Of a stretch of 39,560 nt of DNA, positions 1 to 39,560 are shown piece after piece (the stretch's first letter is position 1; each line of letters opens with the position of its first letter). A program made the translations under genes and the position numbers. Source of the DNA: Betaproteobacteria bacterium (GTDB lineage Bacteria > Pseudomonadota > Gammaproteobacteria > Burkholderiales > Casimicrobiaceae); contig JAPUER010000073.1 of assembly GCA_027492485.1 (NCBI GenBank), positions 1-39,560 of the forward strand, written 5' to 3'. Under the pieces are notes generated by a model, which saw only the letters and a program-made list of their open reading frames with translations, searched no databases and had not been told where the DNA came from.

Positions 1-24
1 CCCCCCCCCCCCCCCCCCCCCCCC
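1..24. other. Poly-C run at window start
   Basis: The first 24 bases are all C, followed directly by ordinary sequence. No neighbouring structure explains it. A homopolymer of this length exactly at the edge of the sequence is more likely a sequencing or assembly end artefact than biology, but this cannot be settled from the window. Confidence 0.9.
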
Positions 25-54
25 ACGACGTATCGTATTGATTTGGAAATGGAA

Positions 55-765
55 TCACTCGGGCAGTTCGACTTGCGGCATGCGTGCAAGGATGATGCCG
101 GTCTTGCGGCGCAGTCCCGGTGCGGAGAGGTTGCGTTCGTAGAAGCGCGGATTGGGCGCCATCGCCGCAAGTTTTGCCGCCTGCTCGGCGGAAAGCTGGG
201 CCGCGGACACGCCGTAGTAGCGACGCGCCGCCGCTTCGGCGCCAAAAACGCCGTTGCCCCACTCGATCACGTTGAGATAAAGCTCGAGGATGCGCTCCTT
301 GTCGAGCATGTTTTCGAGCATCAGCGTGATGATTGCTTCCTGGCCCTTGCGCAGATAACTTTTCTCGGGCGACAGAAACAGGTTTTTTGCGAGCTGCTGG
401 GTGATGGTGGAACCGCCAGCCACGGTCTTGCCGCGAGTACGGTTTTTCTCCAGCGCCAACTGGATGCCGTCCCAGTCGAAGCCCTCGTGCTCCACGAACT
501 TCGAGTCTTCCGCTGCGATCAGTGCCCGTTTCAGATTGCGCGATATCTTGTCGTAAGGAACCCACTGATACCGCAGCATCGCATCGGGTTTTTTGTCGTG
601 CAGTTCGCCCATGCGATAGGCCATGAAGGCCGTTTCGCGCGGCGCGTGATCGGCGTACCACCAGACCAGCAACGCAAACCAGCCTTGAACGGCGACAAAC
701 AGCAGCGCCATGCCGATGAGCGCTGCCACGATCATGCGGGCGAGAGTGCGCAAGGTCGCCAGCAT
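55..765 (-). CDS. mtgA: Monofunctional peptidoglycan glycosyltransferase MtgA
   Basis: Polymerises lipid II into glycan strands at the inner membrane, without a transpeptidase domain. The 236-residue length fits the family. An N-terminal membrane segment (about residues 11-37) is followed by the GT51 domain. This contains the catalytic-glutamate region AAEDSKFVEHEGFD, then GGSTITQQLAKNLFLS and a later ILELYLNVIEWG motif, all hallmarks of GT51 enzymes. The ATG at 765 places the membrane anchor at the N-terminus. It lies 15 bases downstream of aroE on the same strand, so it is probably the last gene of the RNB/TonB/aroE/mtgA transcription unit, an order familiar from betaproteobacteria. Confidence 0.96.
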   Translation of the reverse strand: MLATLRTLARMIVAALIGMALLFVAVQGWFALLVWWYADHAPRETAFMAYRMGELHDKKPDAMLRYQWVPYDKISRNLKRALIAAEDSKFVEHEGFDWDGIQLALEKNRTRGKTVAGGSTITQQLAKNLFLSPEKSYLRKGQEAIITLMLENMLDKERILELYLNVIEWGNGVFGAEAAARRYYGVSAAQLSAEQAAKLAAMAPNPRFYERNLSAPGLRRKTGIILARMPQVELPE

Positions 766-780
766 TGCAATGCAGACGGG

Positions 781-1635
781 CTACGACGCCAGCAGCTCGG
801 CGCGCAGTTGCGCCATGACCGGTGCCGCTGGCGGCAATACGCCGCGCCATTGCACGTAGCTCTCGGCGGCCTGCTCGACGAGCATGCCAAGGCCGTCGCA
901 GATGCGGGCAGCGCCGTGCTGCGCGGCCCACCGCAGGAACACCGTCGGCGCCTTGCCGTACATCATGTCGTAGGCCAGCGCGTCTGGCGCAAAGACCGAC
1001 GCCGTCTCCGGCAGCGGCAACGCACCGCTGAGGCTGGCCGAGGTGGCGTTGATCACCACGTCGAAACGCTGCGCACCGGCGACGAGCTGATCGGCAGTCA
1101 TCGCGGTGACCGGGTGCTGCGCCGAGTAGTGCGCGACCAGCTCGACGGCGGTAGCGTGGGTGCGATTCACCACCATCAGCGCGGCGGGTTCGCGCAACAG
1201 CAGCGGCCCGATGACGCCGCGCACCGCGCCGCCGGCGCCAAGCAGCAGCACCCGCTTGCCGCGCAGCGCAACACCCTGATTGCTTTCGATATCGCGCACC
1301 AGGCCGGCGCCGTCGGTGTTGTCGCAATACCAATGATCGCCCCGCCACATCAGGAAGTTCGCGGCACCGGCCTGCCGGGCACGCAGCGATGCCTCGCGCG
1401 CCACGGCGAAGGCATCGAGCTTGAATGGCACGGTGACATTGGCGCCGACGCCGCCTTCATTGCGAAAGCGTTCGAGGTCGTTGTCGAATTCGCCCAGCGG
1501 ACACAGGCGCGCCACGTAGTCGATCTGCTGGCCGACGCTGGCGGCAAACATGGCGTGAATGCGCGGGCTCTTGCTGTGCGCGATCGGGTTGCCGAACACG
1601 GCGTAGCGGCCGGCGGCGGGCGAAGGTGTGGTCAT
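781..1635 (-). CDS. aroE: Shikimate dehydrogenase AroE
   Basis: Catalyses NADPH-dependent reduction of 3-dehydroshikimate to shikimate in aromatic amino acid biosynthesis. The 284-residue protein starts with the substrate-binding motif NPIAHSKSPRIH. It carries VTVPFK with the catalytic lysine near residue 67, the nucleotide-binding loop GAGGAVRGV near residue 133, and the NRT motif that senses the NADP phosphate. The ATG at 1635 overlaps the TGA stop of the upstream TonB-like gene as ATGA, which indicates translational coupling. Length and motifs agree with AroE rather than the quinate dehydrogenase YdiB, but substrate preference cannot be read from sequence alone. Confidence 0.96.
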   Translation of the reverse strand: MTTPSPAAGRYAVFGNPIAHSKSPRIHAMFAASVGQQIDYVARLCPLGEFDNDLERFRNEGGVGANVTVPFKLDAFAVAREASLRARQAGAANFLMWRGDHWYCDNTDGAGLVRDIESNQGVALRGKRVLLLGAGGAVRGVIGPLLLREPAALMVVNRTHATAVELVAHYSAQHPVTAMTADQLVAGAQRFDVVINATSASLSGALPLPETASVFAPDALAYDMMYGKAPTVFLRWAAQHGAARICDGLGMLVEQAAESYVQWRGVLPPAAPVMAQLRAELLAS

Positions 1636-2558
1636 GGCGTCTTCGGCAGCGAACCGGCGGAGCTTTCCAGTTCGCCCGCGCGGGTGAAGCTCCAGGTTCG
1701 GGTGATGTAGAGGATGTCGGTGTCGTTACGGATGTCCGGCGGAAACGGCGCGTAAGGCGCCGCCAGTTCGACGATCTTCAGCGCCGCCGCATCGAGAATC
1801 TTCTTGCCGGAGCCGCGGTCGATTTCAATCGTTTCGATGCGCCCGTCGGCCTTGATGCCGACGGTCAGCACCAGCGAGCCATAAAGCTTCTGGCTGCGAG
1901 CCGCCTCCGGGTAGTTGGCGTTTCCCACGCGTTCCACCTTCTGCCGCCAGTCTTCGACGTAGCGCGCGAAGCGGTACTCGGTGGCACGGGCGCCGATGTG
2001 CTTTTTCTTCGGACGCTGCTGGTAGCTGTCGAATTCGCGGGCGATCTGGGCTTCCAGTCGCTGCAATTCGAGCGCCTTGGCCGACAGCTCGCGGTAGGTG
2101 TTGGCGGCATCGACCTTGCTCGATTCCTTGGCCTCACGATCGGTATTGGTCTGGCTCTTCGATTTCAGTTGTCGCAGCAGCTCACGGGTCTGGCGTTCGA
2201 GCGCTTCGACCTGCTCGCGTGCCGCCGCCAGCTGTGTCTGCTGCGCATCCATCGCGGCACGCGGCAGCGGCGAGCTCAGCCGTCGTTTGGCGTCGGTATT
2301 GCCGCCGCCATCGAGATTGGCCTGCGCCAGAAAATCGGACTGCGACGGCTTCGAGCTCGTCTTCGCATTGACCAGCGACACTTCCAGCGGCGGTGAAACG
2401 GCCGGCGCCTTGAACAGCTTGGGCAGCTCGAAGTGCAGCGACAGTACCAGCAGATGCACCCCCAGCGAAGCCGCCAGCGTCCAGCGCAGCAACGGCCCCA
2501 TTCCCGGCGCCGCCGAGACCGGCACCGGCGCATGGATGACCTTGGCTGCGCGCTTCAC
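1632..2558 (-). CDS. TonB-family energy transducer-like protein
   Basis: A 308-residue inner-membrane anchored protein. One membrane segment (about residues 24-43) is followed by a charged, Gln-rich probable coiled coil (about 105-185). A TonB C-terminal-like domain follows (about 195-295), with YPEAARSQKLYGSLVLTVGI and DAAALKIVELAAPYAPFP, characteristic of the family. It lacks the long Pro-rich spacer of classical TonB and has no ExbB/ExbD partners here, so a role in receptor energising is not shown. The start chosen is GTG at 2558, 9 bases after the RNB stop; an internal ATG at residue 20 is possible. The stop overlaps the aroE start. This gene position is common in betaproteobacteria. Confidence 0.85.
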   Translation of the reverse strand: MKRAAKVIHAPVPVSAAPGMGPLLRWTLAASLGVHLLVLSLHFELPKLFKAPAVSPPLEVSLVNAKTSSKPSQSDFLAQANLDGGGNTDAKRRLSSPLPRAAMDAQQTQLAAAREQVEALERQTRELLRQLKSKSQTNTDREAKESSKVDAANTYRELSAKALELQRLEAQIAREFDSYQQRPKKKHIGARATEYRFARYVEDWRQKVERVGNANYPEAARSQKLYGSLVLTVGIKADGRIETIEIDRGSGKKILDAAALKIVELAAPYAPFPPDIRNDTDILYITRTWSFTRAGELESSAGSLPKTP

Positions 2559-2567
2559 GAGAGCATT

Positions 2568-4442
2568 TTAGGGGGTCGCATCCGCCGCAGCGGCGACCGA
2601 TTCAACGTAGCGAAGATGCAGCGCCGGCTCGAACAGGTCGACCTCGGCGACCGCCAGCACCACCTGCACACCGGGCGCCTGGTTCGGCATGTCGGCGATG
2701 CGCTGCACGATCGGCAGGCGGTCGAAGCGCACCAGATTTTCGCGGATGACGCGCGCCGTCAGTTTCTCGATGCCTTCCTGCTGGATGAAGCGCAGGCACC
2801 AGTAGAACTCCATCTGTTGCTGGAACTCGGCGTAACCGGCATAGGTTGCGTCGAAGTCTGCGACCGCCGCCAGCAGATCGGCGCTGCCGCGCTGATACGG
2901 CGCCGGTTGCGAACCAATCGCTGCCAGCAGCTGGCGTTGATTGACCAGGTCGGCATAGCGCCGCAGCGGCGAGGTTGCCCACAGATAGTGCGGCACGTTG
3001 AGCCCTTCGTGCGCGCCGGCAGCCGTCGACATCTTGGTTTTGCCGGCCGCCTGTACGCGGAACATGCCGGCCCAATGCCGCTCGGCAAGCAGCCCGGCCC
3101 AGGTGACGTTGGCAAAAATCATCAGTTCCGACACCAGCGTGTCGACCGGAGAGCCGCGCTGGCGCGCCGAAATCTCGACGCGACAGTCGGCAGCATCGGC
3201 GTCACCCTGCACTGCGAAGTTGTAGTCGACGCGGTTGACCGTTTGCTCTCCTCGCGCGGCGGCCAGCTTCTGCGCCAGTTGGTGCAGCACGCGCAGTTCC
3301 GCCGCGTGCCGTGCCGTGGCGTCGTGGTCGTTGACCGGGTCCAGCCAGCGCAGTTGGTCGAGCGCGGCGATGCGCAGATTGCTGTCGATGCGCACCCGTT
3401 GCAGCCGGGTTTCCGTTGCGGTGACGTTGAGCGCTGCATCCAGCGTCGCGTAAAGCGACAGCGCCACGGGCGCCTTGCCTTCGTCGAGCGAGAAGGCGGC
3501 CACGACGTCGTCCGGCAACATCGTGATCTTGTTGCCCGGCATGTAGACCGTCGACAGCCGGTCGCGCGCGACGCGGTCAAGCGCGCTGCCGATGGCGATG
3601 GCAGCCGCCGGCGCCGCAATGTGGATACCCAGCCGAAAGCCGCCGTCGGCCAGCGCAGCGAGCGAAAACGCGTCGTCGATCTCGGTGGTGCTGTCGTCGT
3701 CGATGCTGAATGCGGCCACCTCGGCGAGCGGTAATTCCGGCGATACCGGCACCGTTAGATCCGGCGGGAAGGCATCGCCTTTCGGGAAAGTGGCGCGCAG
3801 AAAGCGGTCGTAATGCAGCGCATGCGTCGACGGAATCGCCTTCGCACGCGCCAGCAGGTGCACCGGCGACATGCGGGCGCGGTCGGCGGCGGCAACCAGC
3901 GCCTTGTAGGCCAGCGACTGTTTGTCCGGCGCGTGCAGCAACTGCGACCATTGGCTGGCGATCTCCGGCGGTGCGTTGCCGGCTGCCAGCGCGAGCACCC
4001 AGGCCTCCATCTGCTCGGCCTCGCGCGCCTTGCGCTCGATGCTCGCCAGCGCGGCCTGCAACGCATCTTCTGGCGCCCGCCGGTAGCGGCCCTTGCCGCG
4101 TTTGTAGAAGTACATCGGTGCCTGCTGCAGTGCGAGCACGGTGGCGGCTTGTTGCATCGCGCCGGCCTCGGCACCGAAGTATTCCTGGGCCAGTTCGACG
4201 AATCCGAACTCATCGCGGCCTTCCGCGCTCTGCCACAGCAGCATCATGTCGATGTCCGCAAGCTGGCCTTGGGCATCGCTCATCAACTGGGCGGCCGACG
4301 GCGCGGCAAAGCGCAGCAGCATGTTGCCTGCCTTCACCTTGATGCGGCGGCCACCGGGCAACTCAACCTGCGCGGCGGCATCGGATTCGGACAGGATGGC
4401 GCCGGCCTTGATCTGGCCGTCGTCTTCAAATACAAGATTCAT
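2568..4442 (-). CDS. RNB-domain exoribonuclease (RNase II/R family)
   Basis: A 624-residue protein with the RNB catalytic domain of processive 3'-5' exoribonucleases. The acidic metal-binding stretch FSIDDDSTTEIDDAFSLA lies at about residues 248-265 and supplies the conserved aspartates. DRLSTVYMPGNKITMLP and the later YLWATSPLRRYADLVNQRQL region are also RNB hallmarks. The N-terminus (1-200) is unlike the cold-shock domains of E. coli RNase R and the C-terminus is short, so neither rnb nor rnr is assigned. The ATG at 4442 lies 6 bases after the 5'-nucleotidase stop and has no clear Shine-Dalgarno. Substrate range is unknown. Confidence 0.9.
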   Translation of the reverse strand: MNLVFEDDGQIKAGAILSESDAAAQVELPGGRRIKVKAGNMLLRFAAPSAAQLMSDAQGQLADIDMMLLWQSAEGRDEFGFVELAQEYFGAEAGAMQQAATVLALQQAPMYFYKRGKGRYRRAPEDALQAALASIERKAREAEQMEAWVLALAAGNAPPEIASQWSQLLHAPDKQSLAYKALVAAADRARMSPVHLLARAKAIPSTHALHYDRFLRATFPKGDAFPPDLTVPVSPELPLAEVAAFSIDDDSTTEIDDAFSLAALADGGFRLGIHIAAPAAAIAIGSALDRVARDRLSTVYMPGNKITMLPDDVVAAFSLDEGKAPVALSLYATLDAALNVTATETRLQRVRIDSNLRIAALDQLRWLDPVNDHDATARHAAELRVLHQLAQKLAAARGEQTVNRVDYNFAVQGDADAADCRVEISARQRGSPVDTLVSELMIFANVTWAGLLAERHWAGMFRVQAAGKTKMSTAAGAHEGLNVPHYLWATSPLRRYADLVNQRQLLAAIGSQPAPYQRGSADLLAAVADFDATYAGYAEFQQQMEFYWCLRFIQQEGIEKLTARVIRENLVRFDRLPIVQRIADMPNQAPGVQVVLAVAEVDLFEPALHLRYVESVAAAADATP

Positions 4443-4448
4443 CGGAGG

Positions 4449-5357
4449 CTACTGTTTGTTCGTAATGCCGTGCGGAACATGCCCGGCGGTGACGACCCGG
4501 CTGGCCGATTCGACATGGCGTCGCTGGTCGTCGAAGAAGATATCGGCGCCAAAGGCGCGCAGGAATTCGGCCTTGTCGAGACCACCCAGGAAAAGCGCTT
4601 CGTCGATGCGGATGCCCCAGTCGCGCAGCGTGCGGATCACCCGCTCGTGCGCCGGCGCCGAGCGCGCCGTCACCAGCGCCGTGCGGATCGGTTGGCGATC
4701 GCGCGGGAATCCGGTCTGGATGCGATGCAGCGCCGCGAGGAAATTCTTGAACGGCCCGCCGCCAAGCGGCGTACCGGCCGCCTGTTGTTCGGACTGGCTG
4801 AAGGCGTCGAGTCCGGCGGCTTGATAAACGCGCTCGGCCTCGTCGGAGAACAGCACCGCATCGCCGTCGAAGGCAATGCGCAACTCCTCATGAGCAGCGC
4901 TACGATCCGCGCGTTCACCGGCCTGCGGCACGATGGTCGCCGCCGCATGCCCCGACTCCAGCGCATGGCGAACGTCCTCCGGATCGGCCGACAGAAACAG
5001 GTGGGAGCCGAGCGCCGGCACGTAACGCGAAGTGTCGGTGCCGCCGGTGAAGACGGCGCGGGTGATGCCAAGCCGGTAGTGGGCAATGGCATTGAACACG
5101 CGCAGGCCGGTGTCGGCGCTGTTGCGCGACAGCAGTACGACTTCGACGTGTTCGCGGTCGCCCTCGTTGAGCCGCAGCAGTTTGCGCGTCAGGTCGAAGG
5201 CGACGCCGGGCTGCAGCAGCTCGTTTTCGCGTTCGATCTGATGCCGCTGGTAGGCCTCGACGCCCTGACGCTCGTAAACGGCGTGACTCTCGGACAGGTC
5301 GAACAGCGCCCGCGACGAAATCGCAACGATCAGGCGGTTGTCGATCACGGCCGGCAT
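4449..5357 (-). CDS. Cytosolic 5'-nucleotidase, cN-I-like family
   Basis: A 302-residue protein resembling the 5'-nucleotidase family that includes eukaryotic cytosolic nucleotidase I. It would dephosphorylate nucleoside monophosphates. Visible features are the start MPAVIDNRLIVAISSRALFD, the stretch RAVFTGGTDTSRYVPALGSHLFLS, IAFDGDAVLFSDEAERVY and a C-terminal DIFFDDQ motif, acidic clusters typical of this HAD-like fold. The open frame extends further upstream, but ATG 5357 gives the family-like N-terminus and avoids running into mpl. It sits 58 bases downstream of mpl on the same strand. Catalytic specificity is inferred from family only. Confidence 0.83.
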   Translation of the reverse strand: MPAVIDNRLIVAISSRALFDLSESHAVYERQGVEAYQRHQIERENELLQPGVAFDLTRKLLRLNEGDREHVEVVLLSRNSADTGLRVFNAIAHYRLGITRAVFTGGTDTSRYVPALGSHLFLSADPEDVRHALESGHAAATIVPQAGERADRSAAHEELRIAFDGDAVLFSDEAERVYQAAGLDAFSQSEQQAAGTPLGGGPFKNFLAALHRIQTGFPRDRQPIRTALVTARSAPAHERVIRTLRDWGIRIDEALFLGGLDKAEFLRAFGADIFFDDQRRHVESASRVVTAGHVPHGITNKQ

Positions 5358-5415
5358 GGTGCTGCGCCAGTGCAGGCAGAGAATGATTGCAAAGCGCCGG
5401 ACATACGAACGCTGG

Positions 5416-6786
5416 CTACGCGAAAGCGTGCGATGAAAGTTGAAGTTGTTTGAGCAATTTGTCGTGAATACCGCCAAAACCACCGTTGCTCATCACGAGA
5501 ATATGGTCGCCCGGCCGCGCGTCGCTTGCCACGGCACGCACCAGTTCATCGAGATTGCGATAGTCGGCGGCACGCGCACCCAGCGGCCGCAGCGCCTCCG
5601 CCACGTCCCAACCGACAGCACCGGAGTACGAATACACGCGGGCGGCATCGTCGAAGCTCCCCGGCAGGCGAGCGCGCATGGCGCCCAGCTTCATCGTATT
5701 CGAACGTGGCTCGAACACCGCCAGGATGCGCTCGCCCGGTTTGACCGCGCGCTTGAGTGCGGTCACGGTGGCATTGATGGCCGTCGGGTGGTGCGCAAAG
5801 TCGTCATAGAGCTTCACGCCGCCTGCCTCGCCGCGCAACTCCATGCGCCGTTTGACGCCCTGGAAGCTCGCCAGCGCGGCAAGCGCATCGCGGGGGGAAA
5901 CGCCGATGTGGCGTGCTGCCGCAATCGCGGCCAGCGCGTTGAGGCGGTTGTGCTCGCCCGGCATCGCGAGACGCAGAACACCAAAACGCTCGCCGCCGAA
6001 ATCGACCTGATCGCCGCCGGCGCCGGCGACGTAGTGCCAGCCCTGCTCGACGCCAAACGCTTCGCGCCCGCTCCAGCAGCCCATCGCCAGCGCCTCGGCG
6101 ATTTCACCGTCGGTGCCGTTGAAGATCACGCGGCCGCTGGCGGGCACGATGCGCACGACGTGATGGAACTGGCGGCGGATCGCGGCGACGTCCGGGAAGA
6201 TGTCGGCGTGGTCGTATTCGAGGTTGTTGAGCACCAGCGTGCGCGGCTTGTAATGCACGAACTTGCTGCGCTTGTCGAAGAAAGCGGTGTCGTACTCGTC
6301 CGCCTCGATGACGAACGGATGGCCGTCGGCGAGTTTGCCGAGCGCCGCCGAGACGCCAAAGTCCTGCGCCACGCCGCCGATCAGAAAGCCCGGCTCGCGT
6401 CCGGCATGGGTGAGGATCCATGCCAGCATCGACGTGGTGGTCGTCTTGCCGTGGGTGCCCGCCACCGCCAGCACATGGCGATGGCGCAACACGTGATCGG
6501 CCAGCCACTGTGGGCCGGAAACATAGTCGAGATTGGCGTCGAGAATCGCCTCGATCAGCGGATTGCCGCGGGTGATGACGTTGCCGATGACGAAGCAGTC
6601 CGGCCGCAGCTTGATCTGCTCCGGCGAATAACCTTCGATCAGTTCGATGCCCAGCGCCTGCAACTGGTCCGACATCGGCGGGTAGACGTTGGCATCGCAA
6701 CCGGTGACGGTGTGGCCGGCTTCGCGCGCCAGTGCGGCGAGGCCGCCCATGAAGGTGCCGCAAATGCCGAGAATGTGGATGTGCAT
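5416..6786 (-). CDS. mpl: UDP-N-acetylmuramate:L-alanyl-gamma-D-glutamyl-meso-diaminopimelate ligase Mpl
   Basis: Recycles peptidoglycan by ligating the released tripeptide L-Ala-D-Glu-mDAP to UDP-MurNAc in the cytoplasm. The 456-residue protein has the Mur-ligase start MHIHILGICGTFMGGLAALA (dinucleotide-type glycine loop), the ATP-binding loop GTHGKTTTTSMLAWIL near residue 110, EADEYDTAFFDKRSKF, the DDFAHHPTAI motif near 330 and the C-terminal VFEPRSNTMKLG. These match Mpl rather than MurC, and no mur/fts cluster surrounds it. ATG 6786 is the only sensible start. It is divergent from the DUF455 gene across 114 bases that hold an AT-rich candidate -10 (6849-6854) but no clear -35. Confidence 0.95.
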   Translation of the reverse strand: MHIHILGICGTFMGGLAALAREAGHTVTGCDANVYPPMSDQLQALGIELIEGYSPEQIKLRPDCFVIGNVITRGNPLIEAILDANLDYVSGPQWLADHVLRHRHVLAVAGTHGKTTTTSMLAWILTHAGREPGFLIGGVAQDFGVSAALGKLADGHPFVIEADEYDTAFFDKRSKFVHYKPRTLVLNNLEYDHADIFPDVAAIRRQFHHVVRIVPASGRVIFNGTDGEIAEALAMGCWSGREAFGVEQGWHYVAGAGGDQVDFGGERFGVLRLAMPGEHNRLNALAAIAAARHIGVSPRDALAALASFQGVKRRMELRGEAGGVKLYDDFAHHPTAINATVTALKRAVKPGERILAVFEPRSNTMKLGAMRARLPGSFDDAARVYSYSGAVGWDVAEALRPLGARAADYRNLDELVRAVASDARPGDHILVMSNGGFGGIHDKLLKQLQLSSHAFA

Positions 6787-6900
6787 GAAAGCGATTGGGG
6801 AGGGCGCGAGATCGAAACGCCGCGCCGCCTGACTCTGGGTAACCGGTAATTATCCCAGCCTTGACCGATCGCAGTTCGACGCGGTCGCCGGCGGGAGACA

Positions 6901-7728
6901 ATGGCAAGCTGTCCTCCACTTTCTGTGTCCGACGCGATGAATTCGCTACGCCCGATGTGTCTCGCCGCGCTCGCCGCCCGCAGCCCGGATGACAAGCTGT
7001 TGCTGGTTAGCGAGTTAGCAAGCGCCAACAATGCGCTCGACATTGGCGAACGACTGGCCGAGCCCGCCGGCTTGCCCGGCCGCCCACCGCGACCGCCGAT
7101 GGTGGCGCCGAAGGATGTACCGCAGCGCTCGCTGGGCAGCGCCGACGGCCGCGCGGCGCTGCTGCATGCGCTGGCGCATATCGAATTCAACGCCATCAAC
7201 CTCGCGCTCGATGCGGTCTGGCGGTTTGCCGGGCTCCCCGAAGCGTTCTACCGCGACTGGCTCAAGGTGGCGATCGAGGAGGCCTATCACTTTCGATTGT
7301 TGCGCGATCGCCTGGCGAGCCTGGGCCACGCCTACGGCGACTTTCCGGCGCACAATGGTTTGTGGGAGATGGCGGAGAAGACCAAAGACGACGTGCTGGC
7401 GCGTCTGGCGCTGGTGCCGCGCACGCTGGAGGCGCGCGGACTGGATGCCTCGCCGCCGATTCGCGCCAAACTCGCGGCGGCAGGCGATCATGACAGCGCC
7501 GCGATTCTCGACATCATCCTGCGCGACGAAATCGGCCACGTTGCCATTGGCAACCGCTGGTACCGGCATGTGTGCGGGCAGCGCGGACTGGACCCGGTTG
7601 CGACCTACGCCAGGCTGGCGACAACCCACGGCGCGCCACGGTTGCGCGGGCCGTTCAATCTCGAAGCCCGGCGCGCAGCCGGGTTCGAGCAGGCCGAACT
7701 GGACGCCCTGCAGGAACGGTTGCCCTAG
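6901..7728 (+). CDS. DUF455 family ferritin-like protein
   Basis: A 275-residue protein of the DUF455 family, which has a ferritin-like helical bundle. Candidate di-metal ligands are visible as HIEFNAINLALDA (about residue 92), EEAYHFRLLRDRL (about 125) and DEIGHVAIGNRWY (about 205), the expected pattern of E and H residues in four helices. PPRPPMVAPKDVPQRSLG is a typical family segment before the first ligand helix. The biochemical reaction is not established. ATG 6901 is preceded by GGGAG; a second ATG at residue 13 is possible. It is divergent from mpl and convergent with the DUF962 gene, so it is probably transcribed alone. Confidence 0.86.
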   Translation: MASCPPLSVSDAMNSLRPMCLAALAARSPDDKLLLVSELASANNALDIGERLAEPAGLPGRPPRPPMVAPKDVPQRSLGSADGRAALLHALAHIEFNAINLALDAVWRFAGLPEAFYRDWLKVAIEEAYHFRLLRDRLASLGHAYGDFPAHNGLWEMAEKTKDDVLARLALVPRTLEARGLDASPPIRAKLAAAGDHDSAAILDIILRDEIGHVAIGNRWYRHVCGQRGLDPVATYARLATTHGAPRLRGPFNLEARRAAGFEQAELDALQERLP

Positions 7729-7758
7729 CAAGTTTGAGCGAAACTGCTCGCTGCGAAC

Positions 7759-8082
7759 TTACCCCGAAAACCTGATCTTGCCGGTCAGCAACTGAAACCA
7801 CATCACCCAGTCGCCCATGAACGAATACAGCGGCTGCTTGAAGCTGGCCGGCTTGTTCTTCTCGAAACCGAAATGCCCGGCCCAGGCCCAGGCGTAGCCC
7901 TGCACAATGCCGACCGGAATCAGCCACCAGAGCCGGGTGACGAAGGCTGCAACCAGCAGCGCGAGGCCGATCGAAGTGCCGATGAAGTGCAGCGTGCGGC
8001 ACGTCGCGTTGCGGTGCTCGCCGAGGTAGAACGGATAAAAGTCCGCGAAGGTGGTGAATTTCTGCGCGATCGCATCGGCCAT
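7759..8082 (-). CDS. DUF962 / Mpo1-like membrane protein
   Basis: A 107-residue protein of the DUF962 family related to yeast Mpo1, an iron-dependent dioxygenase that shortens 2-hydroxy fatty acids. Family motifs include FYPFYLGEHRNATCRTLHF near the N-terminus and AWAGHFGFEKNKPASFKQPL, which carry the conserved histidines. Two hydrophobic segments (about 34-50 and 52-66) suggest membrane integration. ATG 8082 is preceded by an AGGA Shine-Dalgarno. The gene is convergent with DUF455 across a 30-base gap. Bacterial function is unproven, so the dioxygenase role is only an inference. Confidence 0.85.
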   Translation of the reverse strand: MADAIAQKFTTFADFYPFYLGEHRNATCRTLHFIGTSIGLALLVAAFVTRLWWLIPVGIVQGYAWAWAGHFGFEKNKPASFKQPLYSFMGDWVMWFQLLTGKIRFSG

Positions 8083-8352
8083 GAGGTCCTCCGGTTCGGC
8101 GCAATGCCGGTGCGCCCGTTGTCAACGATAGCGCGGAATGAGTAACGCAACAACTTCTCTGCGCCGTTTACTGCGCATACAGGCCGCCGCCGTCGAGCAA
8201 CCGGCATTTTGATCCCGCCAATTTCAACCGTTGCGCAATTTCTGTTTATAGAATCGGACGCAGTGCAGGTAGGGCTGGTCTGTACTCGCGGCAAGCGCGC
8301 CACATACTACCGGTCCGTACTTGCCGGATAGCGGTTTCCCAGGGGGTTGGGC
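8083..8352. other. Intergenic region upstream of the Kelch gene
   Basis: This 270-base gap lies between two divergent genes. It contains an AT-rich patch with TATAGAAT (8247-8254) about 100 bases before the Kelch start, a possible -10, but no well-spaced -35. A purine-rich AGGGGG (8341-8346) sits 6 bases before ATG 8353 and decides that start. No RNA gene was recognised. Confidence 0.4.
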
Positions 8353-11300
8353 ATGTTTTCTTGTGTACTCGCGTTTTTCAACCCGGTCTTGCCGCGGTCG
8401 GCGCGTGCATCGATAGTGCGTCGGGTTGCGCTGCTGGTCTGCGCATTTACCTGTGTGGGCGTCACGGCCCACGCAGCGGGCTGGGGTCCAGCGGCGAGCA
8501 TGGCAACGTCCAGCCAGTCGCACACCGCCACCCTGCTGCCCTCGGGCAAGGTGCTGGTGGCAGGGCGCGGCAGTCCGAACGGGAGCACCCCCGTCGCCAG
8601 CACCGAACTCTATGACCCGGCCAGCAACACCTGGAGCAGTGCCGGCAACCTCACAGCCGCGCGGCTCGGCGCCACGGCCACGTTGCTGGCTTCCGGCAAG
8701 GTGCTGCTGGTCGCGGGCGCCGGCAGCAGCGGTTTCCTCAACAGCGCCGAGCTGTATGACCCGGTCAGCAACGCCTGGAGCAGTGCGGGCAACCTCACCA
8801 CGGCGCGCTACGGCCATACCGCCACGCTGCTGCCATCAGGTAAGGTGCTGGTCGTCGGCGGCAACAATGGCGCCGCATTGGGTAGTGCCGAACTTTATGA
8901 CCCCGCCACCAACACCTGGAGCGGCGCCGGCAACCTCACCACGGCACGCACCAGTCACACCGCCACGCTGCTGCCCTCGGGGCGGGTGATGATCGCCGGC
9001 GGTGCCGCCTCACTCAGTGGCGTTGCGTTCAACAGCGTCGAAATCTATGATCCGTCGGGCAATTCCTGGGCTGCTGCGGCAAGCTTCACCACGGCGCGCA
9101 GCCTGCACACCGCCACCCTGCTGGCCACTGGCAAGGTGCTGCTCGCCGCCGGAATGACCACCAACGGCGGTGCCGCACTGAACAGTGCCCAGCTTTACGA
9201 CCCGGTCAACAACACCTGGGCCGCGGCCGGCAGTCTCATCGACGCACGCGCGTTCCACACGGCGACCCTGCTGCCGTCGGGCAAGGTGCTGGTGGCGGCG
9301 GGCTTCGGATTGTCCAGCACCGAACTCTATGACCCCACCACGAACGCCTGGAGCAGCGCAGGCAACCTTTCGACCACGCGGATGTATCACACCGCGACAC
9401 TGCTGGCCAACGGCAAGCTGCTGGTCGCCGGCGGAACAACCACCTTCGGCGGCAGTTCGTTGAACAGCGTCGATCTCTATGACCCGGCGGGCAGCACCTG
9501 GTTTGTTGCCGGCACGCTTGCGACCGCGCGCGCCGCACATACCGCCACCCTGCTGACCTCCGGCAAGGTGCTCGCGGCGGGCGGTGGCAGCAGCGGCGGG
9601 GTCCAGGCCAGTGCCGAGCTTTATGCCCCGGCGACCAATTCGTGGAGCAGTGCCGGTGTGTTGGGTGCTGCGCGCCGCACCCACACCGCCACGTTGCTTG
9701 CGTCCGGCAAGGTGCTGGTCGCTGGCGGGCACAACGGCAGCGCGGCCTTGAGCAGCGCGGAGCTTTACGACCCTGCCACCAACACGTGGAGCGGCGCCGG
9801 ATCACTCGCCACGGCGCGCTACCAGCACACTGCCACGCTGCTGCCCTCGGGCAAGGTGCTGGTGGCGGGCGGCTTGGTTGCCACGAACCCGCTGAGCAGC
9901 GCCGAGATATACGATCCGGATACCAACACCTGGAGCGCTGCCGTCGCCATGACGCAGCAACGCTACGGGCACACGGCCACGCTTCTGCCGTCAGGCAAGG
10001 TACTGGTCGCCGGCGGCGCGGCGAACGTCGTCGGCACACCGCTTAACACTGCCGCGCTTTACGACCCGGTGGCCAACACCTGGGCGGCGGCAGGTTCCCT
10101 CGCCGCCGCGCGTGCCCAGCACAGCGCAACCTTGCTGCCGTCCGGCAAGGTACTGGCCGCCGCGGGCACCGGCAGTGCAAGCACGTATCTGTCCAGCGCG
10201 GAACTGTACGACCCGGTGACCAACACCTGGGGTTCGGCGGGCTCGGGCGCCTTCTCGCGCTCCCTGCACAGCGCGACGCTGCTGCCCTCCGGCAAGGTAC
10301 TGATCGTCGGGGGCAACAACGGCGGCACAGTGCTCGACAACGCCGAACTCTACGATCCGGTCGGCAACACCTGGAGCGACGCGGGCACGCTCATGAGCGC
10401 GCGCTATTGGCACACCGCGACGCTGCTGCCGTCGGGCAAACTGCTGGTCGCTGCCGGAAATGGCAGCAGTCAGGTTGCCACCGGCAGCGCCGAGCTCTAC
10501 CTCGAGGACTTCGGCGTCAACGACGCCCGTCGCCCGGTGATCGCCACAGCGACCAATCCGGTCGTACCCGGCGGCAGCATCACCTTGAGCGGCACCGGCT
10601 TCACGGGGGACAGCGAAGCCTCCGGTGGCGGCAGCAACAGCAGCGCAACCAACTACCCGCTGTTGCAATTGCGTCGCGTCGACAGCGAACAGGTGATCTG
10701 GGCAACGCCGGCAAGCGGTAACACCCGCTCGGCAACGGTCTACCAGAGCGCCGCGCTGTCCAGCCTGGTCAAGGGTCAGTATGTGCTCTCGGTTCTCGTC
10801 AACGGGATCGCCAGCGCTTCCACCATGATCAACATTGGCGTTAGCGGCCAGACCATCAGCTTTGGCTCAGCCCCGACCATTGTCTTTGGTGGCACCGGTA
10901 CGGTCACCGCCACCGCCACGTCTGGCCTGGCGGTCACCTACAGCACGTCGAGCCCCGCCTGCACCGTCAACCCAAGCTCGGGGCTGGTGACCGCAGTCGC
11001 CGCCGGAACCTGCGTCATCGCCGCCAATCAGCCCGGCAACTCGGCCTACGCCCCGGCACCGCAGGTAACGCAAAGCATCACCATCGGCATCGCCAGCCAG
11101 ACCATCAGCTTCGGCGCCTCGCCGGCGCTGGTGGTGGGTGGCAGCGGCAATCTCGGCGCCACCTCCGACAAGGGGCTGGTGCCGGTGACGCTTGTCAGCA
11201 CCACGCCGTCGGTGTGCAGCGTCTCCGGCAACACCGTCACCGGCCTCAGCGCCGGTGTTTGCACTATCCAGGCGAACCAGGCCGGCAACGCCAACGTCAC

Positions 11301-11772
11301 GGCGGCCAGCGCCAGCCTGAGCTTTGGCGTAAGCGGCGGCTTCCAGACGCTGATCTTTGGCCTGGTGCCAACGATTACCGTGGGCGGCACCAGCAGCCTG
11401 GGCGCAACCTCCGACAAAGGGCTGACGCCGGTCACGCTGGGCAGCACCACGCCATCAGTCTGCTCCATCAGCGCAGGCACGGTGACCGGGCTTGCAATCG
11501 GAACCTGCACGATTCAGGCGACACAGGCCGGCAACGCGACCTACAACGCCGCGAGCGCAACGCTGAGCTTCAGGATCAATGCCGCGCCCGTCGTTTGCGA
11601 TCTGCGCATGAACGGCGTCAACCCGTTGCAGGCGACGGTGGAAGGCCTGATCCTGATGCGCGCAATGCTTGGCATCACCGGCAGTGCCGTCACCGCGGGC
11701 ACCGGCATCCTCACGCCGTGGGAGACGATCCGCGACAATCTCAACGCCAAGTGCGGGACGTCGTTTCAGTAG
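8353..11772 (+). CDS. Secreted multi-Kelch-repeat protein with Ig-like tail
   Basis: A 1139-residue putative exported protein. A signal-like segment (about residues 22-41, ending VTAHAA) precedes 14 tandem Kelch-type repeats of about 44-50 residues to about residue 720. The unit reads HTATLLPSGKVLVAGG, then SAELYDPxTNTW, then a small-residue linker and AR. Fourteen repeats could form two seven-bladed propellers. An IPT/TIG-like segment follows (about 727-830), then three similar Ig-like units each beginning near QTISFG or QTLIFG (about 835-1075). The C-terminal segment starting CDLRMNG with a GLILMRAMLGITG helix resembles a degenerate dockerin-like domain. Start ATG 8353 follows AGGGGG; an upstream in-frame TTG is less likely. 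No function is assigned; binding or adhesion at the cell surface is a guess. Confidence 0.88.
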   Translation: MFSCVLAFFNPVLPRSARASIVRRVALLVCAFTCVGVTAHAAGWGPAASMATSSQSHTATLLPSGKVLVAGRGSPNGSTPVASTELYDPASNTWSSAGNLTAARLGATATLLASGKVLLVAGAGSSGFLNSAELYDPVSNAWSSAGNLTTARYGHTATLLPSGKVLVVGGNNGAALGSAELYDPATNTWSGAGNLTTARTSHTATLLPSGRVMIAGGAASLSGVAFNSVEIYDPSGNSWAAAASFTTARSLHTATLLATGKVLLAAGMTTNGGAALNSAQLYDPVNNTWAAAGSLIDARAFHTATLLPSGKVLVAAGFGLSSTELYDPTTNAWSSAGNLSTTRMYHTATLLANGKLLVAGGTTTFGGSSLNSVDLYDPAGSTWFVAGTLATARAAHTATLLTSGKVLAAGGGSSGGVQASAELYAPATNSWSSAGVLGAARRTHTATLLASGKVLVAGGHNGSAALSSAELYDPATNTWSGAGSLATARYQHTATLLPSGKVLVAGGLVATNPLSSAEIYDPDTNTWSAAVAMTQQRYGHTATLLPSGKVLVAGGAANVVGTPLNTAALYDPVANTWAAAGSLAAARAQHSATLLPSGKVLAAAGTGSASTYLSSAELYDPVTNTWGSAGSGAFSRSLHSATLLPSGKVLIVGGNNGGTVLDNAELYDPVGNTWSDAGTLMSARYWHTATLLPSGKLLVAAGNGSSQVATGSAELYLEDFGVNDARRPVIATATNPVVPGGSITLSGTGFTGDSEASGGGSNSSATNYPLLQLRRVDSEQVIWATPASGNTRSATVYQSAALSSLVKGQYVLSVLVNGIASASTMINIGVSGQTISFGSAPTIVFGGTGTVTATATSGLAVTYSTSSPACTVNPSSGLVTAVAAGTCVIAANQPGNSAYAPAPQVTQSITIGIASQTISFGASPALVVGGSGNLGATSDKGLVPVTLVSTTPSVCSVSGNTVTGLSAGVCTIQANQAGNANVTAASASLSFGVSGGFQTLIFGLVPTITVGGTSSLGATSDKGLTPVTLGSTTPSVCSISAGTVTGLAIGTCTIQATQAGNATYNAASATLSFRINAAPVVCDLRMNGVNPLQATVEGLILMRAMLGITGSAVTAGTGILTPWETIRDNLNAKCGTSFQ
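8500..10510 (+). repeat. Tandem DNA repeats encoding Kelch units
   Basis: About 14 imperfect tandem units of roughly 135-150 bp. Conserved stretches such as ctgctgccntcgggcaaggt and taygacccggc recur in each unit, while the intervening part is variable in length and sequence. This indicates expansion by duplication followed by divergence. Confidence 0.85.
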
Positions 11773-11896
11773 CGTTTTCGCCGCGGCGTTGGGATCGCCG
11801 TGACGCCTGTGCCGGCGGCCGACTCCGTTGCACGGCTGTCGACATCCGGTGGCCTTCACCCGATGTTGCGGCTGTATAGCTTTTCGGCGAAAACGC
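11772..11896. repeat. 12-bp inverted repeat flanking a 101-base spacer
   Basis: GCGTTTTCGCCG at 11772-11783 is the exact reverse complement of CGGCGAAAACGC at 11885-11896. The left arm begins on the last base of the Kelch stop codon. It may form the base of a long 3' hairpin. Function is unknown. Confidence 0.6.
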
Positions 11897-11941
11897 AGTT
11901 TGAATATGGCTCAGCGCGTGTTTTCGTATAAAGTCGATAAA

Positions 11942-11971
11942 CCGACAAAACAATGCTTTTGCCTTTGTCGG
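11942..11971. terminator. Candidate hairpin between convergent Kelch gene and tolA
   Basis: CCGACAAA (11942-11949) pairs perfectly with TTTGTCGG (11964-11971) around a 14-base loop. It sits in the 270-base convergent gap between the Kelch gene and tolA, where a bidirectional terminator is expected. There is no clean T-tract directly after the stem, so an operator is an alternative. Confidence 0.35.
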
Positions 11972-12042
11972 ATAACGTTTTCACTGAAAAGCTGATAGCC
12001 AAATTACCACCTGCGGTAGCCAGTGGACGGGCAGCGACGCGG

Positions 12043-12939
12043 CTATTCCAGCGGCCGGAACTTGAGCGCGAGTTGCCGCTGGAAAACCTCGGCCTGATCG
12101 GGCTTCGGCAAGGGTGAGGACTTCAGGATCGCGCGCTCGACCGCGTCGTCGTAAGCCTTGTTGCCGCTCGATTTGGTCAGCGTCACCGACAACACCTCGC
12201 CGGTCGGCAACTGGGTGACGCTGAACTGCGCCTCCGGATTCCCCGGCACCTCGGCGGCGAGAATGATGTTGCCGCGCACCTTGCCGCGAATCCTGGCCAC
12301 GTAATCCGCCTCGGATTTGGCGCGGGCGCGAGCCGCGGCGGCATCGGCGGCGGCCTTGGCGGCGCGCTCCGCCTCCGCCTTCGCAGCGGCATCCCTGGCC
12401 GCCTTCTCGGCGGCGGCTTGGGTCGCCTGCTGCTCCTTCAAGGCCTTGTCCTGCGCGGCTTTCAGCTCGCGGGCACGGGCTTCGTTCTGCTTCTTCGCGG
12501 CGTCGGCATCGGCCTGTTTTTTGGCCGCGTCCTGCTTTGCCTTTTCTTTCGCAGCCTCGGCGGCTTTCTGCTCGTCCGCCTTGCGTTTGGCTTCCTTCTC
12601 GGCAGCCTTTTGACGCGCGATGTCGGCGGCGCTTGGTTGCGGCGGAGGCGATGGCGGTGCCGCTTTTGGCGGCGGCGGAGGCGTCACTTTTGGCGGCGCC
12701 ACTTTTGCAGGCTGCGGTGGCGGCTCGGGACGCGGCGGCGCGACCGGTGGCGGTGGCGGCGCAGCGGCCTCCGGCGGCGCGACGGGGGTCGCGTTGGACA
12801 CCAGTTCGACGGTGACCGGTTCGTGCGCCACCTGCTTCCAGCGCACGCTGAATACGAGCCCCGCGATCAGCACCACATGCACGACGATCGCGCCGATCCA
12901 GGCCGCGGTCTTCGAGCCGTCGTTGCCGTTGCCGCTCAT
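12043..12939 (-). CDS. tolA: Cell-envelope integrity protein TolA
   Basis: Inner-membrane protein that spans the periplasm and links the TolQR motor to the outer-membrane Tol-Pal components. Of 298 residues, about 13-32 form the membrane segment. Residues about 52-103 are Pro-rich, 105-225 form a long Ala/Lys/Glu helical stalk, and 226-298 are a TonB/TolA-like C-terminal domain (EAQFSVTQLPTGEVLSVTLT, AYDDAVERAILKSSPLP). ATG 12939 lies 18 bases after the tolR stop. The unusual point is what follows: tolB and pal are not downstream, where a convergent Kelch gene lies instead. Confidence 0.93.
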   Translation of the reverse strand: MSGNGNDGSKTAAWIGAIVVHVVLIAGLVFSVRWKQVAHEPVTVELVSNATPVAPPEAAAPPPPPVAPPRPEPPPQPAKVAPPKVTPPPPPKAAPPSPPPQPSAADIARQKAAEKEAKRKADEQKAAEAAKEKAKQDAAKKQADADAAKKQNEARARELKAAQDKALKEQQATQAAAEKAARDAAAKAEAERAAKAAADAAAARARAKSEADYVARIRGKVRGNIILAAEVPGNPEAQFSVTQLPTGEVLSVTLTKSSGNKAYDDAVERAILKSSPLPKPDQAEVFQRQLALKFRPLE

Positions 12940-12957
12940 CGTCTGCCCATCCGGCGG

Positions 12958-13362
12958 TCAGCCGCCTTCTTTGGCGACCAGCCCCACGCGCTTCACACCC
13001 TGCGCGTGCAGGGCGCCAAGCAGCCCAACCACTTCGTCGTATTTGACGTTGCGGTCGGCCGCGATGACCACCGGACGGTCTTTCGTCTTTTGCAGTTCCA
13101 GCACGCGGGCGACCAGCGTGGCGCGGGTCAGCTTGCCCGGCACGGCGGCGCCGCCATCGCGCAGCGACAGCGCGCCGTCGGCCCTGACCGTCACCTCGAT
13201 CGGGTCGGCCTGCGACGGCGTCAACGTCTGGCCGACACTCGGCAGTTCGATCTCGCCGGTGCGCAGCGACGGCGTGGCGATCATGAACACGATCAACAGC
13301 ACCAGCATCACGTCGATGAAAGGCACGACGTTGATCTGGCTGACGAGTTTGCGGCGGCGCAC
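12958..13362 (-). CDS. tolR: Tol-Pal motor subunit TolR (ExbD family)
   Basis: Subunit of the proton-driven TolQR motor. The 134-residue protein has one membrane segment with the essential aspartate in NVVPFIDVMLVLLIVFMIAT, then a periplasmic domain ending with VIAADRNVKYDEVVGLLGAL. The reading frame begins at GTG 13362, just after a GAGG-rich stretch; no ATG is available before the membrane segment. It lies between tolQ (14-base gap) and tolA, so the order is that of a canonical tol operon. Confidence 0.94.
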   Translation of the reverse strand: MRRRKLVSQINVVPFIDVMLVLLIVFMIATPSLRTGEIELPSVGQTLTPSQADPIEVTVRADGALSLRDGGAAVPGKLTRATLVARVLELQKTKDRPVVIAADRNVKYDEVVGLLGALHAQGVKRVGLVAKEGG

Positions 13363-13376
13363 TGACCTCGCCTCGC

Positions 13377-14051
13377 TCAGGCCTGACGTTGCAGGATGTT
13401 GAGGAATTCCTCGGCGAACGTCTCAAGCTGGGTGTTGATGCGGTCGAGCTGCGCCATGAAGCGGTTGTAGGCCACCACCGCCGGGATCGCGGCGAACAGA
13501 CCGATGGCGGTGGCAATCAGCGCCTCGGCGATGCCCGGCGCCACCTGCGCCAGCGTTGCCTGTCCGACGCTGGCGAGGCCGCGGAATGAATTCATGATGC
13601 CCCAAACAGTGCCGAGCAGGCCGATGTAGGGGCTGACGCTGGCCACTGTCGCAAGGCCGGGCAACTGATGTTCGAGCCCGTCCATCTCGCGCTGCGTCGC
13701 CGCCTTCAAGGCGCGACGGGTACCGTCGACCACCGCCTCTTTCGACGCGGTGGCCTGCCGCTTCTGCTTGATGAACTCGCGGAACCCGGCCGCAAACACG
13801 TCCGCCTGCGGGCCAAAGCGTTCGCGGCCATCGGCGATGCGGGCGTAAAGCTGGTTCAAGTCCGAGCCTTGCCAGAACGAGTCATCGAAGCTGGCGTTGC
13901 GCTTTGCCGCGCGCTTGAGCGTACCGCCCTTGTAGAAGATCAGCCACCACGACCACAGCGAGAGCAGCACCAGCAGCAGCATCACCGCCTGCACCGGCAC
14001 GCTAGCGCCGGTGATCAGGTGGAGGAACGAAAGATCGGCGGTGGGTTTCAT
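13377..14051 (-). CDS. tolQ: Tol-Pal motor subunit TolQ (ExbB family)
   Basis: Polytopic inner-membrane protein that with TolR uses the proton gradient to drive TolA. The 224-residue product has membrane segments at about 20-40, 135-158 and 170-190. The family motifs [20 protein letters not shown] and [20 protein letters not shown] are visible. The open frame extends upstream antisense to nothing known, but ATG 14051 (MKPTADLSF) gives the family N-terminus and overlaps the ybgC stop as ATGA. Confidence 0.95.
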
Positions 14052-14542
14052 GCGGGCGCCTGGGCAGTGGAGGTAGGCATCATGGCTTTCAGCGTATCGC
14101 GCATCGCCTTCGGCATGCGCAACGGACCGGACAGATCGGCAGCGATAAACGCTACTGTGACCATCGCCGCGAACAACAGTTCTTCGCCGTTGGCGCCGGC
14201 GCGCAACACGCGCTGACGGATCACCATGCGGCTGGCGCCCACTTCGGTCGGCTCGGCCGTGACCGTGAGCAGATTGCCCAGCGTTGCCGGCGAAAAATAA
14301 TCCGCCTCGACGCGGCGCACGACGAACACCGCGTTCTGCTCGCGCTGGATCACGTCCAGCTCGAAACCCGCCGCGCGCAACCAATCGCTGCGGGCGCGCT
14401 CGATGAAGCGCAGGTAGTTCGCGTAGTAGACAACGGCGCCGACGTCGGTGTCTTCGTAGTAGACGCGGACGGGGATGGCGAAGATTCCCTCCCCCGCAGC
14501 ACGAGAGAGGGCGGAGGGTGCGGGCAACAACGACTTATCCAT
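14048..14542 (-). CDS. ybgC: Tol-Pal-associated acyl-CoA thioesterase YbgC
   Basis: Hotdog-fold thioesterase usually encoded first in tol-pal operons. The 164-residue frame contains the signature [22 protein letters not shown] with the catalytic aspartate, then [17 protein letters not shown] 14542 overlaps the ruvB stop by 8 bases. Family members normally begin a few residues before [10 protein letters not shown], but here about 23 extra residues rich in Pro, Ala and Ser precede it. They are encoded by a palindromic repeat-like sequence (14485-14525). No alternative ATG lies between, so the extension is probably translated. Confidence 0.92.
14485..14525. repeat. GC-rich repeat-like sequence within the 5' end of ybgC
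   Basis: CCCTCCCCCGC is followed by GAGAGAGGGCGGAGGG, a pyrimidine-then-purine arrangement with partial dyad symmetry. It resembles the repeat between ahcY and the small membrane protein gene (38676-38812). Here it lies inside coding sequence and supplies extra N-terminal residues of YbgC. Confidence 0.5.
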
Positions 14543-15635
14543 CGTTACCAAACAGTTCCCCGGTCCCCATCGCCGCCGGCGGCACCAGCCCGAAGTGCCG
14601 GTACGCCCGTGCCGTGGCCATGCGGCCGCGGCTGGTGCGCTGCACGTAGCCCTGCTGGATCAGGAACGGTTCGATCACGTCCTCGATCGTCTCCCGCTCC
14701 TCGCTGATCGCCGCCGCCAGATTGTCGACGCCGACCGGGCCGCCCGAGAATTTCTCGACAATGGTGGCGAGCAGCTTGCGGTCCATCACGTCGAGTCCGC
14801 TGGCGTCGACGTCCAGCATCGAGAGCGCCGCGTCGGCCACCTCGCGCGTGACGTGCCCCTTCGCGCGCACCTCCGCGAAGTCGCGCACGCGGCGCAGCAG
14901 GCGATTGGCGATACGCGGCGTGCCGCGCGAACGACGTGCGATCTCCAGCGCACCGGCGTTTTCCATGTTCACGTTGAGCAGGTTCGACGAACGCACGACG
15001 ATGCGCGACAGCTCCTCGTCGCTGTAGAACTCCAGCCGCGCCACGATGCCGAAGCGGTCGCGCAGCGGATTGGTCAGCATGCCGGCGCGCGTGGTGGCGC
15101 CGATCAGCGTGAACGGCGGCAGGTCGAGCTTCACCGAGCGCGCACCCGGCCCCTCGCCGATCATGATGTCGATGGCGTAGTCCTCCATCGCGCTGTAGAG
15201 CGTCTCTTCGAGCACCGCGCTGATGCGGTGAATCTCGTCGATGAAGAGCACATCGTTCGGCTCGAGATTGGTCAGCAACGCCGCGAGATCGCCCTTCTTC
15301 TCCAGCACCGGGCCGGAGGTCTGGTGCATCGTCACGCCCATCTCGCGCGAGATGATGTGCGACAGCGTCGTCTTGCCCAAGCCCGGCGGGCCGAACAGCA
15401 GCACATGATCGAGCGCTTCGCGGCGCGACTTGGCCGCCTCGATGAAGATCGAAATCTGGCCGCGAATCTTTTCCTGACCGACGTATTCGTCCAGTTGCTT
15501 CGGCCGCAGCGCGCGCTCCAGCGCGTCCTCCTGCGTGCCCTCGCTCTTGGGCGCGATCAGCCGCTCGCCCGCGTCCGTGCCCGCAGGCGCACGGGCAGGC
15601 GCCGCGCTCGCGAGGGAATCGTCATGAATGGCCAT
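14535..15635 (-). CDS. ruvB: Holliday junction branch-migration ATPase RuvB
   Basis: Hexameric AAA+ motor that drives branch migration with RuvA. The 366-residue protein has the Walker [15 protein letters not shown] (about residue 82), Walker [11 protein letters not shown], sensor-1 region [12 protein letters not shown], the arginine-finger region [14 protein letters not shown] and a C-terminal winged helix ([17 protein letters not shown]). It is about 30 residues longer than the E. coli protein because of an Ala/Pro-rich N-terminus. The gene is separated from ruvA by about 1.4 kb of accessory sequence, unlike the usual ruvAB arrangement. Confidence 0.97.
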
Positions 15636-15700
15636 ACAGGTATTGTATGAGGCAGAAGAGCACGCTGGCTGGCCGATTCGGTCGCCTGCCCGCCGACAAG

Positions 15701-16099
15701 TTAGCGCAGCAATGTCATCCCGGCTCGCCGGGCGGCTTTGGCATCAAAAGTCACTGTTGTGCTGCAACCCGCAGCTTCGCCAAGAATCGCGACGAGGCAA
15801 TCCTGAAAATCGGCGCGTCGGTCGCGCGAAGCGGCGACCGCGCGGGTGACGGCAATGCGCTCTGCAACTTCCAGCGCTTCCACAGCGAGTAAGTCGTCAA
15901 CCACGGCCATTTGCTGCTCGGCGTTGAATCCGTACAGCGAATCCAGCACCCACACTACTTCAAGCAGGGTCACGAGGCTGACGTAACCGGGTTGCGCTGC
16001 CGAAATCTCGTCGCGCATGAAGCGCAGCGCGCGAGCCGACTGACGCGCATCGTCCTTCAGCAAAAAGCGCAGCAGGACATTGGTATCGATGCCTGTCAT
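15701..16099 (-). CDS. PIN-domain toxin (VapC-like)
   Basis: A 132-residue PIN-domain protein, probably the ribonuclease toxin of a type II toxin-antitoxin pair. Acidic active-site candidates are D5 in [11 protein letters not shown], the E in [10 protein letters not shown], the D in [11 protein letters not shown] and the D in [11 protein letters not shown]. These match the four-acid PIN pattern. The ATG overlaps the TGA of the AbrB-like antitoxin gene as ATGA, the normal coupling for such modules. The RNA target is unknown. The pair lies between ruvB and ruvA, suggesting insertion into that locus. Confidence 0.88.
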
Positions 16100-16350
16100 G
16101 CAGCAAAGCGCTTCTTCATGCGGTTGCGGATCGCGACATCGATTTCCTCAATGCTGTGCGGTTGCGAGACGAGGTGTGCATATTTGCCGTGCAGGCTCAG
16201 CACCGACTGCTTGCGCGGCACGATCTCGAACCCGTTCGCCGAACGCACGAAGTCAATCTTGTCGCCGGCCGAAAGCCCCAACTCGTCCCGAACCGCTGCG
16301 GGAATTGTGACTTGGCTTTTGCTGGAGATGGTGGCAGTGTGGATGCTCAT
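16096..16350 (-). CDS. AbrB/SpoVT-type antitoxin
   Basis: An 84-residue protein with an N-terminal swapped-hairpin DNA-binding domain. The stretch ATISSKSQVTIPAAVRDELG followed by LSAGDKIDF is the AbrB/MazE-like signature. The C-terminal part ([19 protein letters not shown]) probably binds and blocks the PIN toxin encoded directly downstream. ATG 16350 is preceded by AAGGAG with a 7-base spacing, which decides the start over the longer open frame. A perfect inverted repeat overlapping that Shine-Dalgarno is a likely autoregulatory site. Confidence 0.9.
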   Translation of the reverse strand: MSIHTATISSKSQVTIPAAVRDELGLSAGDKIDFVRSANGFEIVPRKQSVLSLHGKYAHLVSQPHSIEEIDVAIRNRMKKRFAA

Positions 16351-16357
16351 GGCGTAG

Positions 16358-16382
16358 CTCCTTACTATCGGTAAGGAGAATA
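16358..16382 (-). promoter_or_regulatory. Putative operator and -10 of the AbrB/PIN module
   Basis: CTCCTTAC (16358-16365) and GTAAGGAG (16371-16378) form a perfect 8-bp inverted repeat around TATCG. On the minus strand a TATTCT -10-like hexamer (16377-16382) precedes it. The downstream arm contains the antitoxin's AAGGAG ribosome-binding site, so a bound repressor, or an RNA hairpin, could block expression. Confidence 0.6.
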
Positions 16383-16442
16383 GCACAACTGCCGCTACAA
16401 CAAACTGAGTGGCTACAGCAGTTGGTGTTGCATTTGCGGAAT

Positions 16443-16461
16443 GCTGGGTCGGTGACCCAGC
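16443..16461. repeat. Perfect 8-bp palindromic hairpin
   Basis: GCTGGGTC and GACCCAGC flank a 3-base GGT loop. The sequence CTACGGGC follows. It is one of several unrelated hairpins clustered between ruvA and ruvB and resembles dispersed intergenic repeats, but only one copy is in this window. Confidence 0.65.
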
Positions 16462-16622
16462 CTACGGGCTTGGTCGCTTCGCGATAGGGACTACGAGAAC
16501 CCGGATGCGAGGGTCCGAGCGACGCCCCTCATTTGTATTTCTAGGAGATATGAACGCCGCTCGTCACTGGTGCTTTGTTCTGGCGCATGCTACGAATGGA
16601 TGACAACATGCGAAAGGTAGAT

Positions 16623-16901
16623 ATGACCCACACCGGCATTTGCCCTGTTTGCTCATCAATTTGCCAGATCGGGCAATCCGATGGTGGCAACTTGGTCGTC
16701 TTTACTTGCCCGTCGCACGCACCTATACGAATCGCTGTTAGCGTCCTGGGGCTCTTTAACTCCGAGAATCCAAAGTACGCGCAAAAGCTGAAACAAGCAG
16801 TCATGCATTCGCGGCAGAACGGGAACGGGCTTTGGGTGGTGAAGCCAAAGCCTGAGGAGTGGAGTTATAAAAGATTTGACGTCCGTTTTGCCGCGCCGTA
16901 G
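16623..16901 (+). CDS. Small hypothetical protein with Cys pairs
   Basis: A 92-residue frame on the strand opposite to its neighbours. It begins MTHTGICPVCSSICQIG and later has FTCPSHAP, so CPVC plus a downstream C/H pair could form a small zinc site. ATG 16623 is preceded by AAAGG with 5-base spacing; upstream in-frame ATGs at 16587, 16596 and 16608 lack this. Base composition is visibly less GC-rich than the flanking ruv genes, suggesting transfer. I do not recognise the family and no function is assigned. Confidence 0.5.
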   Translation: MTHTGICPVCSSICQIGQSDGGNLVVFTCPSHAPIRIAVSVLGLFNSENPKYAQKLKQAVMHSRQNGNGLWVVKPKPEEWSYKRFDVRFAAP

Positions 16902-16921
16902 CCCGGATACTCGCATCCGGG
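16902..16921. terminator. Hairpin directly after the small hypothetical gene
   Basis: CCCGGAT (16902-16908) pairs perfectly with ATCCGGG (16915-16921) around a 6-base loop, beginning at the base after the TAG stop. Only GTTTCC follows, so it is a weak intrinsic terminator or a dispersed palindromic repeat acting as one. Confidence 0.45.
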
Positions 16922-16959
16922 TTTCCGTGGCCAGCTTGGCGAAGCGGGCAGCTACTTGC

Positions 16960-16976
16960 GGCGGGCAGTGCCCGCC
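16960..16976. repeat. Short perfect palindrome
   Basis: GGCGGGC and GCCCGCC flank AGT, followed by CTAC. It is another hairpin in the ruvA-ruvB pocket and resembles widespread intergenic repeats. Confidence 0.6.
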
Positions 16977-16999
16977 CTACTTTGTCACGGGTTCCTGGT

Positions 17000-17062
17000 C
17001 TGGATTCCCCGCGCGACCGCAGGTCGGTCTACCCTGGGCCTGACGAAGGGCGGGAATGACGG
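17000..17062. repeat. Diverged copy of the CTGGATTCCCGC/GCGGGAATGAC repeat
   Basis: CTGGATTCCCC at the left and GCGGGAATGACGG at the right match the ends of the hairpin unit at 37002-37027, but here they are separated by about 40 bases of unrelated sequence. It lies 18 bases beyond the ruvA stop codon. Confidence 0.55.
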
Positions 17063-17080
17063 CGGACAGTCGAGGAGAGG

Positions 17081-17665
17081 CTACTTCGCCTTCGACAGCA
17101 ACTTCAACGCCGCCCGAATCGCGTCGTTCAGCGGCAAGTCGGCGGGCAGGTCGCGGCAGGCGGCGCCTGCTTCCTTTTCGCTGTAGCCGAGCGCGAGCAA
17201 TGCGTTCACCACGTCGTCGGCGGGGCTCGCCGCGGCGGGCGCTGCGCCGGGTGCGCTGCTCGCGGCGACCGCTTTGCCTTTGAGTTCGAGCAGCAGCCGC
17301 TCGGCAGTTTTGTTGCCGATGCCGGGCACGCGGGTGAGGCGCTTGACGTCCTGCAGCGCGATGGCCTGGTTGAGCTCGGCGACCGAGAGGCCGGAGAGCA
17401 CGGCCAGCGCGACCTTGGGGCCGATGCCGGTGACCTTGATGAGCTGGCGGAAAGCGGCGCGTTCGTCGTTGGTCGCGAAACCGAACAGCAGATGCGCGTC
17501 CTCACGCACGACGTAATGCGTCATCAACTGCACGCGCTCGCCGGTGGCGGGCAGCGCGTAGAAGGTGCTCATCGGCACGTCCACCTCATAGCCGACGCCG
17601 CCGACGTCAATGGTGATCTGCGGCGGTTGCTTGGCGACGAGCTGGCCGGTGAGGCGTCCGATCAT
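17081..17665 (-). CDS. ruvA: Holliday junction DNA-binding protein RuvA
   Basis: Tetrameric protein that binds Holliday junctions and loads RuvB. The 194-residue product begins with the OB-fold segment [20 protein letters not shown]. It has the two helix-hairpin-helix regions ([20 protein letters not shown] and [20 protein letters not shown]) and ends with the C-terminal RuvB-binding domain ([16 protein letters not shown]). ATG 17665 gives the exact family start. It follows ruvC after an AT-rich 143-base gap, and ruvB is displaced by an accessory pocket. Confidence 0.97.
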
Positions 17666-17808
17666 GATGTGTCTCTGTCAAAAAACTTAACAACTTTTTC
17701 GTCAAATGGCTTCAGCACTGGGCACCGCACCACAAATCGCCACAAGTCGACTATTTGGCTATTTAGCGTTCCAGCCCTTATTCAATGGCGCTTACAGCGC
17801 AAAGCTGA
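17666..17808. other. AT-rich spacer between ruvC and ruvA
   Basis: This 143-base gap is clearly richer in A and T than flanking genes, with runs such as CAAAAAACTTAACAAC. It may hold a promoter for ruvA on the minus strand, but I see no convincing -35/-10 pair and no open frame. Confidence 0.4.
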
Positions 17809-18357
17809 TCATACGATCCGCCCGCCGCGCTGCCGTATTTTCCGCTTGGCGAGCAGTTCCGGCGCCAGCGCGCCCAGGCCCTGGCGCGAGTGCGCGTGAG
17901 TGATCGCGGTGGCGAGCGCGTCGGCGGCGTCGGCCTGCGGCGTGGCGTCGAGCTTGAGCAGCCGTTTGACCATTTCCTGCACCTGTTCCTTCGCCGCCTT
18001 GCCGTGGCCGACTACGGCCTGCTTGACCTGCAGCGCGGTGTATTCGTGCACCGTGGCGCCGGCGAGCACGGCGGCCGTCATCGCCGCGCCGCGCGCCTGA
18101 CCGAGTAGCAGCGTCGACTGCGGATTGACGTTGACGAACACCTTTTCGACGACGACATCGTCGGGCTTGTGCTGCGCGATGATGCTCTGCACGTCCTGGG
18201 CGATCGTCAGCAGCCGCTCGGGCAGCGTGCCGGCGTCGTCCGTCCTGATGCAGCCGCTGGCGATGTAGGCGAGCGCGTTGCCGCGCTGCGCGATGAGGCC
18301 GAAGCCGGTGCTGCGCAGGCCGGGGTCGATGCCGAGGATGGTGCGGGCGCTATTCAA
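17809..18357 (-). CDS. ruvC: Holliday junction resolvase RuvC
   Basis: Endonuclease that resolves Holliday junctions after RuvAB migration. The 182-residue product has the catalytic acids of the RNase H-like fold: D in [15 protein letters not shown] in [10 protein letters not shown], and the Asp pair in [15 protein letters not shown]. The only usable start near the catalytic motif is TTG 18357, with no visible Shine-Dalgarno. A palindromic repeat begins 6 bases upstream at 18363, so the ribosome-binding region appears to have been replaced by repeat sequence. Frame and motifs are otherwise intact. Confidence 0.94.
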
Positions 18358-18362
18358 TCTGT

Positions 18363-18423
18363 GGGAGCGGCCTTGGCCGCGATTGTGTGGGTACAGCCGG
18401 GAATCGCGGCCAAGGCCGCTCCC
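18363..18423. repeat. REP-like inverted repeat, family 1, copy 1
   Basis: Each arm begins GGGAGCGGCCTTGGCCGCGA and the two 22-bp arms (18363-18384 and 18402-18423) are perfectly complementary around a 17-base spacer. Further copies lie at 30430-30497 and 37759-37841. This copy fills most of the gap between the YbjQ-like gene and the ruvC start. Confidence 0.9.
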
Positions 18424-18435
18424 GCGAGGCGTCCA

Positions 18436-18780
18436 CTACATCTTCACCGCGGTGCCGCTGACGGCCACCATCATCATGCCGTTGGTCTCGCCGAGCACTT
18501 CGTAGTCGAAATCGACGCCGATGATGCCGGTGGCGCCGAGTTCCTTTGCGGCCGCGATCATGTCTTCCAGGGCCGCTTCGCGCGCGCCCGCGAGCGAGCG
18601 CTCGTAGCCGCCGGCGCGGCCACCGACCACGTCGCGCACCGACGAAAACATGTCGCGGAAGATGTTGGCGCCAATGATCGCCTCGCCGTTGACGATGCCC
18701 AGACACTGGCTGGCCTCAATGCCCGGCGGCGTGATCGTGGCGAGGAAGAAACCGTCGTCTTTTTTCGAGAACCAGCCCAT
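18436..18780 (-). CDS. YbjQ/UPF0145-type heavy-metal-binding-domain protein
   Basis: A 114-residue protein of the YbjQ family (putative heavy-metal-binding domain; structures of relatives are pentameric rings). Visible family segments are NGEAIIGANIFRDMFSSVRD, GRAGGYERSLAGAREAALED and GATGIIGVDFDYEVLG. ATG 18780 is preceded by AGGAG at a 6-base spacing. It lies 13 bases downstream of the yebC-type gene. No function is established for the family. Confidence 0.88.
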   Translation of the reverse strand: MGWFSKKDDGFFLATITPPGIEASQCLGIVNGEAIIGANIFRDMFSSVRDVVGGRAGGYERSLAGAREAALEDMIAAAKELGATGIIGVDFDYEVLGETNGMMMVAVSGTAVKM

Positions 18781-18793
18781 TGCGTACTCCTGA

Positions 18794-19519
18794 TTACTCT
18801 TCGATCACTGCCGACGTGTAGACGTCCTGCACATCATCGACGGCATCGAAGGCGTCGAGCAGTTTCTGCATCTTGACGGCGTCGTCACCGGTGAAAACAA
18901 CCTCGTTCTGCGCCTTCATCGTCACCTCGCCGATCTCGGACTTGAAGCCGGCTTTCGCCAGCGCTTCTTTCACGTTGACGAAATCGTAGGGGCCGGTGAT
19001 GACTTCAATCGAACCATCGTCGTTGCTCAGCACGTCCTCGGCGCCTGCTTCGAGCGCGGCTTCCATCAGTTTGTTCTCGTCGGTGCCCGGCGCGAACAGC
19101 AGCGTGCCGCAATGCTTGAACAGGAAAGCGACCGAGCCATCGGTGCCGAGATTGCCGCCGTATTTGCTGAAGGCGTGGCGGACTTCGCTCACCGTGCGCT
19201 GGCGGTTGTCGGTGAGGCAATCGACGATGATCGCGGCGCCGTTGATGCCATAGCCTTCGTAGCGGATTTCTTCGTAGTTGACGCCTTCCATCTCGCCGGC
19301 GCCGCGCTTGATGGCGCGCTCGACGGTGTCCTTGGCGAGGTTGTTGTCATATGCCTTGTCGACCGCCAGCCGCAGCCGCGGATTGCCATCGATGCTGCTG
19401 CCGCCCATCTTGGCGGCGACGGTGATTTCCTTGATCAGGCGCGTCGAAATCTTGCCTTTTTTTGCATCCTGACGCCCCTTGCGGTGCTGGATGTTTGCCC
19501 ATTTGCTGTGACCGGCCAT
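18794..19519 (-). CDS. yebC: YebC/PmpR/TACO1 family protein
   Basis: A 241-residue member of the YebC family, described as transcriptional regulators in some bacteria and linked to translation of proline-rich stretches in others. The family start [20 protein letters not shown] is intact at ATG 19519. Later segments include [20 protein letters not shown] and [20 protein letters not shown]. The longer frame adds residues not seen in the family. Association with ruvC downstream is a common arrangement in proteobacteria. Confidence 0.95.
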
Positions 19520-19573
19520 AGTGTGCAGGCGCGCACCACGGCGCACCGGAATGAAGTGACGAAAACGATGATT

Positions 19574-20212
19574 TTACGAAGCGGCGGCCGTCGGGGCGCC
19601 GCCGCCCCGTGCCAGCAGTTGCCGGACCGTCTTCAGGCGCAGTTCGGCGTCGTTGATTTCGAGCAGGCTCTGCTTGATGCCGGGGGGCAGTTGCAGCATT
19701 TCCACCAGTCGCGAACCGACCCAGGATGCGTCATCGAGCTCGATGGGTTCGGCGAAGCGTTCGGCACCGTTCTGCTCGATCACCCGCGCCAGCAACTGGC
19801 CCAGTTCGGCATACTCATCGGGCAATTTGACCTTGGGCTCCGGCCGAATCCAGCGCACCGCGGCGTGGTTGAGCCCGCTGCGGCCCAGCGACGAGCGCAC
19901 GATCTCGAAGCGATCCTCGCCGACCACATCGAGCAGGAAAATGCCCGCCTGCGGCACGTCGTAGGACAGCACGCGAACGGCGGTGCCGACGTTGGCAAAG
20001 GTCTGCTGCGCGCCGACCTCGGCGCCGCTGGTCAGCGTGACCACGCCGAACAATTCGCCATCGGCAATCCGCGCCTTGGCCAGTTCGAGGTAGCGCTGCT
20101 CGAAAACCTTGAGCCCGACCCGCCCGCCGGGAAACAGCGTGGCGCTGAGCGGAAACAGGGACAGGACTTCCGGCAGTTTTTTCTCCGGTTTGCGGGTGAG
20201 AAACGACAGCAT
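19574..20212 (-). CDS. Lon N-terminal (LON) domain protein
   Basis: A 212-residue protein carrying only the substrate-binding LON domain, without the ATPase or protease parts of Lon. It begins MLSFLTRKPEKKLPEVLSLF, then has PLSATLFPGGRVGLKVFEQR and GELFGVVTLTSGAEVGA, typical of stand-alone LON proteins. The C-terminus is helical (LPPGIKQSLLEINDAELRLK). ATG 20212 gives the family start; the longer frame upstream overlaps the rapZ end. Its cellular role is not established. Confidence 0.88.
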   Translation of the reverse strand: MLSFLTRKPEKKLPEVLSLFPLSATLFPGGRVGLKVFEQRYLELAKARIADGELFGVVTLTSGAEVGAQQTFANVGTAVRVLSYDVPQAGIFLLDVVGEDRFEIVRSSLGRSGLNHAAVRWIRPEPKVKLPDEYAELGQLLARVIEQNGAERFAEPIELDDASWVGSRLVEMLQLPPGIKQSLLEINDAELRLKTVRQLLARGGGAPTAAAS

Positions 20213-20240
20213 GATGGGGTGACGCCTGGCTCTCCGGCGC

Positions 20241-21107
20241 TTATTCCGGTTGTGGGTGTTCGCGATCGTGGCGCAGCACGCGGGCATCGGGTTCAAGCCG
20301 CGCCTTCAGCGCATTGGCGACGTAAACCGAGCGATGCTTGCCGCCAGTGCAGCCGATGGCGATGTGCACACGGGCGCGGTTGTCGGCGACGAAGCCGGGC
20401 AGCGAAGTGCGCACATAGGCCGCAATTGCGTCGACCAGCACGGCGGTTTCCGGCTGCGCCCGCAGATAGTCGATCACCGGTCCGTCGCGCCCGGTGAGCG
20501 CCGCGAGCCCCGGCTCGTAGAACGGGTTGGGCAGAACGCGGGCGTCGAATACCAGGTCGGCGTCGGGCGGTATGCCCTGGCGGTAGGCGAACGACGAAAT
20601 CTCCAGCAGCGGCAGATCGCTACGCTCGCCGATCGCGGCGGCGAACTGGCGCACGCGCTGGCGCAGCAGATGGGTGCTGGTGGCGCTGGTGTCGATGTCG
20701 AAGGCCCGCCCGGTAACGGCCCGCAGCCGCGACCGCTCGGCGACGATGGCGTCCTGCAATGTGGTGTCGTCGCTGGCGAACGGGTGCTTGCGGCGGGTTT
20801 CGGCGAAACGCCGTTGCAGCGTCAGGTCGCTGGCGTCGATGCGCACGATGCGCAGCGGCAATGCCGGATGCAGCGCGCGGATGCGCTCGACGCCGCGTTC
20901 GAAGTCGGCGACGAAGGTCGGCGAATGCGCATTGACGCTGACGCCAAGCGACTGGCTGTGCGTCGCCAGCATGGCGTCGACGGTATCGGCCAGCAGCGCG
21001 GCCGGCAGGTTGCTGACGATGGCGAAGCCGACATCCTCCAGCGCGCCGAGCGCGACGTTCTTGCCGGCGCCGGAAACACCGAGTACGAGGATGAGCTGTA
21101 CGGGCAC
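20241..21107 (-). CDS. rapZ: RNase adapter / nucleotide-binding protein RapZ
   Basis: P-loop protein which in E. coli guides RNase E to the small RNA GlmZ and thereby adjusts glucosamine-6-phosphate synthase. The 288-residue product has Walker A GVSGAGKN near residue 10, VRIDASDLTLQRRFAETRRKHP-type central motifs, and the C-terminal RNA-binding signature IGCTGGKHRSVYVAN. The start is GTG 21107, 12 bases after the hprK stop, with a weak ribosome site. Its place beside hprK, ptsN and rpoN is conserved. Whether it acts on RNA in this organism is an inference. Confidence 0.94.
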   Translation of the reverse strand: MPVQLILVLGVSGAGKNVALGALEDVGFAIVSNLPAALLADTVDAMLATHSQSLGVSVNAHSPTFVADFERGVERIRALHPALPLRIVRIDASDLTLQRRFAETRRKHPFASDDTTLQDAIVAERSRLRAVTGRAFDIDTSATSTHLLRQRVRQFAAAIGERSDLPLLEISSFAYRQGIPPDADLVFDARVLPNPFYEPGLAALTGRDGPVIDYLRAQPETAVLVDAIAAYVRTSLPGFVADNRARVHIAIGCTGGKHRSVYVANALKARLEPDARVLRHDREHPQPE

Positions 21108-21119
21108 GATGGAGAGGGC

Positions 21120-22058
21120 TCAGCCCTCCTCCATCAGCTTGGCCTGGCGTTCGATGAATTCGCGCGTCGAATCGATGCCGCGCAGGTTCAGCACGAAGTT
21201 GCGCACCGCGGTTTCGACCAGCACGGCGAGGTTGCGGCCGGCCGCCACCGGGATCACGACCTTGCGAATCTTGACCCCCAGAATTTCCTGAAACGTCGCG
21301 TTGACGCTCATGCGGTCGAGCCGCTTGAACTGCTCGTCGGTGTGATCTTCGAGGTGAACGATCAGCTTCAGCGATTTGCGCGGCCGTACCGCCGTTTCGC
21401 CGAAGGTGGTGCGAATGTTCAGGATGCCGATGCCGCGCACTTCCAGAAAGTCCTTCAGCACGTCCGGGCAACGGCCTTCGATCAGCTCCGGCGACACCTT
21501 GTAGACCTCGACGATGTCGTCGGCGATCAGGCCGTGACCGCGGCTGATCAGCTCCAGCGCCAGCTCGCTCTTGCCGATCGCCGAGGCGCCGGTAATCAGC
21601 ACGCCCATCTCGAGCACGTCGAGGAACACGCCGTGCAGCGTGGCGTTCGCCGCCAGCATGCGCGACAGATACAGGCGCAGCACATCGACCACATGCGGGC
21701 TCGGGTGCGGGCATTGCATCAGCGGCACGTGCGCGCGATCGCACTGCTCGAGCATGTAGGCCGGCGGGGCGCCGACCCCGCAAACGAAAACCGCGCCCAA
21801 TTCGTCCACCAGCAGGCGCGAAAAGGTGGCCTGCTGTTCCGCGGCCGGCAGCGTGCCGAGATAGGCAATTTCGGCCGGCCCGATCAGCTGGATGCGAAAC
21901 GGGTGGATGAAATTCATGTGGCCGACGAGACCAACGTCGGCCTGCGCGGTGGTGTCGCGCGACAGCATGCGGCCGCCGCCATCGCGGCCCGCCAGCCACA
22001 CCAGATCAAGACGCTCCTGATTGTCGGCAAACAGCCGGGAAAGCTCGACGGTTCGCAT
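21120..22058 (-). CDS. hprK: HPr kinase/phosphorylase HprK
   Basis: Bifunctional enzyme that phosphorylates and dephosphorylates a serine of HPr. The 312-residue protein has an N-terminal regulatory domain and a C-terminal catalytic domain. The latter contains the P-loop GASAIGKSELALEL (about residue 156), the signature RGIGILNIRTTFG and the later VAAGRNLAVLVETAVRN. All catalytic landmarks are present. It is encoded between ptsN and rapZ; HPr and enzyme I genes are not in this window. ATG 22058 is the family start. Confidence 0.95.
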   Translation of the reverse strand: MRTVELSRLFADNQERLDLVWLAGRDGGGRMLSRDTTAQADVGLVGHMNFIHPFRIQLIGPAEIAYLGTLPAAEQQATFSRLLVDELGAVFVCGVGAPPAYMLEQCDRAHVPLMQCPHPSPHVVDVLRLYLSRMLAANATLHGVFLDVLEMGVLITGASAIGKSELALELISRGHGLIADDIVEVYKVSPELIEGRCPDVLKDFLEVRGIGILNIRTTFGETAVRPRKSLKLIVHLEDHTDEQFKRLDRMSVNATFQEILGVKIRKVVIPVAAGRNLAVLVETAVRNFVLNLRGIDSTREFIERQAKLMEEG

Positions 22059-22074
22059 GGGCGGATGCCGTCAG

Positions 22075-22527
22075 CTATTGTGGCGCGCTGAACAAGGCAT
22101 GAATGGCCTTGGGCTCGATCGCGGCCGACAGCGCGTCGCGGAAGCTGCGGTTGGAAAAGCGCTGCGCCAGTTCGGACAGGATCTGCAGGTGCTCGTCGGT
22201 CGCCGCCTCCGGCACCAGCAGCACGAAGATGTCGCGCACCGGCTGGTTGTCCGGCGCCTCGAACGGAATCGGTGTCCTCGGCCGGGCAAAAAACCCGATC
22301 GCGCGGTCGAGCCCGCGAATGCGGCCGTGCGGAATGGCGATGCCCTGGCCGAGCCCGGTCGAGCCCAGCCGCTCGCGCGCCAGCAGGCTGTCGACGGTAA
22401 CCGTCGGCGTCAGGTCGTAACGCAGTTCGGATTCGAGCGCGATGACCTCGAACAGCCGGCGTTTGTTGGCGACGTCGAGGTCGAGCAACACATTTTCTGG
22501 CGTCAGGAGATCAGCGAGGTGGCTCAC
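22075..22527 (-). CDS. ptsN: PTS-Ntr EIIA component PtsN
   Basis: Phosphoryl acceptor of the nitrogen-related PTS, a regulatory rather than sugar-importing branch. The 150-residue product carries the phosphorylated-histidine motif GIAIPHGRIRGLDRAIGF near residue 67, and DIFVLLVPEAATDEHLQIL. The start is GTG 22527; no nearby ATG precedes the conserved region and the Shine-Dalgarno is weak. It lies 16 bases upstream of hprK and downstream of hpf across a hairpin-rich gap. Confidence 0.95.
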   Translation of the reverse strand: MSHLADLLTPENVLLDLDVANKRRLFEVIALESELRYDLTPTVTVDSLLARERLGSTGLGQGIAIPHGRIRGLDRAIGFFARPRTPIPFEAPDNQPVRDIFVLLVPEAATDEHLQILSELAQRFSNRSFRDALSAAIEPKAIHALFSAPQ

Positions 22528-22549
22528 AGGTGGCGATATCCGTAAAGCC

Positions 22550-22574
22550 CATCCCGCTGCGGGGCAGCGGGATG
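22550..22574. promoter_or_regulatory. Perfect 11-bp hairpin between hpf and ptsN
   Basis: CATCCCGCTGC (22550-22560) and GCAGCGGGATG (22564-22574) pair perfectly with a 3-base loop. It sits 23 bases upstream of the ptsN start. There is no T-tract, so partial termination, mRNA processing or stability control are possible roles. Confidence 0.55.
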
Positions 22575-22586
22575 AACGTGACTAAG

Positions 22587-22617
22587 GCCGGCCAGACGGA
22601 CGTTGCCACTGGCCGGC
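22587..22617. promoter_or_regulatory. Second 9-bp hairpin between hpf and ptsN
   Basis: GCCGGCCAG (22587-22595) pairs with CTGGCCGGC (22609-22617) around 13 bases. A third pair, ATCCTGCG near 22624 and CGCAGGAT near 22669, flanks the remainder of the gap. Together they make this 163-base spacer strongly structured. Confidence 0.45.
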
Positions 22618-22690
22618 GACGAAATCCTGCGATTCTAGTGCAGCGCATCAAACACCAAGCTGACGAAACCGCAGGATCCGGCCACCCGCT

Positions 22691-23017
22691 TCAATTGAGG
22701 TCGACGCGCTTGCGCACAAAGCCCTCGTCGCGGCTGACCTGCAGCCGCTCCTTGTGCCGCAGCACCTGGCGATCCAGGCGGTCGGCCAGCTCGTCGATGG
22801 CGGCGTAGAGATTTTCGCCCTCGCAGGCGGCATGGATTTCGCGGCCGCTGACATGCACATTCGCCTCGACCTTTTGCCTCAGCTTTTCAACCGACATGAC
22901 GACGTTGACGTCGATCACGTGATCGAAGTGGCGATTGACGCGATCGAGCTTCGACACCATATAGGCGCGCAGCGCATCGGTCACCGCAACATGATGGCCG
23001 GTAATGTGCAGATTCAT
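22691..23017 (-). CDS. hpf: Ribosome hibernation promoting factor (HPF/YfiA family)
   Basis: Binds the 30S subunit in slow-growing cells and inactivates ribosomes. The 108-residue protein is of the short type: MNLHITGHHVAVTDALRAYM, then DVNVVMSVEKLRQKVEANVH and EGENLYAAIDELADRLDRQV, without the long C-terminal dimerisation domain. ATG 23017 is preceded by GAGAGG. It directly follows rpoN (59-base gap), the classic proteobacterial position. Confidence 0.95.
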   Translation of the reverse strand: MNLHITGHHVAVTDALRAYMVSKLDRVNRHFDHVIDVNVVMSVEKLRQKVEANVHVSGREIHAACEGENLYAAIDELADRLDRQVLRHKERLQVSRDEGFVRKRVDLN

Positions 23018-23076
23018 GAACGTACCTCTCGATAACTGGATTGAATGTCCGGCGCAGCCATCCCTTCCCCGCGGAA

Positions 23077-24732
23077 TCAGTTGCGCCTTCTCAGGTTGAC
23101 CGGGGCGATGTTTTGCAGTTCCCGGTACTTGGCCACAGTCCGGCGTGCAACGATGATGCCCTGTTCTCCGAGCAATTCAGCGATGCGGCTGTCGGTCAGC
23201 GGCTCGTTGGCGTCCTCCTCTGCGATAAGTGACTTGATCATGGCGCGTATCGCCGTCGAAGACGCAGCGCCGCCGGCATCGGTCGCCACATGGCTGCCGA
23301 AGAAATACTTGAGTTCGAAGGAGCCGCGCGTCGAAGCAAGGAACTTCTGCGTGGTGACGCGGGAAACGGTCGATTCGTGCAGGCCGAGTGCGTCGGCCAC
23401 CTCCCTGAGCACCAGCGGTCGCATGGCGACCTCGCCGTGATCAAAGAACGCCTGTTGTCTATCCACAATCTCGCTGGCTACCCGAAGAATCGTGTCGAAC
23501 CGTTGAGCCACATTCTTAACCAACCAGCGCGCTTCTTGCAACTGGGTCGACAGCGGGGTGGAACGGCCTTCTTTCTGGCGTTGCAACATGTCGGCATAAA
23601 CCGTGTTGACGCTCAGTCGCGGCACCGCCACCGGATTGAGTTCGGCCAGCCAGCGCCGTTTGTTGCGGCGCACGATAACGTCGGGAATCATCTGTACCGA
23701 CGACACATCGGCGAATGGCGCGCCGGGCCGCGGTGTCAGCGACCTGATTACCGCATGTGCGGCCTTCAGATCCTCGTCGTCGATGTCGAACAGCTTGCGG
23801 ATGTGCACGTAGTCGCGGCGTCCGAGCGCATCGAGCGCTTCGGCGACGATACGGCGGGCGAGGCGGACGTCGGCGTTGTTGCGCAGCGTCGCCAGTTGCA
23901 GCAGCAGGCATTCGCGCAGATCGCGGGCGCCGACACCGGCAGGATCGAAGCCCTGCAGCAGCCGCAGCGCCTGCTGCCAGTCCTGCTCGGAGATGAGCGC
24001 ATCGCCGATGCCACTATCGTCGCCATCGCCGCCGTGCGGCAGCAGCGCCTCGATGTCCTCACGAGTGACGCCGAGAAAGCCGTCGTCGTCGAGGCTTTCG
24101 ATCATCGCGCGCAGCAGTAGCGCAACTTCCGGCGCTGCGTCGACGAATGCCGCCTGCGCACGCAGATGCTCGGTCAGGCTCTCGGGCGCCGAGCGCTGCG
24201 ACTCGAACGATTCGTCATCGTCGTCGAAACTGCCGGCGCCGGAACTGCCCCATTCCGAAAAATCGAGCCCCGGCTGATCGCTGTCGCCGCCGTCGGTCGC
24301 CGTGGATGGTGTGGCGGTCGCGCCGTCGTCACTGACGCCGGATTCGAACGCGCCAGCTTCGAACGCATCGTTGCCGCCGGGCGCATCGACACCGCCGTCA
24401 GCGTCCGTGGCACCGGTTTGCGTTTCGGCAGTGGCGGCGCTGTCGCCGTTTGCCGATAAGGCGGCCGGCGCCGCCGACAGCACGTCGCTGCCGTCGAGCA
24501 CGCTGTCGCGCTCGGGCGCAACCGCCAGGGCGTCGAGCGACACCATCAGGCTGCTGTCGCCGTCGTCGCCGGCGTCCGCTTCGCCAAGTTCCAGCAACGG
24601 GTTTTCGGCGAGCGCGGCGGCGATCTCTTGCTGCAATTCGAGCGTGGACAACTGCAACAGGCGGATCGACTGCTGCAGTTGCGGCGTCAGCGTCAGGTGC
24701 TGCGCCAGTTTGAGTTGAAGCCCTGCCTTCAA
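23077..24732 (-). CDS. rpoN: RNA polymerase sigma-54 factor RpoN
   Basis: Alternative sigma factor needing bacterial enhancer-binding ATPases. The 551-residue product has region I (LAQHLTLTPQLQQSIRLLQL), the core-binding domain, a helix-turn-helix (LGLHESTVSRVTTQKFL) and the RpoN box ARRTVAKYRE near the C-terminus. Region II, about residues 48-180, is unusually long and acidic, rich in D, S, G and A. This explains why the protein is about 70 residues longer than the E. coli one. The start codon is TTG 24732, matching the conserved N-terminus. It begins 6 bases beyond the lptB stop. Confidence 0.96.
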   Translation of the reverse strand: MKAGLQLKLAQHLTLTPQLQQSIRLLQLSTLELQQEIAAALAENPLLELGEADAGDDGDSSLMVSLDALAVAPERDSVLDGSDVLSAAPAALSANGDSAATAETQTGATDADGGVDAPGGNDAFEAGAFESGVSDDGATATPSTATDGGDSDQPGLDFSEWGSSGAGSFDDDDESFESQRSAPESLTEHLRAQAAFVDAAPEVALLLRAMIESLDDDGFLGVTREDIEALLPHGGDGDDSGIGDALISEQDWQQALRLLQGFDPAGVGARDLRECLLLQLATLRNNADVRLARRIVAEALDALGRRDYVHIRKLFDIDDEDLKAAHAVIRSLTPRPGAPFADVSSVQMIPDVIVRRNKRRWLAELNPVAVPRLSVNTVYADMLQRQKEGRSTPLSTQLQEARWLVKNVAQRFDTILRVASEIVDRQQAFFDHGEVAMRPLVLREVADALGLHESTVSRVTTQKFLASTRGSFELKYFFGSHVATDAGGAASSTAIRAMIKSLIAEEDANEPLTDSRIAELLGEQGIIVARRTVAKYRELQNIAPVNLRRRN

Positions 24733-24738
24733 TGTCGC

Positions 24739-25461
24739 CTACAAGCGGAAGTGTTCGCCGAGATAAACCTTGCGTACCGATTCGTTGCCGATGATCTCGT
24801 CGGGATGGCCGTCGGCCAGCACCCGGCCTTCGCTGATGATGTAGGCGCGATCGCAGATGCCGAGCGTCTCGCGCACGTTGTGATCGGTGATCAGCACGCC
24901 AATGCCGCGTTCGCGCAGGAAGCGCACGATGCGCTGGATTTCGATCACCGCGATCGGGTCGACCCCGGCGAATGGCTCGTCGAGCAGGATGAAGCGCGGC
25001 CGCGAGGCCAGCGCACGGGCAATTTCCAGCCGGCGGCGTTCACCACCCGACAGCGCGACGGAAGGCGTGTCGCGCAGGTGGGCAATGGCCAGATCGTCGA
25101 GCAGCGCCTGCAGTTCGCGGGCAATGACCGCGTCGTCCTTTTCACGCAGTTCGAGGATGGCGCGGATGTTTTCGCCCGCCGTCAGCTTGCGGAAGATGGA
25201 GGCTTCCTGCGGCAGATACGACAGCCCCTTGCGCGCCCGTTCGTGAATGGGCAGGTGGGTCAGTTCGGTCTGATCGAGCTTGATGATGCCGCCATCGGCC
25301 GCCACCAGGCCGACGATCATGTAGAAGCAGGTCGTCTTGCCGGCGCCGTTCGGGCCGAGCAGACCCACCACCTCACCGCTGTCGACGGTGAGCGACACGT
25401 CGTGGACGACGGTGCGCGATTTGTAGCGCTTTTTAAGCGCAACGGCTGAAAGCTGGCTCAT
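24739..25461 (-). CDS. lptB: LPS export ABC transporter ATPase LptB
   Basis: Cytoplasmic ATPase of the LptBFG complex that extracts lipopolysaccharide from the inner membrane. The 240-residue protein has Walker [18 protein letters not shown], the Q-loop [11 protein letters not shown], signature [15 protein letters not shown], Walker [15 protein letters not shown] and the H-loop [13 protein letters not shown] 25461 overlaps the end of lptA by 29 bases, implying coupled translation. The lptC-lptA-lptB-rpoN order is conserved in proteobacteria. Confidence 0.97.
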
Positions 25462-26068
25462 TGCGCTTCGGTGGCGTGGCGGATTTCGCAGGGGCGGGTT
25501 TGGCGACGGGTTTGGCAGCGTCGGCAGCGGCGCCTTCCTTTTTGGGCGTCTCGTCCTTGTCGCGCGGTTGCAGCACGAAGGTCACGCCTTTGCCTTCGCT
25601 GGCGCGCTGTTTCGATTCGCGTGCTTCGTACTTGCTGGTCTGCGTGTTGTAGGTGATGTAGTTGGCCCGGGTTTCATCCTCGCCAACGAACAGGATGGCG
25701 TTGCCGAACAGTTCGACGATGCCTTTGCCGCTGTCGTAGTCGACGCGATCGGCCACCCCCTGCGCCCAGTCGCCGTTGTCGGTGCGCTGCCGGAAGCAGA
25801 CCGGTTTGCCGGTCAGCGTGGTGTTGTAGTTCTCGTCCGCGGTCGTCTGCGCAGTGCCCTTGTCGGCCGTGATGCGCAGCGTGCCCTGCACGATGGCCAC
25901 CGATTTTTCGAGCCGGTAGAAGCCCTTGGCGTGGTCGGCGTCGCCATCGATTGCGTTGATGGTGACTTTCTCCTTGCGGTCGGCCTTTTCGGCATGGGCC
26001 GGCAGCGATGCCAATCCCGCCAGTACGACGGCAGCGGCGAGCGCCGATAGAGGTGGCAAATGCTTCAT
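25433..26068 (-). CDS. lptA: LPS transport periplasmic protein LptA
   Basis: Periplasmic bridge protein that carries LPS to the outer membrane. The 211-residue precursor has a signal peptide ([20 protein letters not shown], cleavage near ASLPAHA). The OstA-like beta-jellyroll region follows, including [20 protein letters not shown] and [10 protein letters not shown]-type segments. ATG 26068 is chosen because AAGGA lies 6 bases before it; ATG 26074 would touch the Shine-Dalgarno. The last 40 residues are a low-complexity Lys/Pro/Ala tail that overlaps the lptB start and may be dispensable. Confidence 0.9.
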
Positions 26069-26081
26069 CGACATTCCTTGG

Positions 26082-26726
26082 TCAGTCCTTGTTGCCTGCG
26101 TCCCGGTTGCCTGTGTCTTTCGGGCGCAGTTCGATTTCGATACCGCGATGGGTCTGCCCCTGCTTCTTCTCGGCATCCACGTGCAATCCCTGGGTCACCA
26201 TCACCCGGTCGCCGCTGATGGTGCGGGTGGTCGACTCGGTGCGCGCCTGCCGTGTTTTCGGGAAGACGGTGAGCGTTTCGCTCTCGTAAGTCACGGCGTC
26301 GCGGCCGGGGCTGGCGGCCTGGCGGGCGACCACCTTGCCGGAGAAATCCACCTGTTCGAGCCCGCTGTTGGCCGTCGCGCTCCGCAGCACGGCACGTTCG
26401 GCGCGGACATCCATCTTCGGCTTGCCCGCCGGTTCGCTCTCGTATCGCGGCTGGTCGACGACGGTGCTTTGGCTCGCCGGAAAATGCGCGGCGCGGGTAC
26501 CGATCATGGTGTTTTCGATCCGCCCGCCGCTGTCCGTCCGCTCGATGCGGAAGCCTTCGATAAAGTGATCCGGCGCCGGCTGCGACGATGCCTTTTGCGC
26601 CCGCGCGCTGTCGGTGACGCGGGCGTCGAGCCAGAAGGTGAGGATGGCGAACAGCGCCACCGCGAACAGCGGGAACAGCGTTGCCAGCCGGTCCTGCCGC
26701 TTGCGCCAGAGCAGCGTGCCGCTCAT
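26082..26726 (-). CDS. lptC: LPS export protein LptC
   Basis: Bitopic inner-membrane protein that passes LPS from LptBFG to LptA. The 214-residue product has one N-terminal membrane segment (about residues 15-33, TLFPLFAVALFAILTFWLDA), then a periplasmic OstA-like domain with ERTDSGGRIENTMIGTRAAH and GLHVDAEKKQGQTHRGIEIE. ATG 26726 overlaps the kdsC TGA as ATGA. It lies immediately upstream of lptA. Confidence 0.93.
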   Translation of the reverse strand: MSGTLLWRKRQDRLATLFPLFAVALFAILTFWLDARVTDSARAQKASSQPAPDHFIEGFRIERTDSGGRIENTMIGTRAAHFPASQSTVVDQPRYESEPAGKPKMDVRAERAVLRSATANSGLEQVDFSGKVVARQAASPGRDAVTYESETLTVFPKTRQARTESTTRTISGDRVMVTQGLHVDAEKKQGQTHRGIEIELRPKDTGNRDAGNKD

Positions 26727-27277
26727 GGGCCGCCGCCGTTGAGGTAACGCTGCACCAGCTCATCGAGTCGGCCCTGCACGCGCAGCACCGCTTCGATCAT
26801 TTCGCGCACCGCGCCATCGCCGCCGTTGAGGCTCGCCAGCCAGTGCGCGCGCTGGCGCACGGCTGCCGCCGCATTGGGCACCGTCGCCGCCAGACCGGCC
26901 TGCACCAGCGCCGGCAGGTCGAGCCAGTCGTCGCCGATGTAGGCGACGTTCGCCGCCGGCAGCGCCCAGCGCTCGCAGATTGCGGCGAAGGCGATGCCCT
27001 TGTTGCGTTCGCCGCTGACCAGCTCGACGTCGAGCTCCCTGGCGCGGCGCTCCACCGCGGGGCCGCCGCGGGCGGTGAGCATCGCCACCTTCCAGCCGGC
27101 GTGTTTGGCCAGCGTGATGCCAAAGCCGTCGAGCACCGAGAAGGATTTCATCTCGTCGCTGCCGAAGTAATTGAGCTTGCCGTCGGTCAGCACGCCGTCG
27201 ACGTCGCAGACGAGGCCGCGCACGGCGAGCATGCGCTCGGCGACGGTAGGGGGACGGGGCGTATTCGGTCGGGCCAT
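26723..27277 (-). CDS. kdsC: 3-deoxy-D-manno-octulosonate 8-phosphate phosphatase KdsC
   Basis: HAD-superfamily phosphatase that releases Kdo from Kdo-8-phosphate for LPS inner core synthesis. The 184-residue protein has motif I VCDVDGVLTDGKL, motif II MLTARGGPAVERRA, and motif III/IV IAYIGDDWLDLPAL-like residues near 115-130. ATG 27277, 11 bases after the kdsD stop, gives a length close to E. coli KdsC; an upstream in-frame TTG is less likely. It forms a cluster with kdsD and the lpt genes. Confidence 0.94.
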   Translation of the reverse strand: MARPNTPRPPTVAERMLAVRGLVCDVDGVLTDGKLNYFGSDEMKSFSVLDGFGITLAKHAGWKVAMLTARGGPAVERRARELDVELVSGERNKGIAFAAICERWALPAANVAYIGDDWLDLPALVQAGLAATVPNAAAAVRQRAHWLASLNGGDGAVREMIEAVLRVQGRLDELVQRYLNGGGP

Positions 27278-27288
27278 CGCTACACCGG

Positions 27289-28272
27289 TCAAACCACTTT
27301 GGCACGCAACAGATCGTGCATGTGCAGCGCGCCAACCAGCCGGCCGGCGGCGTCCACCACCAGCAGTTGCGTCTTGCGGCCTTCTTCGAGCACGGACACG
27401 GCCTCGACGGCGAGTTCGTCCGGGCCAATGCTGACCGGTTGGGTGGTCATGAAGTCGGCCACCTTCGCGGCGTTGAAATCGGTGACTTTCGGCAGGCAGC
27501 GGCGCAGATCGCCGTCGGTGAAGATGCCGGCGACGGCGCCGCTGGCGGCGACCACCGCCGTCATGCCCATGCCCTTGCCGGTGATTTCGAACAGCGCCTG
27601 CGCCACGGTGGCGTCGGGCGCGACGGTCGGGATCGCGCTGCCGGTGCGCATGACGTCGCGCACATGGGTGAGCAGGCGGCGGCCGAGCGAGCCGCCGGGG
27701 TGCGAGCGCGCGAAGTCCTCGGCGGTGAAGCCGCGCGCTTCCAGCAGCGCCATCGCCAGCGCGTCGCCGAGCGCCATCGCGGCAGCGGTGCTGGCGGTAG
27801 GCGCCAGACCCAGCGGGCAGGCCTCCTCGCTGACGCCGGCGTCGAGCGTGATGTCGGCCTCGGTGCCGAGCGTCGATTTTTCGTTGCCGGTGATCGCCAC
27901 GATCCTGGCGCCGACGCGCTTGATCGGCGACAGCAGTGCGTTGACCTCGGCCACCTCGCCGGAATTGGACAGCGCGATCACCACGTCGTCCGCCGTGATC
28001 ATGCCCATGTCGCCGTGGCTCGCCTCGGCCGGATGCACGAAGAACGCCGGGGTGCCGGTAGACGCCAGCGTGGCCGCCAGCTTGCGCCCGACGTGGCCGG
28101 ACTTGCCGATGCCGGTGACCACCACGCGGCCGGGCGCGCCCAGAACCGCCTGCACCGCAGCGACCAGCGGCTGCCCGAGGCGCGATTCCACCGCCGCGAT
28201 AGCCGCCGCCTCGGTGGCCAGCACCGAACGCGCGCGTCGCAGAACGGCGACAGAATCTACTGCAATATCCAT
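27289..28272 (-). CDS. kdsD: D-arabinose 5-phosphate isomerase KdsD
   Basis: Converts D-ribulose 5-phosphate to D-arabinose 5-phosphate, the first step of Kdo synthesis. The 327-residue protein has a SIS sugar-isomerase domain (VTGIGKSGHVGRKLAATLAS, HPAEASHGDMGMI, SNSGEVAEVNALL) and two C-terminal CBS domains (about 205-325). ATG 28272 (MDIAVDSVAV) is preferred; ATG 28302 is also in frame. A TATACT -10-like hexamer lies just upstream of 28272, but the -35 is poor. Confidence 0.94.
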   Translation of the reverse strand: MDIAVDSVAVLRRARSVLATEAAAIAAVESRLGQPLVAAVQAVLGAPGRVVVTGIGKSGHVGRKLAATLASTGTPAFFVHPAEASHGDMGMITADDVVIALSNSGEVAEVNALLSPIKRVGARIVAITGNEKSTLGTEADITLDAGVSEEACPLGLAPTASTAAAMALGDALAMALLEARGFTAEDFARSHPGGSLGRRLLTHVRDVMRTGSAIPTVAPDATVAQALFEITGKGMGMTAVVAASGAVAGIFTDGDLRRCLPKVTDFNAAKVADFMTTQPVSIGPDELAVEAVSVLEEGRKTQLLVVDAAGRLVGALHMHDLLRAKVV

Positions 28273-28415
28273 GCTAGGCAGTATAGCGGGCTGCGCCGGC
28301 ATTGTCGTTACGGACGCAGGATTGGCAGGCGCACAGGTTTCAGCTTTTCGATGAAAGCCTCATTGGTAAAGGGCTCGGCGCCGTTTTCGCAGCAAAGTCG
28401 AGTATCTGCCATATT

Positions 28416-28450
28416 GGGCTCTGAGCCCGATGCCATAGGCGTTATGCGCA
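28416..28450. repeat. Short repeated hairpin element, family 5, copy a
   Basis: GGGCTC (28416-28421) and GAGCCC (28423-28428) form a near-palindrome followed by GATGCCATAGGCGTTATGCG. The same arrangement, GGGCTC..GAGCCCGATG..GGCGTTA, recurs at 35412-35446 in the same orientation. The rest of the 247-base kdsD-hemW gap holds one unconvincing 34-codon minus-strand frame (28308-28412). Confidence 0.55.
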
Positions 28451-28498
28451 GAAAGCTGCTGCCGTGTCGAGCAGTCCTTTGCCAGCCCCCCCAATAGA

Positions 28499-28518
28499 CC
28501 CGACGCGCGCCCGTCGGG
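28499..28518 (-). terminator. Hairpin immediately after hemW
   Basis: CCCGACG (28499-28505) pairs with CGTCGGG (28512-28518), one base beyond the hemW stop codon. There is no strong T-tract after it in the hemW direction, so termination is plausible but unproven. Confidence 0.45.
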
Positions 28519-28519
28519 A

Positions 28520-29734
28520 TCAGTCCGGCAGGAATTTTTCGAGCATCCGGTTCAGGAAGCGCTGGCCGTGCTCGGTCGGCCGGATCGTCTCGTGCGTGCG
28601 AACCAGCAGCCCTTCGCGCTCCGCGTCGTCGAGCGCACGGCTGACCAGCGAAATCGGATAGCCGGTGCGTTCGGCGAACCACGCCACCGGAAAGCCCTCG
28701 GTCAGACGCAGCGCGTTGAGCATGAATTCGAAGCCGACCTCGCTGCGCGTCACTTCGCGGCGCTCGAACACGCAACGCGACGGATCGGCGCTTAGCGCCT
28801 TCTGCATGTAGTCGCGCGGCTGCTTCACCCGCTCGCTGCGCACGATCTTCGCCGGCTGTCCGGCGCCCGGCGGCCCGCCCGGCATGGTCAGCTTGCCGTG
28901 GGCGCCGGCACCGATCGCCACGTAGTCGCCAAAGCCCCAGTAGTTCAGATTGTGCTGGCAGCGCCGGCCCGGCCGCGCATAGGCCGAGGTTTCGTAGTGT
29001 TCGTAACCGGCCTCCGTCAGTAGGGCTTCGACGCGCAACTGCATGTCCGCCGCCAGGTCGTGGTCCGGCAGCGGCGGCGGCTTGCGGGCGAACACCGTGT
29101 TCGGCTCCAGCGTCAGTTGGTAGAACGACAGATGCGGCGTGGCGAACCCGAGCGCAGCGCGCACGTCGGCCTCGCATTGCGCCATCGTCTGCGCCGCGCC
29201 GCCCGTCCGCGCGACCGGCAGCGCGAACATCAGATCGAGGTTGACGTTGCCGACGGTGGCGAGACCGATCTCGATGGCACGTCGCGCCTCGGCGGCATCG
29301 TGAATGCGCCCGAGCGCCTGCAGATGAGCATCGTTGAAGCTCTGGATGCCGATTGAAAGGCGCGTCACGCCGGCCTCGCGAAAGCCCGCGAATTTCTCCA
29401 TCTCGAAGGTGCCGGGATTGGCCTCCAGCGTGATCTCGGCTGCCGGCGACAGCCGCGTGCGTGCCCTCACGCCGGCGAGGAGGTCGTCGATGCCGCGCGC
29501 CGAGAACAGACTGGGCGTGCCGCCGCCGATGAAAACCGTGTGAATCGTGCGTCCCCAGAATGCGGGCAACTGCACGTCGAGGTCGCTCATCAGCGCGTCG
29601 ATGTACTCGCGTTCCGGCAACTGCTCGCCACGCTCGTGCGAGTTGAAATCGCAGTACGGGCATTTACGCACGCACCACGGGATGTGGATGTAGAGCGACA
29701 GCGGCGGCAGCGAGGTGAAATGGGGGCCGAGCAT
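28520..29734 (-). CDS. hemW: HemW-type radical SAM heme chaperone-like protein
   Basis: A 404-residue radical SAM protein of the HemN/HemW family. The iron-sulfur motif CVRKCPYC (CX3CX2C) appears near residue 21 in SLYIHIPWCVRKCPYCDFNS. VFIGGGTPSLFS and LEANPGTFE follow, and a C-terminal HemN-type domain includes FMLNALRLTEGFPVAWF. The short N-terminus before the cluster is typical of HemW rather than true HemN. ATG 29734 is used because upstream sequence belongs to the divergent toxin-antitoxin promoter. The usual neighbour is rdgB, which here lies about 3 kb away. Confidence 0.9.
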   Translation of the reverse strand: MLGPHFTSLPPLSLYIHIPWCVRKCPYCDFNSHERGEQLPEREYIDALMSDLDVQLPAFWGRTIHTVFIGGGTPSLFSARGIDDLLAGVRARTRLSPAAEITLEANPGTFEMEKFAGFREAGVTRLSIGIQSFNDAHLQALGRIHDAAEARRAIEIGLATVGNVNLDLMFALPVARTGGAAQTMAQCEADVRAALGFATPHLSFYQLTLEPNTVFARKPPPLPDHDLAADMQLRVEALLTEAGYEHYETSAYARPGRRCQHNLNYWGFGDYVAIGAGAHGKLTMPGGPPGAGQPAKIVRSERVKQPRDYMQKALSADPSRCVFERREVTRSEVGFEFMLNALRLTEGFPVAWFAERTGYPISLVSRALDDAEREGLLVRTHETIRPTEHGQRFLNRMLEKFLPD

Positions 29735-29742
29735 GGGCGAAG

Positions 29743-29779
29743 TATAATTGACCAAACTTGACCAACATGGTTTGTTCAA
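29743..29779 (+). promoter_or_regulatory. Promoter/operator of the Phd/PIN module
   Basis: A perfect TATAAT -10 (29743-29748) is followed by an imperfect inverted repeat, TTGACCAAAC (29748-29757) and GTTTGTTCAA (29770-29779), with 9 of 10 bases matching. TTGACCAA is also repeated directly at 29758-29765. The layout fits autoregulation by the antitoxin. No good -35 is visible. Confidence 0.6.
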
Positions 29780-29794
29780 GCGTCTTGACTCGCC

Positions 29795-29810
29795 GGAGGT
29801 CACAGCCGTG
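29795..29810 (+). promoter_or_regulatory. Ribosome-binding site fixing a GTG start
   Basis: GGAGGT (29795-29800) lies 7 bases before GTG 29808, the best Shine-Dalgarno in this region. It favours the GTG over the earlier in-frame start at 29748, which overlaps the -10 and operator. Confidence 0.75.
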
Positions 29811-30041
29811 GAAATCGTCAACCTGTACGAAGCCAAAACCAATCTCTCGCGCCTAGTCGATCAGGCCAACGCGGGCGAGCACATCGTGATCGCAAAGGGC
29901 GGCAAACCAATGGCACTGCTGACGCCGCTCACGCCCAAAAAGCGCACGATCCGCTATGGCATGATGAAAGGCCAGTTCACCGTGCCGGCCGACTTCGACG
30001 CGCCGTTGCCCGACGAGATCATCGGCGCATTCGAGCGATGA
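29808..30041 (+). CDS. Phd/YefM-type antitoxin
   Basis: A 77-residue antitoxin. It reads EIVNLYEAKTNLSRLVDQAN then GEHIVIAKGGKPMALLTPL, the characteristic Phd/YefM DNA-binding fold. The C-terminal segment (GQFTVPADFDAPLPDEIIGA) is the probable toxin-binding tail. GTG 29808 with GGAGGT upstream is the chosen start. The stop overlaps the toxin start as ATGA. Autoregulation through the upstream dyad is likely. Confidence 0.9.
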   Translation: MEIVNLYEAKTNLSRLVDQANAGEHIVIAKGGKPMALLTPLTPKKRTIRYGMMKGQFTVPADFDAPLPDEIIGAFER

Positions 30042-30415
30042 ACCTGCTGCTCGACACCCATTTTTTACTGTGGATCGCCAACGGCGACCCGCGCCTCACC
30101 GCAAAAGCCAGAAAAATCATTTCGGCGGCAGACGCCGTACACATGTCGGCCGCATCCCTATGGGAAATTTCCATCAAGGTGGGCATCGGCAAACTCGCCG
30201 TCGACGTCGACGCCCTTGCCGAATGTCTGGATGCCGCCGGTTTGATCGAACTGCCGGTGACGATCGCGCACGCCCGGACACTTAAATCGTTACCCAATCA
30301 TCATCGTGACCCGTTCGATCGTCTGCTCGTCGCGCAGGCGATGACCGAGCCGATGTATCTATTGACAGCAGACGCGGGGCTTGCGGCGTATGGTGCCGTC
30401 GTGAAGTTGATCTGA
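30038..30415 (+). CDS. PIN-domain toxin (VapC-like)
   Basis: A 125-residue PIN-domain protein, probably an RNase toxin paired with the upstream Phd-like antitoxin. D6 in MNLLLDTHFLLW, the E in SAASLWEISIKVGIGKL, the D residues in HHRDPFDRLLVAQA and LTADAGLAAYG supply the acidic site. It belongs to the subgroup of PIN proteins coupled to Phd-type antitoxins and is not closely similar to the PIN protein at 15701-16099. Target RNA unknown. Confidence 0.92.
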   Translation: MNLLLDTHFLLWIANGDPRLTAKARKIISAADAVHMSAASLWEISIKVGIGKLAVDVDALAECLDAAGLIELPVTIAHARTLKSLPNHHRDPFDRLLVAQAMTEPMYLLTADAGLAAYGAVVKLI

Positions 30416-30429
30416 TGCCATTGCGTTGC

Positions 30430-30497
30430 GGGAGCGGCCTTGGCCGCGAATCGTCGTGGCGCTCGGGTGCCGAACTGTCGCGACCAAGGCCGCTCCC
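30430..30497. repeat. REP-like inverted repeat, family 1, copy 2
   Basis: GGGAGCGGCCTTGGCCGCGA (30430-30449) is complementary to 30478-30497 at 19 of 20 positions, with a 28-base spacer. It fills the convergent gap between the vapC-like gene and panB, where it could act as a bidirectional transcript end. Confidence 0.88.
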
Positions 30498-30516
30498 ACG
30501 GCCATAGGAGTCGGCG

Positions 30517-31347
30517 TCAATACCCGTGCAGCGCGTTGTCGGGAAACGTTCTTGCTTTCACGTCCGTCACATACGCGCCAATCGCCGCTTCGACGCTGCC
30601 GTGTCCGGTCATGAAATTTTTTACGAAGCGCGGCAGCTTGCCGCGGGTGATGCCGAGCATGTCGTGCAGCACCAGCACCTGGCCCGAGCAATCGACGCCG
30701 GCGCCGATGCCGATAGTGGGAATTGGCAGTATACGAGTGACCTCGGCGGCGAGCGTGGAGGGGATCAGCTCCAGCACCAGCAGCGCGGCGCCGGCGTCGG
30801 CCAGCTCGCGCGCATCTGCCTTGAGCGTCGCGGCGGCGGCATCGGTCTTGCCCTGAATGCGATAGCCGCCCAGCGCGTGCACCGACTGCGGCGTGAGGCC
30901 GAGATGCGCGCAGACCGGGACGCCGCGTTCGGTGAGGAAGCGCACCGTTTCCGCCGTCCAGCCACCGCCTTCGAGCTTGACCATCTGCGCGCCGGCCTGC
31001 ATCAGCGTGGCCGCGCTCGCCATCGCCTGTTCGCGCGACTGCTGATAGCTGGCGAACGGCAGGTCACCGATGACAAACGCCGTGCGATTGCCCGTTGCGA
31101 CGCAACGCACGTGATAGGCCATCTCCTCCAGCGTCACCGGCAGCGTGCTCGACCGCCCCTGCAGCACCATGCCCAGCGAATCGCCGACCAGCAGCATCTC
31201 GACGCCCGCATCGTCCGCCACCCGCGCAAAGCTGGCGTCGTAGCAGGTGAGCATGGTGAGTTTTTCGCCACTCGCGTGCAATTCGCGCAGGCGATGCAGG
31301 GTGAGCGGTTTGCGGCCAGTCGCCGGGTCCGGAGGATGAACAGACAT
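30517..31347 (-). CDS. panB: 3-methyl-2-oxobutanoate hydroxymethyltransferase PanB
   Basis: Makes ketopantoate from 2-oxoisovalerate and methylene-tetrahydrofolate in pantothenate synthesis. The 276-residue protein has [20 protein letters not shown], the metal-binding [57 protein letters not shown] and [18 protein letters not shown], all PanB landmarks. ATG 31347 gives the expected N-terminus. panC and panD are not adjacent in the window. Confidence 0.96.
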
Positions 31348-31385
31348 TCGTGCAATGGGTTGCGATGGAGGAGCACAATTATGCG

Positions 31386-31418
31386 GGCGTCCGGTGTCGC
31401 TCGCCGGCACCGGACGCC
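31386..31418. promoter_or_regulatory. Perfect 11-bp inverted repeat in the divergent panB / protease region
   Basis: GGCGTCCGGTG (31386-31396) and CACCGGACGCC (31408-31418) are exactly complementary around 11 bases. The dyad lies 34 bases before the plus-strand protease start and 38 bases before panB. It could be an operator, or a hairpin in one 5' leader. Confidence 0.5.
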
Positions 31419-31452
31419 GTCTTACTCCTTTAACCACTCGCTGGAGTCGACC

Positions 31453-32310
31453 ATGCAACTGCGCCTGTTACACAACGCCCAAAGCCGCGATTCGACGCTG
31501 ATGCCGATGAACGACCGCATGCTCCACCTGATACTGCATTTCAAAATCCAGCTCGTCCGCTGCGAACCCACCACCCACTTCAACGCGGCGAGCGCCTATT
31601 GCACCGGCAACGGCATCCTGCACGCCGACCACTACCGATTTCACCTCGAGACCTGGTCCGACCAGGAGTGGAACGAATTCAGCCGCAACTTCGCCAGCAT
31701 CATCACCCGCTATTGGGACGACAAATTCGAGCTCACGCCCAATCAGCCCTGGTATTCGCCGCGGCCGAACGTCACCACACCGGCGGCCATCGCCTGCCAC
31801 CTGTCGCTGCAGCTGGTCGCGACGGCCGCTGCCGCGCACCACCGCTACTACATCATCAAGCCGCACGAGGACTTCTTCCGCTCGTTCGCAGCGCCGAGCC
31901 TGCGCCTGGCCCTGCTCACCCATCGCGATCTGGCTTACGACTTGCGCGATCGCGCGACGAGGATCGGCGGCGAGCGGCACCGTGTGACTTATCTGCAAAG
32001 CGCGGCACTGCACGAGTTCGGTCACACGCTCGGCCTCGATCACGTCAATGGCTCGGGTAACAACGGCGCCGCCTATGGCGTCTCGCTTGAGCAACGCGAG
32101 GACCTGATGGGCATGGGCGTTCATATGACCGCACGGCACGCACAACCCTGGCGCTCGCAGTTGCAGCATCACCTGATCCCCGGCCACAACCGAAGCGACG
32201 CCGCGCTGCGCTTCACCGCCCGCGTCACCGCGCCGCAATTGATCACCTACTGGGACTACGACTGGCACCCGCTCGCCGCAGCAGCCGCCGGCCGCGCGGC
32301 GCATCCCTAG
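31453..32310 (+). CDS. Putative stand-alone metzincin-like zinc metalloprotease
   Basis: A 285-residue protein of unrecognised family. [11 protein letters not shown] at residues 187-197 matches the extended zinc motif HExxHxxGxxH, with H187, H191 and H197 as ligands and E188 as the general base. A Met-rich DLMGMGVHM (about 217-225) follows and could be the Met-turn. No signal peptide or transmembrane segment is visible, so the protein may be cytoplasmic or exported another way. ATG 31453 is preceded by GGAG at 6-base spacing. It stands alone on the plus strand, divergent from panB. Substrate unknown; other zinc enzymes remain possible. Confidence 0.75.
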
Positions 32311-32322
32311 ACCGCGCGCGGT

Positions 32323-32964
32323 TCAGGCGCCCAACTGCACGCGCAGCGCCGTCAGCGCGTCTTCCAGTTCCGCGACTTTCGCTTCGAGCGCGGCCACGCG
32401 CTCGGCCAGCGCCGCGTCACGGTCCGCTTTTGACGGCGGCAACAGTGGCGCATCGGCCTCCGGCAACTCGCCACCAAACAGCATGTGCTGCCACTTCGCG
32501 GCGCGGGCACCGGCCTCGCGCGGCAACTGCACCACCAGCGGCGGCGTCAGTTCGCTCATCGCCTTCAGCGTGGTTTCCACTTCGGTCAGATCGGCAAACG
32601 CATGCATGCGCTCGGCCCGCGAGCGCAACTCGCCGGGCATCTGCGCGCCGCGCAGCATCAGTTCGCTGAGCAGCGCGGTTTCTTTCGACTGCAAGCCGAG
32701 CCGCTCGCAAAATGTCTCCGCATACTTCGGCACCCGCGTCGCGGCGCCGGTGTAGAGCGAGGTGAAACCGCGCTCGCGCAGCCGCTCCACGGCGGACGTC
32801 ACCTCGCCCTCGGTCAGCGAGGTCACCGGCGCGCGATTGTTCGACTGGTTGCAGCCGTTGACCAGCGTGTTGATGGTCAGCGGATAGCTGTCCGGCACCG
32901 TGATGCGCTTCTCGATCATGGTGCCGATCACGCGCGCTTCGATCGGGTCAAGGACGGCTTGCAT
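32323..32964 (-). CDS. YceH family (DUF480) protein
   Basis: A 213-residue DUF480 protein with tandem winged-helix-like domains. Visible family segments are [55 protein letters not shown] and [20 protein letters not shown]. The C-terminal 35 residues form a predicted coiled coil ([20 protein letters not shown]). ATG 32964 gives the family start and overlaps the rdgB end by 17 bases. No function is established. Confidence 0.9.
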
Positions 32965-33571
32965 GGTCGCTTCCAAAACGTTCTTGCAGTGCTGCGACCA
33001 GCCTGGCGAAGGCGCGGCCGCGATGCGAGCGCGCGCCCTTCTGGTCAATCGGCATTTCGGCGCCGGTGAGTCCAATTTCAGGGTCGAGAAAATACGGGTC
33101 GTAACCGAAGCCGCCGCTGCCGCGCGGCGTGTCGATGACTTCGCCGTACCAGCGGCCTTCGGCAATGACCGGCTCCGGGTCGTCTTCGCGCATCACCAGC
33201 GCGAGCACGGCGGTGTAATGCGCGCCGCGATCGGCGACGCCGCGCAGGTCGGCCATCAGTCGGGCGTTGTTGTCGGCGTCGCTTTTTTGCTGACCGGCGT
33301 AGTACGCGGAATTGACGCCCGGATTGCCGCCCAGCGCGTGCACGCAGATGCCGGAATCGTCGGCCAGCGCCGGCAGGCCGGTGTGCCGCGCCGCGTTGCG
33401 CGCCTTGGCGAGCGCGTTTTCAAGAAAGGTGCAATGCGGCTCCGGCGCCTCGGGCACATTGAACGCGCTTTGCGGCAACACCTCGATGCCAAGCGGCGCC
33501 AGCAGGCGCTCGAACTCCCTGAGCTTCTTCGGGTTGCCGGTGGCGATGACGAATTGTCGAGGGAGCTTCAT
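32948..33571 (-). CDS. rdgB: Non-canonical purine NTP pyrophosphatase RdgB/HAM1
   Basis: Hydrolyses dITP, ITP and XTP to keep deaminated purines out of DNA and RNA. The 207-residue protein starts [20 protein letters not shown] and carries [20 protein letters not shown] and the C-terminal [10 protein letters not shown], the family's nucleotide- and metal-binding motifs. ATG 33571 is exact. A palindromic repeat separates it from rph upstream. Confidence 0.95.
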
Positions 33572-33583
33572 GGCACTAATTTT

Positions 33584-33653
33584 GCCGGAGCGGTTTGCCG
33601 CGACCGGCAGTTGCCATTTGTCTGCGGCCGGGATCGCGGCAAGCCAATCCTGC
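33584..33653. repeat. REP-like pair, family 4, between rph and rdgB
   Basis: Two inverted units, GCCGGAGCGGTTTGCCGCGA and the reverse complement of the sequence at 33627-33653, share GG-TTGCCGCGA cores and are separated by about 16 bases. They fill most of the rph-rdgB gap. The cores resemble family 1 but carry TTGCCGCGA in place of TTGGCCGCGA. Confidence 0.6.
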
Positions 33654-33658
33654 GGACG

Positions 33659-34378
33659 TCAAGCGGCGGCAATTGCCGCCGCCTGGTCGACATTCAACTG
33701 CTTCAGTCCATCCGCCGCCAGCGCCAGCAGCGCATCCATTTCGGCGCGGCTGAACGGCTTGCCCTCGGCGGTGCCCTGAACTTCGACGAAACCGCCGCTG
33801 CCGGTCATCACCACGTTCATGTCGGTTTCGCAGTTGGAATCCTCGTCGTAGTCGAGGTCGAGCACCGGCGCGCCCTCGTAGATGCCGACCGATACCGCCG
33901 CGACCGAATCGGTGAGCGGCGACGCTGGCAGCGTGCCGGCGGCAACCAATTTGTTGCACGCAATCGCCAGCGCGACGTAGGCGCCCGTGATCGATGCGCA
34001 GCGGGTGCCGCCGTCGGCCTGCAGCACGTCGCAGTCGAGCGTGATCTGCCGTTCGCCGAGCTTTTTCAGATCGACGACCGCGCGCAGGCTGCGCCCGATC
34101 AGCCGCTGGATCTCCTGCGTGCGTCCGCTCTGCTTGCCACTCGCCGCCTCGCGTTTGGAGCGGGTGTGCGTTGAGCGCGGCAGCATGCCGTATTCGGCTG
34201 TGACCCAGCCTTCGCCGGAGCCCTTTTTGTGCGGCGGCACGCGCTCCTCGACGCTGGCGTTGCAGAGCACGCGCGTGCGGCCGCATTCGATCAGTACCGA
34301 GCCTTCGGCGTGGACGGTGAAGTGCGGCGTGATGGCAACGCGGCGCAGTTGGTCGGGGGTTCGCTGGGAGGGACGCAT
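33659..34378 (-). CDS. rph: Ribonuclease PH
   Basis: Phosphorolytic 3'-5' exoribonuclease that trims tRNA precursors. The 239-residue protein, close to the E. coli length, has [20 protein letters not shown], the substrate loop [53 protein letters not shown] and [23 protein letters not shown] 34378 gives the canonical N-terminus. An in-frame ATG at 34423 would add a 15-residue Gln/Asp-rich leader. Confidence 0.96.
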
Positions 34379-34443
34379 GTTCTGGTTCTGCTGATCGGTC
34401 TGGTCGGTCTTGTCGGCGACCATTGTAGGTGTCGTCCAGACTC

Positions 34444-35304
34444 CTAGCACCAGCGCCAGCCGTGCGTATTGAAGAAGCGCAGCCCGCTGCGCAGAAAGAG
34501 GCGCAGATGCGCCCAGCCCTTGTTCGCCGAATGGCCGCCATGATGAACCAGCGTGACGCCGGGATCGCTGACCACGCGGCCCTGCGCATGCATGCGCAGC
34601 GACAGGTCGAGGTCTTCGAAATGCAGGAAGTAGCGCTGGTCGAAACCGCCCACCGCCTGCAGCGCCGCCGTGCGCGCCAGCATGAAGGCACCGGACACGA
34701 GCGTGACCTCGCTCACGCCCTCGCTCGCCAGATCGCGATATTCGTAGTGCGCAAGCCGTGCGTCGCAGCGCCGCCGCAGCCATGCCGGCGCGAAGCCGCG
34801 CAGGAAGAACACCCAGACACTGGGCATCCGTTTCGACAGATAGCCCGGCCGGCCGGCGCCATCGCGCCCGACGGCGCCCACCAGCACGACGCCCGGCAGC
34901 GCCAGCGTGGCAAGGCCGGCGCGCAGCGCATCGGCATCGAGTTCGATGTCGGGATTGAGCACCAGATACGCATCCGTGGCGGCGACGCGCAGCGCCAGAT
35001 TGTGGCCCGTGCCATAGCCGACGTTGCCGTGCCCGGACAGCACCCGTGCGTCGGGCCAGCCGGCCGCAGCCGCCAGTGCGGCCAGCGCGGCACCCAGTTC
35101 GCTGGTCTCGCTGTTGTCGATCAGCACCAGTGGCACCGACAGCCCAGGCACATTCCCGCTCGCCGCGTGCAACGTTTGCAGGGTACGCAGCAACTGGTCG
35201 CGGTGCAGGCGGTGCACGACGACGCTGACGGTCAGCGAACGAAGCGGTGCGGCAATCTGCGCGTCGCTGGCAGCGGGCGAGGACGTGACATTGGCGGACG
35301 ACAT
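34444..35304 (-). CDS. Family 2 glycosyltransferase
   Basis: A 286-residue GT-A fold glycosyltransferase, probably acting on cell-surface glycan. Features include [20 protein letters not shown] and [12 protein letters not shown], then [16 protein letters not shown], the DXD-like [15 protein letters not shown] and a catalytic-acid region [20 protein letters not shown]. This resembles rhamnosyltransferase-like GT2 proteins. ATG 35304 is preferred over the in-frame GTG at 35310. No other glycan genes flank it, so donor and acceptor are unknown. Confidence 0.88.
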
Positions 35305-35631
35305 CGGCACCAGTGTAGGGGAATGATGGCTATGCGGCTGGCAGCGAGCCAGCAGTGGAAAACCGGCGGACCGCGGGCGAATGCCGGTACGGATAGCGGC
35401 TATCGGGGCTAGGGCTCACCGAGCCCGATGGCACGCGGCGTTACGATGCCGGCGCTTGCCTGGCAAAGGCCATCAGCTTTTTGACGCATGCCGCATTCAA
35501 ACTGGGCATAACTGCGAAAAACATGCCAAGTCGACTTTTCATCAAATCGGTTTCCCAGCTCATATTGAATGGGCATGAACGCATAAAGCTGAACCAAAAA
35601 TTCGACCGGCGCACCTGCCGGCCGGGCACGA
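35305..35631. other. Intergenic region between the glycosyltransferase and ridA
   Basis: This 327-base gap contains the family 5 repeat at 35412-35446. A clearly AT-richer patch at about 35500-35600 follows (for example GAACCAAAAATTCG). Several overlapping short open frames run through it on both strands (up to 86 codons), none with a good Shine-Dalgarno or recognisable family. It may be a gene remnant. Confidence 0.4.
35412..35446. repeat. Short repeated hairpin element, family 5, copy b
   Basis: GGGCTC (35412-35417), three bases, GAGCCC (35421-35426), then GATGGCACGCGGCGTTACG. It matches copy a at 28416-28450 in the hairpin, the following GATG and the GGCGTTA block. Confidence 0.55.
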
Positions 35632-36033
35632 TCAGACGACGACGATTGCCTCGATCTCGAACTGCGCACCCTTCGGCAACGAGGCGACGCCGACCGTCGA
35701 GCGCGCCGGATAGGGCTTCGGCAGCAGCGCTTCCAGTTTGCCGTTGACGGTGCCGAAATTGCCCAGATCGGTGAGGAACAGCGTGAGCTTGACGATGCCG
35801 GAGAGCTCGCCGCCGGCGGCCTTGATCACCGCCTGCATGTTGGCCAGCGCCTGCTCGACCTGCGCCTCGAAGCCGTCGCGCAGATTGCCGGTCGCCGGGT
35901 CGAGCCCGATTTGCCCGGAGCAGAACACCACCGTGCCCTTGAACGCGAAGTTGGCGCTGACCGCCTGCGAATACGGGCCGATCGCGGCGGGCGCCTGATC
36001 GGTGTGGATGGGGTGAAGGGCGTTGTTGCTCAT
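35632..36033 (-). CDS. RidA family reactive intermediate deaminase
   Basis: Hydrolyses reactive enamine/imine intermediates released by PLP enzymes. The 133-residue trimeric-type protein has QAPAAIGPYSQAVSANFAFK, CSGQIGLDPATGNLRDGFEA and the arginine-containing PYPARSTVGVASLPKGAQFE with a C-terminal EIEAIVV. The conserved arginine that binds the carboxylate is present, consistent with true RidA activity. ATG 36033 lies 20 bases downstream of the metF stop on the same strand. Confidence 0.93.
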   Translation of the reverse strand: MSNNALHPIHTDQAPAAIGPYSQAVSANFAFKGTVVFCSGQIGLDPATGNLRDGFEAQVEQALANMQAVIKAAGGELSGIVKLTLFLTDLGNFGTVNGKLEALLPKPYPARSTVGVASLPKGAQFEIEAIVVV

Positions 36034-36053
36034 GTTGGTGCTCCGTTGGAAGG

Positions 36054-36878
36054 TTAGCCACGCAACCGCTTGACGATTTCGGCCGTCAGCGGCGCCTGAT
36101 TCATGGTGTAGAAGTGGAAACCGGGTGCGCCGCCTGCATCGAGGCGTTCACACAATGCGGTGACGATGTCCAGGCCAAATGCGCGCACCGATTCCGCGTC
36201 GTCACCAAAGTCAGCCATGCGCCGAGCAATCCAGCGCGGGATTTCAGCGCCGCACATTTCTGCGAACCGCGCGACCTTGCTGAAATTGTGCAGTGGCATG
36301 ACGCCCGCGATGATCGGCAGCGTGACGCCCATGCGGCGCGCGGCGTCGACGAACGCGAAATACGCGTCAGCATTGAAGAAAAATTGCGTCACCGCAACGT
36401 CGGCACCCAGATCCTGTTTCGTTTTCAATGCACGCAGATCGGCTGCAGCGCCAGTCGCCCGTGGATGCACTTCGGGATAGGCTGCGACGTTCAGCTTGAA
36501 ATGGTCGCCAGTTTCGGCCCGGATGAACGCGACGAGATCGCTGGCATAACGAAATTCGCCACTCGCAACCATGCCCGATGGCGGATCGCCGCCAATGGCC
36601 ACGATGCGGCGAATCCCTTGCGCACGGTAACCCGTGATCAACTCGGCCACACCCGCACGCGTCGCGCCCACGCAGGAAAGATGCGGCGCCACGTCGGCAC
36701 CCAGTGCCTGTACGGCGCTCACCGTGGCGATCGTCTTGTCACGAGTCGAACCGCCAGCACCGTAAGTGACGCTGAAGTACTGCGGTGAAAGCGTCATCAG
36801 CGTTTGGGTGACGACGAGCAGCTTGTTTGCGCCCTCGGGCGTGTTGGGCGGGAAGAATTCGAAGGAGATGTTGTTCAT
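36054..36878 (-). CDS. metF: 5,10-methylenetetrahydrofolate reductase MetF
   Basis: FAD enzyme that makes 5-methyltetrahydrofolate for methionine synthesis. The 274-residue TIM-barrel protein begins MNNISFEFFPPNTPEGANKL with the catalytic-glutamate motif. It has VTYGAGGSTRDKTI, HLSCVGATRAGVAEL, RIVAIGGDPPSG and AVTQFFFNADAYFAFV. ATG 36878 is exact. It belongs with ahcY in the same transcriptional direction, matching the methyl-cycle cluster of betaproteobacteria, though a repeat-filled gap separates it from the next gene upstream. Confidence 0.96.
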   Translation of the reverse strand: MNNISFEFFPPNTPEGANKLLVVTQTLMTLSPQYFSVTYGAGGSTRDKTIATVSAVQALGADVAPHLSCVGATRAGVAELITGYRAQGIRRIVAIGGDPPSGMVASGEFRYASDLVAFIRAETGDHFKLNVAAYPEVHPRATGAAADLRALKTKQDLGADVAVTQFFFNADAYFAFVDAARRMGVTLPIIAGVMPLHNFSKVARFAEMCGAEIPRWIARRMADFGDDAESVRAFGLDIVTALCERLDAGGAPGFHFYTMNQAPLTAEIVKRLRG

Positions 36879-36922
36879 CGGGAGGGCGTAGGGACGAATG
36901 TAGTTATCGGTATCCGTTGCCT

Positions 36923-37027
36923 GTCGTCCCCGCGAAGGCGGGGACCCAGACCGGGAGTCGGTTGCGGACACCACGACAGGCGGGCGGGCAAGCTGCCGGG
37001 GCTGGATTCCCGCCTTCGCGGGAATGA
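36923..37027. repeat. Pair of inverted hairpins, family 2, upstream of metF
   Basis: TCCCCGCGAAGGCGGGGA (36927-36944) and TTCCCGCCTTCGCGGGAA (37007-37024) are two hairpins in opposite orientation, separated by about 60 bases. The outer parts GTCGTCC/CTGGATTC are repeat-like. The layout resembles a bacterial interspersed mosaic element and fills the gap between the TfoX-N gene and metF. Confidence 0.75.
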
Positions 37028-37052
37028 CGGCTCGTGGTGATCATGGCGGCGA

Positions 37053-37445
37053 TCAGGACCGGGCCTTCGGCTTGCCCTTGCCCGCCGCCGCGCGCAGCGC
37101 CGCGCCCCACGCCAGCTCGGCCCAGGGCTTCATCAGCGCAGACGACTCCATCACCTCCGGCGGCACCGTGTAATAGCCCATCGTGCGCAGCTTGCCGTCG
37201 GACTCGTAGGTGAAGATCGCGCAGCCGGCCTTCTCGAACGCCGCACGCGATTGGTCGTCGCCCTTGAGCCAGAGCTGGTCGAAGGCGATGATTGCAAACG
37301 TCTTGCCGTCCATCGAGAAACCGGTGCCGCCGAACATGCGGCGCGCTGCGATGCCCGCGATACCGCCGCGCGGTGCGATCGGTGACAACAGCTCGATGCA
37401 GTAGTCGCGGAACTCGTCGGCCGCGGCGCGCGATGGTTTGCTCAT
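37053..37445 (-). CDS. TfoX N-terminal domain protein
   Basis: A 130-residue protein consisting only of the TfoX N-terminal domain. It contains IAARRMFGGTGFSMDGKTFA, FDQLWLKGDDQSRAAFEKAG and MGYYTVPPEVMESSALM. It lacks the C-terminal half of competence regulators such as TfoX/Sxy, so a regulatory role cannot be assumed. ATG 37445 overlaps the tlyA stop as ATGA, indicating coupled translation. The upstream extension of the open frame is not coding. Confidence 0.88.
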   Translation of the reverse strand: MSKPSRAAADEFRDYCIELLSPIAPRGGIAGIAARRMFGGTGFSMDGKTFAIIAFDQLWLKGDDQSRAAFEKAGCAIFTYESDGKLRTMGYYTVPPEVMESSALMKPWAELAWGAALRAAAGKGKPKARS

Positions 37446-38278
37446 GGTTTCCCGGCGTAGACGAAGAACTCGCGGTTGCCGTCGCTGCCCGTGATCGGGC
37501 TGGCGAACCAGTCGAACACGGTGAGGCCTGCCGCAGCGCAAGCGGCGCAGATGTCGCGCTCGACCACGGCGTAGAGCGACGCATCGCGCACGATGCCGCC
37601 ACGGCCGATGTTGTCGGGGCCAACCTCGAACTGCGGCTTGACCAGACTCAGCACGCGCCCGCCCGCCCCGAGCAGGGCGGGCCATTGCGGCAGCACCTTG
37701 GCGAGCGAGATAAAGGAGACATCGGCGACGATCAGGTCGAAAGCCGCCGCCGGTTCGCTGTGGGAGCGGCCTTGGCCGCGAACTGCCGGAACTTGCGGTG
37801 ATGTCTCGACATGAGCATTCGCGGCCAAGGCCGCTCCCACAAACGTCGATACATCGATTGTTCGTGCGTTCACGCCCTCGATGCAGGTCACACGCGGGTC
37901 GTTGCGCAACGACGGGTGCAACTGGTCGTGACCGACGTCGACGCCGGTCACCTGCGCCGCGCCGCGCCGCAGCAGGCAATCGGTGAAACCGCCGGTCGAT
38001 TGGCCGACGTCGAGGCAGCGCAGGCCCGTTACGTCAAGCCGTGTGCGGTCGAGTGCGCCTTCGAGCTTGAGTCCGCCGCGCGAAACATAGCGATCGAGTT
38101 CGCTCGCCTCGACCTCGATGGCAACGTCGTCATCCAGCGTGACGCCCGGCTTGGTCAGTGCGACGCGTGTGCCCTTGCAGCCGACGCGCGTGTAGACATG
38201 GCCGCCCGCGATCAGGCGCTGCGCGGCCGTGCGCGAAGGCGCCAGGCCCCGCTCGACGAGCAGTACATCGGCACGCAT
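37442..38278 (-). CDS. tlyA: TlyA-family rRNA 2'-O-methyltransferase with repeat insertion
   Basis: TlyA-type protein with an N-terminal S4 RNA-binding domain (RADVLLVERGLAPSRTAAQR) and an FtsJ-like methyltransferase domain. GLRCLDVGQSTGGFTDCLLR is the SAM-binding loop and DLIVADVSFISLAKVLP is motif IV. TlyA relatives methylate 16S/23S rRNA. The 278-residue frame is interrupted in phase by about 28 residues, beginning VGAALAANAHVE and ending GQGRSHS. They are encoded by a 24-bp-arm palindromic repeat (37759-37841) between GVNARTID and the motif IV strand. The frame stays open and all core motifs survive. Whether the protein remains active is unknown. Confidence 0.9.
   Translation of the reverse strand: MRADVLLVERGLAPSRTAAQRLIAGGHVYTRVGCKGTRVALTKPGVTLDDDVAIEVEASELDRYVSRGGLKLEGALDRTRLDVTGLRCLDVGQSTGGFTDCLLRRGAAQVTGVDVGHDQLHPSLRNDPRVTCIEGVNARTIDVSTFVGAALAANAHVETSPQVPAVRGQGRSHSEPAAAFDLIVADVSFISLAKVLPQWPALLGAGGRVLSLVKPQFEVGPDNIGRGGIVRDASLYAVVERDICAACAAAGLTVFDWFASPITGSDGNREFFVYAGKP
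37759..37841. repeat. REP-like inverted repeat, family 1, copy 3, inside tlyA
   Basis: The 24-bp arms 37759-37782 and 37818-37841 are perfectly complementary and each contains GGGAGCGGCCTTGGCCGCGA (20 bases, or its complement). The 35-base spacer differs from those of the other two copies. It is read through in frame by tlyA. Confidence 0.95.
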
Positions 38279-38294
38279 GGCGAACGGTCGGTGC

Positions 38295-38648
38295 TTACTG
38301 CTTCCTGCCGAACGGGATGACCAGCGCGAGCAACCACGAGATCAAACCGTACAGCAGGCCACCGAACACGGCCGTCCAGAAACCGTCGACCGAGAAGCCC
38401 TGCAGCAGCTTGCCGACCATCCAGAACAGCAGGCCGTTGAGCACTAGATAGAAGAAGCCGAGTGTGAGCACCGAGATCGGTAGCGTCAATAGCGTGAGCA
38501 AGGGCCGGATCAGCGTGTTCACCAGACCAAGCGCGAGCGCCGCGAACAGCGCCGACAGAAAACTGGTGACGGTGATCGACGGCATCAGATAGGCCACGGC
38601 CATCAGGGCCACGGCGTTGAGTATCCAGACGATGATGAGACGGGTCAT
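38295..38648 (-). CDS. Small YvlD/phage-holin-family-IV membrane protein
   Basis: A 117-residue membrane protein with about four transmembrane segments. It begins MTRLIIVWILNAVALMAVAY; FLSALFAALALGLVNTLIRP and LTLPISVLTLGFFYLVLNGL follow. These are typical of the family annotated as YvlD or phage holin family 4. Despite the name, this chromosomal family is not shown to be a phage lysis protein. ATG 38648 follows AGGAG at 7-base spacing. Its place between ahcY and tlyA/metF is conserved in betaproteobacteria. Confidence 0.9.
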   Translation of the reverse strand: MTRLIIVWILNAVALMAVAYLMPSITVTSFLSALFAALALGLVNTLIRPLLTLLTLPISVLTLGFFYLVLNGLLFWMVGKLLQGFSVDGFWTAVFGGLLYGLISWLLALVIPFGRKQ

Positions 38649-38675
38649 GCGAGTGCTCCTATTGCGTGCGTTACT

Positions 38676-38812
38676 CCTCTCCTGCTGCGGAGAGGCTTTG
38701 ACCCCTCCCCCTTCAAGGGGGAGGTTGGGAGGGGGATGGGGGTCCGTTGCTTCACGCTGATCTGTGCAGTTAAACCCCATCCCCACCCTGACCCTCCCCT
38801 TGAAGGGGAGGG
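38676..38812. repeat. Composite C/G-rich foldback between ahcY and the small membrane protein gene
   Basis: Three hairpins are visible: CCTCTCC/GGAGAGG (38676-38695), CCTCCCCCTTCAAGGGGGAGG-type (38704-38724, arms plus short loop) and CCCTCCCCTTGAAGGGGAGG (38792-38811). A GGGGATGGGG near 38735 can also pair with CCCCATCCCC near 38775. The whole 137-base block is nearly all paired. It lies in the 176-base gap inside an otherwise co-directional cluster. Confidence 0.8.
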
Positions 38813-38824
38813 AACTTTCGATGC

Positions 38825-39560
38825 TTAGTAGCGATAAGTATCAGGCTTGTACGGCCCCGACTTGCTGACGCCGATGTAGGCGGCCTGTTCGGTCGTGAGT
38901 TCGGTGAGCTGGGCACCGAGTTTCGACAGTTGCAGCCGCGCGACCTTTTCGTCGAGGTGCTTCGGCAGCACGTAGACTTTGCCAGCCTCGTAGGCGTCGG
39001 GCTTGGTGAACAGTTCGATCTGCGCGATCGTTTGATTCGCGAAGCTCGACGACATCACGTAGCTCGGGTGGCCGGTGCCGCAACCGAGGTTCACCAGGCG
39101 GCCTTTGGCGAGCAGGATGATGCGTTTGCCGGGCTTACCGCCTTCGGAGGGGAAGATCACATGATCGACCTGCGGCTTGATCTCTTCCCACTGGTATTTT
39201 TCGAGCGAAGCGACGTCGATTTCGTTGTCGAAGTGGCCGATGTTGCAGACGATCGCCTGATCCTTCATCGCAGCCATGTGGGCATGGGTGATGACGTCCT
39301 TGTTGCCGGTGGCCGTCACAAAGATGTCGGCCTTGTCGGCGGCGTAGTCCATCGTCACCACACGATAGCCTTCCATGCAGGCCTGCAGCGCATTGATCGG
39401 ATCGATCTCGGTGACCCATACCTGGGCCGACAGTGCGCGCAGCGCCTGTGCCGAGCCCTTGCCCACGTCGCCATAACCCGCGACCAGCGCGACCTTGCCG
39501 GCGACCATCACGTCGGTCGCGCGCTTGATGCCGTCGACCAGCGATTCACGGCAGCCGTAG
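38825..39560 (-). CDS. ahcY: S-adenosylhomocysteine hydrolase AhcY (partial)
   Basis: NAD-dependent hydrolysis of S-adenosylhomocysteine to adenosine and homocysteine, which keeps methyltransferases from product inhibition. The C-terminal half is present; the coding frame continues beyond the window end with [17 protein letters not shown]. The NAD-binding loop [55 protein letters not shown], and the C-terminal [11 protein letters not shown] are intact. ATG 39511 is internal. The 5' region, where an SAH riboswitch would be expected in betaproteobacteria, is outside the window. Confidence 0.97.

Follow-up and report, generated by a model that had tools for sequence, protein, structure and literature searches.

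The window examined here is the whole of contig C73, 39,560 nucleotides long, of genome G000, an assembly of 4.12 Mb in 83 contigs. It carries a tlyA gene whose open reading frame continues without a stop codon through a palindromic mobile element, together with further elements of the same family and a repeat of another kind. These features are as follows:

37442..38278, minus strand: tlyA, encoding an S4 and FtsJ-type rRNA 2'-O-methyltransferase of 278 residues with an intact frame (domain matches; fold match to TlyA 7s0s_B, TMq 0.79)
37759..37841, no strand: REPIN of 83 nt, a pair of REPs in inverted orientation within the tlyA reading frame, coding for about residues 147-173
37759..37782, plus strand: REP arm 1, a GTGG tag followed by a GCGGCC-tt-GGCCGC hairpin
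37783..37817, no strand: REPIN spacer of 35 nt, which differs from the spacers of the other copies in the window
37818..37841, minus strand: REP arm 2, a perfect inverted copy of arm 1
18360..18426, no strand: REPIN of the same family as that in tlyA, between ORF 17809-18357, which from its translation we take to be ruvC-like, and ORF 18436-18780
30427..30500, no strand: REPIN of the same family as that in tlyA, between ORF 30038-30415, presumably PIN-domain-like, and ORF 30517-31458, presumably panB-like (both names from the translations)
38708..38808, no strand: repeat of the CCCCTTCAAGGGG kind; the part 38773-38815 matches at 86% the repeat nested in the tlyA REPIN of genome G010

Elsewhere in the window, positions 8598-10450 are taken up by thirteen direct repeats, each about 144 nt long and diverged (63-76% identity to the reference copy), and an imperfect palindromic repeat (CCCGCGAAGGCGGG ... 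CCCGCCTTCGCGGG, positions 36923-37028), the arms of which are 82% complementary, adjoins a metF-like ORF. The product of the latter (36054-36974) shares 79% identity with its counterpart in G008 and only 60% with that in the near relative G005, a pattern of similarity that is the reverse of that of the neighbouring genes and would be compatible with a possible gene exchange.

The segment 37759-37841 is a REPIN, a mobile element that is not autonomous and consists of a pair of REPs in inverted orientation. Its two arms (TGTGGGAGCGGCCTTGGCCGCGAA), 24 nt each and 100% complementary, are separated by 35 nt, and each consists of a four-base tag and a short hairpin, as in REPs of the GTAG type; the tag found here, GTGG, is a reported variant in one REP family (PMC3733652). 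Within the gene, the element starts with the third base of codon 146 and ends with the first base of codon 174. The RNA of the coding strand folds at -70.1 kcal/mol (z -7.4, equalled by 0 of 200 shuffles) and the arm core has 78 matches in the G000 genome at up to three mismatches, against four for the reversed control, which together argue that the palindrome is not the product of chance. The two other REPINs of this family in the window, at 18360-18426 and 30427-30500, lie between ORFs. As a preliminary description of this DNA had pointed out, they have their arms, not their spacers, in common with the tlyA element.

A search of 64 genomes of the family for tlyA gave 15 matches, all of them among the 17 genomes of the genus, where G009 and G017 had no match. 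Counted in residues from EGVNAR to ADVSFISL, the loop that holds the REPIN measures 45 in G000. It is short (13-22) in eight of the 15 genus genes (G005 17, G012 19, G018 13, G016 13, G007 19, G014 22, G015 15, G020 15) and has 31-59 residues in the six remaining ones, of which that of G019 is truncated at the 5' end, where its contig stops. The description of a perfect inverted repeat with 24-bp arms, in frame in tlyA and adding about 28 residues, is thus borne out by the 45-residue stretch of G000 as against 17 and 19 in G005 and G012. From named genomes, 80 tlyA loci were sampled, 79 of which were readable (L134 was dropped) and seven of which proved to be contigs of genus members; in the 72 others the loop has 15-25 residues in 62 cases and 95-99 in 10, nine of these titled Acidovorax and one Gammaproteobacteria. 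The 14 relatives compared have a similar gene order near tlyA, some of their contigs ending close by, and a tfoX-like neighbour was not found in four of these 14 (G011, G014, G015 and G020).

Outside the loop, the tlyA of G000 is 83% identical to that of G005, 81% to G012, 80% to G013 and 69% to G014. A tree of five genes, comprising tlyA minus its loop and four neighbouring genes (metF was excluded because its similarity pattern is unlike that of the others), groups G000, G005, G012 and G014, all short-looped but G000, with a support of 99.2/96; G000, G005 and G012 form a group within it (92.6/89), the branching order among the three not being resolved. When built from tlyA alone, the tree has poor resolution, with stars on 5 of its 17 inner branches, and the loop labels as a whole do not cluster clearly on it (a value as low arose in 45 of 200 shuffles). 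The two trees conflict in the placement of G010, found with G018/G016 in the tlyA tree (99/96) and with G008/G006/G007 in the five-gene tree (89.4/69). With the reading frame preserved, the segment missing in the nearest relatives G005 and G012, an arm that is a multicopy REP, and REP-associated transposases encoded in the genome, the proposal of an insertion finds support, and the short loops of G005, G012 and G014, which group with G000, make the insert of about 28 codons specific to the G000 lineage.

The same loop holds REPs of other families in related species. The DNA of the loops was compared with REPIN templates for eight REP families, and every other equally long window of a given locus served as a control; the families were picked after viewing the loops, and their independent copies elsewhere in the genomes are the safeguard. 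The G000 loop scores 48/48 with family F1 (control maximum 44, the other window REPINs included). Family F2 (GTGGGAGCGGCGGAAGCCGCGA) is matched by the loops of G013 (42/48) and G019 (40/48), with a control of 29 in both; it occurs elsewhere in these two genomes, and the G013 loop matches 49 places in G019 and 9 in G013, chiefly via its first arm. The loop of G010 scores 41/46 (control 27) with family F3 (GTAGGAGCGGCTTGCCGCGA), and its REPIN spacer holds a nested second repeat, chiefly through which a search with this loop found matches in 10 of 17 genomes, the window segment 38773-38815 among them. In G008, the loop scores 37/46 (control 29) with family F4 (GTAGGAGCGGCTCTGCCGCGA), and exact F3 and F4 arms are present in the genome. 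The G011 loop matches F3 weakly, at 34/46 (control 29) with a right arm of 14/23, and the G011 genome contains no exact arm of the F3/F4 pattern. The long loop of G006 was rejected as a REP, its score being no better than the control; the loops of G005, G012, G007 and G014 score below the highest control, and those of G018, G016, G015 and G020 are too short for template scoring.

The palindromes of these other-family REPINs have decayed to different degrees, so that the inserts look like a series of ages, with G000 fresh, G013/G019 and G008 older, G011 very old and G010 nested. The comparison argues for at least three, and probably four, independent entries of REPINs into the tlyA loop of this genus. 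We therefore favour, with a probability of roughly 0.86, a reading in which a REPIN inserted recently in the tlyA of G000 and REPINs of several families have landed recurrently in this loop, the frame being kept during decay. The preliminary description was right in seeing a mobile element made coding, and it missed the other REP families in the same loop of related species.

A single ancestral REPIN in the genus, precisely lost many times and with its arms rewritten by gene conversion from the REP pool of each genome, would be in keeping with insert starts that lie within 12 nt of one another in a common codon phase, with an F3 that G010 and G011 may have in common, and with a G013 tlyA that, outside the loop, is about as near to G000 (80%) as the tlyA of G012 is (81%). 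It requires, however, several exact in-frame losses (in G005, G012, G014, G018/G016 and G007), and the arms F1-F4 differ in hairpin core and length, with spacers that look unlike except in G013/G019. In view of arms that come from different families, and of the short-looped genes placed between the others on the tree, we consider a single ancestral insertion unlikely.

Recurrent landing in one loop has been accompanied by a constant phase. The six tlyA REPINs start 17-29 nt past EGVNAR in one codon phase, in which an intact arm reads V-G-A-A and the first arm of G000 gives VGAALAAN. When events are counted by gene and family (nine rows, selected after seeing the data), eight of the nine are in the V-G-A frame, which in this post hoc test corresponds to P = 0.004 for eight or more (frame odds of 1/3 or 1/2); tlyA taken alone gives 4/4 and P = 0.028. 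The REPIN core of G013/G019 has a dS of 0.25 and a dN of 0.24 (pS 0.21, pN 0.21), and its flanks have a dS of 1.1-1.2 and a dN of 0.06-0.08 (pS about 0.6, pN about 0.07). In these two loops (L208/L213), the core evolves at a uniform rate, slower than the adjacent synonymous sites (p = 7e-4). The near equality of dN and dS suggests that the peptide of the insert is free to vary while the frame is kept, and the best reading is that of a tolerated, near-neutral peptide derived from mobile DNA.

The lower synonymous change in the G013/G019 insert than in its flanks is not predicted by plain neutrality and, together with the great stability of the hairpin in G000, it could speak for an insert selected for function, be it that of a hairpin in DNA or mRNA, by way of gyrase, mRNA stability or ribosome pausing, or that of a new protein surface. 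That the palindrome has decayed in G013, G019, G008 and G011 though the frame persists, that dN is close to dS in the one insert tested and that 8 of 15 relatives are without an insert all stand against such a function, which we regard as very unlikely.

The protein itself bears on a further explanation, namely decay of tlyA, with the insert as one sign of it, as the preliminary description had envisaged alongside that of an exposed loop without loss of function. Both the S4 and the FtsJ domain of TlyA are found in the G000 protein, which scores below the two curated NCBIfam cut-offs for TlyA (178.2 against 185.8 for TIGR00478 and 167.6 against 250 for NF049952), each match being broken into two stretches; the sequence alignment with TlyA 7s0s_B breaks at the REPIN-bearing loop. 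The K-D-K-E catalytic tetrad of TlyA (PMC3072309) corresponds, in the assignment made here, to K71-D186-K214-E270, which is invariant across 38 aligned sequences. The AlphaFold model has a mean pLDDT of 88.8, a helix at 143-155 that includes VGAALAANA, and a sole segment with pLDDT below 50, at residues 159-174; an exposed loop fits this model, in the form of a helix extension and a disordered loop. Because the first arm prolongs a helix and the remainder is a disordered loop, the enzyme very likely still works. Apart from the scores below the cut-offs, decay could draw on a dN/dS outside the loop of 0.14 for G000-G005 and G000-G012 versus 0.10 for G005-G012, and on an insertion that looks recent, perhaps too recent for signs of decay to have accumulated. 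These ratios are nonetheless well below 1, the lineage-specific residues number 17 in G000 versus 12 and 16 in G005 and G012, the tetrad is intact and the fold is confident. The pseudogene reading was rejected on the tetrad, the model and dN/dS, and decay as a whole appears most improbable. An assembly artefact is scarcely credible: a repeat present in many places can be mis-assembled in a genome of 83 contigs, but the frame is exactly preserved and REPINs lie in the same loop of other species, one of them common to G013 and G019.

Among the REP elements read in G000, 33 of 42 are pairs, with spacers of 0-58 nt. Such repeats are normally intergenic, as had been stated, and this agrees with the 42 elements (F1/F6 type), of which at least four are in frame in real genes, namely tlyA, putA, a short-chain dehydrogenase and the linker of dihydrolipoyl acyltransferase (E2). 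The count derives from Pfam searches of 10 chosen ORFs and from the survey of these 42 elements of F1/F6 type, in a genome that also carries 87 F3/F4-type matches; a single arm with two mismatches inside an aldehyde dehydrogenase ORF (L201) was excluded as probable chance.

In putA, compared in 17 copies from 16 genomes (G009, a partial match, was omitted), REPs occupy the same loop in five copies: F6 in G000 (42/48), F4-type in G005, G013 and G017 (43-44/46), and one F6-type arm in G019 (22/24). All five read V/A-G-A. No convincing REP was found in the other 12 of the 17 copies, which include pairs marginally over control in G007 (30 versus 27) and G008 (27 versus 26) and single arms in G011a, G011b, G007 and G016. 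The putA loop of G017 (L226, G017:C475) has a REPIN with an in-frame stop codon. The insert in the short-chain dehydrogenase of G000 is absent from G005, G012, G014 and G013; its exact boundaries and a target-site duplication were sought, and the relatives were too diverged for either to be found. For the E2 linker, an initial motif search gave no REP, and scoring gave an arm of 22/24 in G000 (control 15), weaker arms in G009, G016 and G008, and in G010 an arm of 21/24, below its own locus control of 22. Across L243-L259, REP-like arms in this Ala/Pro linker are clear in G000 and less so in G009/G016/G010/G008, and the linker as a recurrent REP site is only suggestive.

The presumed mover of REPINs is a RAYT transposase. 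The G000 genome has three Y1_Tnp loci, and the two tested are both over the NCBI curated cut-off for REP-associated tyrosine transposases. RAYTs, for which the preliminary description had proposed to look, are thus present in the genome, but the F1 arm in its exact form was not found at the flanks of any of the three loci. A RAYT with REPs of one family at its flanks was found for F2 in G019 and, at one of the three loci, for F3 in G000. At L196 (G000:C74, 1944-2493), a RAYT gene lies between inverted GTAGGAGCGGCTTGCCGCG REPs, a family that occurs in the tlyA of G010.

For the recurrent landing of REPINs in tlyA, we propose that a RAYT-type transposase would move the element into a surface loop between the third methyltransferase strand (EGVNAR) and motif IV (ADVSF), where its length and phase have preserved the reading frame. 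Insertions that break the frame or the fold would be lost and those in frame, in the phase that codes for a small-residue helix, retained, as the shared phase suggests; afterwards, the palindrome erodes by point mutation, with the frame staying intact. Tolerance of the loop, rather than targeting, is probably the main cause of the recurrence.

In-frame REPs are already known. Di Nocera et al. (2013; PMC3733652) describe GTAG REPs located within genes, note that over half of these REPs form dimers or groups that code for 20-30 residues, suggest that intragenic REP peptides are flexible linkers or loops, and report that recB has different REPs at about one position in X. campestris and in X. oryzae. 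The tlyA element resembles that system in being made of GTAG-type REPs within a coding gene, and differs from the cases in its main text in that a single loop has received at least three families, with graded decay, a common frame and a nested repeat; the words 'methyltransferase', 'hemolysin' and 'proline' are absent from that main text. With the REPINs and RAYTs of Bertels and Rainey (2011; PMC3116915) it shares the inverted REP doublet, the spacer hairpin and the presence of RAYTs, some REP-flanked, in the genome; those REPINs are, in the sections of that paper on which we draw, treated in extragenic space, whereas the tlyA REPIN lies within a coding frame and no F1-flanked RAYT was found. 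Rickettsia palindromic elements are likewise palindromes in frame in likely functional genes, according to the main text of PMC3733652, and are unlike the present case in repeat family and organism group.

The Acidovorax-type TlyA also has the same loop expanded, to 95-99 residues in 10 of the 72 non-genus relatives. A REP origin was rejected there, the longest perfect inverted repeat being 7-8 bp in the three checked. In L102, L109, L133 and seven other loci, the insert of this type, of about 80 residues, is similar across species and non-palindromic in the three checked. Among the literature results listed, no title dealt with REPs in tlyA or putA, though this does not prove that no such work exists. 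The recurring pattern of one loop and one frame is the new part, and it comprises the number of families in a single loop, the decay series, the common frame, the nesting and the second gene.

Mobile repeats that are translated have mostly been regarded as isolated curiosities. The tlyA loop seems to be a site at which such DNA has landed again and again and been turned into protein, and its series of inserts, together with putA, opens the questions of how protein sequence arises from mobile DNA, at what speed the palindrome disappears and whether the frame is set by selection. In a broader and more tentative reading, to which we give less than even odds, REPINs would be a recurrent source of new loop sequence in the genus, with tlyA, putA and perhaps the E2 linker as true hot spots, and the V-G-A-A frame would be favoured as harmless and helix-friendly, the REP being in effect pre-adapted to translation.
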